Source: Phytoactinopolyspora halophila
GTDB taxonomy: Bacteria; Actinomycetota; Actinomycetes; Jiangellales; Jiangellaceae
NCBI RefSeq assembly: GCF_003287285.1
Contig: NZ_QMIG01000034.1
Location: forward strand, 1 to 44,514
Length of the DNA: 44,514 nt
Reading direction: 5' to 3'
The notes beneath the pieces were generated by a model. It saw only the letters and a list, made by a program, of their open reading frames with translations, was not told where the DNA came from and made no database searches. Below, piece after piece: positions 1 to 44,514 of this stretch. The stretch's first letter is position 1. Each line of letters opens with the position of its first letter. The translations under genes were made by a program, and so were the position numbers.

Positions 1-62
1 CCACGCACACACAAAGAAGGCCACCCCGAAGGATGGCCTCCCCGCTGAGATCCGAAGACCCG
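1..62. repeat. Left copy of 62-bp terminal inverted repeat
   Basis: These bases are the exact reverse complement of 44453-44514; the match ends at position 62 (c here against g in the complement of the other copy). The repeat contains a terminator hairpin read outward on the minus strand. No minus-strand gene leads into it here, whereas the right copy lies downstream of a tRNA gene. It may be a true inverted repeat, a repeated terminator elsewhere in the genome, or a point where assembly stopped. Confidence 0.9.
13..39 (-). terminator. Outward-facing intrinsic terminator in the left repeat
   Basis: On the minus strand a 9-bp stem with one G-U pair closes a TTCG tetraloop and is followed by TTCTTT. 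It is the mirror image of the hairpin at 44476-44502. There is no obvious minus-strand gene just upstream, so this copy looks orphaned within the window. Confidence 0.6.
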
Positions 63-141
63 CAATATGCCTTATTGGTTATGAGCTTGGGGTGCCAGCT
101 TGGGCACCCCGGGTCTCAGTCTTAGTCTCGTCTCGCGCCCC

Positions 142-380
142 GTGCAGATCGAAGCCGTGCCCAATCTCGGCGCTGTTGACGCCACGTCCGACCCCGATGC
201 GTTGGGCGAGTTCGACGTGATCTTCGATACCGCAGGCGTCTTCACCCACATTCACCTGTTGCGCGACGGCGGCCGGATCGTCACCGACAGCGACGACGAT
301 ATCCCCGCCAGCCTCGCGGCACATGCAGCCAGTGCTAAGCACAGCTACGTGCGCCATAACTCGACGGTCTCGGCACGTTG
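142..380 (+). pseudogene. Fragment of a zinc-type alcohol dehydrogenase/quinone reductase (MDR)
   Basis: The frame reads a piece typical of the C-terminal half of the nucleotide-binding domain of medium-chain dehydrogenases/reductases: an acidic stretch, then FDVIFDTAG, then LLRDGGRIV, corresponding to the family pattern of fDvvfDt.G followed by ..l.pGGrvv. The Gly-rich NAD(P) motif and the whole catalytic domain are missing upstream. Downstream of about position 380 the frame drifts into Arg/Thr-rich sequence with no family resemblance. No convincing start or ribosome site exists. It is best read as a decayed remnant next to the window-end repeat; a full-length copy may lie outside the window. 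Family assignment rests only on this short match. Confidence 0.55.
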
Positions 381-608
381 GTACACCCGTTCCGGGCCGT
401 CCACACATCGAGCAGGCCCTACTGGGCATCGAACGGTCGAAACGGTCGAACTGAGCATCTGAGCATCGCCCCTTGCGGCCCCTGTCCGCATCTCCGGCCT
501 GATATCCGGGACGTTCCGGAGGCGGATCGGCCCGCGCGGATGGCATCTTTGTCATGCCCGCCGCGCTTGCGGGTGCAAATGTTGGATACGGAAAGGGGAA
601 AGAAACCC

Positions 609-1331
609 ATGTCGGAGCTCGCGTCGGAGCAGGCGACCGAGGGTGGCGGGGCACTGCGGTTCCAGATGAGGTGGGCCGGGATCCTTGCTATCGCCGGTAC
701 CGTCCTGACGATTGTCAGCAACCTTCTTCAGCAGCGGGCGGACATCCCGCGCGGCGACACGCTCGGAGTTCTCGAGTACATCGACGGTAAGCCCTGGCTG
801 GTCGCGGCATTCGCCGGGGTGCTCGGGATGCTCTGCTGGGTCATGGCCTTCACCACAGCCGGTCGCGCCCTGCGGGAGCCGGTGAGCAGGTCGATTGCGC
901 GGATGGCCGAAGTCACACTGATCGTCGCGGTCGCCCTCTTCGCCGTCAACTTCGCACACGACGGATTCAGCAGCGGTGTGCTCGCCCAGGAATGGGCTTC
1001 CGGCGAGATCGAGGCCGACGCGGCAGCGGTCGACATCCGGGTTGTTGAGGGGCTCGTCGGTGGCACCTCCATCCTGTCCCAGACCCTCCTGGGCCTGGCG
1101 CTGGCCCTGTACGCCCTGGCAATGACGCGAAGCGGACAGTACTCGCGCGTGCTGTCCTGGATGGGCATCGTTGGAACCCTCGGATGGTTCCTCGGCGGTT
1201 CGGCACTGTTCCTGCAGCTGCCCGGAGCCTCGTTCGAGCTCCTGCTGCCCTTCGTCGGTCTGGCGACGGTGTGGGTGCTCGGCGTAGGCATCACTCTCAT
1301 CCGCCGCAGCTCCCAGGGTTCGCGGGCCTGA
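609..1331 (+). CDS. Multi-pass membrane protein, function unknown
   Basis: A 240-residue protein starting at the ATG at 609, preceded by a purine-rich GGAAAGGGG ribosome site about 11 bases upstream. A polar N-terminus of about 20 residues is followed by hydrophobic segments near residues 22-40, 60-80, 95-115, 145-165, 172-192 and 200-222, giving about six membrane spans and a short basic C-terminus ending in RRSSQGSRA. The loop rich in Asp/Glu near residues 125-145 is probably outside. The pattern resembles uncharacterised actinobacterial DUF4386-like membrane proteins, but I cannot confirm the family. It is monocistronic and ends at a strong terminator hairpin. No catalytic motif is visible. 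Confidence 0.75.
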   Translation: MSELASEQATEGGGALRFQMRWAGILAIAGTVLTIVSNLLQQRADIPRGDTLGVLEYIDGKPWLVAAFAGVLGMLCWVMAFTTAGRALREPVSRSIARMAEVTLIVAVALFAVNFAHDGFSSGVLAQEWASGEIEADAAAVDIRVVEGLVGGTSILSQTLLGLALALYALAMTRSGQYSRVLSWMGIVGTLGWFLGGSALFLQLPGASFELLLPFVGLATVWVLGVGITLIRRSSQGSRA

Positions 1332-1394
1332 TCCGGATAGAGACATCCAGTTCACCCGCCAGTTCGACGCATCATCGGGGATCGGCTGGCGAAC

Positions 1395-1440
1395 GAACCG
1401 ACATTATCGGGGCCATCATCTCGATAATGTCGGTTCTTTC
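1395..1440 (+). terminator. Rho-independent terminator with 15-bp perfect stem
   Basis: Bases 1395-1409 are perfectly complementary to 1422-1436 around a 12-base loop, and CTTTC follows. It lies 63 bases after the membrane-protein stop and between two convergent genes, so it probably ends the plus-strand transcript. The minus side lacks a T-tract, so any effect on the response-regulator transcript would be weaker. Confidence 0.75.
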
Positions 1441-1521
1441 CCGGTTCGGAGGAGCCTGTGCGTGGCCGGTTCGACGCCATGGCCGTCGACGGCGCGGAGG
1501 GGCGCACGGGACTGGCGACAG

Positions 1522-2193
1522 TTAGGTGGCGGCCTTGACGAGGCCGGTTTCGTAGGCGGCGATGACGAGTTGGGCGCGGTCTCTGGCGTGCAGTTTGGCG
1601 AGCAGGTGTCCGATGTGGGTTTTCACGGTGGCCAGGCTGACGTGCAGGTGAGTGGCGATGTCGTCGTTGGACAGTCCGCGCGCGATGAGTTCGAGCACCT
1701 CGCGTTCGCGGCGTGTCAGGCCGTCGAGCCGTGGCGTCGGCTGCTGCGTTGGGTCGGGACGGCGGGCGAACTCGGCGATCAGCCGCCGGGTGATGCCCGG
1801 TGACAGCAGTGCGTCGCCCGCAGCGACGACGCGGACGGCGGTGACGAGGTCGGCAGGCGGGGCATCCTTGAGCATGAAGCCGCTGGCGCCGGCCCGTAGG
1901 GCTCCATAGACATACGCATCGAGATCGAACGTGGTGAGGATCAGCACCCGCACGCCAGCAGTCTCCGGCCCGTGGCAGATGCGCCGGGTGGCCTCGATGC
2001 CGTCCATCTCCGGCATGCGCACGTCCATGAGGACGACGTCCGGCTGTTCGCGCTGGGCGGCCTGTACAGCGTAGGTGCCGGTACTGGCCTCTCCGACAAC
2101 GGTCAGCCCGGGCGTGCTGTCGATGAGGACCCGGAAACTGCCGCGGATCAGAGCCTGGTCGTCCGCGACCAGCACCCGGATAGGACCGGTCAC
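1522..2193 (-). CDS. NarL/FixJ-family response regulator
   Basis: A 223-residue two-domain regulator. Residues 5-120 form a receiver domain with the acidic pair D11-D12, the phospho-acceptor D57 in [11 protein letters not shown], a Thr in ILTTFD and Lys in MLKDAPP. Residues 155-215 are a LuxR-type helix-turn-helix, with [18 protein letters not shown] and [14 protein letters not shown]. Phosphorylation by the adjacent kinase should promote dimerisation and DNA binding. Its start overlaps the stop of the kinase gene by four bases, so the two are translationally coupled. The divergently transcribed ABC transporter at 3927-5428 is the likely target, as is common for DesKR-like pairs in actinobacteria; this is inferred from position only. 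Confidence 0.93.
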
Positions 2194-3758
2194 GTCGTCC
2201 CTCCGTGCTGGCGCGGCGGGCCGGCTACATCTGTTCGTGCCCGGTCTGGCCGCACGTCTTCGGCCCGCTCGGGGTTTGCCTCGTCGACGCCCTGCCCCTC
2301 GGCGCCCGGTCGCGCGGGGTCGGCCTGGTCGGCGTCCGGTGTCTCCGACCCGGTCGCGAGGTGAGCCGGGATGGGTGGGTCCGGGACGGTGTAGGGGAGC
2401 GTGGCGTGCACTGCGAATCCTCCCTCTCGCCGCGGCCCGGCGTTGAACGTGCCGCCGTACACCATCACCCGCTCGTGCATACCGATTAGGCCATGACCTG
2501 CCGGTCGGTCCGGTCGGTCCGGCGACCGGTCGGGATCGTCACGAGCGCCGGGCTGGTCAAGGTGTTCGGCGCTGTGGGCGGGCCCGTGGTCGTCGTGGCG
2601 TCCCTCATACTGCTGCCGCCCGCCGCCCGGACCGTCGTCGTACACGTCGATCGTGACCGTGCCCGCGTCGTCGTCGATGCGGACTTGGCAGGTGGTTGGA
2701 GCGGCATGCTTTACGGCGTTCGTCAGCGCTTCCTGGACGATCCGGTAGATCGACAGCTCCACGCCGTCCGGCAGCCTGTGCGGGACGCTCATCCGCAGGT
2801 TGACACCGACACCGGCCCTACGGACCCGGTCGGCGAGGGCATCGAGATCGGTCATGCCCGGCCTGGGCGCGAGGGCAGCATCGAGATCGATGCCGACCCC
2901 AGCCCGCGTCGGCCGCTGCGGATCGTCGTCGCGCGCGTTGGCGGCGCCGGAGCGGCCATCACCGGCTCTGTCGTCGCCGGATTGGCCGCCTCCCACATCG
3001 TCGCCGGCGGGCTCGGCGCGCAGCACGCCGAGCAGGTGGCGCATCTCCCCGAGGGCATCCCTGCCGGTGCGCTCGATCACCTGCAGCGCGTCGGCCGCTT
3101 CGTCTGGCCGCTCGCGGATGACGTGGTTCGCGATACCGGCCTTGACGGTGATCACGCTCATGCTGTGCGCCACGATGTCGTGCAGTTCGCGTGCGATACG
3201 CAGGCGCTCGTCGACGACGGCTTGCCGGGCCAGCTGGCGGGCCGTGTACGCTGCTTGTTCGCGTCGCTCCAGCACGATGTGCCCGAGCGTCCACGCGGCG
3301 CCGAGCATCGCGGCACCGAGCAGGACCGTACCCGTCTCGCTCGACTGCCACCCGGCGGGACCGCCCATCGTGCCGGTCACCATGGTGATCGCGCTGGCAA
3401 TTCCGATGGCGTGTATCGGCACGCGGGGTCGCGCAGGTCCGGTGACGGCAACGGTGTAGAGCGCTGCGGCCGCAGCTAGGAACGGATCGGCGAGGGTGCC
3501 GACGAACACGCCGGTGACGGAACAGAGCAGCACGAGCACCAGCACCGGTCGCGGCCACAGGCGCCGGACCGCGAGTGGCAGACCGGTGCCCGCCACGATC
3601 AGCACGCGAAACCACGTCGGCACGTCTGGTCCGGTCTGCGCGTCGAGGTCGATGAGCACCACGCCGGTGTAGACCACCGCCGCCGTCACGTCTGCCACGA
3701 CCAGCCGACGGCGTGTCAGGCGCGGCGAGAACACCGCACGCTGGGCGAGCTCGTCCAC
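2190..3758 (-). CDS. DesK/NarX-type sensor histidine kinase
   Basis: A 522-residue kinase with GTG start at 3758. The N-terminal 170 residues hold about five hydrophobic segments with little extracellular loop, as in intramembrane-sensing kinases. The HisKA_3 box RIARELHDIVAHS contains the phosphorylatable H193. The ATPase domain has the N-box IVQEALTNAVKHA, then DDGPGGG, then GHGLIGMHERV and a final strand FAVHATLPY. Two oddities stand out: about 35 residues rich in His, Asp and Pro are inserted between the G1-type DDGPGGG and the G2-type GHGL motif, and about 65 acidic/Pro-rich residues follow the ATPase fold. Another Asp/Gly-rich linker precedes the ATPase domain. It couples to the response regulator by a 4-base overlap. 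Confidence 0.92.
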   Translation of the reverse strand: MDELAQRAVFSPRLTRRRLVVADVTAAVVYTGVVLIDLDAQTGPDVPTWFRVLIVAGTGLPLAVRRLWPRPVLVLVLLCSVTGVFVGTLADPFLAAAAALYTVAVTGPARPRVPIHAIGIASAITMVTGTMGGPAGWQSSETGTVLLGAAMLGAAWTLGHIVLERREQAAYTARQLARQAVVDERLRIARELHDIVAHSMSVITVKAGIANHVIRERPDEAADALQVIERTGRDALGEMRHLLGVLRAEPAGDDVGGGQSGDDRAGDGRSGAANARDDDPQRPTRAGVGIDLDAALAPRPGMTDLDALADRVRRAGVGVNLRMSVPHRLPDGVELSIYRIVQEALTNAVKHAAPTTCQVRIDDDAGTVTIDVYDDGPGGGRQQYEGRHDDHGPAHSAEHLDQPGARDDPDRSPDRPDRPAGHGLIGMHERVMVYGGTFNAGPRREGGFAVHATLPYTVPDPPIPAHLATGSETPDADQADPARPGAEGQGVDEANPERAEDVRPDRARTDVAGPPRQHGGTT

Positions 3759-3926
3759 CCGATGACGCTATCCGGTCCGGTCGCGGCGGCGCATCGGACC
3801 GCCGGATGTCATCCCCAGGTCGGAGAACGCGCGTGGGGTACTGCCGGATTCGCCCCGTTGTCCGAGGCGGAATTCCGGTCCTCGCTCCGATGTGCGACGG
3901 CGGCCGGCGGATGGAACGTGGACGGC

Positions 3927-4658
3927 ATGATCGAGGTACGAGAGCTGACCAAACGCTACGGCCGGACGGTCGCCGTGGATCGCCTGTCCTGCACGGTGGA
4001 ACCGGGGAAAGTCACCGGGTTCCTCGGGCCGAACGGTGCCGGCAAGACCACCACGATGAACATCGCGCTCGGCCTGCACCGGCCGACATCCGGTGAGGTC
4101 CTGATCGGCGGTCGCCGTTACGGCGATTTGCGCCAGCCCATGCGTCACGTGGGAGCACTGCTCGATGCCGGTGCTGTCCATCCGGCCCGAAGCGCGCACC
4201 ACCATCTGCGCTGGCTGGCGCTCAGCAACGGCATCGGGTACCGGCGGGTGACGGAGACGCTGGAGATGGTGGGGCTGGCCGGCGTTGCCCGGAAGAAGGT
4301 GGGCGGCTTCTCGCTGGGGATGCGGCAGCGGCTCGGTGTGGCCGCGGCCCTGCTGGGCGACCCGGGAGTGTTGATGTTCGATGAGCCGGTCAACGGGCTC
4401 GACCCGGACGGAATCCGGTGGATCCGCGAGCTGATGCGCTCGCTCGCGGCTGAGGGCCGGACTGTCCTCCTCTCCAGCCACGTGATGAGCGAGCTGGAAC
4501 AGACCGCGGACCGGCTGGTCATCGTCGGCCGGGGCAGGCTGATCGCCGACACCACGGTGCGCGAGCTGGCCGACAGGTTCGGCCGGCTGGAAGATGCGTA
4601 CGTGTCGCTGACATCGCAGGCGGTCGAGTATCCCGCCGGCCGGGAGGGCATCGCATGA
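3927..4658 (+). CDS. ABC transporter ATP-binding protein
   Basis: A 243-residue ATPase; the ATG at 3927 puts the start directly before the first strand (MIEVRELTKRYG), and longer upstream readings lack family sequence. Walker A is GPNGAGKTT near residue 40, the signature is FSLGMRQRLG, Walker B is VLMFDEPVNGLDPDG, and the switch region is LLSSHVMSELEQ. Signature variant SLGMRQR is typical of the multidrug/bacitracin-type ABC-2 ATPases. It overlaps the permease start by four bases, forming a two-gene transporter. It is divergent from the two-component genes across about 168 bases that should contain both promoters. The substrate is unknown; lipid, antibiotic or peptide export are the usual roles. 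Confidence 0.92.
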   Translation: MIEVRELTKRYGRTVAVDRLSCTVEPGKVTGFLGPNGAGKTTTMNIALGLHRPTSGEVLIGGRRYGDLRQPMRHVGALLDAGAVHPARSAHHHLRWLALSNGIGYRRVTETLEMVGLAGVARKKVGGFSLGMRQRLGVAAALLGDPGVLMFDEPVNGLDPDGIRWIRELMRSLAAEGRTVLLSSHVMSELEQTADRLVIVGRGRLIADTTVRELADRFGRLEDAYVSLTSQAVEYPAGREGIA

Positions 4659-5428
4659 GTGGCGTGCTGCGTGCCGAACTGCTCAAGATCTACTCGGTCC
4701 GGTTCACCGCATGGACGTTGTCGCTGGCCGCGATCCTGGCGATCGGGGTGAGCTACCTGATGGGGCTGAACCTCCGGCACAACATCGCGGACCGGTCCGC
4801 AGAGCAGCTGACGCGGTTCGATTCGTTGTTCGCCGCCTTCTACAGCCTCACGCTCGCGCAGCTCCCCCTGGTGGTCTTCGGCGTGCTCGTGGTCGGCAGC
4901 GAGATCTCCACCGGCACGATCCGGGCAGCCCTGGCGGCGACGCCGCAGCGTGGCACGTTCTACGTTGGCAAGGTGCTGGCCGTGGCGCTGCCGGTGGCGT
5001 GCCTGGCGATCGTCACGGTGCCGGTGGCCTTCACGGTGGCGCAACTGGCACTCGGGCCGCACGGGATGACGCTGGGTGACGACGGCGTCCTGGGAGCTAT
5101 GGCGGGTAGCTGGATCTACCTCACGCTCATTGTCCTGTTCGCGGCCGGATTCGCGATGATCACGGGAGCGTCGACGCGTGCGATCGGGATCATGCTTCCG
5201 GTGTTCTTTCTCGGCTCGCAGGGGCTGGGCAACGTCCCGTACGTGCGCGAGGTGGCACAGTACCTGCCGGACCAGGCGGGCATGGTGATCATGCATGTCG
5301 CCGGGCCGCAGGACGATCCGGCGTTCGCCCACTCCTACGGGCCGTGGGTCGGCCTCGGCATCGTCGCCCTCTGGACAACGGTGGCGCTCGTGGGAGGTTG
5401 GTTGGTGCTGCGTCGTCGGGACGTCTGA
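4655..5428 (+). CDS. ABC-2 type transporter permease
   Basis: A 257-residue integral membrane protein with a short cytoplasmic N-terminus (MSGVLRAELLKIYSVR, the usual LxxELxKl entry of ABC-2 permeases) and six predicted spans near residues 20-38, 60-82, 105-128, 145-170, 175-195 and 230-250. The sequence TGTIRAALAATPQRGTFYVGK after the second span is the coupling-helix region common to these permeases. The ATG overlaps the ATPase stop. It should form the channel half of the transporter as a dimer. Expression is likely controlled by the adjacent two-component system, by analogy. Confidence 0.9.
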   Translation: MSGVLRAELLKIYSVRFTAWTLSLAAILAIGVSYLMGLNLRHNIADRSAEQLTRFDSLFAAFYSLTLAQLPLVVFGVLVVGSEISTGTIRAALAATPQRGTFYVGKVLAVALPVACLAIVTVPVAFTVAQLALGPHGMTLGDDGVLGAMAGSWIYLTLIVLFAAGFAMITGASTRAIGIMLPVFFLGSQGLGNVPYVREVAQYLPDQAGMVIMHVAGPQDDPAFAHSYGPWVGLGIVALWTTVALVGGWLVLRRRDV

Positions 5429-5550
5429 GCACCGTCGTCGCGTCGAACACATCGATCACCAGGGTGTAGGAACGGCAGCGGCAGGGCCTGGCCGAATGCG
5501 TTCCGGTTAGCTGAGATGCTGCATCGGTAGGGAGAACGACTGCGGTTGGG

Positions 5551-6618
5551 GTGGATGTGAGCACGAGCGAGGAACCGACGACGAATCCGAGGCATGCTGC
5601 GAGCGGACGTCGCGAGCTCCGGTCCGACGATCCGGTGCTGAGCTGGGCCGGTGTCGTCGAGATGGAGCACACGCCGGAGTGGTCGCGCGGGTGGCGGTTG
5701 CCACTGCGCCGGATCGGGCTGTTCCCTGGCGACGACCTGCGATTTCGTGCGGGGATGCAGGCGGGAGTCCGGGTCGAGTTCGACACCGACGCACGCATCG
5801 TCGGTGGCCGGGCCGTCCCGGTGTCTGATGACGCCGAGACGCAGATCGTGGACCTGGTGGTTGACGGCCGGCTCGCAGGTTCGGTCCCGGTCGGCGCGAG
5901 CGGCGATTTCTCGTTCGGGGAGCTGCCAGCGGGAGAGAAGTCCGTGGAGCTGTGGCTGCCGCAGTTCGGCGATTTCCGGCTGGCGGCCGTGGAGGTCGAC
6001 GCTGCTGCCCGTGTGTGGCCGGCGTCGCCCTCTCGTCGCCCGCGGCTGCTCACCTACGGCAGCTCGATCACCCAATGCCGGACTGCCGCGTCGCCGACCA
6101 GGACATGGCCGGCGATCGTCGCGCGTGAGCTCGACTTGGACCTGACCTGCCTCGGGTTCGCTGGCGAGTGCCACCTCGACCCGATGGTCGGCAGGATGAT
6201 TCGCGACCTGCCGGCGGACGTGCTCGTGGCGTGCCTGGGCATAAATGTCTACGGCCAGGGCACGTTCACCAAGCGGTCGTTCCTGCCCGCGATGCTGGGG
6301 TTGCTGAGCACCATCCGGGACGGCCATCCGGGAGTACCGCTGATCGTCATGTCACCGATCGTCAGCCCGGAGCGTGAGAACACGGCGGGCGCGTCTGGGA
6401 TGAGCCTGGCAGGGATGCGTGCCCAGGTCGGCGAGGCGGTGCAACTGCTGCGTGAGGATGGCGACAAGGACATCCAGCTGCTGGACGGGCTGGACGTGTT
6501 CGGACCCGGGCAGGCACACATGCTGGGCGACGGGGTGCACCCGAACGCCGACGGCTACGCGCACATGGCGGGCTCGATTACGCCGGTGGTGCGCATGGCC
6601 TTCGCGCCCGCCCGATGA
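5551..6618 (+). CDS. SGNH/GDSL-fold hydrolase (carbohydrate-esterase-like)
   Basis: A protein of about 355 residues with no signal peptide. Residues 25-150 form a beta-rich N-terminal domain as in two-domain esterases. The SGNH core begins near residue 165: block I is TYGSSITQC with the nucleophile at about S172, block II Gly is in LGFAGEC, block III is GINVYG (Asn oxyanion residue), and block V is DGVHPNADGY with Asp and His near 330 and 333. The usual GDS is GSS here, as in several acetyl-xylan-esterase relatives. The likely reaction is deacylation of a sugar ester. ATG 5551 and GTG 5557 are both possible starts; a G-rich run lies just upstream. It is monocistronic; the following regulator has its own promoter-like sequence. 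Confidence 0.85.
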   Translation: MDVSTSEEPTTNPRHAASGRRELRSDDPVLSWAGVVEMEHTPEWSRGWRLPLRRIGLFPGDDLRFRAGMQAGVRVEFDTDARIVGGRAVPVSDDAETQIVDLVVDGRLAGSVPVGASGDFSFGELPAGEKSVELWLPQFGDFRLAAVEVDAAARVWPASPSRRPRLLTYGSSITQCRTAASPTRTWPAIVARELDLDLTCLGFAGECHLDPMVGRMIRDLPADVLVACLGINVYGQGTFTKRSFLPAMLGLLSTIRDGHPGVPLIVMSPIVSPERENTAGASGMSLAGMRAQVGEAVQLLREDGDKDIQLLDGLDVFGPGQAHMLGDGVHPNADGYAHMAGSITPVVRMAFAPAR

Positions 6619-6663
6619 CCCCAGAGGCGGCAAGACGTCGGTGGGCTGGGCTAACGTGCACAT

Positions 6664-7635
6664 GTGTTGGATCCGACGGACATAGAGCCCCAGCCCGCGT
6701 TGCAGCGCGTATTGCGCGCCATGGCGGTGGACGCGATCGGCGTCGAGGTCGGTGGTCGCCTGCGTACTAGCTCGCAGTACCAACGCGAGCTTGGCGTCGG
6801 AGCCGGTACGGTCCAGAAGGCGCTTGGCGTCCTGGTGTCCTCCGGCGCGCTGGCCGTCGCGTCGCGTGGACATCAGGGCCGACAGGTGGTGGACAGGAAC
6901 GTCGGAAGACTGTGGGCGCTGTCCGGCGCCCGGGCGTTGCGGTGGCTGCTGCCTCCACTGGGCCCGCTGGAGTGCTATGGCCTGGCCGAAGCGATCGCGG
7001 ACGAGCAACGGCGTCTGCAGGTGCCGATGGAGTTGTGGTACCGGCGCGGTGCGGCGCGCCGCGCGGAAGCGGTGATCTCCGGGGAGGCGGACGTCACCGT
7101 CATGTCTTGGGGAGCGGCGCGCAGCCTGCAGGAGAGCATGGCCGACGGGCTCGATATCACCGACCTCGGTCCCGACACGTACTACGCCGAGGGGTCCATC
7201 CTCGTCTTGCACCGCGCCGGGGAGGAACTGCCCACGAGCCCCACACGGACCCGGGTGGGCGTTGACCACTCGTCATACGATCACGTGACCTTCACCGAGG
7301 CGGAATTTCCCCCGACGGAGGGGTACGAATACGTCGAGTGCGATTTCCCGCACATGCCGGTCGCGGTGGCAGAAGGGCGTGTCGACGTCGGTATCTGGCA
7401 CCGGATGCTCCTGCTCATCCCACTCGATCTGGCCAACGTTGCGCACCGACCGTTGCAGAGCCCGGCGGCGCGCAAGGCACGCGAGGAGCTTTCCCGGGCG
7501 GTACTGGTGTGCGAAAAGTCGAAGCCGGAAGTGCTGGCCATCCCGGCCGCCATGGACCTGTCGGCCGTCCAGCACCGGCAGGCGGAGCTCACGGGCCTCG
7601 ATGAGCGGTCGCCCGAGCTCAGCGAGCTCTACTGA
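6664..7635 (+). CDS. YhfZ-like transcriptional regulator (winged HTH plus ligand-binding-like domain)
   Basis: A 323-residue protein starting at GTG 6664. Residues 20-75 form a helix-turn-helix (LRTSSQYQRELGVGAGTVQK), then a large alpha/beta domain from residue 90 resembles periplasmic-binding/type-2 sensors, with PPLGPLECYGLAEAI and the C-terminal block. This arrangement matches the YhfZ family, known from the Escherichia coli yhf operon. None of the yhf catabolic partners is nearby, so its targets are unknown. A -10-like TAACGT at 6652-6657 sits six bases before the GTG, suggesting a leaderless transcript; no good -35 is seen. Family assignment is fairly confident, function is inferred. Confidence 0.75.
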   Translation: MLDPTDIEPQPALQRVLRAMAVDAIGVEVGGRLRTSSQYQRELGVGAGTVQKALGVLVSSGALAVASRGHQGRQVVDRNVGRLWALSGARALRWLLPPLGPLECYGLAEAIADEQRRLQVPMELWYRRGAARRAEAVISGEADVTVMSWGAARSLQESMADGLDITDLGPDTYYAEGSILVLHRAGEELPTSPTRTRVGVDHSSYDHVTFTEAEFPPTEGYEYVECDFPHMPVAVAEGRVDVGIWHRMLLLIPLDLANVAHRPLQSPAARKAREELSRAVLVCEKSKPEVLAIPAAMDLSAVQHRQAELTGLDERSPELSELY

Positions 7636-7698
7636 TTCCGTTAATCGAGGTCCCCCCGGCCACGCACGACAAGAGCCGAATGAGGTAACGCTCGGGTA

Positions 7699-7730
7699 TT
7701 GACCTCAATAATCAGAAATCTGATTATTGA
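7699..7730 (+). promoter_or_regulatory. Sigma70-type promoter overlapped by a perfect 26-bp dyad
   Basis: TTGACC at 7699-7704 and GATTAT at 7722-7727 are separated by 17 bases, and the A of the downstream ATG at 7734 falls at the expected start site. Bases 7705-7715 and 7720-7730 are perfect 11-bp inverted arms around AAAT, filling the spacer and the -10. The layout is that of a repressor operator on a leaderless promoter. Confidence 0.6.
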
Positions 7731-7733
7731 GCA

Positions 7734-8018
7734 ATGACCCTTGCGGAGCAACTTTCCGGGATCGATCGCTGGTTAGGCCGTCGAATCGATGACGTGCTGC
7801 ATGGTGGCCTCGTCGTTCACCACATAGAGAGCGACGTCCAGCTCTATCTATCTCGGTCCTGGCATAGCCAATCTTCGACACGGCAGGTGTGGACGGCTCG
7901 GTACGCTGAATTGTCCGCAACGGAAAGTTCAGCTGTGCTCATCGTGCAGGCCGGTTCAGTCTCAGTTGCACTCTCATCTAGTGTAGAAATCTCAGAAATC
8001 GTAGAGATTCTAATCTAA
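7734..8018 (+). CDS. Small protein of unknown function
   Basis: A 94-residue reading frame starting at ATG 7734 and ending TAA. The composition is unlike the neighbours: AT-richer, with codons such as TTA, ATA and AGA tolerated. The sequence has an amphipathic N-terminus (MTLAEQLSGIDRWLGRR), a His/Val-rich middle, and a C-terminus alternating hydrophobic and Ser residues that ends SEISEIVEILI-like. No signal peptide, membrane span or known motif is seen. Evidence that it is real is mainly the promoter and palindrome placed exactly at its start. There is no Shine-Dalgarno, consistent with leaderless translation. It could instead be a chance frame in acquired DNA. Confidence 0.4.
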   Translation: MTLAEQLSGIDRWLGRRIDDVLHGGLVVHHIESDVQLYLSRSWHSQSSTRQVWTARYAELSATESSAVLIVQAGSVSVALSSSVEISEIVEILI

Positions 8019-8518
8019 CAATCCCCTGTTCTTGAGTGTGAAACAAGCCGTATTATTCTAGTTCTAGCCGTGATCACACATGTCGTGCAAGTGTTTGGCA
8101 GGACACGAACCTGGGTCCTTTTGGGTGCGAGCGGGCCGTTGTGCGATGGTCTATTCGGGCACCGGTTTCGATGTCGCACTGCACAATCTGCCGACGGCCG
8201 TTTCTCTGCCAGATGCTCCCAGAATGTGATCACGCGGACCATTGCCTCACGATCACATGCAGGAATCGACTCCAGGGCAAGAGTATAAATTTGCCCGTTT
8301 ACGCACCGAAATACTAATCTTATTCGTCGTGGTTCAAATCCTTCTCGAGCCAGAAAAAGCGATGTCAAATCCGATCGCTTATTCATCGAAACGAGCCGAA
8401 TGTTGTCTAAGTATGGGCTAATCTTTACTTAAAAAATCGAGGGTCATTTTGGCCCCTTTGCACGGATCGGTGCCACTCATAACGTATGACTCGAACCCGA
8501 AGTTGCAAGGAGGGTCAC
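8019..8518. other. AT-richer intergenic stretch before the secreted-protein operon
   Basis: About 500 bases with markedly lower GC than the flanks and no convincing gene on either strand. It contains a stem of 7 bp (8357-8363 with 8374-8380) and, just before it, a sequence resembling a tRNA T-loop and 3' end (GGTTCAAATCC then CTCGAGCCA, about 8331-8352) that does not fold into a tRNA. Near the end a weak TTGCAC (8458-8463) and TAACGT (8480-8485) could drive the downstream operon. The composition points to acquired DNA. Confidence 0.5.
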
Positions 8519-8887
8519 ATGAAAAAGACACTCGTCAGCGTAATGTCCGTAGCCGCGTTGGGGTGTGGTCTACTGACGGTCTCGTCGGCGTGGGCTGAGG
8601 AGCCACAACAATGCCGGATTTTGGCGTATACGCCGGAGCAGGTTGGAGCGGAGGTTGACGGGACTGGTGGTCGACAAGGATGCGTATCGAGCGGCGTTGT
8701 CAGAACGAGCCTCATGCATGAGCGAACGCTTTGGGACTCAGAACTCGCTTTTCGCAGTGGAGATGTTACAAACGTCATCTGGACGGCCACTGCGGATTGC
8801 CTGAGCGGCTCGAACAACTACTACACCGAGACTAGCGGCCCCGGAGGTCAGGAGGTAAGTTCGATCACTGTTAGTTACAGTTGTTGA
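8519..8887 (+). CDS. Secreted four-cysteine small protein
   Basis: A 122-residue preprotein. The ATG at 8519 follows a very strong Shine-Dalgarno (AAGGAGGG at 8507-8514). Residues 1-26 are a Sec signal peptide: MKK, a hydrophobic core, and a cleavage site after SSAWA. The mature part of about 96 residues has four cysteines (QQC, RQGC, TADC, and the final residue), enough for two disulfides, and is Ser/Thr/Tyr-rich with predicted beta strands. I do not recognise the family; it is not a clear lactococcin-972-type bacteriocin. The stop overlaps the next ATG (TGATG), so it is co-translated with an ABC transporter. Plausible roles are an exported toxin, signal or adhesin, with the transporter as exporter or immunity. 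Confidence 0.8.
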   Translation: MKKTLVSVMSVAALGCGLLTVSSAWAEEPQQCRILAYTPEQVGAEVDGTGGRQGCVSSGVVRTSLMHERTLWDSELAFRSGDVTNVIWTATADCLSGSNNYYTETSGPGGQEVSSITVSYSC

Positions 8888-9705
8888 TGATATCGTCGGC
8901 GATCGTGGCCGGTGTTCCTGCGGTTGAGGTTGCTGATCTGACGGTTCGGTATCGGCGCCGGGTGGCGTTGGATGCGGTGAGTATGCGGTTGTCTGGCGGC
9001 ATTGTCGGTGTGCTGGGTCCGAATGGTGCGGGCAAGACCTCATTGCTGTCGGTGCTGGCCACGGTCAGTCGTCCGGATGCCGGGCGGGCCACTGTTCATG
9101 GGCGCGATGTGTCCTCGGCGGTGGCCCGTTCGGCCGCGCGGGAGTTGATCGGGTGGTTGCCGCAGCGGTTCGATCTGTCGGGGTCGATGACGGTGCAGGA
9201 CACGGTGGCGTATGCGGCGTGGTCGCATGGCGTGCCGGTGGCTGATTGTGCGCGGGCCGCTATAGAGGCGTTGTCGGTCGTTGACCTTGAGGAGCGGGCC
9301 ACGGATCGGGTGCGGCGGTTGTCGGGTGGGCAACGTCAGCGGTTGGGGTTGGCGGCGGCGATCGCGCACGAGCCGCCGGTGTTGTTGCTGGATGAGCCGA
9401 CGGTGGGGTTGGATCCGTCGCAGCGGGTGCGGCTGCGCCACTATCTGAGGGCGATCAGTACCGGGCGGACGATCATTGTGGCGACGCATTTGATCGAGGA
9501 TGGTGCGCAGCTGTGTGACGAGCTGGTGGTGCTGCGTGCGGGCACGGTGGCTTATCACGGTTCGCCGCAGGCTCTGGCTGACAGCGTCGCCGAAGAAGGG
9601 GCTGGCGAGGATGGCAGCGGTGTTGGCGGTGCGGGCGCGCCGGTGTTGTCGACGCCGTTGGAGCGGGCGTACGAGCGGTTGGTGGGCTCGGAGGATGCCG
9701 GGTGA
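8887..9705 (+). CDS. ABC transporter ATP-binding protein of the secreted-protein operon
   Basis: A 272-residue ATPase whose ATG at 8887 shares its A with the upstream TGA. Walker A is GPNGAGKTS near residue 47, the signature is RLSGGQRQRLG, Walker B is VLLLDEPTVGLDPSQ, and the switch His is in VATHLIEDG. The stop overlaps the following GTG start. A Gly/Glu-rich linker near residues 235-255 precedes a short helical tail. It should energise transport by the two downstream membrane proteins. Sequence between 9000 and 11030 is strongly G/T- and G/C-biased with few rare codons, so despite the AT-rich promoter patch, these genes have host-like composition. Confidence 0.9.
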   Translation: MISSAIVAGVPAVEVADLTVRYRRRVALDAVSMRLSGGIVGVLGPNGAGKTSLLSVLATVSRPDAGRATVHGRDVSSAVARSAARELIGWLPQRFDLSGSMTVQDTVAYAAWSHGVPVADCARAAIEALSVVDLEERATDRVRRLSGGQRQRLGLAAAIAHEPPVLLLDEPTVGLDPSQRVRLRHYLRAISTGRTIIVATHLIEDGAQLCDELVVLRAGTVAYHGSPQALADSVAEEGAGEDGSGVGGAGAPVLSTPLERAYERLVGSEDAG

Positions 9706-11030
9706 GGTGGGCGCGTCGGATTATCTGGCCGGTGCCCGTGTTGATCGTCGGTGTAGCTGTGGTGGCGGTAACGGGTTCGGTGCTGCTGCATGGCTGGGCG
9801 TTGTTCACGTGGCCGGTGGCGGACTGGGTGCAGGTGTCGGCGCAGTTTCACGAGTCGCTGGTGCTGGCCGGTCCGGTGCTGGCCGGCTGCGCGGCATGGG
9901 CGGCTGGGGTGTTCACGCCTCGCAGTAGCATCGTGTGTCCGGCGTCGGCGCCGCGGTCGGGTGCGCCGCTGGTGCTGCGGCAGGTGGGTGTGCTGGCAGG
10001 TGCCGGGCTCCTGGGGTACGTGCTCGTGTTGGCGCCGTTGGTCGTGTCCACGGCCGTGCGGGCCACTGCGGGCGGACCGGACGTGCTCGTGATCGCCAGT
10101 GGTGTGGCCGGTCTGGTGGTGTTCGCACCGGCCGGTTATCTGATCGGAGTGGTGTTGCCGCGGTGGGCCGGCATCCTGGCTGCGGTTGTCGGGTCGTTCG
10201 CGTTCGTGCTGGCCGCCGAGCTAGTTGGCCGGGAGGCGGTGGCGATCACGCCGACGTGGCTGACCGGGCTGCCGTCGGCCGGCTACGAGGTGAACCCGGT
10301 GCTGTCGGTGTTCCGGGTGTTCTTTTTCGTCGTGCTGGCGGCCTGTTGCGTGATCGCGGCAGCGCGCTGGGTGTCGGGACGCTCGACGGCAACGTTGCGC
10401 ACCTCGGTTTCCGGGTTACCGGTGCTGGCGCTTCCCGCCGTGATCGCACTGGTCGCGCTGGCCCGCCCGGCCGAACCTCTGGACTATGAGGAAGACCCGC
10501 CCCGAGTCTGCGAGGACGCGGGCGGCATCGACGTGTGCGTGCATCAGGCTCGCGCCGACGTGCTGGCCCCGCTAGCCGGGGCGGTGGCGGACACGGCGCA
10601 CGCGGCTGGGCTGTCCGACTCCACATTGGTCGACGAGGTATACGACGCGATCCTGTGGGACGATGACGGCACCCGAGACCGGGTCATTCTGCAGCTACAG
10701 CTTCAGGACAGCGATGCCTGGCTCGATCGGGCCGCACTCGATGTCGCGGGCGAGATGTCCGGCGCCCGATACTGTCACCGGCTCAGCCGCGACACAGCCG
10801 GCATGTCTGGTGTACCCGCCGACGAGTACCTCGTTTCGCAAGCCGTCGCCCACTGGATCTGGGCCAGCGCCGGCTACGCGGGCTTTGCCCTGCAAGGCGG
10901 CGTACATCCAGATGTCGACCAGACCGTCGACCGCCTGAACCAGCTACCGGATGAGCAGGTTCGCGACTGGATCGCGAACCACCATGCCGACCTGTTCGAC
11001 TGCGACGTCGCCCTGGACGAGCTGCCGTGA
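9702..11030 (+). CDS. Membrane protein with C-terminal extracytoplasmic domain (probable ABC permease)
   Basis: A 442-residue protein starting at GTG 9702 inside the ATPase stop. The first 265 residues hold six or seven membrane spans. The last 175 residues form a soluble domain with four cysteines (RVCED, DVCVH, RYCHRL, FDC), an acidic loop YEEDPP, and a helical C-terminus. Following an odd or even number of spans this domain should lie outside, where disulfides can form. Related actinobacterial ABC permeases carry a similar C-terminal domain of unknown function. It could bind the secreted four-cysteine product of the first gene. The role as permease is inferred from operon position; no permease signature is obvious. 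Confidence 0.7.
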   Translation: MRWARRIIWPVPVLIVGVAVVAVTGSVLLHGWALFTWPVADWVQVSAQFHESLVLAGPVLAGCAAWAAGVFTPRSSIVCPASAPRSGAPLVLRQVGVLAGAGLLGYVLVLAPLVVSTAVRATAGGPDVLVIASGVAGLVVFAPAGYLIGVVLPRWAGILAAVVGSFAFVLAAELVGREAVAITPTWLTGLPSAGYEVNPVLSVFRVFFFVVLAACCVIAAARWVSGRSTATLRTSVSGLPVLALPAVIALVALARPAEPLDYEEDPPRVCEDAGGIDVCVHQARADVLAPLAGAVADTAHAAGLSDSTLVDEVYDAILWDDDGTRDRVILQLQLQDSDAWLDRAALDVAGEMSGARYCHRLSRDTAGMSGVPADEYLVSQAVAHWIWASAGYAGFALQGGVHPDVDQTVDRLNQLPDEQVRDWIANHHADLFDCDVALDELP

Positions 11031-11665
11031 TACGTAGCTGGCGGCTGTTCCTCGCCGCACGCTCGGCCCGCACCGCACTCGTACTCGCCGCTGTCGTGGT
11101 CCTCGTGTCGCTGCTCGAACGGGGCACGGTCATCGAGATCCGATTCGTCGTTACCGAACCGTCCCGCTCGACCATGCTGTGGGAAGCGTTACCGGCGATC
11201 TACGGCACGCTGGTCGGCGCGCTGATCGCCCCACGCATGCACAGCTGGGAACGCACCGCGACCGCGCCCTTGCGCTGGTACTACGCCGCTACCACGACAG
11301 TAGCCCTCGCCACGCCCCTACTCGGGCCATGGTTGGTGCACGTCACGCTGCCGGCGCAAACGTCGGGTACCGGCATCCTGTTCAACGTCCTCATGATCAC
11401 CGCGATCGGGCTGCTGGCGACCTGCCTGCTCGGCACCATCATCGGCCCCCTGATCGCTCTCAGCACCTACCTCACGGTCATCCTGGCCCAGCACGCCGCC
11501 CGCGACCTCACCGCCTGGCTACCCTTCTCCCACAGCCTCGCCGAACCCACACCCCACACCTGGGAAACCCTCGCCGCCGCAACCCTTGCCATCGCTGCCT
11601 GGACCATCACCCGTGGACAGTCGGCACTCGCCCGGGCAGTACAACGCGACTCCGTGGGCGCGTGA
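11027..11665 (+). CDS. Membrane protein, last gene of the secreted-protein operon
   Basis: A 212-residue membrane protein starting at GTG 11027, overlapping the previous stop by four bases. About six hydrophobic segments lie near residues 15-33, 55-70, 83-103, 117-143, 148-165 and 183-200, with a short basic C-terminus. It has no recognised motif. With the 442-residue protein it probably makes a heteromeric ABC permease, since one ATPase gene is followed by two membrane genes. An immunity function is an alternative. The operon ends here; the next 160 bases show no gene or clear terminator. Confidence 0.7.
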   Translation: MIRSWRLFLAARSARTALVLAAVVVLVSLLERGTVIEIRFVVTEPSRSTMLWEALPAIYGTLVGALIAPRMHSWERTATAPLRWYYAATTTVALATPLLGPWLVHVTLPAQTSGTGILFNVLMITAIGLLATCLLGTIIGPLIALSTYLTVILAQHAARDLTAWLPFSHSLAEPTPHTWETLAAATLAIAAWTITRGQSALARAVQRDSVGA

Positions 11666-11823
11666 GCTGGGGCTGTCCCGTGCACGGATGACGCGTGCGC
11701 TCTTGTTGTGCGGCGATGAGACGCCCCTCCAAGATTCCAAACCTCACCTCGTGGATGTGCGCTGTGCACGAAGAACGGCGATGATGCCGGCCGTCCACGA
11801 GAACCGGGTCGACGAGCACCCTC

Positions 11824-11882
11824 TTGACACGCCGGGGGCCACCAACTAGCGTCCTCGATTAATTAGGTTCAGAAATTAATCG
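11824..11882 (+). promoter_or_regulatory. Promoter and operator of the catabolic operon
   Basis: TTGACA (11824-11829) and TAGCGT (11847-11852) are spaced by exactly 17 bases, a near-ideal vegetative promoter. Just downstream, over the expected start site, 11856-11864 and 11874-11882 are perfect 9-bp inverted arms (CGATTAATT and AATTAATCG) around nine bases. This is the layout of a repressor operator, and the ROK-family gene in the same operon is the natural candidate. The transcript leader to the first ATG would be about 75 bases. Confidence 0.75.
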
Positions 11883-11932
11883 CAAGGGGCAGAACCTACT
11901 GAGGCCAGCAGAAGTGGTCTGGAGGGATCACC

Positions 11933-13489
11933 ATGAACCACATCGCCGCTCCCAGGATCGCCCGCCGTACGTTCCTCAAGGGCTCAGTGGTCGGGGGTGG
12001 ACTACTCGTTGCCGGATGTGGAAACGACACAGACCCTGGAGCCGGGTCGAATTCGGCGGGCGAGTCGTCCGCCAAGACCCTCCGGGTCGGCATCCCGACT
12101 GACGTCGAGCTGCCCAAGACACAGATGTTCGTCGCCACCAACCAGCCTCTCCGGCGAACGGTGTTCGATTACTTGATCGACAAGAACCCGGACGGTACTT
12201 ACCGGCCGGCGCTGGCACGTGAATGGGAGTGGAACGACGATCGCACCGAGCTGGTGCTGACGCTGCGCGATGGGGTTACGTTTCACACCGGCAGGGAGTT
12301 CGGCCCCGAGGACGTGCTGGCCTCGGTCGAGGCAGCACTTTCGGAAGAGTCCAGTGCACAGGCTGCCAAGCTGCTCGAGCGGGCGGCCACTATCGAAGAG
12401 TCCGGCCCCATGGAAGTCACGGTGACCTTCGACAGCCCTTTCCCGAGCTATCTGGACGCGCTGGCCATGCTGCCCATCATCGACTCGGAAACCTACCCGG
12501 ACATTGCCGACGGCGAGCAGGTCGTCGGTACTGGCCCGTTCCAGTGGAAGTCGTGGACGCCGGGTCGCGAGATCGAGATGGTCCGGTCCGATTCCTATTG
12601 GGGTGACCAGCCCGCCATCGAGGAGGTGCTGTTCCGGATCATCCCCGAGCCGGAGGCCATGCTCGCCGCGATGCGATCGGGCGAGCTGGAGCTGGTCAAC
12701 CGCATGACCCCACGCGATGCCAGCAGGCTGCCGGAAGACCGCTTCGTCGTCGACAACAGCGAAGGCTTTGACGTCTACGTGGGCGTGAACACCGACGTGC
12801 AACCCCTGGACGACATCCGTGTCCGCCAGGCGATCGCCTACGCCCTCGATCGCGAGCGCATCGCGGAGCAGGTATACAGCGGGCTGGCGGAGCCCAGCTG
12901 CGTGCCGTGGTCCAGCAGCGTGCCCGGGGTGACGGAAGAACAGACGACGCACTACGCGTACGACGTGGAGCGAGCCAGGACGCTGCTTCAGGAGGCCGGT
13001 GCGGAGGGAGCCGAGGTCGTGCTCACGTCCTTTGCGGCCGACCCCGCGTACGGCGCCGTCGAGGAGATCGTCCAGTTCGGGCTCGAAGAGATCGGGTTGA
13101 ACGTCCGCTCGGAAGCATATGACCAGGCGGAGTTCGTCGAGCATCTGCAGGCGGCTGACTTCCCGGGACTCTGGGTCACGCCCATCGCGCTGACCGCGAT
13201 GGGGCCGGCGACGGCGCTTATGACGGCGTTGCCGTTGACGGTCGGGGAAAACACGCACAACGTCACCGATGCCGAATACGAATCCTTGGTCGAGGATCTG
13301 ACCACTGCAGCCTCGGAGGAAGAACGGGAAACGGCGACGAGCGCACTGACCGACTACATGCTGGAGCAGGCCTTCCACAACACCGTGGTACAGGCTCAGA
13401 CGCCGGTGGTCGGCGTCACCGGACTGAGTGGAGTCGAGGTTGATCTCACCCTCGCCCTCGATCTGACAAAGGCGACGTTGAGCACATGA
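11933..13489 (+). CDS. Family 5 ABC-transporter substrate-binding lipoprotein
   Basis: A 518-residue extracellular solute-binding protein. The N-terminus carries a twin-arginine-like motif RRTFLKG, a hydrophobic stretch and a lipobox LLVAGC, so it is probably a Tat-exported lipoprotein. The mature part shows the family 5 pattern: RTVFDYLIDKN, LAREWEWNDDRTELVLTLRD with FHTGREF, DVYVGVNTDVQPLDDIRVRQ and AIAYALDRERIAEQVYSG. Family 5 proteins bind oligopeptides, nickel, or oligosaccharides. The adjacent sugar-acid-type enzymes favour a carbohydrate or sulfated ligand, but this is inference. GGAGGGATC precedes the ATG. The stop overlaps the permease start by four bases. It is the first gene of the operon. 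Confidence 0.9.
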   Translation: MNHIAAPRIARRTFLKGSVVGGGLLVAGCGNDTDPGAGSNSAGESSAKTLRVGIPTDVELPKTQMFVATNQPLRRTVFDYLIDKNPDGTYRPALAREWEWNDDRTELVLTLRDGVTFHTGREFGPEDVLASVEAALSEESSAQAAKLLERAATIEESGPMEVTVTFDSPFPSYLDALAMLPIIDSETYPDIADGEQVVGTGPFQWKSWTPGREIEMVRSDSYWGDQPAIEEVLFRIIPEPEAMLAAMRSGELELVNRMTPRDASRLPEDRFVVDNSEGFDVYVGVNTDVQPLDDIRVRQAIAYALDRERIAEQVYSGLAEPSCVPWSSSVPGVTEEQTTHYAYDVERARTLLQEAGAEGAEVVLTSFAADPAYGAVEEIVQFGLEEIGLNVRSEAYDQAEFVEHLQAADFPGLWVTPIALTAMGPATALMTALPLTVGENTHNVTDAEYESLVEDLTTAASEEERETATSALTDYMLEQAFHNTVVQAQTPVVGVTGLSGVEVDLTLALDLTKATLST

Positions 13490-14439
13490 CTCGTTACGTG
13501 CTGCGGCAGGTGATGAGTGGACTCGCCGTCCTGTTGGCGACGTCTGTCATCGTGTTCGGACTGCTGCACCTCGCCCCGGGCGACCCCGCATCCATCCTGG
13601 CGGGTCCGGATGCCGCCGAGGACACGATCGCTGCGATCAGAACGGAGATGGGGCTCGACCAGCATCCGGTCGCGCAGTACCTCGACTGGCTGCGGCAGCT
13701 GCTGACCGGGGACCTGGGGATGTCCTACACGCTAGGTCAGCCGGTCAGCGAGCTGATCGGGCAGCGGATTGGCAGCACGCTGCAACTCACCGTGACCGCT
13801 ACGTTCCTCATGATCTTGCTGGGCACGGCGATGGGCGTCGGGCTGGCTACGAGCAAGTCCAGAGTGATCAAACAGGGTATCGACTCTATGGCCACCCTGG
13901 CACTGGCGATGCCTCCATTCGTCAGTGGTGTCCTTCTCATCTTTCTGTTCGCTGTGGTGTGGGGAGTTCTACCCAGTGGTGGTGAGGCGTCACTGCTGGG
14001 TGAACCCGCTGACGCGGTGAGCAGATTGATCTTGCCCAGCATCGCGATGGCTCTGCCGACCGCACCGGTCCTTGGCCGGCTGCTGGCGACGGAGATGCGC
14101 CGCACACGCGATCAGGAGTTCGTCCTCACCGCTCAGGCCAAGGGCGCGAGCACGCGTTGGATCACGTGGCGTCACGTGGTTCCGAACAGCCTGGGGCCGG
14201 CGATCGTCGAGCTGGGAATCCGGGTTGGCCACCTGCTGGGCGGGGTGGTCGTCGCCGAGGCGATCTTCGCGCGAGCCGGTTTGGGGAGCCTCCTGGTCGA
14301 GGCGGTGCAGACGCGGGATTACCGGCTCGCCCAGGTGCTACTGCTGCTCGGGATCGCCGTCATGATTGCCGCGCAGTTGGCCACCGAGGTCTGCATGGCC
14401 CGCCTTGATCCGCGGATCCGATTGGGGGTGAGCTCGTGA
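13486..14439 (+). CDS. DppB/OppB-type ABC transporter permease
   Basis: A 317-residue permease with an N-terminal anchor (YVLRQVMSGLAVLLATSVIVF), the family loop LAPGDPASIL, and EMGLDQHPVAQYLDWL followed by LTGDLGMSYTLGQPV, all hallmarks of DppB. The cytoplasmic EAA loop near residues 220-245 includes QAKGASTRWITWRHVVPNS. About six membrane spans are predicted. ATG overlaps the binding-protein stop; its stop overlaps the next gene. It pairs with the DppC-type protein to form the import channel. Confidence 0.92.
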   Translation: MTRYVLRQVMSGLAVLLATSVIVFGLLHLAPGDPASILAGPDAAEDTIAAIRTEMGLDQHPVAQYLDWLRQLLTGDLGMSYTLGQPVSELIGQRIGSTLQLTVTATFLMILLGTAMGVGLATSKSRVIKQGIDSMATLALAMPPFVSGVLLIFLFAVVWGVLPSGGEASLLGEPADAVSRLILPSIAMALPTAPVLGRLLATEMRRTRDQEFVLTAQAKGASTRWITWRHVVPNSLGPAIVELGIRVGHLLGGVVVAEAIFARAGLGSLLVEAVQTRDYRLAQVLLLLGIAVMIAAQLATEVCMARLDPRIRLGVSS

Positions 14440-15320
14440 GCACGACGGCCTTCACGGGCGCGGAATCGGTCGACGGAGGTGGGCAAGCACCGGTCGTCCC
14501 GCGTAGCCGGGGGCGATATTGGCGTGCCGTGAGGAGTCCACGGGGAGCAATCGGCCTGGCGTTGGTGGCGTTCGTCATCCTCGTGAGCGTCATTGGCCCG
14601 TTCTTGCTCTCTTACGGACCGTTCGAACAAGGACCGAACAGCCTTCAGCAGCCGGGTTCGGATCACCTCATGGGCACCGACGAGGTAGGGCGCGACCTGC
14701 TCGCGAGGGTGCTGGCGGGTACCCGTGTGGACCTGATCATTACTTTGGTCGCGGTACCCGTCGCGGCAGTGATCGGTACGCTGTTGGGGCTCGTCGCCGT
14801 TGTCAGCCGGGTCGCCGACGCTGTGGTTCAGCGGATGTTCGATGTTCTCATCGGTGTGCCTGCGGTAATTCTCGGTATTGGTGTCGCGATCGCGATCGCT
14901 CCAGGTATGGAATCGGTCATGATCGCGATCGCGCTGGTGACCATGCCGATCTTCGGCAGGCAGGCCCGCGGCGCGCTGCTCGGCCAGCTCTCGTTGGACT
15001 ATGTCGCGGCGGCCGAAGTTCTCGGTTATCCGCGGCGCCGGATCATGATGAGGCACATCCTGCCGAACATCGTTGATGTGATCTTCGTCCGTTTCGCCGT
15101 GGAAATGGCACACGCCATCATGATCGAAGGCGGCTTGAGCGTCGTCGGTCTGGGGATCCAGTCACCGCAGCCGTCGCTGGGGTCGATGATCAAAGATGGC
15201 AGTTCGTACCTCTTCGAAACTCCGCTGTATGCCCTAGCCCCGATCTTCGTCGTCCTGCTCCTCGTCGTGGGCTACTTCATGGTGTCCGACGCACTCAATC
15301 AGGCGGTGTTGCGCACGTGA
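14436..15320 (+). CDS. DppC/OppC-type ABC transporter permease
   Basis: A 294-residue permease starting at GTG 14436. It has the DppC features: a cytoplasmic N-terminus of about 35 residues, first span near residues 38-60, the stretch PGSDHLMGTDEVGRDLLARV, and an EAA loop AAAEVLGYPRRRIMMRHILPN. Six spans are predicted in total. GLGIQSPQPSLGSMIKDG near residues 236-253 is another family block. Overlaps of four bases at both ends keep it in the operon. Confidence 0.92.
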   Translation: MSTTAFTGAESVDGGGQAPVVPRSRGRYWRAVRSPRGAIGLALVAFVILVSVIGPFLLSYGPFEQGPNSLQQPGSDHLMGTDEVGRDLLARVLAGTRVDLIITLVAVPVAAVIGTLLGLVAVVSRVADAVVQRMFDVLIGVPAVILGIGVAIAIAPGMESVMIAIALVTMPIFGRQARGALLGQLSLDYVAAAEVLGYPRRRIMMRHILPNIVDVIFVRFAVEMAHAIMIEGGLSVVGLGIQSPQPSLGSMIKDGSSYLFETPLYALAPIFVVLLLVVGYFMVSDALNQAVLRT

Positions 15321-17188
15321 CCGAACAGGTTGTTCTAGACGTACGGAACCTGGGCCTGGAGTTGAGCCTGGAATCCGGCGGCGTGCCTGTCGTCAGCGGA
15401 GTCACGTTCTCCGTACCGGCTGGACAGATTCTCGGCGTCGTCGGGGAATCAGGATCGGGAAAGTCCCTGACCGCGCTGTCGATCGGCCGCATGTTGCCGC
15501 GGGCAGCCACGGTGGTGAGCGGAAGTATCCACTTTCAGGGTCGCGACATGCTCGAGATGCCCGACGCGGAGGTTGCCGCACTCCGTGGCGCCGAGCTGGG
15601 CATGGTATTCCAAGATCCGCTGGCATTCCTCAATCCGTTGATGACCGTGGGCCAGCAGATCCGCGAGGTGCTCGTCCTGCACGGTATGCCGAAGGACAAG
15701 GCGGAGGTGCGGGCAGTCGAACTGCTGGAACTGGTCGGTGTTCGGGATCCGGAGAAGCGGAAAGACGACTACCCGCACACGTTCTCGGGCGGCATGCGGC
15801 AGCGGGTGATGATCGCGATTGCGGTTGCCAACAACCCGGCCCTGTTGCTGGCCGACGAACCCACGTCCGCCCTCGACGTCACGGTGCAGGAAGGCATCCT
15901 GCGGCTGCTGGCCCGGCTACGTTCCGAGCTCGGCATGGCGTTGGTGCTGATCACACACGACATGAGTCTCGTCGAGGAGATCTGCGACTCGGTCATGGTG
16001 ATGTACGCCGGCCGAGTCGTCGAGCAGGGGAGCGTGCGAGACGTGATCAGGGAACCGCGGCATCCCTACACGCGGGAGCTCATGCGATCGACGCCGCGGC
16101 TGGATCGGCCCACACGTGAGCGCCTGCCCGCCATTGCCGGGAAACCACCGGACGTCACGAGCCGTCCCGACGGGTGCCGGTTCCACCCACGATGTCCGCT
16201 CACCATGGACCGCTGCCGTACCGACGAGCCGGCGCTGGTGGATCGAGGAACGGATACTCCTCACCACGCCGCCTGCTGGGCCGCAGCCGAGCCATTGCCG
16301 GCGTCGACCCCACCGACCCCGGGAAGCTCGAGGACGAGCCAGACCGGATCAGAGGGGACGCCGATCCTCGATGTGCAGGACGTATATGTCAGCTATCAGC
16401 GCAAGGCCCGCTTGTGGCGGCAGCCGGACGAGCGGCCGGTAGTGGAGGGAGTCAGCCTGCGTGCCCATTCCGGCCGAGCGCTCGGGCTCGTCGGCGAGTC
16501 CGGTTGTGGCAAGTCGACGCTTGCACGAACCATCGTCGGGCTCTTGTCGCCCTCTTCCGGCCGCATCAGCATCGACGGCCTGCAATGGACACACGCCAGC
16601 CGGGAGGAACGAAACCGGCTGCGGCGCACGGTGCAGCTTGTGTTCCAAGATCCGTACCTGTCGCTCAACCCACGCCAGACGGTGCGCCAGATTCTTACCG
16701 AGCCCCTGGTGGTACATGGGCTCGCGTCGCGAGAGCGTCGCCAGTCACGGGTGGGTGACCTCATCTCGCACGTCGGTCTTCCGGTGAGTTTGCTCGATCG
16801 GTACCCGTACCAACTGTCCGGCGGCCAGCGGCAGCGGGTCGGAATTGCCAGGGCACTCGCTGTCGAACCCCAGCTGATCGTCGCCGACGAGCCGGTATCG
16901 GCGCTCGACGTCTCGGTGCAAGCACAGATCATCAATCTCCTGGCTGACCTGCGAGATGAGCTCGATCTCGGATATGTCGTGATCGCGCACGATCTGAGCG
17001 TCGTGCGCCACCTGTGCGACGAGGTGGCGGTCATGCGCGCCGGAAAGATTGTCGAGCATGGACCCACGTCGGAGATCTTCAGTGCACCACAACACCCGTA
17101 CACCCTGTCCTTGCTCGCGGCTTCCCCCGGTTCGCCGTGGGCCCGCCCGGAACCCGCCATTGATGCCGTCGATGAGGTGACTGAATGA
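15317..17188 (+). CDS. Fused DppD-DppF dual ATPase of the importer
   Basis: A 623-residue protein carrying both ATPase halves, as in GsiA-type transporters. The first half (about 1-330) has Walker A GESGSGKSLT, signature FSGGMRQRV, Walker B LLLADEPTSALD, then the oligopeptide C-terminal block RFHPRCPLTMDRC. A Pro/Ser/Thr linker of about 25 residues joins it to the second half (about 350-623) with GESGCGKSTLA, LSGGQRQRVGIARAL, LIVADEPVSALD and the end block APQHPYTLSLL. All catalytic elements are intact in both halves. The Cys residues in the first C-terminal block may hold a metal or iron-sulfur site, as suggested for DppD. Start and stop overlap the neighbours. Confidence 0.93.
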   Translation: MTEQVVLDVRNLGLELSLESGGVPVVSGVTFSVPAGQILGVVGESGSGKSLTALSIGRMLPRAATVVSGSIHFQGRDMLEMPDAEVAALRGAELGMVFQDPLAFLNPLMTVGQQIREVLVLHGMPKDKAEVRAVELLELVGVRDPEKRKDDYPHTFSGGMRQRVMIAIAVANNPALLLADEPTSALDVTVQEGILRLLARLRSELGMALVLITHDMSLVEEICDSVMVMYAGRVVEQGSVRDVIREPRHPYTRELMRSTPRLDRPTRERLPAIAGKPPDVTSRPDGCRFHPRCPLTMDRCRTDEPALVDRGTDTPHHAACWAAAEPLPASTPPTPGSSRTSQTGSEGTPILDVQDVYVSYQRKARLWRQPDERPVVEGVSLRAHSGRALGLVGESGCGKSTLARTIVGLLSPSSGRISIDGLQWTHASREERNRLRRTVQLVFQDPYLSLNPRQTVRQILTEPLVVHGLASRERRQSRVGDLISHVGLPVSLLDRYPYQLSGGQRQRVGIARALAVEPQLIVADEPVSALDVSVQAQIINLLADLRDELDLGYVVIAHDLSVVRHLCDEVAVMRAGKIVEHGPTSEIFSAPQHPYTLSLLAASPGSPWARPEPAIDAVDEVTE

Positions 17189-18687
17189 GTGACAGACCGA
17201 ACATCGTCTGGTTGTTCTCCGACCAACACCGTGCCGACGTTCTCGGCGCGGCCGGCCACCCGGTCGTTAGAACTCCCCATCTCGATCGGCTCGCCGAGGA
17301 AGGCGTCCTGTTCGACGACGCGTACTGCCAAGCCCCCCTGTGCGTTCCGGCACGAGTCTCGTTGCTCACCGAACGATACGTTCGTGACCACGGCGCATTC
17401 GACAACGACTGCGAACCCCGCTCCGACCTTCCCACCCTCCCGCAGGCCATCCGAAACGTCGGCTACGACACGGTCGCGGTGGGCAAGATGCACCTCTTCC
17501 CGACACCCGGCGACCTCGACGAAGGGCTGGGTCGCATGCGCGAACTCGGATTCACGGAAGTGTATGAAGAGATCGGGAAGCTGTCGTCCGGGCTGGTTCG
17601 TACGGGATACACCGACTACCTGGCTGCGCACGGATATCTGGAGACGTACCGGGAGTTCATGCGCGAACGGTCGCCGCTGATCAGGATGGGCCGTGCCGAC
17701 GATCCTGACTATGAAGGTAAACCGACCTGGGTGGTGGACCCGTGTCCACTGCCTCCGGAGCATTATCTGGATGCCTATGTCGGCAGGCAGGCCGCCCGCT
17801 GGATCGATTCGCGATCAGAGTCGGATCCCTTCTTCCTGTGGGTTGGATTTCCTGGGCCGCATGATCCGTGGGACGCTCCGGATCAGTACGTGGAGAAATA
17901 CCGTGACGACGAGATTCCGCTCGACTCCACCAAGCGGCCGGAGGTCCCCGGTAGCGGCCCGCTCAGCACGCTTCTCAACACATTTCTGGACTACAGCAGC
18001 AGCGATACGCTCACTGACCAGCGTATTCGTGAAGTAAGGCGGCACTACTATGCGAACGTGACTGTCATCGACGACGCCATCGGAGAGATCGTGGCTGCTC
18101 TTGAAAGGCAAGGTCTCGATGAGAACACCTGGATCGTCTACTCGGCCGATCACGGTGAGATGCTCGGGACTCACGGTCTGCTCAACAAGATGGTGTTCTA
18201 CGATCCGGCGGTCCGGGTTCCGCTCGTCGTTCGGCCTCCCGGCGGGGCGTCGTCCGGCCGACGAGTGAGCGGACTGGTGGAACACGTCGACCTCTCCGCG
18301 ACGCTTCGGGCGATTGCGGGCGCAGACGAGATACCGGACGGAGCCGGGCGATCCTTCCGTGACGTCTTCTCGGGATCCGACGTGGCGGGCCGAGACCATG
18401 TGATCAGCGAAAATCACGGCTTCGCCATGTTCCGCACGAACCGGTACAAGTTGGTGATCTACGAGCGCGATCTGCAGCCGGTGCAGTTGTTCGATCTCCA
18501 CATGGATCCGATCGAAGACCACGATCTGGTCGATGATCCCGCGTACCAGGAGGTCGTCGCCGACCTGATGAATGACCACGTCCGTCCGTTTCTGGCCACC
18601 CAACCGGCCCGGCCCGGTCCTGACCTGGTCGAGCGGTCGGGACGGATGGGCCTAGGGCTTCGAGACACGAGCCCGCAGGATACGTGA
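17185..18687 (+). CDS. Sulfatase, cytoplasmic type
   Basis: A 500-residue type I sulfatase. The metal site begins at D13-Q14 in WLFSDQH; the formylglycine motif is C53-V-P-A-R57 in APLCVPARVSLLTERY; GKMHLFP supplies the usual Lys/His pair; PGPHDPWDAP and SADHGEMLGTHG supply the other His and metal-binding Asp. There is no signal peptide, so it should act in the cytoplasm after import. The cysteine requires oxidation to formylglycine by a separate enzyme not encoded here. The sequence most resembles arylsulfatase/choline-sulfatase-like enzymes; the substrate is not readable. ATG overlaps the ATPase stop, linking desulfation directly to uptake. Confidence 0.9.
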   Translation: MSDRPNIVWLFSDQHRADVLGAAGHPVVRTPHLDRLAEEGVLFDDAYCQAPLCVPARVSLLTERYVRDHGAFDNDCEPRSDLPTLPQAIRNVGYDTVAVGKMHLFPTPGDLDEGLGRMRELGFTEVYEEIGKLSSGLVRTGYTDYLAAHGYLETYREFMRERSPLIRMGRADDPDYEGKPTWVVDPCPLPPEHYLDAYVGRQAARWIDSRSESDPFFLWVGFPGPHDPWDAPDQYVEKYRDDEIPLDSTKRPEVPGSGPLSTLLNTFLDYSSSDTLTDQRIREVRRHYYANVTVIDDAIGEIVAALERQGLDENTWIVYSADHGEMLGTHGLLNKMVFYDPAVRVPLVVRPPGGASSGRRVSGLVEHVDLSATLRAIAGADEIPDGAGRSFRDVFSGSDVAGRDHVISENHGFAMFRTNRYKLVIYERDLQPVQLFDLHMDPIEDHDLVDDPAYQEVVADLMNDHVRPFLATQPARPGPDLVERSGRMGLGLRDTSPQDT

Positions 18688-18700
18688 GGAAGTAGGCACC

Positions 18701-19588
18701 ATGGCACGTATAGGCTTTATCGGCCTCGGCGCGATGGGCGCGCCTATGGCCACCAATATCCTCGCCGGCGGACACCAGCTAATGGTGTACGACACGAACT
18801 CGGCGGCCGTGGAGGCGTTGCGAGAACTCGGTGCGGACATCGCTGCCGACGTCTCCGAAATGGCGGAATCGCGCGACGTGATCATCACCATGCTGCCCCA
18901 TCCCACGGCGGTCGAGGAGATCGTTCTCGGGCCGGATGGGCTCGTCGCGAGCGGTCTTCGACCCGGCAGAACCTTCGTCGATATGAGCACCGGTGACCCG
19001 CTGACCGCCCAACGGCTTGCAGAAACGCTCGAGTCGAAGGGTGTCTTCGCTGTCGACTGCCCAGTGGGCCGTACACCCGAGCACGCCAAGGAAGGCGCGT
19101 TGCTGCTCTTGGCAGGGGGGAGCAGCGATGCGGTCGAGCGAGCGCGGCCGGTGCTGATGTGCATGGGTGACGAGCTCGTGCACTGCGGCGGCCCCGGGAC
19201 CGGGCAGGCAATGAAACTCGTCAACAACATGCTCACCATCACCGTGATGCAAGGGGTGGGTGAAGTGCTGGGCGTCGGCCTCCAAGCCGGCTTACCCCTC
19301 GATCTCATGCGAGAGGTGACGGCCAAGACGCTGGCCCAAACCTCGGTCATGGACAAGGCCCTGCCGGCGAAGGCATTCGTTGGAGACCTCTCACCGGGCT
19401 TCGCGCTCCGCCTGGCCGAGAAGGACATCCGCCTCGCAGTCCAGCTAGCGGCGAACTTGAGTCTCTCGACGCCGGTCGCCGAACGCGCCCTCCAGCGCTG
19501 CACCGAACTCGTCGCTAGCGGCCACGCCGACCACGACATCGGCATCCTCGCTGCCGAGCAGGCCGGCCTCGACAAGGGGCAGTCGTGA
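18701..19588 (+). CDS. NAD(P)-dependent beta-hydroxyacid dehydrogenase (HIBADH family)
   Basis: A 295-residue protein starting at ATG 18701, 13 bases after the sulfatase stop. The N-terminal Rossmann fold has GFIGLGAMGAPMATNI; DMSTGDPLTAQRL and VDCPVGRTPEHAKEG match the substrate-loop and hinge motifs; the catalytic Lys lies in GQAMKLVNNML at about residue 170. This family includes tartronate semialdehyde reductase (GarR), 3-hydroxyisobutyrate dehydrogenase and sulfolactaldehyde reductase (YihU). In this context either sugar-acid or sulfo-sugar C3 aldehyde chemistry fits; the sequence does not decide. The usual DAPVSGG is DCPVGRT here, so the substrate loop is unusual. Its stop overlaps the SDR start by four bases. 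Confidence 0.88.
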   Translation: MARIGFIGLGAMGAPMATNILAGGHQLMVYDTNSAAVEALRELGADIAADVSEMAESRDVIITMLPHPTAVEEIVLGPDGLVASGLRPGRTFVDMSTGDPLTAQRLAETLESKGVFAVDCPVGRTPEHAKEGALLLLAGGSSDAVERARPVLMCMGDELVHCGGPGTGQAMKLVNNMLTITVMQGVGEVLGVGLQAGLPLDLMREVTAKTLAQTSVMDKALPAKAFVGDLSPGFALRLAEKDIRLAVQLAANLSLSTPVAERALQRCTELVASGHADHDIGILAAEQAGLDKGQS

Positions 19589-20367
19589 GGCTTGACGGGA
19601 AGCGTGCCGTCGTCACGGGTGCGGCGAGTCGGGGTATCGGCCGGGCCATCGTGGATGCGTTCCGGGCGGAGGCAGCGGACGTCGCGATCATCGACATCCG
19701 TTCACCGATGGATCCGGCGGACACACCGATGGACGAACCGGCGGACCACGGCAGGCCGGCCTCCTCCGCGTCGCCCGCACCTTTGATGATCAAAGCCGAC
19801 GTGTCCGATCCCGACCAGCTCACCGGTGCGCTACGGCAGGCGCGCGACGAGATGGGCTCGATCGACGTTCTGGTCAACGCGGCCGCGATGGCCGCCCGCA
19901 AACCCTTTCTGGAGCTCACGCTCGCCGACTGGGATCAGGTGCACGCGGTGAACCTGCGGCCGTACTTTGTCGCTACCCGGTGGGTCGGTCAACTCCTCGT
20001 CGATCGGGGCGCTCCCGGTTCGATCATCAACGTCGCGTCGATCACCGCCAGCATCGGCGTCGCCGGTCAGGCGCATTACGCCGCCGCCAAAGGCGGGATC
20101 GTGAGTCTCACCCGGGCGGCCGCAGTGGAGCTGGCACCGCACCAGATACGGGTCAACTCGATCTCGCCTGGCACCGTCGAATCGGATTTCAACCGCCAGC
20201 TGCTGGCGGATCCCGAGTTCCGGACGATGCGTACCGAGCCCATACCGCTTGGCCGTGTCGGGCAACCGCGCGAGATCGCAGGCGTGGCCACCCTCCTCGC
20301 GTCCGACGAGGGGAGCTTCATCACCGGAACCGACATTCACGTTGACGGGGGACAGTTGGCATGTTGA
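19585..20367 (+). CDS. Short-chain dehydrogenase/reductase
   Basis: A 260-residue classical SDR. The NAD(P) motif is TGAASRGIGRAI (about residues 11-22), followed by DVS, the structural NAA in LVNAAA, and the triad with Ser in NVASITAS and Tyr/Lys in AHYAAAKGG, then RVNSISPGTVESD and the end block TDIHVDGGQ. A short Pro/Met/Asp-rich insertion sits between the second strand (IIDIRSP) and the adenine-ring strand (MIKADVSD). In sugar-acid pathways such enzymes oxidise a sugar at C1 or C2, or reduce a keto-acid; the direction is unknown. Both ends overlap neighbours. Confidence 0.9.
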   Translation: MRLDGKRAVVTGAASRGIGRAIVDAFRAEAADVAIIDIRSPMDPADTPMDEPADHGRPASSASPAPLMIKADVSDPDQLTGALRQARDEMGSIDVLVNAAAMAARKPFLELTLADWDQVHAVNLRPYFVATRWVGQLLVDRGAPGSIINVASITASIGVAGQAHYAAAKGGIVSLTRAAAVELAPHQIRVNSISPGTVESDFNRQLLADPEFRTMRTEPIPLGRVGQPREIAGVATLLASDEGSFITGTDIHVDGGQLAC

Positions 20368-20705
20368 ATGCAGATGCGCCGCACACAGCGGCTACACCCG
20401 ACCCTGCACGCGCCGACGCGCGTGCCCTGCTGCTCAACGCCGACGACAACGTCGCCACGATGATGAGCCCGGCATCCGCGGGTGATCGGGTCGCCGTCGA
20501 GAGCGAGGGCGACCCGGGCGCCGTCATCATCGTGGCCGACGACGTGGCCGTGGGACACAAGATCGCCTTGACGGACCTGGCATCCGGTGAGGAGATCCGC
20601 AAGTACGGCGGCGAGGTCATCGGGGTCGCATCGCAGGACATTCGGAGCGGAGAGCACGTGCACGAGCACAACGTGCGCGGTATCGAACCAGGTGGACAAA
20701 CGTGA
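20361..20705 (+). CDS. UxaA-family small subunit (SAF domain)
   Basis: A 114-residue protein matching the N-terminal SAF domain of altronate-dehydratase-type enzymes: ALLLNADDNVATMM, then VAVGHKIALTDLASGE, KYGGEVIGVAS, and HVHEHNVRG. The His in VGHKIAL and the HVHEHN motif are conserved in the family. The N-terminus has an extra 22 or so residues. In altronate dehydratase this domain and the catalytic domain are fused; here they are split as in (R)-sulfolactate sulfo-lyase (SuyA/SuyB) and some galactarate/altronate dehydratases. The start overlaps the SDR end by seven bases; the stop overlaps the large-subunit gene by four. Confidence 0.88.
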   Translation: MLNADAPHTAATPDPARADARALLLNADDNVATMMSPASAGDRVAVESEGDPGAVIIVADDVAVGHKIALTDLASGEEIRKYGGEVIGVASQDIRSGEHVHEHNVRGIEPGGQT

Positions 20706-21850
20706 GAGACATTGCATTGTATCGACGTCAGGACGGCAGGGCAGGCAGCCGCAACCAGCTGCTGATCATCGCGCCCGAGGTGCTGGCCAACTCGGTCGCC
20801 CGCCGGATCGCGGGCGCGGTCGCCGACGCGGTACTGGTCGTCGAGCCTGCCGGGCGGGCTCTGGTCGATGTGGACCGGGAGACGACGCTGCGGACGCTGA
20901 CCGGACTCGCGGCACATCCCAACGTCGGAGCGGTCCTGATCGTCGCCTACGACGCGGCACTCGCTGAGCACATGGCGGCTGCCGCGCGAGACGTCGGCAC
21001 CCCGGCTGCGGTTCTGGACATGGTCGAGTGCGGCAGCACGATCGAGGCGACGTCCGCTGGTATCCGCCTGAGCACGCAGCTTGCCATCGAAGCATCCGAA
21101 CGGATTCGCGAACCGGCCGAACCACGTGACCTGATCGTGGGATTGAAGTGCGGCCTGTCCGACGGCCTGTCCGGGCTCGTGCTCAATCCGGTCGTTGGCA
21201 GGGTAGTCGACAAACTCGTCGACAGGGGAGCCCGTTGCATGTTCGGTGAGAGCGCGGAGATCTGGGGCGCCGAGCACATCCTGGCCAGGCGAGCTCGGTC
21301 GGATGTACTGGGTAAGAAAATGGTAGCGACAGTGCGAGAACGGCATGATCGGTCGAGTTCCGCGGACATGGAGACGGCAGTCGTCGGTCCGGAAAACCGA
21401 AGTGGTGGGATTACGACGCTGACGGAAAAGGCATTGGGCAACGTCGCCAAGACCGGCAGTGCGCCCATCGACGGTCTGTTGAATTATGCTGAAGCGCCGC
21501 CCAAGCCGGGGCTCTACTTCATGGATACCCCTGTAGCGGCGGCCGAAGCGACCACGGGTCTCGTCGCCGGAGGTGCTCACGCGTTGCTGTTCACCACCGG
21601 TGTCGGCAACCCCTTCGGTCATCTCGTGGCTCCCACCGTCAAGGTGGGGTGGAGCGACGAGTCGACCGTCGCACGTCGAGATCATCTCGATGTCGACCTG
21701 GGTCCGGTGGTAGCCGGTGAGGAAAGCTTGGAATGTGCCGCCGATCGGGTGCTCGAGGCGCTGCTGCGGGTCGCGGGTGGGCGGCTCACTCGAGCGGAAG
21801 TGATCAAAGAAGGTGGGTACGCGGTTGCCCGGGAGGCTCCGAGTGTCTGA
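20702..21850 (+). CDS. UxaA-family large subunit (dehydratase or sulfo-lyase)
   Basis: A 382-residue catalytic subunit. Family blocks are VGLKCGLSDGLSGLVLNPVV near residue 145, LVDRGARCMFGESAEIWGAE, GGITTLTEKALGNVAKTG, LYFMDTPVAAAEATTG and LFTTGVGNPFGH. These match the C-terminal catalytic region of altronate/galactarate dehydratase and of the SuyB sulfo-lyase. The reaction is beta-elimination of water, or of sulfite, from a 2-hydroxy acid, using an iron- or manganese-type metal site. With a sulfatase in the operon, both readings are open. GTG start overlaps the small-subunit stop, and its own end overlaps the ROK start by eight bases. Confidence 0.88.
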   Translation: MRDIALYRRQDGRAGSRNQLLIIAPEVLANSVARRIAGAVADAVLVVEPAGRALVDVDRETTLRTLTGLAAHPNVGAVLIVAYDAALAEHMAAAARDVGTPAAVLDMVECGSTIEATSAGIRLSTQLAIEASERIREPAEPRDLIVGLKCGLSDGLSGLVLNPVVGRVVDKLVDRGARCMFGESAEIWGAEHILARRARSDVLGKKMVATVRERHDRSSSADMETAVVGPENRSGGITTLTEKALGNVAKTGSAPIDGLLNYAEAPPKPGLYFMDTPVAAAEATTGLVAGGAHALLFTTGVGNPFGHLVAPTVKVGWSDESTVARRDHLDVDLGPVVAGEESLECAADRVLEALLRVAGGRLTRAEVIKEGGYAVAREAPSV

Positions 21851-23066
21851 CACCGGGTCGTGGTTGTCCGCACAGGCGCCTCCGGCGATCCGGCAGCAGA
21901 ACGTCGCGGCCACCGTGCGGACGGTTCTCGTCCACGGCCCCATCGCCCGCAAGGAGATCGCACGTCTGACCGGTCTCAGCGCGGCCAGTGTGAGCAAGGT
22001 GACCGCAAACCTGCTCAGGGCGGGACTGCTGTATGAGCTACCGAGCGAGCCGATGCCGGGAAACGCGGGAGCCCCTCGCGTGCCGCTGGACTTCGCCCGG
22101 GAACGGTATGCGGTGCTCGGCGTCCACATCGGGGCCTTGCGGACGACGATCGGCCTGGTAGACGTCCGCGGTGCCGCTATCGTCGACGAGCGTTACGAGC
22201 ACGAACATACCGAGCCTGACGACATATTGAACGATGCGGCACGGCACATCAACAACTTCGTCGAACGATACGGCGAAGAAAGACACCTGCTGGGCGTGGG
22301 TGTCACGTTGGCCGGATGGATCGACTCCGAGTCCGGAATCGTGATCGAGCATGACACGCTCGGCTGGCGCAATGTCCCCGTTCAGGCGGAGCTAGCCGCT
22401 CGCATCGAGCTACCTGTGCTCGTGGAGAGTAGCGTGCGTGCACGCGCTCTTGCCGAGCTCTGGTCTGGCGCGGCCAAGACCGTAGGAAGCCTGGTCTATC
22501 TGTTCATCGGCACCGTGGTGGACGCCGCCATCGTCATCGACCGGAACGTCCACTATGGGCCGAGGTCCGCCGCCGGTACCATAGCTCACCTCCAACTCGA
22601 CGATCGCGACGCTCGGTGCGACTGCGGTCGGAGTGGTTGCGTTCAGGCATACGTCACCGACCTGGCCGCGGTCCGACATGCGCGGGAGCGGGGCATCACC
22701 GGCGTGACGACGATTCAAGAACTGGTCGCTCGCGCGCGTGACGGCGACGAGTCCGCTACGGCCGTGCTGCGGGAGCGGGCAGAGAAGGTGGGCGAGACTG
22801 CCGCGATCATGCTGGACATGATCGATCCTGACATCGTCGTCTTCTCGGACAACGCGGTTACGGACACGCCCGATTACCTGTCCGCCGTCCGGCGCGGTGC
22901 GTCGAATCGTGCGCATACGGCGATTGATACGGAACGTCTGATCGTGCCCACGTCCTTTGCCGAGCAGGCCATCGTGATCGCCCCGGCTACGCGAGTCCTG
23001 GATGCGTTCTATGAGGCCCCCCTGGCGTTCCTGACGAACACGACCGCCGAGGAACCATCACTATGA
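21843..23066 (+). CDS. ROK-family transcriptional regulator
   Basis: A 407-residue protein; the GTG at 21843 gives the usual short N-terminus, and it overlaps the upstream stop by eight bases. Residues 25-75 form a winged helix-turn-helix (PIARKEIARLTGLSAASVSK). The ROK sugar-kinase-like body follows, with VLGVHIGALRTTIGLVD as the phosphate-loop-like start and the zinc site CDCGRSGCVQAYV (C-x-C-x4-C). The typical Asp-Gly glucokinase residues are not preserved, so it is a regulator, not a kinase. It is encoded within the operon it most likely represses; the dyad at 11856-11882 is the best candidate operator. A sugar or sugar-acid inducer is expected. Confidence 0.9.
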   Translation: MSDTGSWLSAQAPPAIRQQNVAATVRTVLVHGPIARKEIARLTGLSAASVSKVTANLLRAGLLYELPSEPMPGNAGAPRVPLDFARERYAVLGVHIGALRTTIGLVDVRGAAIVDERYEHEHTEPDDILNDAARHINNFVERYGEERHLLGVGVTLAGWIDSESGIVIEHDTLGWRNVPVQAELAARIELPVLVESSVRARALAELWSGAAKTVGSLVYLFIGTVVDAAIVIDRNVHYGPRSAAGTIAHLQLDDRDARCDCGRSGCVQAYVTDLAAVRHARERGITGVTTIQELVARARDGDESATAVLRERAEKVGETAAIMLDMIDPDIVVFSDNAVTDTPDYLSAVRRGASNRAHTAIDTERLIVPTSFAEQAIVIAPATRVLDAFYEAPLAFLTNTTAEEPSL

Positions 23067-23087
23067 GATCCGCCGTAAGGAGTTGCT

Positions 23088-24044
23088 GTGCACAGTGACC
23101 AACTTTTGCCAGGTGAAGGCCAGATCAAGTCGCTTGGTCTCCAAGTCACACAGCCCCGGTCCACCACGTCCGAAGGCCGATTTCCGGACGGGGGTGCATG
23201 GCGGGTGGAGATTCCATCAGTCGAGGGGCCGGAACCACTCCGCGCCGTGCTGGAGGAGAGCCGTGAGCGAGGCGTTCCGGTGCACCGGGTCAGTCAGGGC
23301 AGCGGCGTCATGATGTTGGATGATGCCGAGATCAAGGACATGGTGGCCGTGGCCCAGGACGGGGGCGCCGAGTTGTCCTTGTTCCTGGGGCCACGCGGTA
23401 TTTGGGATATCGGTGCCGCCGTGACGTCCGCCTCCGGCGGATCCGGCCCGCGTGCCCGTGGCCGCGATCAACTCGGTCAGTGTCTGGAAGACGTCGTGCG
23501 CGCCGCCGAACTCGGTGTGCGTAACGTGTTGGTCGCGGACGAAGGCGTCCTGTGGGCGTGCCACCAGCTTCGGGAGCAGTCCGAGTTGCCGCAGGATATG
23601 CGATTCAAGGTCAGTATCCTCGCCGGTCCGGTCAACCCGGCATCCGTCATTGTTGTGGCGGGGCTCGGGGCCGATTCGATCAATGTGCCGAGCGATCTCA
23701 CCGTCGCACAGGTAGCCGAGTTACGGGCGGCGTGCCCGGTGGCCATCGACTTCTATCTCGAGTCGCCGGACGATGCCGGCGGCATCGTCCGGCTCTACGA
23801 TGCCGCCGAACTGATCCGGGTGAGTTCGCCCATCTATCTCAAATTCGGGCTACGGAATGCTCCCGCGATCTACCCGGCGGGTGGGCACTTGCGCGCGTCC
23901 GCCACGGAGACGGCGCGCGAGCGAGTGCGGCGAGCCCGGCTGGCGCTCGACATCATGGAGCGCGGCGGTGGTGCGTCGCTGCCCATGTCGCCGGTCGGCG
24001 ATCCGCAGCTACCGGTACCCGCGCGCTTCCCGGTGCCGGCATGA
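23088..24044 (+). CDS. TIM-barrel protein resembling peptidase U32 family
   Basis: A 318-residue protein starting at GTG 23088 behind AAGGAG. The sequence alternates beta strands and helices as in a TIM barrel: GVPVHRVSQG, GGAELSLFLGPRG, LGVRNVLVADEGVLW, MRFKVSILAGPVNP, GADSINVPSDLT, CPVAIDFYLES, ELIRVSSPIYLKFGLRN, and the end YPAGGHL. This resembles proteins annotated as U32-like peptidases in actinobacteria, though the U32 catalytic signature is not clearly present. In an operon of sugar-acid enzymes lacking a recognisable aldolase, it could be the missing lyase or isomerase. Both readings are tentative. No signal peptide. Confidence 0.65.
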   Translation: MHSDQLLPGEGQIKSLGLQVTQPRSTTSEGRFPDGGAWRVEIPSVEGPEPLRAVLEESRERGVPVHRVSQGSGVMMLDDAEIKDMVAVAQDGGAELSLFLGPRGIWDIGAAVTSASGGSGPRARGRDQLGQCLEDVVRAAELGVRNVLVADEGVLWACHQLREQSELPQDMRFKVSILAGPVNPASVIVVAGLGADSINVPSDLTVAQVAELRAACPVAIDFYLESPDDAGGIVRLYDAAELIRVSSPIYLKFGLRNAPAIYPAGGHLRASATETARERVRRARLALDIMERGGGASLPMSPVGDPQLPVPARFPVPA

Positions 24045-24101
24045 GCGCGGCCGTCCGGTGCAGCGAGATGCTTCTGAAGCGGGCGTCGATTGTTCGCTGC
24101 G

Positions 24102-25034
24102 ATGTCTCTAGTTAGCGTCGTCCCGCACGCCGTCTGGGGCATTCCCGTTCCATTCGTGAACGGGGTCGTCCACGTCTACGTGGTGCGGGGAGAGCGTGTC
24201 GCGCTCATCGACAGTGGTGTAGCGCGAATCTCCGCGCCTCGCATCGTTGCCGCGCTCGAGAATCTGGGGATCGTGCCGGCGGATATCGACGTCGTCCTCA
24301 ACAGTCATGGACATCCCGATCATATCGGTGGCAACGCCGACCTGCGGGCAGTGGCAGGGTCGTCGTTGGAGGTTCTGGCACATCCGGATGATGCCTGGCT
24401 GATGCGTGATCCGGCCGAACATCTGCGCCATGAGTGCGATCCCGCCTCCACTCTCGCTGAATTGGGCGAGCGAACCGCATTCGCCGAGCGCAGCCGGTTC
24501 CTTCACGAGACGGTCGCCCCGGACACGGGACCCGACCGGTGGGTCTTTGATGGAGACACGGTAGATCTCGGCGGCCTGACGCTCCGCGTTATCCACACGC
24601 CCGGTCACACCGCCGGTTCGGCGTGTATTCACGTCCCCGAGATCGGCGTGCTGTTCAGCGGCGATGCCATTGAACGGTATGGCGGGGATGTTGGATCTCC
24701 ACCGATGTACCGCGACGCCACGTCCTACCGGGCCTCCCTGGACCGCCTGCGCGACCTCGGCCCCCACGTAGTGTGCATGAGTCATCCCTACGTGGGGGCC
24801 GACGGTTCTGGCGAGCCCGTCCTCCGTGGGCAGATGATGGCGCGCGCGCTGGACGAAAGCATCGCGGCCATCGACCGTTTCGACCGGGCTGTCTCCACGG
24901 TTGACACCGGTACGGAACCGGAGCTTTCCCTGCGGTCCGCGACCGCCCAGGTCTGCTCCGAGCTGGGACTGGATCCGGCGAGCAGGGAACAGTTCGCACG
25001 TGTCGCGGTGACGGTGCGTGCCCATCGCGGGTGA
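24102..25034 (+). CDS. Metallo-beta-lactamase-fold hydrolase
   Basis: A 310-residue protein starting at ATG 24102; a TTG twelve bases upstream is possible but less likely. The zinc motif SHGHPDHIGG (HxHxDH) is near residue 75, the third-ligand His is in HTPGHTAGS, the bridging Asp is in LFSGDAIERYGGD, and the last His is in MSHPYVG. There is no signal peptide. A lactonase or glyoxalase-II-like hydrolysis would fit a pathway in which the SDR forms a lactone; hydrolysis of a thioester is an alternative. It is the last gene of the operon and is followed by a strong palindrome. Confidence 0.88.
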   Translation: MSLVSVVPHAVWGIPVPFVNGVVHVYVVRGERVALIDSGVARISAPRIVAALENLGIVPADIDVVLNSHGHPDHIGGNADLRAVAGSSLEVLAHPDDAWLMRDPAEHLRHECDPASTLAELGERTAFAERSRFLHETVAPDTGPDRWVFDGDTVDLGGLTLRVIHTPGHTAGSACIHVPEIGVLFSGDAIERYGGDVGSPPMYRDATSYRASLDRLRDLGPHVVCMSHPYVGADGSGEPVLRGQMMARALDESIAAIDRFDRAVSTVDTGTEPELSLRSATAQVCSELGLDPASREQFARVAVTVRAHRG

Positions 25035-25059
25035 CGGCCGATACGTCGTTGGCGCCGCG

Positions 25060-25089
25060 CCGTTCGCGGCCATCGATGGCCGCGAACGG
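25060..25089. terminator. 30-bp perfect palindrome between convergent genes
   Basis: Bases 25060-25074 are exactly complementary to 25075-25089, so the RNA from either strand folds into the same GC-rich hairpin. It lies 26 bases after the MBL-protein stop and touches the stop of the convergent phosphoesterase. No T-tract follows on either side. It most likely acts as a bidirectional transcription end or RNA-stabilising element. Confidence 0.7.
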
Positions 25090-27333
25090 TCAGGCGTGGA
25101 GCCCGACCACCCCGCGGAGTCGACCGTCCTGGCCACCCACGACGAGTACTTGCTCCGATCCCGAGCCCAGTACCACGGACGTTGATTGGGTGAAGACCGG
25201 CATCACCTGGAGTGCCTGGTTGACCTCCCGGTTCGCGAGGTCGATGCGCACGAGCAGTCCGCTCTGGCCCACCAGCCAGTACACCGAATCCTCATCCGGG
25301 CTGGGTACCGGCGCCGCGCCGAAGTTGCGGGGAAGTGCCTCCGCTTCCCACGTCTGCTCACCCGAGTCCGGGTCAAGCAGGTGTACCGTCCCGTTGAACC
25401 CGTCGACGAGGAGGATCCCGTGCTCGGTGAGCGTGGGAGGGGTGTAGAGGAGCTGCAGCAGGCCGAGCTCGTCGCCCGGTCCGTCCCACCGCCGTTCGCC
25501 GGTCGCGGCGTCTAGAGCGTGTGCGTTGGTGAAGGTCGTGAACATGGGGGCGCCGTCGGGTAGCAGCAGGACGTGGCACGCCCACGGTCCGTAGAGGACC
25601 TGCCCGTACGTGGTGTCCCGGTCGGTTAGCTGGGTCGACCACAGCTGCTCACCGGTGCCGGCGTCGAACGCGTACGCGTAGCCGTTCCCGCTGCCCATGT
25701 AGACGCGTTGCCCGTCGCAGGCCGCTCGCCCAGCGACGATCCCGCCCATGTCGGCGCTCCACAGGATCTGACCGTCGAGGTCGAGACAGAACAGGTCTGT
25801 CCCGGCTGCGACGAAGGCACGGGGGTGGCCGTCGACCTCGGCGATGCTCACGTCACTCGCGATCGGCGCACCCACGCTGGTGGACCACTGTGTCGTTCCC
25901 CTGGACGGGTCCAGCGCGTACAGGTGGTGGTCGGCGGACGGGACCAGGATCTGGGCTCCGTCTGGCGTGAACACCGGCCCCTTGTATACCGGGCCGATCC
26001 GGGTGCGCCACCGGGGGCGCTTTGCCCGTGCGGTGGGTAGGAATCCGGCGACGTATCCTTCGGTCGTCGCCGCGACGACGAGGTCGTCGTGCCTCGCCAG
26101 TGCTCCCTGCACGCGCCCGTTGAGCTGGGTGGTCCAGTTCACCCGCGTTCCGGAGGACGGCAGTTCGAAGGGCACGGTGTCGTCGAAGACCGCGCCGTCG
26201 GCGCCGACGGCGCGCACCTGGATCTTGTGTGGGCCCGGAGGCAGATGCGCCGCATCCACGCGCCCGGTCCAGCGCCGGCCGGAGGTCTGGTCCAGCGACG
26301 TCCACTCGTCGTCGATCCCGCCGTACTGGTACGAGTGGGGCCGGGCGAGCACCTCGTCGGCGGACCCGTCGTTCGGGAGGTCTACCCGAATCTCGACCTC
26401 GGAGTCGTGCACGGTCGCCTTCGTCTTGAGCGGGCCGAGCGCGCCACCCGGTCCCGGCTCGCTCAGGGGCACGGTGCCGAGCAGCTCGTGCCGCGCGTCG
26501 CCCTCTGCCGGAACCGTGACCTCGGTAATCTCCAAAACCGGGCCCTCGCTCCCGGTCGTGCGTTCGGCCCAGTAGTAGTACGGACCGGACTTGAGAGAGT
26601 TGCCCAGTACCTCGGTGGCGCCGTTGTAGGCAGAAATGCGCGTGATGTGGGCGTGCCCAGTGAAGATCCCGCGCACGGGGTACGGCCCGATGACACGCAA
26701 CAGTTCGTCGTCATTGTGCACGTAATTCCAGTCGTTTCCCAGGGGGAAGTGCAGGAAGAGGAGGATCGGTACGTCTTTGGGTGCGTGCTTGAGGTCACGC
26801 TCGAGCCAGTCCAGCAGTTCTCGGTCGAAGTACCAGCCCCACTCTTGCATCACCAGGGGATCGAGCCCGACGACGTGGAAGCCGGCGGCGTTGAAACTGT
26901 AACGAGTGCGGCCGAGGTAGTGGTCGTAGCTCTCGAAGGCGTCCACGAGCCATTGCTGCTCGTGGTTTCCCGGCACCGCTCGCATGCGCGATTTCAGGCC
27001 GGAGGGAATGGCGGAGAGGTAGTGCTCGAATTCTTCGGCGAGGCCGAGGTCGGTCACGTCCCCGCAGTTGAGCACGAAGGCCGGATTCCGGTCCTCGATG
27101 TGGCGCATAATCCGTTCGAGGTCGGCAGTGCGTTCTGGCTCCTCGGCATTGATGTGGACATCGGTGACCATGGCGAATCTGTCGGATTCTCCCCCGGCGA
27201 CGGCGTGCAGCCGCCCGCCGAACGCGAGTCCCAACGCGCCGACGCCAGAACCGACGAGCATCGCGCGTCTGCTCACGGCCTTGCCACCACGTCCGGTCGG
27301 CGCCACGGTCCGAGGCGAGGTCTTCTCCGGCAT
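25090..27333 (-). CDS. Tat-exported metallophosphoesterase fused to a PQQ-like beta-propeller
   Basis: A 747-residue protein; ATG 27333 follows a GGAGAGGAG ribosome site, preferable to ATG 27351. The N-terminus has a twin-arginine signal (SRRAMLVGSGVGALGLAFGG). Residues 45-270 carry calcineurin-like phosphoesterase motifs: VTDVHIN, LNCGDVTD, VPGNHEQQ, LFLHFPLG and FTGHAHI. A beta-sandwich follows, then from about 400 a propeller with repeats such as LYALDPSRGTTQWS, YAFDAGTGEQLWS, HALDAATGERRWDG and HLLDPDSGEQTWEAE. It should act outside the membrane on a phosphate ester, with the propeller for binding. It converges on the catabolic operon and has its own promoter region with a dyad. Confidence 0.9.
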   Translation of the reverse strand: MPEKTSPRTVAPTGRGGKAVSRRAMLVGSGVGALGLAFGGRLHAVAGGESDRFAMVTDVHINAEEPERTADLERIMRHIEDRNPAFVLNCGDVTDLGLAEEFEHYLSAIPSGLKSRMRAVPGNHEQQWLVDAFESYDHYLGRTRYSFNAAGFHVVGLDPLVMQEWGWYFDRELLDWLERDLKHAPKDVPILLFLHFPLGNDWNYVHNDDELLRVIGPYPVRGIFTGHAHITRISAYNGATEVLGNSLKSGPYYYWAERTTGSEGPVLEITEVTVPAEGDARHELLGTVPLSEPGPGGALGPLKTKATVHDSEVEIRVDLPNDGSADEVLARPHSYQYGGIDDEWTSLDQTSGRRWTGRVDAAHLPPGPHKIQVRAVGADGAVFDDTVPFELPSSGTRVNWTTQLNGRVQGALARHDDLVVAATTEGYVAGFLPTARAKRPRWRTRIGPVYKGPVFTPDGAQILVPSADHHLYALDPSRGTTQWSTSVGAPIASDVSIAEVDGHPRAFVAAGTDLFCLDLDGQILWSADMGGIVAGRAACDGQRVYMGSGNGYAYAFDAGTGEQLWSTQLTDRDTTYGQVLYGPWACHVLLLPDGAPMFTTFTNAHALDAATGERRWDGPGDELGLLQLLYTPPTLTEHGILLVDGFNGTVHLLDPDSGEQTWEAEALPRNFGAAPVPSPDEDSVYWLVGQSGLLVRIDLANREVNQALQVMPVFTQSTSVVLGSGSEQVLVVGGQDGRLRGVVGLHA

Positions 27334-27392
27334 GGCTGTACTCCTCTCCACGAAAAAAGGGGCGCAACCGCACCCGCCGTAGGCGGCACCGT

Positions 27393-27421
27393 AGCATACT
27401 TTATTACGTACCGTACGAAAT
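27393..27421 (-). promoter_or_regulatory. Probable promoter and operator of the phosphoesterase gene
   Basis: On the minus strand TATGCT (27398-27393) is a plausible -10, about 60 bases before the ATG; the -35 is poor. In the spacer lies a dyad with perfect arms CGTAC/GTACG around one base (27407-27417), extending to 8 of 9 pairs over 27403-27421. The adjacent GAAATTAAT (27417-27425) also occurs in the operator of the catabolic operon (11872-11880), which hints at shared control. Confidence 0.4.
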
Positions 27422-27594
27422 TAATTATCTGAGAATTATGCCCGCCGGAGTGCGACGCCAGCGTCGGGTTTGCGCCCTGAGTGACGATGCCGGTGGTGAC
27501 GGCGCCGTCTCATCGCGGTCAAGAGGTCGCGGGTCTAAGGTCAGACGGCGGGTCGCCCTTCATCAGCCCGGACGAGGTTTATAAACTACCCGGG

Positions 27595-27888
27595 GTGATC
27601 TTCAAGCGTGTGGGCGACGGTCGGCCGTACCCTGACCACGGCACCACCCTGAGCATGTGGGCGGAGCTTGCGCCACGCCCGGTTCGTCTCGACGAGCTCG
27701 TCACGGTGAAGAGAACTCTCGATCTGGAAACATTGCTGGCCACCGACTCGACATTCTTCGGGGATCTCTTTCCTCACGTCGTCGAATGGAAGGGCGAGTA
27801 CTACCTGGAAGATGGCCTGCATCGGGCGTTACGTGCGGCGTTACAGCAACGCCCCGTCATCCACGCGCGGGTTCTGCTGCTGGATTGA
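27595..27888 (+). CDS. Conserved small actinobacterial protein (VapB-like annotation)
   Basis: The conserved core VIFKRVGDGRPYPDHG starts at GTG 27595 and runs to LFPHVVEWKGEYYLEDGLHR and VIHARVLLLD, 97 residues in all. A longer reading from GTG 27481 exists but its first 38 codons have no family look. TATAAA at 27580-27585 lies nine bases before GTG 27595, suggesting a leaderless transcript beginning at this GTG; I see no good -35. Proteins with this core are common beside LytR_C genes in actinobacteria and are often labelled VapB-type antitoxin, but no toxin gene is adjacent, so I do not treat it as a toxin-antitoxin pair. Function is unknown. Confidence 0.75.
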   Translation: MIFKRVGDGRPYPDHGTTLSMWAELAPRPVRLDELVTVKRTLDLETLLATDSTFFGDLFPHVVEWKGEYYLEDGLHRALRAALQQRPVIHARVLLLD

Positions 27889-28041
27889 GAGACGAGCCGC
27901 CCCGGTGCGCGACACGATGTCGGCTGCGCACAGGGTGACGCTCCTTGGTCGTCCGTACCAGATAGGCTCGCCGCGTGAGGCCATGACCTGCTCAGGTCTC
28001 GACGAGAGCAAGCAAACGCGGCGGGCGGATGCGGAGAAGTG

Positions 28042-28581
28042 ATGGAGCCCGAAGAACCACCGGCGGACTATGAACTGGCACCGCGGCACACGTGGCGGCA
28101 CGTGCGGACCGCGGTCACGCTGGTCGTGCTCGTGGTCTTCGTCGTCGGTGCTGCCTGGTACAGCTGGAACAACGTCATTCCGTCCGAGGACGACGACGTT
28201 GCCACGGAGGCCAGCGTGGCCTGCGTGGAAGTGGTCCCGTCGGAGGCTCCCGCTCCAGACGCGATCGAGCTCAACGTTTACAACTCCACCGACGAACGCG
28301 GCCTCGCTCGCCGGGTGGCGGACGAGATGGGTAGTCGTGGTTTCGTCATCATGAACGTGGCCAACGATCCCCTGGAACGTGCCATCGAAGGCCCGGCGGA
28401 GGTGCGTACGCATCCAGATCAGCACGACGCCGCGGGCGTCGTGGCGGCCGTCGTGCCGGGTGCGGAGGTGCTGTCCGACGAGCAGGCAGACGAGACCGTC
28501 GACCTGGTCCTGGGAGAGGCGTTCGACGGGCTGGCCGATCAGCCCGATCCGGATGCCACGATCGACACGTGCGCGAGCTAG
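28042..28581 (+). CDS. LytR C-terminal domain protein, membrane-anchored
   Basis: A 179-residue protein. ATG 28042 has GGAG at a good distance; GTG 28039 is also possible. A cytoplasmic acidic N-terminus of about 30 residues precedes one membrane span (VTLVVLVVFVVGAAWYSW), then an extracytoplasmic LytR_C domain from about residue 70 (IELNVYNSTDERGLARRVAD through GFVIMNVAND and DQHDAAGVVAAVVPGA). These domains often accompany LCP enzymes that attach glycopolymers to peptidoglycan; two LCP genes lie 9 kb away. Its 3' end overlaps the convergent antiporter by four bases. Exact role unknown. Confidence 0.88.
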   Translation: MEPEEPPADYELAPRHTWRHVRTAVTLVVLVVFVVGAAWYSWNNVIPSEDDDVATEASVACVEVVPSEAPAPDAIELNVYNSTDERGLARRVADEMGSRGFVIMNVANDPLERAIEGPAEVRTHPDQHDAAGVVAAVVPGAEVLSDEQADETVDLVLGEAFDGLADQPDPDATIDTCAS

Positions 28582-30071
28582 CGCCCATGCTCGCCGAACC
28601 ATCCCGCGAGACGACCTCCCCGCCCTACGGCGCGCAGCCGCCGCTCCGTTGCCTCACGCGTGCCCTTCGGTGCGACGATGAGCAACTCGTCGCCACTGCG
28701 TAACGGCGTGAGATCGTCTGGAACCGCGATCTGTTCCCCGCGAACCAGCAGCGGCACGGTGGTCTCCGCGGGCAGCCGCAGCTCGCTGACGGTGACGCCG
28801 TGCAGCCTCGAGTGGGGCGGAATCCGCACCTGGATGAGATCCGCGTCGATGCGTTCGAGCGGTGCGGACTCCAACTCGGCGTCGTGGGTGTCGACACTGG
28901 CGGAGACGCCGAGCCGGTCGGCCAGCCAGGGCAGGATCGGAGCCTGGAGGAGGGTGAAGACCACGGCGACGATGAACACGACGGCGAAGAGCCAGTTGGC
29001 CCCGTCGACTCCCTGTGCGAGCGGGATCGTGGCCAGAACGACGGGGATCGCGCCGCGAAGCCCGGCCCACGAGAGGAATAGCTGTTCGGTGAACCGCAGC
29101 CGGAACGCCACCGTGGAGACCCAGACCGCGATGGGCCGTGCCACGAAGGTGAGAGCCGTACCGGCAACCAGAGCCGCGACGAAGGCCTCTGGCATCCGCG
29201 CTGGTGACGCCAGGAGACCGAGCATGACGAACAGCCCGATCTGCGCCAGCAGGGCCATCCCTTCGACGAACGAGCGCGTGGCCGCGCGATGCTCCAACCG
29301 CGAGTTGCCGAGGACGAGCGCGGCGACGTAGACGGCGGCGAACCCGCTGGCCTGCGCGATGGCGCCGGTTGCGTAGGCCAGGATGGTGATCGTCATGGTC
29401 ATGATCGGGTACAGCCCCGGTGCCGGCAACGCCACCCGGTGCAGGATGATCGATCCGAGCCAGCCGAGCGCGAGGCCGATCGCCGCGCCTGCGACGAGCT
29501 GATAGAGGACCATCAGCCCGGCGAGGGGGACTCCGTAGTCGGCGACCTGGCCGGTGCTGACGAGCACGACGACGACGATCGTCGGGGCGTCGTTGAGCCC
29601 GGACTCGGCTTCCAGGATGGTCGACATTCGCCGGGTGAGCGGAACCCTGCGCAGCGTGGAGAACACCGCGGCGGCGTCGGTGGGGGCGAACACCGCGCCG
29701 AGGAGGAGGGCAAGAACCCAGTCGAGTCCGAAGATGAAATGGCCGGCCGCGGCGATGATGGCCGTACTGATACCGACTCCGACGGTGGCCAGGGACAGCC
29801 CGGCGCCCAGCGATGGTCGAAGATCGCGCCAACGCGTGGTCAAGCCACCCTCGGCGAGGATGACCACAAGCGCGGCGTACGCGAGTGACTGCGCCACGTG
29901 CGGGTCGTTGAACTGCACGCCGAGCCCTGCCTCGCCGAGTGCCACACCGATCAACAGGTAGATGACAAGCGTGGGCAGGCCGAACCGTACGCTGACCCGG
30001 ACGGCGAGTACGGCCGCCACCAGGACGAGGGCACCGGCGAGCAGGAAGACGTTGAGCGATGCTACGTCCAC
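28578..30071 (-). CDS. Potassium/proton antiporter (CPA1, CvrA/NhaP2 type)
   Basis: A 497-residue protein. Residues 1-385 form about 12 membrane spans with CPA signature stretches: PTLVIYLLIGVALGEAGLG, LAEGGLTTRW, GAVFAPTDAAAVFSTL and EAESGLNDAPTIV, where the paired Asp residues of the ion site lie. Residues 410-490 are a cytosolic TrkA-C-like regulatory domain (VSELRLPAETTVPLLVRG, GDELLIVAPKG). The general role is monovalent cation exchange for protons and pH or osmotic balance. It converges on the LytR_C gene with a four-base overlap of coding ends. Confidence 0.93.
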   Translation of the reverse strand: MDVASLNVFLLAGALVLVAAVLAVRVSVRFGLPTLVIYLLIGVALGEAGLGVQFNDPHVAQSLAYAALVVILAEGGLTTRWRDLRPSLGAGLSLATVGVGISTAIIAAAGHFIFGLDWVLALLLGAVFAPTDAAAVFSTLRRVPLTRRMSTILEAESGLNDAPTIVVVVLVSTGQVADYGVPLAGLMVLYQLVAGAAIGLALGWLGSIILHRVALPAPGLYPIMTMTITILAYATGAIAQASGFAAVYVAALVLGNSRLEHRAATRSFVEGMALLAQIGLFVMLGLLASPARMPEAFVAALVAGTALTFVARPIAVWVSTVAFRLRFTEQLFLSWAGLRGAIPVVLATIPLAQGVDGANWLFAVVFIVAVVFTLLQAPILPWLADRLGVSASVDTHDAELESAPLERIDADLIQVRIPPHSRLHGVTVSELRLPAETTVPLLVRGEQIAVPDDLTPLRSGDELLIVAPKGTREATERRLRAVGRGGRLAGWFGEHGR

Positions 30072-30180
30072 CTGCTGCCCCCTTCCCCGCGTAGCCTAGG
30101 GTGCCATGGCTCGACGCCGGAGGGGCGCGGGCGAGCCAAATCGGGGCGGCTCGCCACGACGTGACATGCCCGGACGACGA

Positions 30181-30218
30181 CGGCCCGTCCCTACGTGTAC
30201 CCACATCGGGACGGGCCG
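30181..30218 (-). terminator. Hairpin terminator after tRNA-Ser(CGA)
   Basis: Bases 30181-30191 and 30208-30218 form a perfect 11-bp GC-rich stem around 16 bases. It begins nine bases beyond the CCA end of the minus-strand tRNA-Ser gene. The trailing sequence lacks a T-run, as is common in actinobacteria. Confidence 0.65.
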
Positions 30219-30226
30219 CTTCGCCA

Positions 30227-30316
30227 TGGCGGTAGCGGTGGGATTCGAACCCACGGAGGAGTCGCCCCCTCACACGCTTTCGAGGCGTGCTCCTTAGGCC
30301 ACTCGGACACGCTACC
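30227..30316 (-). tRNA. tRNA-Ser (anticodon CGA)
   Basis: The minus strand folds as a type II tRNA: acceptor GGTAGCG pairs with CGCTACC, discriminator G, encoded CCA. The anticodon loop is CTCGAAA (anticodon CGA), the variable arm is long as expected for serine, and the T-loop is GGTTCGAATCC. Length with CCA is 90 bases. Confidence 0.95.
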
Positions 30317-30359
30317 GCGAATGAGGTTACCGGAGACCTCGCCCTGTGACGAAATCCGG

Positions 30360-30881
30360 TTACTGGCTTTCGTGATCTCGCTGCGCATCGAAGAACTCGT
30401 CCAAGATCGTGGCGCACGAGTCGGCGAGCACGCCACCGATCACCTCGGGGCGATGGTTCAATCGGCGATCCCGGAGCAGGTCCCAGAGGGATCCGGCCGC
30501 GCCCGCCTTCGGATCGGGCGTCCCGTAGACGACGCGTGCGACACGGGCGAGAACGAGTGCGCCGGCGCACATGGCGCACGGTTCGAGCGTGACGACGACG
30601 GTGGCCCCGTCGAGGTGCCACGAATTCTGCGCCGACGCGGCAGCGCGAAGCGCGACGATCTCCGCGTGGGCTGTCGGATCGTGATCGATCTCACGGCAGT
30701 TATGCGCGCGTGCGAGTACGCCGTCGTCGTTGCCGAGCACGACGGCTCCCACGGGAACGTCCCCGGATGCCTGCGCGTGACGTGCTTCGGTGAGCGCGGC
30801 CTGCATCGCAGGTGTGTAGCGGCGCACGAGTGCCGGGCTCAGCGGTGGTGCCGGCGAGCGCGGACGGTCGGACGGGGACAT
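30360..30881 (-). CDS. tadA: tRNA adenosine(34) deaminase TadA
   Basis: A 173-residue zinc deaminase with HAE in [13 protein letters not shown] and PCAMC in [16 protein letters not shown], the zinc site and proton shuttle Glu. VPVGAVV and [10 protein letters not shown] are other TadA-type blocks. It converts A34 to inosine in tRNA-Arg(ACG); that tRNA is encoded in this window at 44291-44366. The first 25 or so residues are Pro/Arg-rich and extra relative to most relatives, so translation may start at the internal Met before [11 protein letters not shown]. It lies between the tRNA-Ser gene and divergent upp. Confidence 0.93.
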
Positions 30882-30942
30882 GTGTCGCAGCCTAGCGCTT
30901 GGCCAGTGTGGCGCCGTGCGCGCTCCATGTCATGCTGTGGCC

Positions 30943-31584
30943 ATGCGCCTGCTCGCCGTAGACCATCCCCTCATTGCCCACAAGCTGTCGGCGCTTCGTG
31001 ACAAGCACACGAACTCGCCCACATTCCGGCGGCTGACCGACGAGCTCGTGACGTTGCTGGCATACGAAGCGACCCGTGATGCCCGCGTCGACGAGATCGA
31101 ACTGGAGACGCCGGTGGGTCCGGCCCACGGGGTGAAGCTGTCCTCCCCGAAGCCCATCGTCGTGCCGATCCTGCGCGCCGGTCTCGGCATGCTCGACGGC
31201 ATGACCCGGTTGCTGCCGACCGCGGAGGTGGGGTTTCTGGGAATGATCCGGGACGAGCAGACGCTGCAGGCGACGACGTATGCCGATCGCGTTCCCGACG
31301 ACCTCACCGGCCGCCAGTGTTACGTGCTGGATCCGATGCTGGCGACCGGCGGGACCCTCGCAGCGGCGGTGCGTTACCTGATCGAACGTGGAGCGGACCA
31401 CATCACCGCCGTCTGCCTGCTGGCGGCACCGGAGGGCCTTCGCCGCGTCGAAAACGAGACGGGGCACCTCGACGTCCCCTTTACCGTCGTGACCGCGGCC
31501 GTCGACGAACGGCTCAACGACAAGGGATACATCGTTCCGGGTCTCGGTGATGCCGGGGACCGTCTCTACGGGCTGGCCGACTAG
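30943..31584 (+). CDS. upp: Uracil phosphoribosyltransferase
   Basis: A 213-residue enzyme making UMP from uracil and PRPP. The start at ATG 30943 gives [20 protein letters not shown], the normal family N-terminus. Signatures are [14 protein letters not shown], the PRPP-binding loop [16 protein letters not shown], and [16 protein letters not shown] at the C-terminus for uracil binding. Length matches the family (about 208-215). It is transcribed alone, divergent from tadA with only 62 bases between. Confidence 0.97.
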
Positions 31585-31608
31585 CGAAGCGATCCCGCGT
31601 CCGCTTCG
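31585..31608. terminator. Short hairpin between convergent upp and pntB
   Basis: CGAAGCG at 31585-31591 pairs with CGCTTCG at 31602-31608 around ten bases, right after the upp stop and ten bases before the pntB stop. A bidirectional terminator is the simple reading; there is no T-tract. Confidence 0.4.
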
Positions 31609-31618
31609 GCAGCGAGTA

Positions 31619-32989
31619 CTACAGGGCCTTCACGGCCGAGACGAGCCCCGTGAGCGACTCCTTGGCGTCGCCGAAGAGCAGGGTGGTCTTGGGGTCGTAG
31701 AGCAGCTCGTTCTCGATCCCCGCGAAGCCCGGCCGCATCGAGCGTTTCAGGAACACGACGGCCCGGGCCTGATCGACGTCCAGGATCGGCATCCCGTAGA
31801 TCGGTGATCCGGGCGAGTTGCGAGCCGCCGGATTGACGACGTCGTTGGCGCCGACGACGAGCGCGACATCGGTGTTGCGCAGCTGGCCGTTGGCGGTCTC
31901 CATCTCCAGCAGCTTCTGGTAAGGGACGTTCGCCTCGGCGAGGAGCACGTTCATGTGACCCGGCATGCGGCCCGCGACGGCATGGATGGCGTAGTCGACC
32001 TCGATTCCCCGGCTCTCCAGATGCTCCGCGAGCTCGTGGATGGTGTGCTGGGCCTGCGCGACAGCGAGACCGTACCCGGGGACGATCAAGACTTTCTGGG
32101 CATAAGCCAGCATGATCGCGATGTCGTCGACTCCGGCGGAGCGGACCGGCCGGTCGGCCACGACGCCCCCTCCGGCGGTGGAGCCGCCGCGGAAGGCGCC
32201 GAACAGGATGGAGCTGACCGAGCGTCCCATGGCCTGGGCCATCAAGCGGGTGAGGATAGTACCGCTGGCGCCGACGAGAGTACCGCCGATGAGCAAGAGC
32301 GCATTGCCGAGCACGTAACCCCCGGCAGCGACGGCGAGACCGGTGGCGGCGTTGAGCAGGGAAATGGCGACCGGCACGTCCGCGCCCCCGACGGGAAGGA
32401 CGAGCAGGACACCGACGACGAGGGCGATCGCGCCCAGGATCGCACCGAGCCAGACGTCCGTGCCGTCGCCCGCATAGAGGAGACCGGCCAAGACGAGCGC
32501 GGCAACGAGCCCGATGCTGAAAAAGATCGGCCCGCCGGGTGGCGTGACCGGGCGGGTAGTGATCAACTCCTGGAGCTTGAGGAAGGTCACCACCGAACCG
32601 CTGAAGGCGATCGCGCCCACCGGAACGGTGAGCACGGCCGCCGCCAGCGGGAAGATTGTCTCGGCGTCAGCGAGCTCCAGGTAGGCGACGAGCCCCGCCG
32701 CGCCGCCGCCGACCCCGTTGAACAGGGCCACGAGCTGGGGCATGGCGGTCATCGCGACGAGCCGGGCGGCCGGAATGCCGATGGCACAGCCGACGACGAT
32801 GGCTCCGAGGATCCAGCCGAAATTGTCCAAGTCATAGACAACGAACGTGATGATCATCGCCGCCAGCGCGGCCACGGAACCCAGGAGATTCCCGGCACGA
32901 GCGGTCTTCGGCGAGGACAGCCCCTTGAGGGCGAGCACGAAGCACACTGCGGCGGCGAGGTAGGCCAGCTGCGCCCAGGTTGGTATCAC
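31619..32989 (-). CDS. pntB: NAD(P) transhydrogenase subunit beta
   Basis: A 456-residue protein with about eight to nine membrane spans (residues 1-260) and a C-terminal NADP(H)-binding domain III: IVPGYGLAVAQAQHTIHELA, then YAIHAVAGRMPGHMNVLLAE, VGANDVVNPAARN and MPILDVDQARAVVFLKRSM. The GTG start at 32989 overlaps the stop of pntAb by four bases; longer readings are out of family. It couples proton translocation to hydride transfer between NADH and NADP. It is the third gene of the pntAa-pntAb-pntB operon. Confidence 0.95.
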   Translation of the reverse strand: MIPTWAQLAYLAAAVCFVLALKGLSSPKTARAGNLLGSVAALAAMIITFVVYDLDNFGWILGAIVVGCAIGIPAARLVAMTAMPQLVALFNGVGGGAAGLVAYLELADAETIFPLAAAVLTVPVGAIAFSGSVVTFLKLQELITTRPVTPPGGPIFFSIGLVAALVLAGLLYAGDGTDVWLGAILGAIALVVGVLLVLPVGGADVPVAISLLNAATGLAVAAGGYVLGNALLLIGGTLVGASGTILTRLMAQAMGRSVSSILFGAFRGGSTAGGGVVADRPVRSAGVDDIAIMLAYAQKVLIVPGYGLAVAQAQHTIHELAEHLESRGIEVDYAIHAVAGRMPGHMNVLLAEANVPYQKLLEMETANGQLRNTDVALVVGANDVVNPAARNSPGSPIYGMPILDVDQARAVVFLKRSMRPGFAGIENELLYDPKTTLLFGDAKESLTGLVSAVKAL

Positions 32990-33327
32990 GCTCCGCCTCC
33001 CGACCGTTTCGCATCGTCCGAGCCCGCGGTGCTGTTCGCGGCGGGAGCCTTCTTGACCTTGAACATCTCCAGCATCCGATCCGTCACGACGAAACCGCCC
33101 ACGAGGTTCAGGGTGGCGAGGACGGTGGCGATGACCCCGACCGTGAGCTCGGCGGCTCCGTCCGCGTTCCCGGTGACGAGAACGGCGCCGACGAGGATGA
33201 TCCCGTGAATGGCGTTGGCACCGGACATCAAGGGTGTGTGCAGTGTGGACGACACCTTGGACACGACCTCGTATCCAGTGAAGATCGCCAGAATGAAGAT
33301 GGTCAGGAGAGCGATCTGAGGATCCAT
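32986..33327 (-). CDS. pntAb: NAD(P) transhydrogenase subunit alpha part 2 (membrane)
   Basis: A 113-residue membrane subunit with three spans (IALLTIFILAIFTGYEVV, HGIILVGAVLV, TVGVIATVLATLNLVGG), starting at ATG 33327, whose A overlaps the pntAa stop. The loop SSTLHTPLMSGANAIHGI is diagnostic. In many bacteria this part is fused to PntA; here alpha is split, as usual in actinobacteria. The tail is Ser/Gly/Lys-rich and ends at the pntB start. Confidence 0.93.
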   Translation of the reverse strand: MDPQIALLTIFILAIFTGYEVVSKVSSTLHTPLMSGANAIHGIILVGAVLVTGNADGAAELTVGVIATVLATLNLVGGFVVTDRMLEMFKVKKAPAANSTAGSDDAKRSGGGA

Positions 33328-34451
33328 CAGTCTGCCTCCCCCAGGAGCTCGCGGGCATGCGAGTTGCGCACCGTGCCGTCGTGGGTCACACACACCCCGG
33401 CGATGATCTCGTCGTCGAGATCGACGGAGACGTCGCCCTCGTGTGTCATGAGCAGTAGCAAGTTGACCAGGTTGGACGCGTACAGGCGGCTGGCGTGGAC
33501 GGGAACCTGGCTCGGGACGTTGCGGCCGCCACACAGCAGGGCGCCACCGACGTTGATCTCCTCGCCGGGGATGCTGCCCTCGACGTTGCCGCCCGTCTCG
33601 GCTGCGATGTCGACGACGACGCTGCCCGGCTTCATCCGTTCCACGGTGGATCGCTCGACGAGCAACGGTGCGGTCCGGCCGGGTACGGCGGCGGTGGTGA
33701 TGAGGACGTCGGAGCCGGTGACGTACGGGGCGAGCAAGTCGCGCTGCTGCTGGGCCCGTTCCTCGGTCATCTCCCGCGCGTATCCCCCCGTACCGTCCAG
33801 CGTGGGCAGGTCGAGCTCCACGAAGCGAGCGCCGAGGCTGCGGATCTCGTCGGCGGCGGCCGCGCGGACGTCGTACGCCTGCACGCGTGCGCCCAGCCGG
33901 CGCGCGGTGGCGATCGCCTGCAACCCGGCCACGCCGGCACCGAGCACCAGGACCTCGGCCGGTGGAATGGTTCCGGCGGCGGTCATCGAGAGCGGGAAGA
34001 ATCGGGGCAGCCGTTCGGCAGCGGTGAGCACGGCGTGGTAGCCGGCGACCAGCGCTTGCGACGTCAGTGCGTCCATGGACTGCGCGCGCGAGATGCGCGG
34101 GACGAGCTCGACGGAGAACGCCGTCACTCCGGCGTCCCGCGCAGCCCGGATGGTCTCGCGTTCGTCCAGGGGAAGGAACGACACCGTGATAGCACCGGGC
34201 TTGAGGGCAGCGATCCGGTCGGGGCCGAGGGGCTGGACGGAGAAGACGATGTCGGCGTCGTCGAGCGCGGACCCCTGGGCGATGCTCGCTCCGGCGGCCG
34301 TGTACTCCTCGTCGGAATGGAGTGCCGGTTCTCCGGCGCCCGATTCCACGACGACGTCGAGCCCGGCGCCGGTCAGCTTGCCGACCAGATCGGGAACCAT
34401 GGCCACGCGCCGTTCGTGCTCCCAGAGCTCACGTACGACAGCGACCTTCAT
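33327..34451 (-). CDS. pntAa: NAD(P) transhydrogenase subunit alpha part 1 (NAD-binding)
   Basis: A 374-residue soluble NAD(H)-binding domain I. It starts MKVAVVRELWEHERRVAMVP, the alanine-dehydrogenase/PntA N-terminal block, and has the Rossmann motif VLVLGAGVAGLQAIATARRL, AYDVR as the strand-two acidic end, and KPGSVVVDIAAETGGN. It is the promoter-proximal gene of the pnt operon. The mobile loop DGTGGYAREM, which contacts domain III, is present. Confidence 0.95.
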   Translation of the reverse strand: MKVAVVRELWEHERRVAMVPDLVGKLTGAGLDVVVESGAGEPALHSDEEYTAAGASIAQGSALDDADIVFSVQPLGPDRIAALKPGAITVSFLPLDERETIRAARDAGVTAFSVELVPRISRAQSMDALTSQALVAGYHAVLTAAERLPRFFPLSMTAAGTIPPAEVLVLGAGVAGLQAIATARRLGARVQAYDVRAAAADEIRSLGARFVELDLPTLDGTGGYAREMTEERAQQQRDLLAPYVTGSDVLITTAAVPGRTAPLLVERSTVERMKPGSVVVDIAAETGGNVEGSIPGEEINVGGALLCGGRNVPSQVPVHASRLYASNLVNLLLLMTHEGDVSVDLDDEIIAGVCVTHDGTVRNSHARELLGEAD

Positions 34452-34660
34452 AGGGACTCGACGCTAGCAGAGTGGCGGATGGAGCTACAGGATCGTGCGA
34501 TGATCTGCACGGCACCAACCTCCCGCTGGTGACGGTGGCATCGTCGGAACCTCATTCTGGCACAGACGCATAGACTGGACGCGTTGACCATGGCGACATG
34601 ACCATATGAAGGCGACCACGCTCGCGCGGCGTCGATGAGGCGAGCGGGAGAGGAAGGATC

Positions 34661-34855
34661 ATGGCGAAGAGCACCCCTGTCGTCGTCGGAGGCATTGCCG
34701 TCGGCGTTCTCATCTTCCTTCTGCTCCCCGGGTGGCTGAAGCTCCTGGCGCTGGTGGCCATCATCGGTATCCCGGCAGCGGGCTACATGATGCTCGATCC
34801 TTCCCAGCGCAGGCGGCTGCGAGAGCAGCGGCGCCGCGGTCAGCTCGGTCGCTGA
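34661..34855 (+). CDS. Small basic membrane protein
   Basis: A 64-residue protein behind a GAGAGGAAGG ribosome site. Two hydrophobic segments (about residues 7-24 and 26-44) form a hairpin, and the last 18 residues are Arg-rich (RRRLREQRRRGQLGR), which should stay inside. No family is recognised. Divergent from pntAa with about 210 bases between, in which I see no other feature. Confidence 0.7.
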   Translation: MAKSTPVVVGGIAVGVLIFLLLPGWLKLLALVAIIGIPAAGYMMLDPSQRRRLREQRRRGQLGR

Positions 34856-34976
34856 GGTGCCATTTCCGGGGCGAATCAGGAGGATGTGGCGCACGTCGCG
34901 CCGCGGCCGGGGATGATCCGGACGCCGGGTCGTGTTGTGTCCGCACATGGATGCGAATGGCCCCGTGGACCATCCG

Positions 34977-35939
34977 ATGACCGGCACGAGCCGGGCAGGC
35001 TCCTCCATCAGGCGACCGCGGTTCGCCGGGATCTGGCTGGTCGCCCTCGGCTCCGCGCTCTGGGGCACCGATGCCCTCTTCCGGCTGCCTCTGACCGTCG
35101 ATGTCGCCAGCAGCACCATCGTCGTCGGCGAGCATCTGGTGCTGGTGGCGATCACCCTGCCGTGGTTGTTGCCCGCCCTGCGCAAGGTGCGTGGCCTGCG
35201 GCTACGGGAATGGTGGGCGTTGCTCTTCATCGGAGCCGGAGCGTCGGCGGCAGCCACCATGCTGTTCACGATGGCCTTCCGGTACGGCGGCCCGATCACA
35301 CCGGTGGCGTTGCAGAAGCTGCAGCCGATCCTGGTAGCGCTGGCGGCCGCACTCCTGCTCGGTGAACGGCTTCGGCCACGTTATGGCGGGTTCCTGGTCA
35401 TCGCGTTGATCAGTACCTGGCTGCTCGCCTTCGCCGATCCACTGGGCGTGACGATCTCCGGTGCCGCGGCTGCACTCCTCGCCGTCGGAGCGGCCGCGTT
35501 ATGGGGTGGCGGAACGGTTGCGGGCCGCTACCTCTCCGGCCGTTTCACCCCGAACGATCTCACCGCGTTGCGGTTCGCCATCGGGCTGCCGACGTCGTTG
35601 CTCTTCGTCCTCGGAACCGGCAACGACGTCGTGCCTCCCGTGCAAGCGTGGCCGACGGTCATCGGGCTGTCCCTGGTGCCGGGTCTCGTCGCGTTGTCGC
35701 TGTACTACCGGGGCCTGCGGAGCACTCCTGCTGCCCGCGCGACGCTCGCCGAGCTGGCGTTCCCGATCACCGCTGCCGTCGTGGGTGTCGTGATCCTGGG
35801 CGAGACCCAGACGTGGACCCAGTGGTTGGGCTTGCTCGTGCTGATGGTGACCGTGGTCGGGTTCGCCCAGCACGAGGAGCGGTCACGGCGGCCAGCGGTG
35901 GAGCCCGGCACCGTGCGGGCGCCAGTGAACGCGAGCTGA
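34977..35939 (+). CDS. EamA/DMT-family transporter
   Basis: About 320 residues with ten hydrophobic spans in two EamA repeats: the first from FAGIWLVALGSALWGTDALF to LAAALLLGERLRPRYGG, the second from AAALLAVGAAALWGGGTVAG to AAVVGVVILGETQTWTQWLG. The repeated ends (LLLGERL and VILGETQ) are the family's marker. ATG 34977 gives a reasonable N-terminus; ATG 34947 is possible and neither has a clear ribosome site. Substrates of this family are metabolites or amino acids, not predictable here. Confidence 0.88.
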   Translation: MTGTSRAGSSIRRPRFAGIWLVALGSALWGTDALFRLPLTVDVASSTIVVGEHLVLVAITLPWLLPALRKVRGLRLREWWALLFIGAGASAAATMLFTMAFRYGGPITPVALQKLQPILVALAAALLLGERLRPRYGGFLVIALISTWLLAFADPLGVTISGAAAALLAVGAAALWGGGTVAGRYLSGRFTPNDLTALRFAIGLPTSLLFVLGTGNDVVPPVQAWPTVIGLSLVPGLVALSLYYRGLRSTPAARATLAELAFPITAAVVGVVILGETQTWTQWLGLLVLMVTVVGFAQHEERSRRPAVEPGTVRAPVNAS

Positions 35940-36068
35940 TGAACCGGAGCCGATAGCAGTCGTCGCGACGTGCGGGCATGCTGGTGGCATTATGGGTATG
36001 TCTGCCATGAGCTGATCAGACCGATCAGAAGACATAGCAGCGCCACGGGAAAGTGAGCAGGGGACATC

Positions 36069-36257
36069 ATGAGTGCACAGGTCGCGATCATCTGTGACTA
36101 CTGCGGCGACATCGGCGATTTCGGTACCGCGGCACAAGATCTGCGCGCCCGGATGAACGGCTGGACCTGGCGCAACGGTCTGGACATCTGCCCGCTGTGC
36201 AAGGTGGTCGAGACCATCCGTGAACGTCGTCACGACGACACGGCTCAGCCGGCATAG
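36069..36257 (+). CDS. Small zinc-ribbon-like protein
   Basis: A 62-residue protein with two CxxC pairs: ICDYCGD near residue 9 and ICPLCKV near residue 41, suggesting a zinc ribbon. A GTGAGCAGGGG purine run precedes the ATG. The segment between the pairs (FGTAAQDLRARMNGWTWRNG) resembles small actinobacterial zinc-ribbon proteins of unknown role. Monocistronic. Confidence 0.7.
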   Translation: MSAQVAIICDYCGDIGDFGTAAQDLRARMNGWTWRNGLDICPLCKVVETIRERRHDDTAQPA

Positions 36258-36330
36258 CTGCCCGCTTGCCCAGGCCGGAAACCGAGCCTGGATGCTGGGG
36301 CCGGATCACCCGCGTGTGAGAGTGGTTGCC

Positions 36331-36873
36331 GTGAGTCGAACTGTGTATAGGGCGCCCGCGACGCTGGGCGTGCGCGGCATCGGCATCGGGATCATATGCC
36401 TGGGACTCGCGCTGATCGGGGCCGTTCTGGCGCTCGCCGCGAGTGTCGGCGGCGTGCCCGCGATCGCGGTGTGGACGGTTCTCGGCCTGCTGGCGATGGC
36501 CGGGATCGTGCTCCTCGGCACCGGAATCGTCCGCGTCGCCGGGTGGCGAACCCGGTTCGTGATGGACGACGACGGGTTCGCCAATGCCACCGGACCCGGT
36601 GCCGGGGTGCGTCGTGCGGCGTGGCGGGACGTGCGCAGGGTTCAAGCCGACGGTGCGGTGGTGTCCGTCGACCTCGCCGGCAGCCGGCAGAGTGTCATCC
36701 GGACCGACATGCTCGACGTGAGTGCGCGCGAGCTTGCCCGGGAGCTGCGCAAGAGGCTCAACCAGGATCGCGGCTACACGCCGTTCGGTACGGCGGCAGC
36801 CGAATCCACCGGCACGGGCGGCGCGCAACCGGGCTCGGATGGCGAGCAGGAACGGTCGAGCCCGGACACATGA
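36331..36873 (+). CDS. Membrane protein with PH-like C-terminal domain
   Basis: About 180 residues from GTG 36331 (GTG 36316 and ATG 36292 are alternatives). Two membrane spans lie near residues 15-38 and 42-65. A beta-rich domain follows (RTRFVMDDDGFANATG, RAAWRDVRRVQADGAVVSV), like the bacterial PH domains found in small actinobacterial membrane proteins. The tail is Gly/Ser/Glu-rich. Function unknown. Confidence 0.65.
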   Translation: MSRTVYRAPATLGVRGIGIGIICLGLALIGAVLALAASVGGVPAIAVWTVLGLLAMAGIVLLGTGIVRVAGWRTRFVMDDDGFANATGPGAGVRRAAWRDVRRVQADGAVVSVDLAGSRQSVIRTDMLDVSARELARELRKRLNQDRGYTPFGTAAAESTGTGGAQPGSDGEQERSSPDT

Positions 36874-36895
36874 GTGGTCGGCAGGCCAATAGTGG

Positions 36896-38533
36896 TCAGC
36901 AGGCCGATTCGGGATCGACGGGCTCGTCCGGGTCCGGGGGCTCGGTCTCCTCGCCGGTCTCACCCTGATCCGTGTCACCGGAGTGGTCGCCGCCCTCGTC
37001 CGGTGACCCGCCGGTCGGGTCGTCGGCGCCCGGCTGTTCCGCGTCGTCCCCGCCGGTTCCGGTGTCGTTGGCGCTGTCGCCCTGCGCGTCCTGCGTGTCT
37101 CGGGAGTCCTCGGTGTTGTTCGGGGTGCCGCCGTCCGGTGCGAGAATCTCCGCGACCTCGTTGTGAATCACTTCGTAGTCCGGGTTGGACGAGCTCATCC
37201 CGAACTCCCGGAAGAACTCGTTGTCGATGGTGAGGCTCGTGATCGAACTGTCCCGGACCTTGAGGCCCAGCTCGATCAGCGCGGGAAAGAGATCCTCGGG
37301 GATGTCGGACTGGATGATGTCCTCGGTGGCCGAGGCGATGCTCTGGTATTGCGTGAACACCGTGGACGGCTTGGTCTGTTCGGCCATGGCACCGAGCAGG
37401 CACTGCTGACGGGCCATACGGTCGTAGTCGCTGGCGCCACACCTAGAGCGGGCGAACCAGAGCGCCTGCGCCCCGTCGAGCTTTTGATCATCACCGGCGA
37501 GGATGTAGTCCCGGGGTTGCGTACATCCGGGTCCGTTCTTGCGTGTCTTGTTGCCGATGGGGATGTCGCGGGGAACGTCGACGGTGACGCCGCCCACGGC
37601 GTCGACGAGCCGTTGGAAACCCTCCATGTTGACGGAGACGAAGTAGTCGACGTCGATACCGAGCGTCCCTTCCACGGCCCACTTGGTGGCGTCCGCTCCC
37701 GGGTTGTCCACGTCCTCGAACAGTTCCGGGTGCAGGTCCGGCACGTGGCGATAAACCGCGTTGATCATCCACATTTGCGGATCTGGGTCCGGGCCGTCGA
37801 AACCGTGCGGATAGATCTCGGCGAGCGGGCTGTCGTCGGCGAAAGGAGGGTGCTGCAAGTTGCGCGGGACGCCGATCATCGTGGTGTCGCCGGTCTCGGT
37901 GTCCACGCTGGCCACGATGATGGTGTCCGGGCGGAGTCCTTTCCGCCCCTCGCCGGCGTCGCCGCCGAGCAGCAGGAGGTTGAGCCGGTCGATATCCGCC
38001 CAGGGGTCCGCGTCGTCCTCGATGTCGGGTGTCGTGTGGCTGCGGCCCCCCGAGATGGACTCGATCAGATCGCGCTGGGTAAACGCGTGGTAGCCGGCCA
38101 TGGAGAGCGGGGCGACGACGAGCGATGCCACGGCGACGACCACCAGCGCTCCCGCGAACCGTTTGCCGGCGCTCAGCCCCCGAGGTTCGAGGAGGCGGTG
38201 GCTGACGAGCGCGATGAGCAGCCATATGGCTGCGACGGTGACCAGGCCGGCTCCGAGGAGGAGCAACATCTGGCGATCGCCGCCGTAGGAGATGAGCTGC
38301 TCGCGGGGCAGGACGACGAAGGCTCCCAGCGCTGCGATGATCGCCAAGACGAGCACGGTGACGAGGAACCCGCCCGTGCGTCGTTTCCCGGCGGCGATGA
38401 GACCCACACCGGGAAGCAGCGTCCCGAAAGCCGTCTGCGCGAGGAAACGGCGATATCGGCGGGCCTGCTGCCGCCGCCGGCGTGACTCGGTTCGAGGTTG
38501 CCGCCCGCGGTGCGGTTCGCGAGCTCGTGTCAT
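36896..38533 (-). CDS. LCP-family glycopolymer transferase, second copy
   Basis: A 545-residue protein with a basic N-terminus, about four membrane spans in the first 150 residues, and an extracellular LCP domain (about 175-405): LNLLLLGGDAGEGRKGLRPD, ASVDTETGDTTMIGVPRNL, VDAVGGVTVDVPRDI, LDGAQALWFARSRCGASDYD and RMARQQCLLGA. Conserved Arg and Asp residues for pyrophosphate and metal binding are present. The last 95 residues are Asp/Glu/Gly/Thr-rich and disordered, ending in Ala-Cys. LCP proteins move lipid-linked teichoic-acid or arabinogalactan-like polymers to peptidoglycan. It lies 15 bases after a paralogue with similar architecture, so the pair arose by tandem duplication and is probably cotranscribed. 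Confidence 0.92.
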   Translation of the reverse strand: MTRAREPHRGRQPRTESRRRRQQARRYRRFLAQTAFGTLLPGVGLIAAGKRRTGGFLVTVLVLAIIAALGAFVVLPREQLISYGGDRQMLLLLGAGLVTVAAIWLLIALVSHRLLEPRGLSAGKRFAGALVVVAVASLVVAPLSMAGYHAFTQRDLIESISGGRSHTTPDIEDDADPWADIDRLNLLLLGGDAGEGRKGLRPDTIIVASVDTETGDTTMIGVPRNLQHPPFADDSPLAEIYPHGFDGPDPDPQMWMINAVYRHVPDLHPELFEDVDNPGADATKWAVEGTLGIDVDYFVSVNMEGFQRLVDAVGGVTVDVPRDIPIGNKTRKNGPGCTQPRDYILAGDDQKLDGAQALWFARSRCGASDYDRMARQQCLLGAMAEQTKPSTVFTQYQSIASATEDIIQSDIPEDLFPALIELGLKVRDSSITSLTIDNEFFREFGMSSSNPDYEVIHNEVAEILAPDGGTPNNTEDSRDTQDAQGDSANDTGTGGDDAEQPGADDPTGGSPDEGGDHSGDTDQGETGEETEPPDPDEPVDPESAC

Positions 38534-38548
38534 ACGTTCGATTCCTGC

Positions 38549-40198
38549 TCAGCAGACGGCATCGGTCTCGACCGGTTCGTCGTCGGCTTGATCCTCGTCG
38601 GGATCGGTCTCGGGCTCGTCTGGCTGGGTCTCCGCGTTCTGCGCCGTGCCCGTGGTCGCATCTCCGTCCTCCGAGCCGGTGTCATCGTGGGTACTCTCCT
38701 CGGTGCCATCGCCCGATTCGCCGTTCGGCGGGCCGCTCGGGTCGGCAGGAGCGGTGTCGGTGACGTGATCGCCGGCCTCGTCCTCCTTGTCGCCGGCCGG
38801 TTCGAGGATCTGGGCGATGCGCGTGTGCAGCTCGTCGTAGTCGGGATTCGCGGGTGTGGCGCCACCCATCGCCTCGAAGAATTTCCGATCGAGGGTGAGG
38901 CTCTCCAAGGTGGCGTTCTGGACGTCGACGGCGAGCTCGATCAATGGGGGAAAGAGGTCTTCAGGGATGTCGGTCTGGATGAGGTCCCGTGTCGCGGAGG
39001 CGAGGCTCTGGTATTTCGTCACAACGGTCGCGGGGTCAACCTTGTCGACGATCGCGCCGAGTACGCATTGCTGCCGCGCCATGCGGTCGTAATCGTCCGA
39101 GCCGCACCGGGAACGCGCAAACCACAGCGCCTGCGCCCCGTTCAGGTGCTGGTCGTCGCCGGCGCGGATGTAGTCGCGCGCTTCGGTGCAGCCCTGTCGC
39201 CCGGGGAGCTCCCGGTTGCCGACGGGGATGTCACGGGGCACGTCGAGCGTAACCCCTCCCAGCGCATCGACGATGGCCTGGAAACCGTCGAGGTTCACGA
39301 TGGCGAAATAGTCGATGTCGATACCGAGCGCACCTTCCACGGCCCACTTGGTGGCATCGGCCCCGGGGTTGTCGACATCCTCGAAGACCTCGGGATGCGC
39401 GGCGGGAACGTTGCGGAAGACGGCGTTGATCATCCACTCGGTTTGCTCTCCCGCACCGGTGAATCCCTGCGGATACTGTTCCGCGAGAGGACTGTCAGGG
39501 GGAAACGGGAACCTCTGGAGATTGCGCGGGATCGAGATCGTCGTGGTGTCACCGGTCTCGGTATCAACGCTGGCCACGATGAGCGTGTCCGGCCGGACCC
39601 CATCTCGGCCGTCGCCGGCGTCACTGCCGAGAAGCAGCAGGTTGAGCCGCGACATGTCGGCCCACGGGTCCTGGACGTTGGCGATCTCTGGAGTGGTGTG
39701 GCTGCGTCCCCCGGAGAGAGCGCCGATCAGGTCGCGCTGCGTCAGGACGTTGTTGGCCGCGAGGGACAGGGGAGCGATGGCAAGGGACGCGGTGGTGATG
39801 ACCAGAAGCGCACCTCCGAACCGTTTACCGGCCGGTAGTCCATCTGGTTCGAGGAGGCGGTGCGTAACCAGCGCGACGATGAGCCATATCATGGCCGCTG
39901 CTGCCAAGCCGGAGCCGACGATCAACAACATCTGACGATCGCCGCCGTAGGAGAGCAGGCGTTGCGTGGGCACCAGGGCGACCGCGGCGAGCGCGATGGC
40001 CACAGCCATGATGAACAGGAACAGCAAGAATCCGCCGATTCGGCGCCTGCCAGCCACGATCAATCCGGTGCCTGGCACCAGGGTGCCGAGTGCGGTCATC
40101 CCGAGAAACCACCCGTACCGTTGCTTGCGCTGCCGCCGGCGTGACTCCAGCCGTGCGCGGCGAGCCCCTCCCCCTCGGGGTCGTCCGGCTCGTTCCAC
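38549..40198 (-). CDS. LCP-family glycopolymer transferase, first copy
   Basis: A 549-residue protein, GTG start at 40198. It matches its downstream paralogue throughout: basic N-terminus, about four spans, linker ISGGRSHTTP-like (here LSGGRSHTTPEIANVQDPW), LCP domain with LNLLLLGSDAGDGRDGVRPD, SVDTETGDTTTISIPRNL, VDALGGVTLDVPRDI and LNGAQALWFARSRCGSDDYD, and an acidic tail ending Val-Cys. The membrane part is more conserved than the tails. Both have unusual multi-span N-termini (most LCP proteins have one span). The role should be the same as for the paralogue, with possibly different polymer or timing. Confidence 0.92.
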   Translation of the reverse strand: MERAGRPRGGGARRARLESRRRQRKQRYGWFLGMTALGTLVPGTGLIVAGRRRIGGFLLFLFIMAVAIALAAVALVPTQRLLSYGGDRQMLLIVGSGLAAAAMIWLIVALVTHRLLEPDGLPAGKRFGGALLVITTASLAIAPLSLAANNVLTQRDLIGALSGGRSHTTPEIANVQDPWADMSRLNLLLLGSDAGDGRDGVRPDTLIVASVDTETGDTTTISIPRNLQRFPFPPDSPLAEQYPQGFTGAGEQTEWMINAVFRNVPAAHPEVFEDVDNPGADATKWAVEGALGIDIDYFAIVNLDGFQAIVDALGGVTLDVPRDIPVGNRELPGRQGCTEARDYIRAGDDQHLNGAQALWFARSRCGSDDYDRMARQQCVLGAIVDKVDPATVVTKYQSLASATRDLIQTDIPEDLFPPLIELAVDVQNATLESLTLDRKFFEAMGGATPANPDYDELHTRIAQILEPAGDKEDEAGDHVTDTAPADPSGPPNGESGDGTEESTHDDTGSEDGDATTGTAQNAETQPDEPETDPDEDQADDEPVETDAVC

Positions 40199-40265
40199 GG
40201 CTCATGCCTTTCTTCGGATGACAGTCCTCGGGCCGCATGCCAGTTTAAGGGCACACGACATGCCC

Positions 40266-40294
40266 GTTGAGGGGCAGTGACCATGCCCCTCAAC
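40266..40294. repeat. Inverted repeat between phosphoribosyltransferase and LCP genes
   Basis: Bases 40266-40276 pair perfectly with 40284-40294 (11 bp) around a 7-base loop. It sits between the stop of the upstream minus-strand phosphoribosyltransferase (40363) and the LCP start (40198). It could end the former transcript or act as an operator for the LCP pair. The neighbouring GGGCA and TGCCC partial copies make alternative pairings possible. Confidence 0.5.
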
Positions 40295-40362
40295 CTCTAT
40301 GACGATCGAACCATCCAAAAGGTTGCCATGATAAACGGGGTGTCGTAGCAAGCACCGGAGCC

Positions 40363-41067
40363 CTATTGCCGGTGACCGGCCAGGAGCGCTCGTACGTGAT
40401 CATCGCTCACCTGCCGGAAGTCGACGAACCATTCGCCCACCGCGGCGAAGAGCTCGGGCTGGGCCAGCACGACGAGGTCGTCGACATGATCCGCCAGCCG
40501 CCGCGCCGTATCCGGTGGTGCTACCGGAACGGCCAGGACAACTCGTTCCGGGGCCGGGCGTGTCTGCTTCAGCAGTTGCGCCGCCGCCAGCGCCGTCGCG
40601 CCCGTCGCCACGCCGTCGTCGACCACGATGATCGTACGGTCTGCGACATGCGGAGCAGCTCGACCCTCACGTAGGTCCTGCTCCCGGACGCGTGCTTCCT
40701 GTTCGGCATCGCGGAACGCGGCGTCGAGATCTTCGTCGCGTAGCCCCGCGCGTTCGACGACCTCGGGATTCTCGACACGGATGCCCGATGCCGTCACCGC
40801 GCCGATGGCAAGTTCACGATGCCATGGAACTCCAGCCTTGCGCACGACCAGCACGTCGAGCTCTCCGCCGGTCACGTCGGCGACCTCGGCAGCGACCACC
40901 ACGCCTCCGCGAGGCAGACCGAGCACGAGCGGTACCTGGGTTCGGTCCGGCGGCGGTGGCGGGCCCGATGCAGGGTCGATGGCGCCCGTGATGGTGGCCC
41001 GCACGGCCTTGCCGAGCTCGCGGCCAGCTTCCTGACGGTCCTTCCAGGGTCCTCGATTGAGTTCCAT
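40363..41067 (-). CDS. Phosphoribosyltransferase domain protein
   Basis: A 234-residue protein with a type I phosphoribosyltransferase fold: LVLGLPRGGVVVAAEVAD, LDVLVVRKAGVPWHRELAIGA, and the PRPP loop IIVVDDGVATGATALAA. This subgroup is often found near universal stress or dienelactone-hydrolase genes; its acceptor substrate is unknown. The C-terminus VGEWFVDFRQVSDDHVRALL is a family block. No nucleobase-specific motif allows a tighter call. Confidence 0.85.
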   Translation of the reverse strand: MELNRGPWKDRQEAGRELGKAVRATITGAIDPASGPPPPPDRTQVPLVLGLPRGGVVVAAEVADVTGGELDVLVVRKAGVPWHRELAIGAVTASGIRVENPEVVERAGLRDEDLDAAFRDAEQEARVREQDLREGRAAPHVADRTIIVVDDGVATGATALAAAQLLKQTRPAPERVVLAVPVAPPDTARRLADHVDDLVVLAQPELFAAVGEWFVDFRQVSDDHVRALLAGHRQ

Positions 41068-41131
41068 GACTACGACTTTGCCCTCTCGAGGCCCGTCCGG
41101 GTAGCCTTACTGCGCCGTATCATTGCGGTGG

Positions 41132-41221
41132 GGAGGCGTCGCCTAGTGGCCTAGGGCGCCCGCCTGCTAAGCGGGTTGAGGTTTACCCCTCTCGCGGGTT
41201 CAAATCCCGCCGCCTCCGCCA
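41132..41221 (+). tRNA. tRNA-Ser (anticodon GCU)
   Basis: Acceptor GGAGGCG pairs with CGCCTCC, with discriminator G and encoded CCA. The anticodon loop CTGCTAA gives GCU, the variable arm is long (type II), and the T-loop is GGTTCAAATCC. A GC hairpin follows directly. Confidence 0.95.
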
Positions 41222-41223
41222 AC

Positions 41224-41252
41224 CCGGCCAGGGCTTTCGCCGCCCTGGCCGG
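41224..41252 (+). terminator. Hairpin terminator after tRNA-Ser(GCU)
   Basis: Bases 41224-41234 and 41242-41252 form a perfect 11-bp stem around TTTCGCC, starting two bases after the tRNA. There is no T-tract. The next 120 bases to the pseudogene show nothing else. Confidence 0.65.
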
Positions 41253-41374
41253 TGCGGGGCCGTGGCACCCGAAAGGTCCGTGGAGAGCCTGTCGCGGAGT
41301 CTCATCGACAAGATCGTGCCGGTATCGGCCGGTGTGCGGAGCGCATGGCATTCGCCGCGCCGGGTGGGAGGACA

Positions 41375-42016
41375 TCAGCGAGACAGGGGCACGTTCCGTG
41401 CGCCGAGCACGACGACGATACCGAAAGCGGCAGGACGTGCCGATTCGATGGTGAGCCCGTAGGGAGTTCCGGCAGCGGTACGTCGACGGAAACGGTCTGG
41501 GCTACCTGATCAGCTTGCTGTTGGACCTGTCTTTCCGCGTCTGCCGGCAGATCCTGCGTGTCGTTCGCACTGACCTCGTCGACGCGCAGTTGAACGGAAG
41601 TGCTGGTCCACGGTGACGCTTCCGGTTCCGGTGAGCGTGGCGGGCGCTCCCATCACATCCACAGGCAGGAGAATATCCACGGTGTCGCCGTCGGCGGCGG
41701 ACAGCTCGAGTCTGTCGACGCCGGTCAGGGAGGCCACGGTGGCGTAGCTGACAACAGCAGTGCCCTCTATGCGACCTGCCCGGATGGACCCCGAACCATC
41801 CACGAGCGTCGACAGCGAAGCGGTGACGTGGGACGAGATCAGTTCCACGTCGCGCAGCTGGACGCCTTCGGCCTGGACATTGCTCATCCGGATGGTGACC
41901 TCGTCATACCGGCCGGACGTCACCTGGGTCAGGAACGGCACGCCGTGCACGTCGGCATCTGGTTCGACGCCTGCACGTCGTAGCTGGAGAGCTCGGTGGC
42001 CACTCTCTCACTTGCC
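41375..42016 (-). pseudogene. DUF2993 (LmeA-like) lipid-binding protein gene with three frameshifts
   Basis: The minus strand carries DUF2993-type sequence spread over three frames. Reading order: ERVATELSSYDVQASNQMP, then VHGVPFLTQVTSGRYDEVT to LTGTGSVTV, then SVQLRVDEVSANDTQDLP to VSVDVPLPELP, then YGLTIESARPAAFG to RNVPLSR and a TGA at 41377-41375. Breaks lie near 41955, 41610 and 41463; the first and third look like loss of single bases (CCGGAC to CCGAC; LP-YG joint). The N-terminal membrane anchor is missing. The intact family binds phospholipid outside the membrane in actinobacteria. Sequencing error is an alternative, but three in 650 bases beside clean genes makes decay likelier. Confidence 0.75.
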
Positions 42017-42019
42017 GGA

Positions 42020-42066
42020 CCAAGCGCTCGCGTCGACCACGCGTCGTGACCGGCGCGAGCGCTTGG
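42020..42066 (-). terminator. Hairpin terminator after pckG
   Basis: Bases 42020-42032 pair perfectly with 42054-42066 (13 bp, CCAAGCGCTCGCG and its complement) around 21 bases. It starts 36 bases beyond the pckG stop on the minus strand and abuts the start of the decayed DUF2993 gene. Confidence 0.65.
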
Positions 42067-42101
42067 CCCGGTGCCGACGAGCTACGTCGTGCGCCTGAGC
42101 C

Positions 42102-43940
42102 TTACTTCATACCGAGGCGGGCCTTCAAGCCATCGAGCTCGGTCCACAATGACGTGGGCAGCTTGTCGCCGAACTTCTCGAACCACTCGGTGATGCCGGG
42201 CACCTCCGCTCGCCATTCCTCGGGGTCGACGCGCAAGCACGCCTCGAGCTCCTCGCGATTGAGGTCGAGTCCGCTGATGTCGACCGACTCCGGGGTGGGT
42301 ACGCGCCCGATCGGCGTGTCGGTGGCCTCGGCGGTGCCCTCCAGCCGTTCGACGATCCACTTGAGGACGCGGCCGTTCTCCCCGAATCCGGGCCAGAGAA
42401 TGCGTCCGTCGTCGTCGCGGCGGAACCAGTTGACGTAGAAGAACTTCGGCAGCTTCGCGGCGTCAGCATCCTTGCCGACCGAGATCCAGTGACCGAGGTA
42501 ATCACCACCGTGATAGCCCATGAAGGGCAACATGGCCATGGGATCGCGCCGCACGACACCGACCTTCCCTGCGGCCGCCGCCGTGGTCTCCGAGGACAAC
42601 GTAGCGCCCATGAACACGCCGTGGGTCCAATCTCGGGCTTCGGTGACCAGCGGGATCGTCGTGGCACGACGGCCACCGAACAGAATTGCCGAGATCGGCA
42701 CGCCGCGTGGATTCTCATACTCGGGCGCGAGGATGGGGCATTGCGTGATGGGGGTGCAGAACCGCGAATTCGGATGCGCCGAGGGCTCGTCAGAGTCGGG
42801 TGTCCAGTCCCGGCCCTTCCAGTCGGTGAGATGTGCCGGCGGCTGGTCGGTCATGCCCTCCCACCAGATGTCGCCGTCGTCGGTGAGGGCGACGTTGGTG
42901 AACACGCTGTGCCCGCGCTCGATCGTTCGCATCGCGTTCGGGTTGGTGTCCCATCCGGTGCCGGGGGCGACGCCAAACAGGCCGTACTCGGGATTGAGCG
43001 CGTAGAGGCGGCCGTCGTCGCCAAAATGCATCCAGGCGATGTCATCGCCGAGTGTCTCGACCTTCCAGCCGGGGATGGTCGGTTCGAGCATGGCGAGGTT
43101 GGTTTTGCCGCATGCGGAGGGGAACGCGGCCGCGACGTAGTGGACCGCACCCTGTGGCGAGGTGAGCTTCAAGATCAGCATGTGCTCGGCGAGCCAGCCC
43201 TCGTCGCGAGCGATGGCGCTGGCGATCCGGAGCGAGTAGCACTTCTTGCCGAGCAGCGAGTTGCCGCCGTAGCCGGAGCCGTATGACCAGATCATCCGCT
43301 CCTCGGGAAAGTGGGTGATGTACTTGGTCTGGTTGCACGGCCACGGCACGTCGTCCTGCCCGGGTTCGAGGGGCGCTCCGACGGAGTGCAAGCACGGCAC
43401 GAAGTCGGCCGTCGTTCCCATGGCGGCGAGAACGTGCGCACCCATGCGAGCCATGATGCGCATCGAGACGACGACATAAGCGGAATCGGTGATCTCCACG
43501 CCGAACATGGGATTGGGCGCGTCGACCGGCCCCATGCAGAAGGGGACGACGTACATCGTCCTGCCCCGCATGCTGCCCCGGTAGAGCTCGGACATCTCGG
43601 CCTTCATCTCGGCGGGGTCGCGCCAGTTGTTCGTCGGCCCCGCGTCGGCCTCGTCAACGGAGCAGATGAACGTGCGTTCCTCGACGCGGGCAACGTCGGT
43701 GGGATCGGTGCGGGCCCAGAACGAGTTGGGTTTCTTCGCTGGATCCAGTGGGACGAGCGTCCCGGCCTCGACGAGTTCGATCGTGAGCGTGTTCCATTCG
43801 GCGTCGGATCCGTCGCACCAGTGGATGCGATCGGGCTGGGTGAGTTCAGCGACCTCGCGGACCCACGCGAGCAGTCGCGGGTGTGAGGTCGGTGCGTCGT
43901 CGAAGTCGTGGGAAACGTGGTGATCGGCGATGGCTGTCAT
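42102..43940 (-). CDS. pckG: Phosphoenolpyruvate carboxykinase (GTP)
   Basis: A 612-residue enzyme that interconverts oxaloacetate plus GTP with PEP, CO2 and GDP. ATG 43940 gives the normal family length; an upstream extension to 44111 has no family sequence. The GTP-type kinase signature [15 protein letters not shown] and the preceding metal-ligand region are present, and other family blocks include [45 protein letters not shown] and [14 protein letters not shown]. All catalytic motifs look intact. Direct repeats upstream may be regulatory. Monocistronic, ending at a hairpin. Confidence 0.97.
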
Positions 43941-44145
43941 GGCGGTCGAATCACCCTCTTCTCGTGTTGCCGTCCGGCATGCGGCCGACGGTGTGAACGG
44001 CGAACATCGCCCGTCCAGGCCATTCGGGAGCGGGCGGAAATTCACGGGATACTTCCGACCGTAAGGCCGCATCTCAGCTCGTGGAACATTATCTGGGGTG
44101 AAGAGGCTCACATGCAGGGGTCAATTTGCGAACAAAACGGACACT

Positions 44146-44189
44146 GGTCCGTACCTCACCTCACCATAATCGCGGTGTGGTCCGTACCA
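44146..44189. promoter_or_regulatory. Direct repeat upstream of pckG
   Basis: TGGTCCGTACC occurs at 44146-44156 and again at 44179-44189, 33 bases apart, about three helical turns. The second copy continues to TGGTCCGTACCA, whose ends TGGT/ACCA are inverted, as in GntR-type half-sites. The stretch lies about 200 bases before the pckG start and about 100 bases before the tRNA-Arg gene, so either could be affected. The rest of 43941-44290 shows no gene. Confidence 0.4.
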
Positions 44190-44290
44190 GATCGTGGGCG
44201 CCAAGCTGGCCCGCGTAGCGCGGATCCAGAACCGATTTCCGCTCAGCCGCCTTTGGCCGGTACACTCATTGATTGGTCCGTCAGGGTCCT

Positions 44291-44366
44291 GCGGCCGTAG
44301 CTCAACGGATAGAGCATCTGACTACGGATCAGAAGGTTGAGGGTTCGAATCCTTCCGGCCGCGCCA
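44291..44366 (+). tRNA. tRNA-Arg (anticodon ACG)
   Basis: Acceptor GCGGCCG pairs with CGGCCGC, discriminator G and encoded CCA. The D-arm AGCTCAACGGATAGAGC, the anticodon loop CTACGGA (ACG) and T-loop GGTTCGAATCC are canonical. A34 is the substrate of TadA, encoded at 30360-30881. Confidence 0.96.
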
Positions 44367-44452
44367 GCAGGTCAGAGCACATGTGGATCATGTTTTAAAG
44401 ATCGTACGACCGCTTGACGGCCAGCGGCGTACCGTCGGTGTCCCAACTCAGC

Positions 44453-44514
44453 CGGGTCTTCGGATCTCAGCGGGGAGGCCATCCTTCGGGGTGGCCTTCT
44501 TTGTGTGTGCGTGG
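44453..44514. repeat. Right copy of 62-bp terminal inverted repeat
   Basis: Exact reverse complement of 1-62. It lies 86 bases after the tRNA-Arg gene and contains that gene's likely terminator, so this is probably the native copy. Confidence 0.9.
44476..44502 (+). terminator. Intrinsic terminator after tRNA-Arg
   Basis: A 9-bp stem (one G-U pair) closes a TTCG tetraloop at 44485-44488 and is followed by TTCTTT. This is the best-formed intrinsic terminator in the window and probably ends the tRNA-Arg transcript. Confidence 0.75.

Follow-up and report, generated by a model that had tools for sequence, protein, structure and literature searches.

A four-gene operon of Phytoactinopolyspora halophila quite possibly encodes a Sec-secreted antibacterial protein and an ABC immunity module, which would work like lactococcin 972. 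The cargo and the permease matched none of the lactococcin 972 profiles, though we liken the working mode to that of lactococcin 972. The evidence in hand consisted of the gene order, the signal peptide of the small protein, the folds predicted for the encoded proteins, the pairing of cargo and module within the close family, modules that were open despite a damaged or missing cargo gene, and modest covariation of cargo and ectodomain.

Layout of the operon

The window (the whole 44,514-nucleotide stretch that was analyzed, contig NZ_QMIG01000034.1) carries four overlapping open reading frames at positions 8519-11665 of the + strand, in the order small secreted protein, ATPase, permease, and membrane protein. 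The features of this region were as follows.

8507..8514, +: ribosome-binding-site-like AAGGAGGG, 4 bases 5' of the small-protein ATG, read from the sequence
8519..8887, +: small secreted protein (cargo; P0001), 122 aa, based on the sequence, homologues, and a model (beta-sandwich, residues 32-122)
8519-8596, +: Sec signal peptide of the small protein, residues 1-26, ending in AWA at residue 26
8887..9705, +: ABC ATPase (P0002), 272 aa, ABC_tran match at E 6.6e-29
9702-11030, +: permease gene (P0003), 442 aa, GTG start, an open reading frame
9702..10466, +: permease membrane part, residues 1-255, with an ABC-2 / type V exporter-like fold
10485..11027, +: permease ectodomain, residues 262-442, with Cys 270, 279, 358, and 434 and no HExxH
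11027..11665, +: second membrane protein (P0004), 212 aa, GTG start, no family match

Successive genes overlapped by 1, 4, and 4 bases, which makes the coupling of the four genes visible in the sequence; the start codon that we inferred for the ATPase overlapped the cargo stop codon. The original prediction of four coupled genes held up, as the reading frames lay where it had placed them, the Cys residues were conserved, and the gene order recurred elsewhere. This recurrence of the Cys residues and the gene order is more than chance. A consensus search for promoters and terminators at the operon yielded counts no higher than those in shuffled sequences, and we therefore claim neither element. 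A YhfZ-type HTH regulator was noted at 6664-7635.

Predicted folds and relatives of the encoded proteins

The mature part of the small protein contained four Cys residues (32, 55, 94, and 122), all of which were invariant across the eight aligned small proteins. Searches at E up to 1 matched 0 families in Pfam and 0 in NCBIfam, which agreed with the earlier view of an unrecognized cargo family. The predicted model was an Ig-like beta-sandwich (pLDDT 95-98), and a fold search with it returned generic Ig-like folds, including the RsgI4 sensor (Z 9.0), CsgH (8.3), and 6rqm_A, a CTLA-4 nanobody entry (Z 8.3). Lactococcin 972 was absent among the fold matches listed, an absence that excludes nothing. 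The only sequence relatives of the cargo in the PDB were TALE-repeat chains, which we judged to be composition artefacts. A lipoprotein reading of Cys16 was rejected because none of the seven aligned homologues had a Cys in that column. A plasmid collection searched with the small protein (E 0.1) and the permease (E 1e-3) gave no match.

The best NCBIfam match of the ATPase was drrA (TIGR01188), below the cut-off of that profile. The permease consisted of an ABC-2-type membrane part and a C-terminal four-Cys ectodomain. The membrane part resembled NosY (Z 14.1, 215 aligned, rmsd 3.6, model residues 5-227), and the fold of permease residues ~1-230 was likewise shared with PmtCD (Z 11.1), at a sequence identity of about 10-13% to the two transporters. 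To our knowledge, transporters of the NosY / PmtCD type do not carry a large C-terminal four-Cys ectodomain.

All 11 aligned permeases had exactly four Cys residues in the ectodomain; three of the Cys columns were invariant, and the fourth was aligned in 6 of the 11 (alignment A2). Residues 265-442 showed a likeness to the M1 gluzincin LTA4H (Z 8.6, 152 aligned, rmsd 3.9), but this predicted likeness was weak and near a level that may mean a common arrangement only. A profile comparison of the ectodomain with M1 peptidases found no similarity (prob 0.4), and its sequence had no relative in the PDB at E up to 1. M1 peptidases carry HExxH, which was present in 9/9 controls (PF01433) and absent from 11/11 permease ectodomains, so an active peptidase was ruled out.

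A first scan of the named genomes with the permease found no relative. The permease scored 14.1 bits against DUF7224 (PF23866), under the Pfam gathering cut-off of 27, and that Pfam profile matched one of the 11 permease family members at E up to 1. A profile-profile comparison of the permease family with DUF7224 gave prob 99.3 and E 4e-20 over 375 columns. Judged from these profiles, the permease is a distant DUF7224 relative and no orphan. The same trio of genes makes up the DUF7224 modules: the ATPase, permease, and membrane protein were adjacent in all seven loci read (of 11 matches), with a different gene order in one. Recognizable small secreted genes stood 5' of the module in two of the seven. 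These small proteins (L187 and L190) belonged to another sequence family and were rejected as cargo homologues, as their profile match to the cargo was weak (E 0.003, prob 10). The second membrane protein had no family match and was matched beside the permease in all 25 close modules.

Recurrence of the gene order and loss of the cargo gene

Co-occurrence of the four genes, which the original prediction had proposed as a check, was borne out. The order was found in 14/14 named loci (13 from Nocardiopsis and one labelled Glycomyces), one of which had an incomplete small gene, and also in G157 and G238; all 14 named loci belong to the set of 18 Nocardiopsis modules, and the two sets are not separate. 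These 18 modules came from 40 Nocardiopsis genomes, the other 22 of which had no close module. An intact cargo gene was adjacent in 14 of the 18 (including G595); the exceptions were G586, with a truncated cargo, G616, with a cargo lacking the N-terminal part, and G607 and G617, with none adjacent. Cargo and module co-occurred in the 40 genomes at a Fisher p of 4e-8, in a test that counted damaged cargo as cargo, left out distant solitary relatives, and ignored relatedness.

In those Nocardiopsis loci that were checked, the site of the cargo gene did not vary. The flanks fba and purA were common to G586, G607, and G617, with extra genes between fba and the ATPase in G617; only purA was seen in G616. 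Outside Nocardiopsis, short cargo remnants were found just 5' of the ATPase in G011 (profile E 6e-4) and in the paralogue from the window's own genome (1e-4), and it is possible that the cargo-free modules of G020 and G050 lacked a cargo from the start. On the permease tree, the label of intact cargo required 6-7 gains or losses. All 25 close modules were open; 17 had an intact small gene, 4 had a damaged gene or remnant, and 4 had none. The pump was often intact beside a broken or absent cargo gene, a pattern that a putative antibacterial weapon with self-protection would be expected to leave.

The cargo remnant of G586 had a dN/dS of 0.82 (63 codons) versus 0.19-0.48 in five intact pairs, and the incomplete cargo of G616 was not relaxed (0.36). 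In G607 and G617, the ABC genes had values of 0.22-0.52 versus 0.12-0.49 in modules with cargo, a comparison that left out the ATPase pair of the window and L011; the G586 ATPase (0.41) and permease (0.58) were above the usual range. In a mirror-tree comparison, the covariation of cargo and ectodomain was modest. Cargo distances correlated better with those of the ectodomain (r 0.71) than with those of the membrane part (r 0.46); 4% of bootstraps reversed the order, and the ATPase correlated as well (r 0.63). The partial r of cargo and ectodomain was 0.47, with a p of 0.008 from a label shuffle that ignores phylogeny. The cargo was not hypervariable (mean distance 0.209 versus 0.355 for the ectodomain).

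A cargo search matched 17 genomes, and the match was linked to a module in eight of them (G000, G115, G157, G203, G238, G282, G390, and the G011 remnant). The G258 match was a long protein of CAP-type length, and the G300 match was solitary; a re-check by profile gave no match for G029, G053, G090, G101, G152, G232, G292, or the second G282 match. For a further search, with 94 genomes, 30 loci were read, and five more short-frame matches from this search and from that of the Nocardiopsis genomes were fetched. Long frames or frames at a contig end made up 21 of the 30 loci, 17 of which passed a CAP pattern; by eye, L073 and L080 had a CAP-like end, whereas contig ends cut off L066 and L083, and a Pfam run on two of the 21 found CAP in both. 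The small-protein domain also forms the N terminus of CAP proteins, many of them without a module, and nine solitary relatives (L051, L152-L154, and L201-L205) had no module nearby. Such relatives without a module fit a general surface-binding role. In the close family, defined by the module-type cargo sequence, 17 of the 18 intact genes read adjoined a module, the exception being G300. The ABC module had been called dedicated to the small protein; it was a regular partner in the close family, but the solitary and CAP-fused relatives showed that the pairing is not absolute. Homologues without the transporter, named earlier as evidence against the prediction, do occur among these more distant relatives.

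Candidate functions of the operon

In the mechanism that we favor, the small protein would be exported by Sec and would fold outside the cell into an Ig-like beta-sandwich with two predicted disulfides, expected to join Cys 32 to 55 and Cys 94 to 122. It would then bind an envelope target of competing actinobacteria, with a putative antibacterial effect; by analogy, our guess for this target is a cell-wall precursor. A pump assembled from the ATPase, the ABC-2-type permease, and the other membrane protein would shield the producer. Within this pump, the ectodomain of the permease may bind the small protein, either alone or together with its target, and hydrolysis of ATP would dislodge or extrude the small protein, which is the presumed direction of transport. 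The recurring gene order, the co-occurrence and loss pattern, the dN/dS values of the G586 remnant and of the cargo-free modules, the covariation, and the streptococcin B precedent speak for this mechanism. Against it stand the solitary and CAP-fused relatives, the low variability and fixed site of the cargo, the modest mirror-tree result, the raised values of the G586 ATPase and permease, the unrelaxed G616 cargo, the possibly always cargo-free modules of two genomes, and, in the precedent, an unproven immunity role and the inhibition of partner-only strains. If this is true, an unrecognized antibacterial family is added to the actinobacteria, DUF7224 and its kin, an uncharacterized ABC permease branch, gain a function, and protection by an ABC pump against a protein acting outside the cell becomes testable. 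A broader proposal, which we consider doubtful, is that the operon represents a novel class of actinobacterial antibacterials, namely disulfide-type beta-sandwich proteins secreted by Sec, each matched to an ABC-2-type immunity pump that uses its external pseudo-peptidase domain as the receptor; DUF7224 modules, with different small secreted proteins of their own, would be further branches.

Three other explanations were weighed. It is unlikely that the small protein is secreted to bind an envelope-active compound and that the ABC module recognizes the loaded protein via the ectodomain and then either signals or clears the compound. Such a module would follow Bce-like logic. The covariation of cargo and ectodomain, the Ig-like fold, and the solitary or CAP-fused domains, which suggest a binding role, all point this way, but the module persisted without an intact small gene in 8/25 cases, and the small protein is therefore not essential to it. 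The same 8/25 modules would suit a module with a DUF7224-like role of its own and the small protein as an optional accessory. The genes shared with DUF7224 modules, the small secreted genes 5' of 2/7 of these, and the 22/40 Nocardiopsis genomes without any close module are also consistent with this general envelope function; we consider it distinctly unlikely, as 17/18 intact close-family cargo genes adjoined a module and the cargo and ectodomain covaried.

A role of the ABC module in the export, release, or assisted folding of the small protein is improbable. The overlapping genes of one operon and a membrane part resembling ABC-2 transporters (NosY and PmtCD among them) would agree with this role, but the small protein carries a Sec signal itself, 8/25 modules were open without an intact cargo gene, and solitary relatives had signal peptides with no module nearby. 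The loss pattern made export a poorer account than immunity, sensing, or a pump that acts independently; the original prediction had also suspected that the ABC transporter may not export the small protein. The five further solitary relatives without a module lowered our estimates for a secreted antibacterial with an immunity pump and for the broader proposal, and slightly raised those for two of the rivals.

According to one report (PMC11796350), streptococcin B is a Sec-secreted beta-sandwich bacteriocin whose partner genes occur alone in 27.5% of 571 genomes, and the lactococcin 972 family consists of beta-sandwich proteins. The report also indicates that an immunity role of lactococcin 972-type partner genes is unproven, as is how the ABC pump protects in lactococcin 972 operons, and that partner-only strains were inhibited (PMC11796350). 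Lactococcin 972 operons resemble the window operon in having a Sec-secreted small beta-sandwich protein followed by an ABC module, and partner genes also occur without the small gene in both families. The two differ in order (cargo-ATPase-permease-TM in the window, cargo-membrane protein-ATPase in the lactococcin 972 type) and in membrane components (an ABC-2-type permease of 442 aa plus a 212-aa protein in the window, a membrane protein of ~690 aa in the other).

A literature search of titles and abstract starts recognized no description of the operon, with subscription papers mostly out of reach and an earlier description possible, and a search for DUF7224 found nothing. The profiles of a lactococcin 972 operon are TIGR01653, TIGR01654, and TIGR03608. 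At E up to 1, the small protein did not match TIGR01653 / PF09683, and the permease and the 212-aa protein did not match TIGR01654. Membership of the lactococcin 972 family was rejected on these two profiles; for the ATPase, the best 25 of its 201 NCBIfam matches did not include TIGR03608. The match to a characterized bacteriocin family that would speak against the original prediction was not found for the cargo or permease with the lactococcin 972 profiles. The control locus L198 matched TIGR01653 at 2.8e-9, above the cut-off, and TIGR01654 at 3.6e-12, below the curated cut-off, and the best match of its ATPase was TIGR03608, below its cut-off. Lactococcin 972-type operons were present in G125 and G115 (N. 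listeri).

Anatomy and conservation of the cassette

The window is contig 26 of a 5.04-Mb genome whose class also includes Nocardiopsis. The four-gene system put forward in the original prediction was real and conserved, and its parts and neighbors were as follows (G and L numbers denote compared genomes and loci read).

8519-11665, + strand: cassette of four genes with overlapping successive stop and start codons
Gene 1, + strand: cargo, 122 residues, with a clear Sec signal followed by a mature part that contains four Cys
Gene 2, + strand: ABC ATPase
Gene 3, + strand: permease, membrane part and C-terminal ectodomain (Cys 270, 279, 358, and 434)
Gene 4, + strand: 212-residue membrane protein without a family match
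4655-7635 and 11933-17188: neighbors (ABC-2 membrane protein, GDSL lipase, YhfZ-type regulator, and peptide-type ABC transporter operon)

G+C content was 51% directly upstream of the cassette (7636-8518), 56% in the cargo gene, and 66% in the whole window. The upstream stretch contained small ORFs without a clear family.

Cargo matches (E <= 0.01) were found in 17 of the 393 genomes of the class; a profile re-check assigned 7 of the 17 to chance. Similar permeases (E <= 1e-8) were found in 16 genomes of the class, and the cargo adjoined the module (ATPase, permease, and fourth protein) in six genomes beyond the window's own (G157, G238, G115, G203, G282, and G390). A Nocardiopsis cargo alignment used to scan named genomes yielded 14 loci, all with the order cargo, ATPase, permease, and fourth membrane protein (the cargo was incomplete in L100). 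The co-occurrence check proposed beforehand found cargo and module together in the close family. In the six Nocardiopsis-type loci with both flanks identified (L046, L087, L091, L147, L148, and L150), the cassette was located between fba and purA. L091 (NYMS01000031.1) was labeled Glycomyces fuscus, which is probably a misnomer, as the locus had the fba-purA site seen in Nocardiopsis and clustered with Nocardiopsis in the permease tree.

Modules and cargo relatives found apart

We examined 25 close modules. Eighteen came from a set of 40 Nocardiopsis genomes and included the 14 loci described above, so the two counts were not independent; the window's own genome had two, and G011, G020, G050, G157, and G238 had one each. 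Loss was asymmetric. The ATPase, permease, and fourth protein had unbroken frames in all 25 modules. An intact cargo gene accompanied 17 of them and a damaged or remnant one accompanied four (G586, G616, G011, and the paralogue in the window's own genome); the other four had no cargo gene (G607, G617, G020, and G050). The paralogous module (L012, G000:C59:188000-198500) was distant, with a permease 28% identical to that of the cassette; directly upstream of its ATPase gene, only the C-terminal end of a cargo-like gene remained. No cargo was found at the loci read for more distant permeases (G234, G262, G108, G017, G019, G362, and G583), and the reverse case, a broken cargo gene with no module, was found in G266. 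When 24 permeases were placed on a tree, 6 to 7 changes (gains or losses) were needed to explain the intact-cargo label, which was unclustered (335 of 500 shuffles were equally low); several long branches of the tree were unsure.

In codon comparisons of nearest pairs, dN/dS was 0.82 for the G586 cargo remnant versus 0.19 to 0.48 in intact pairs. The incomplete G616 cargo gene was not relaxed (0.36) and an additional cargo fragment lay at a contig edge, so this case may be an assembly matter. For the ABC genes, dN/dS was 0.22 to 0.52 in the cargo-free modules of G607 and G617 versus 0.12 to 0.49 in modules with cargo; the three ABC genes of G586 gave 0.41, 0.58, and 0.32. Judged by these ratios, the pump stays under constraint without its partner cargo. 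This fits immunity or an independent function and, together with the loss pattern, is unlike the expectation for a dedicated exporter, in line with the earlier doubt about an export role.

Nine cargo relatives had no module within the 8.5 to 11 kb read at each.

L201-L205, L152-L154, and L051: solitary secreted cargo relatives from nine genomes (G300, G563, G573, G557, G599, G465, G442, and, in each case as a second gene, G617 and G615); some have extra Cys

The G300 protein was a row of the cargo alignment; the other eight were more distant. The original prediction had taken transporter-free homologues as evidence against it. Its term "dedicated" is thus only relative: cargo and module co-occurred in the close family, but these nine stood alone. 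The cargo domain also occurred at the N terminus of CAP proteins, a fusion seen in many genomes from the family to which Nocardiopsis belongs (L065-L086 without L079; L055). The fused and solitary occurrences suggest that it may be a general surface-binding module recruited into the cassette.

Predicted folds, permease kin, and covariation

The AlphaFold2 model of the cargo was an all-strand fold (pLDDT block means of 95 to 98 over residues 31-122), and its PDB matches were generic Ig-like sandwiches (best Z 9.0). In the permease model (mean pLDDT 83), residues 5-227 matched NosY (Z 14.1) and residues 265-442 matched LTA4H residues 209-425 (Z 8.6, 152 aligned, rmsd 3.9). The modeled helix near residue 350 (LDVAGEMSG) would occupy the position of HExxH. 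This motif was found in 0 of 11 permeases versus 9 of 9 M1 controls, and a profile comparison with M1 was negative. That the ectodomain may be a pseudo-peptidase is a lead only.

The permease profile matched a profile of seven DUF7224 permeases (probability 99.3, E 4e-20); the Pfam DUF7224 score of the window permease was below the cut-off. Among 197 genomes from the class, 11 had DUF7224 matches. ATPase and membrane protein genes adjoined the permease gene in all seven DUF7224 loci read, two of which had upstream genes for small secreted proteins of another family that matched nothing in Pfam or NCBIfam.

L187:4320-5245 and L190:6585-6998: second small secreted family, upstream of DUF7224 modules (two conserved Cys, ESR.W.DNN motif)

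Over 13 loci, with L100 left out because its cargo was incomplete, distances between cargo proteins correlated with those of the ectodomain (r = 0.71), ATPase (0.63), fourth protein (0.54), and membrane part (0.46). Partial correlations with the cargo were 0.47 for the ectodomain (0.38 to 0.63 across all leave-one-out runs), 0.17 for the fourth protein, and -0.40 for the membrane part. The label-shuffle p for cargo and ectodomain was 0.008, with phylogeny ignored by the shuffle, and the order of correlations was reversed in 4% of column bootstraps. This covariation lends modest support to a possible cargo-ectodomain contact.

Candidate function and comparison with lactococcin 972

We tentatively favor, at slightly less than even confidence, a putative secreted antibacterial protein with an ABC pump that would confer immunity. 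The nearest analogue is lactococcin 972/streptococcin B, which shares the Sec secretion and beta-sandwich predicted for the cargo and, according to PMC11796350, targets lipid II. The same paper reports that, of 571 pneumococcal genomes, 27.5% carry only the partner genes of streptococcin B. Counted against this reading are the unproven immunity role of those partner genes, the inhibition of partner-only strains, for which the authors invoke a lack of expression (PMC11796350), and the cargo relatives that live without a module.

The system combines a familiar type of logic with components of its own. We found no description of it in the literature searched, judged from titles and abstract starts. 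The original prediction had also named a match to a characterized bacteriocin or export family as evidence against it; the cargo, permease, and fourth protein matched no lactococcin 972 profile in Pfam or NCBIfam, with the G125 operon (L198) as the NCBIfam control. N. listeri (G115) carried both the new cassette and, at L199 (G115:C54), a tandem pair of lactococcin 972-type genes followed by genes for a 692-residue membrane protein, which by eye resembled that of L198, and an ATPase. Therefore, the cassette and the lactococcin 972-type operon are two systems.
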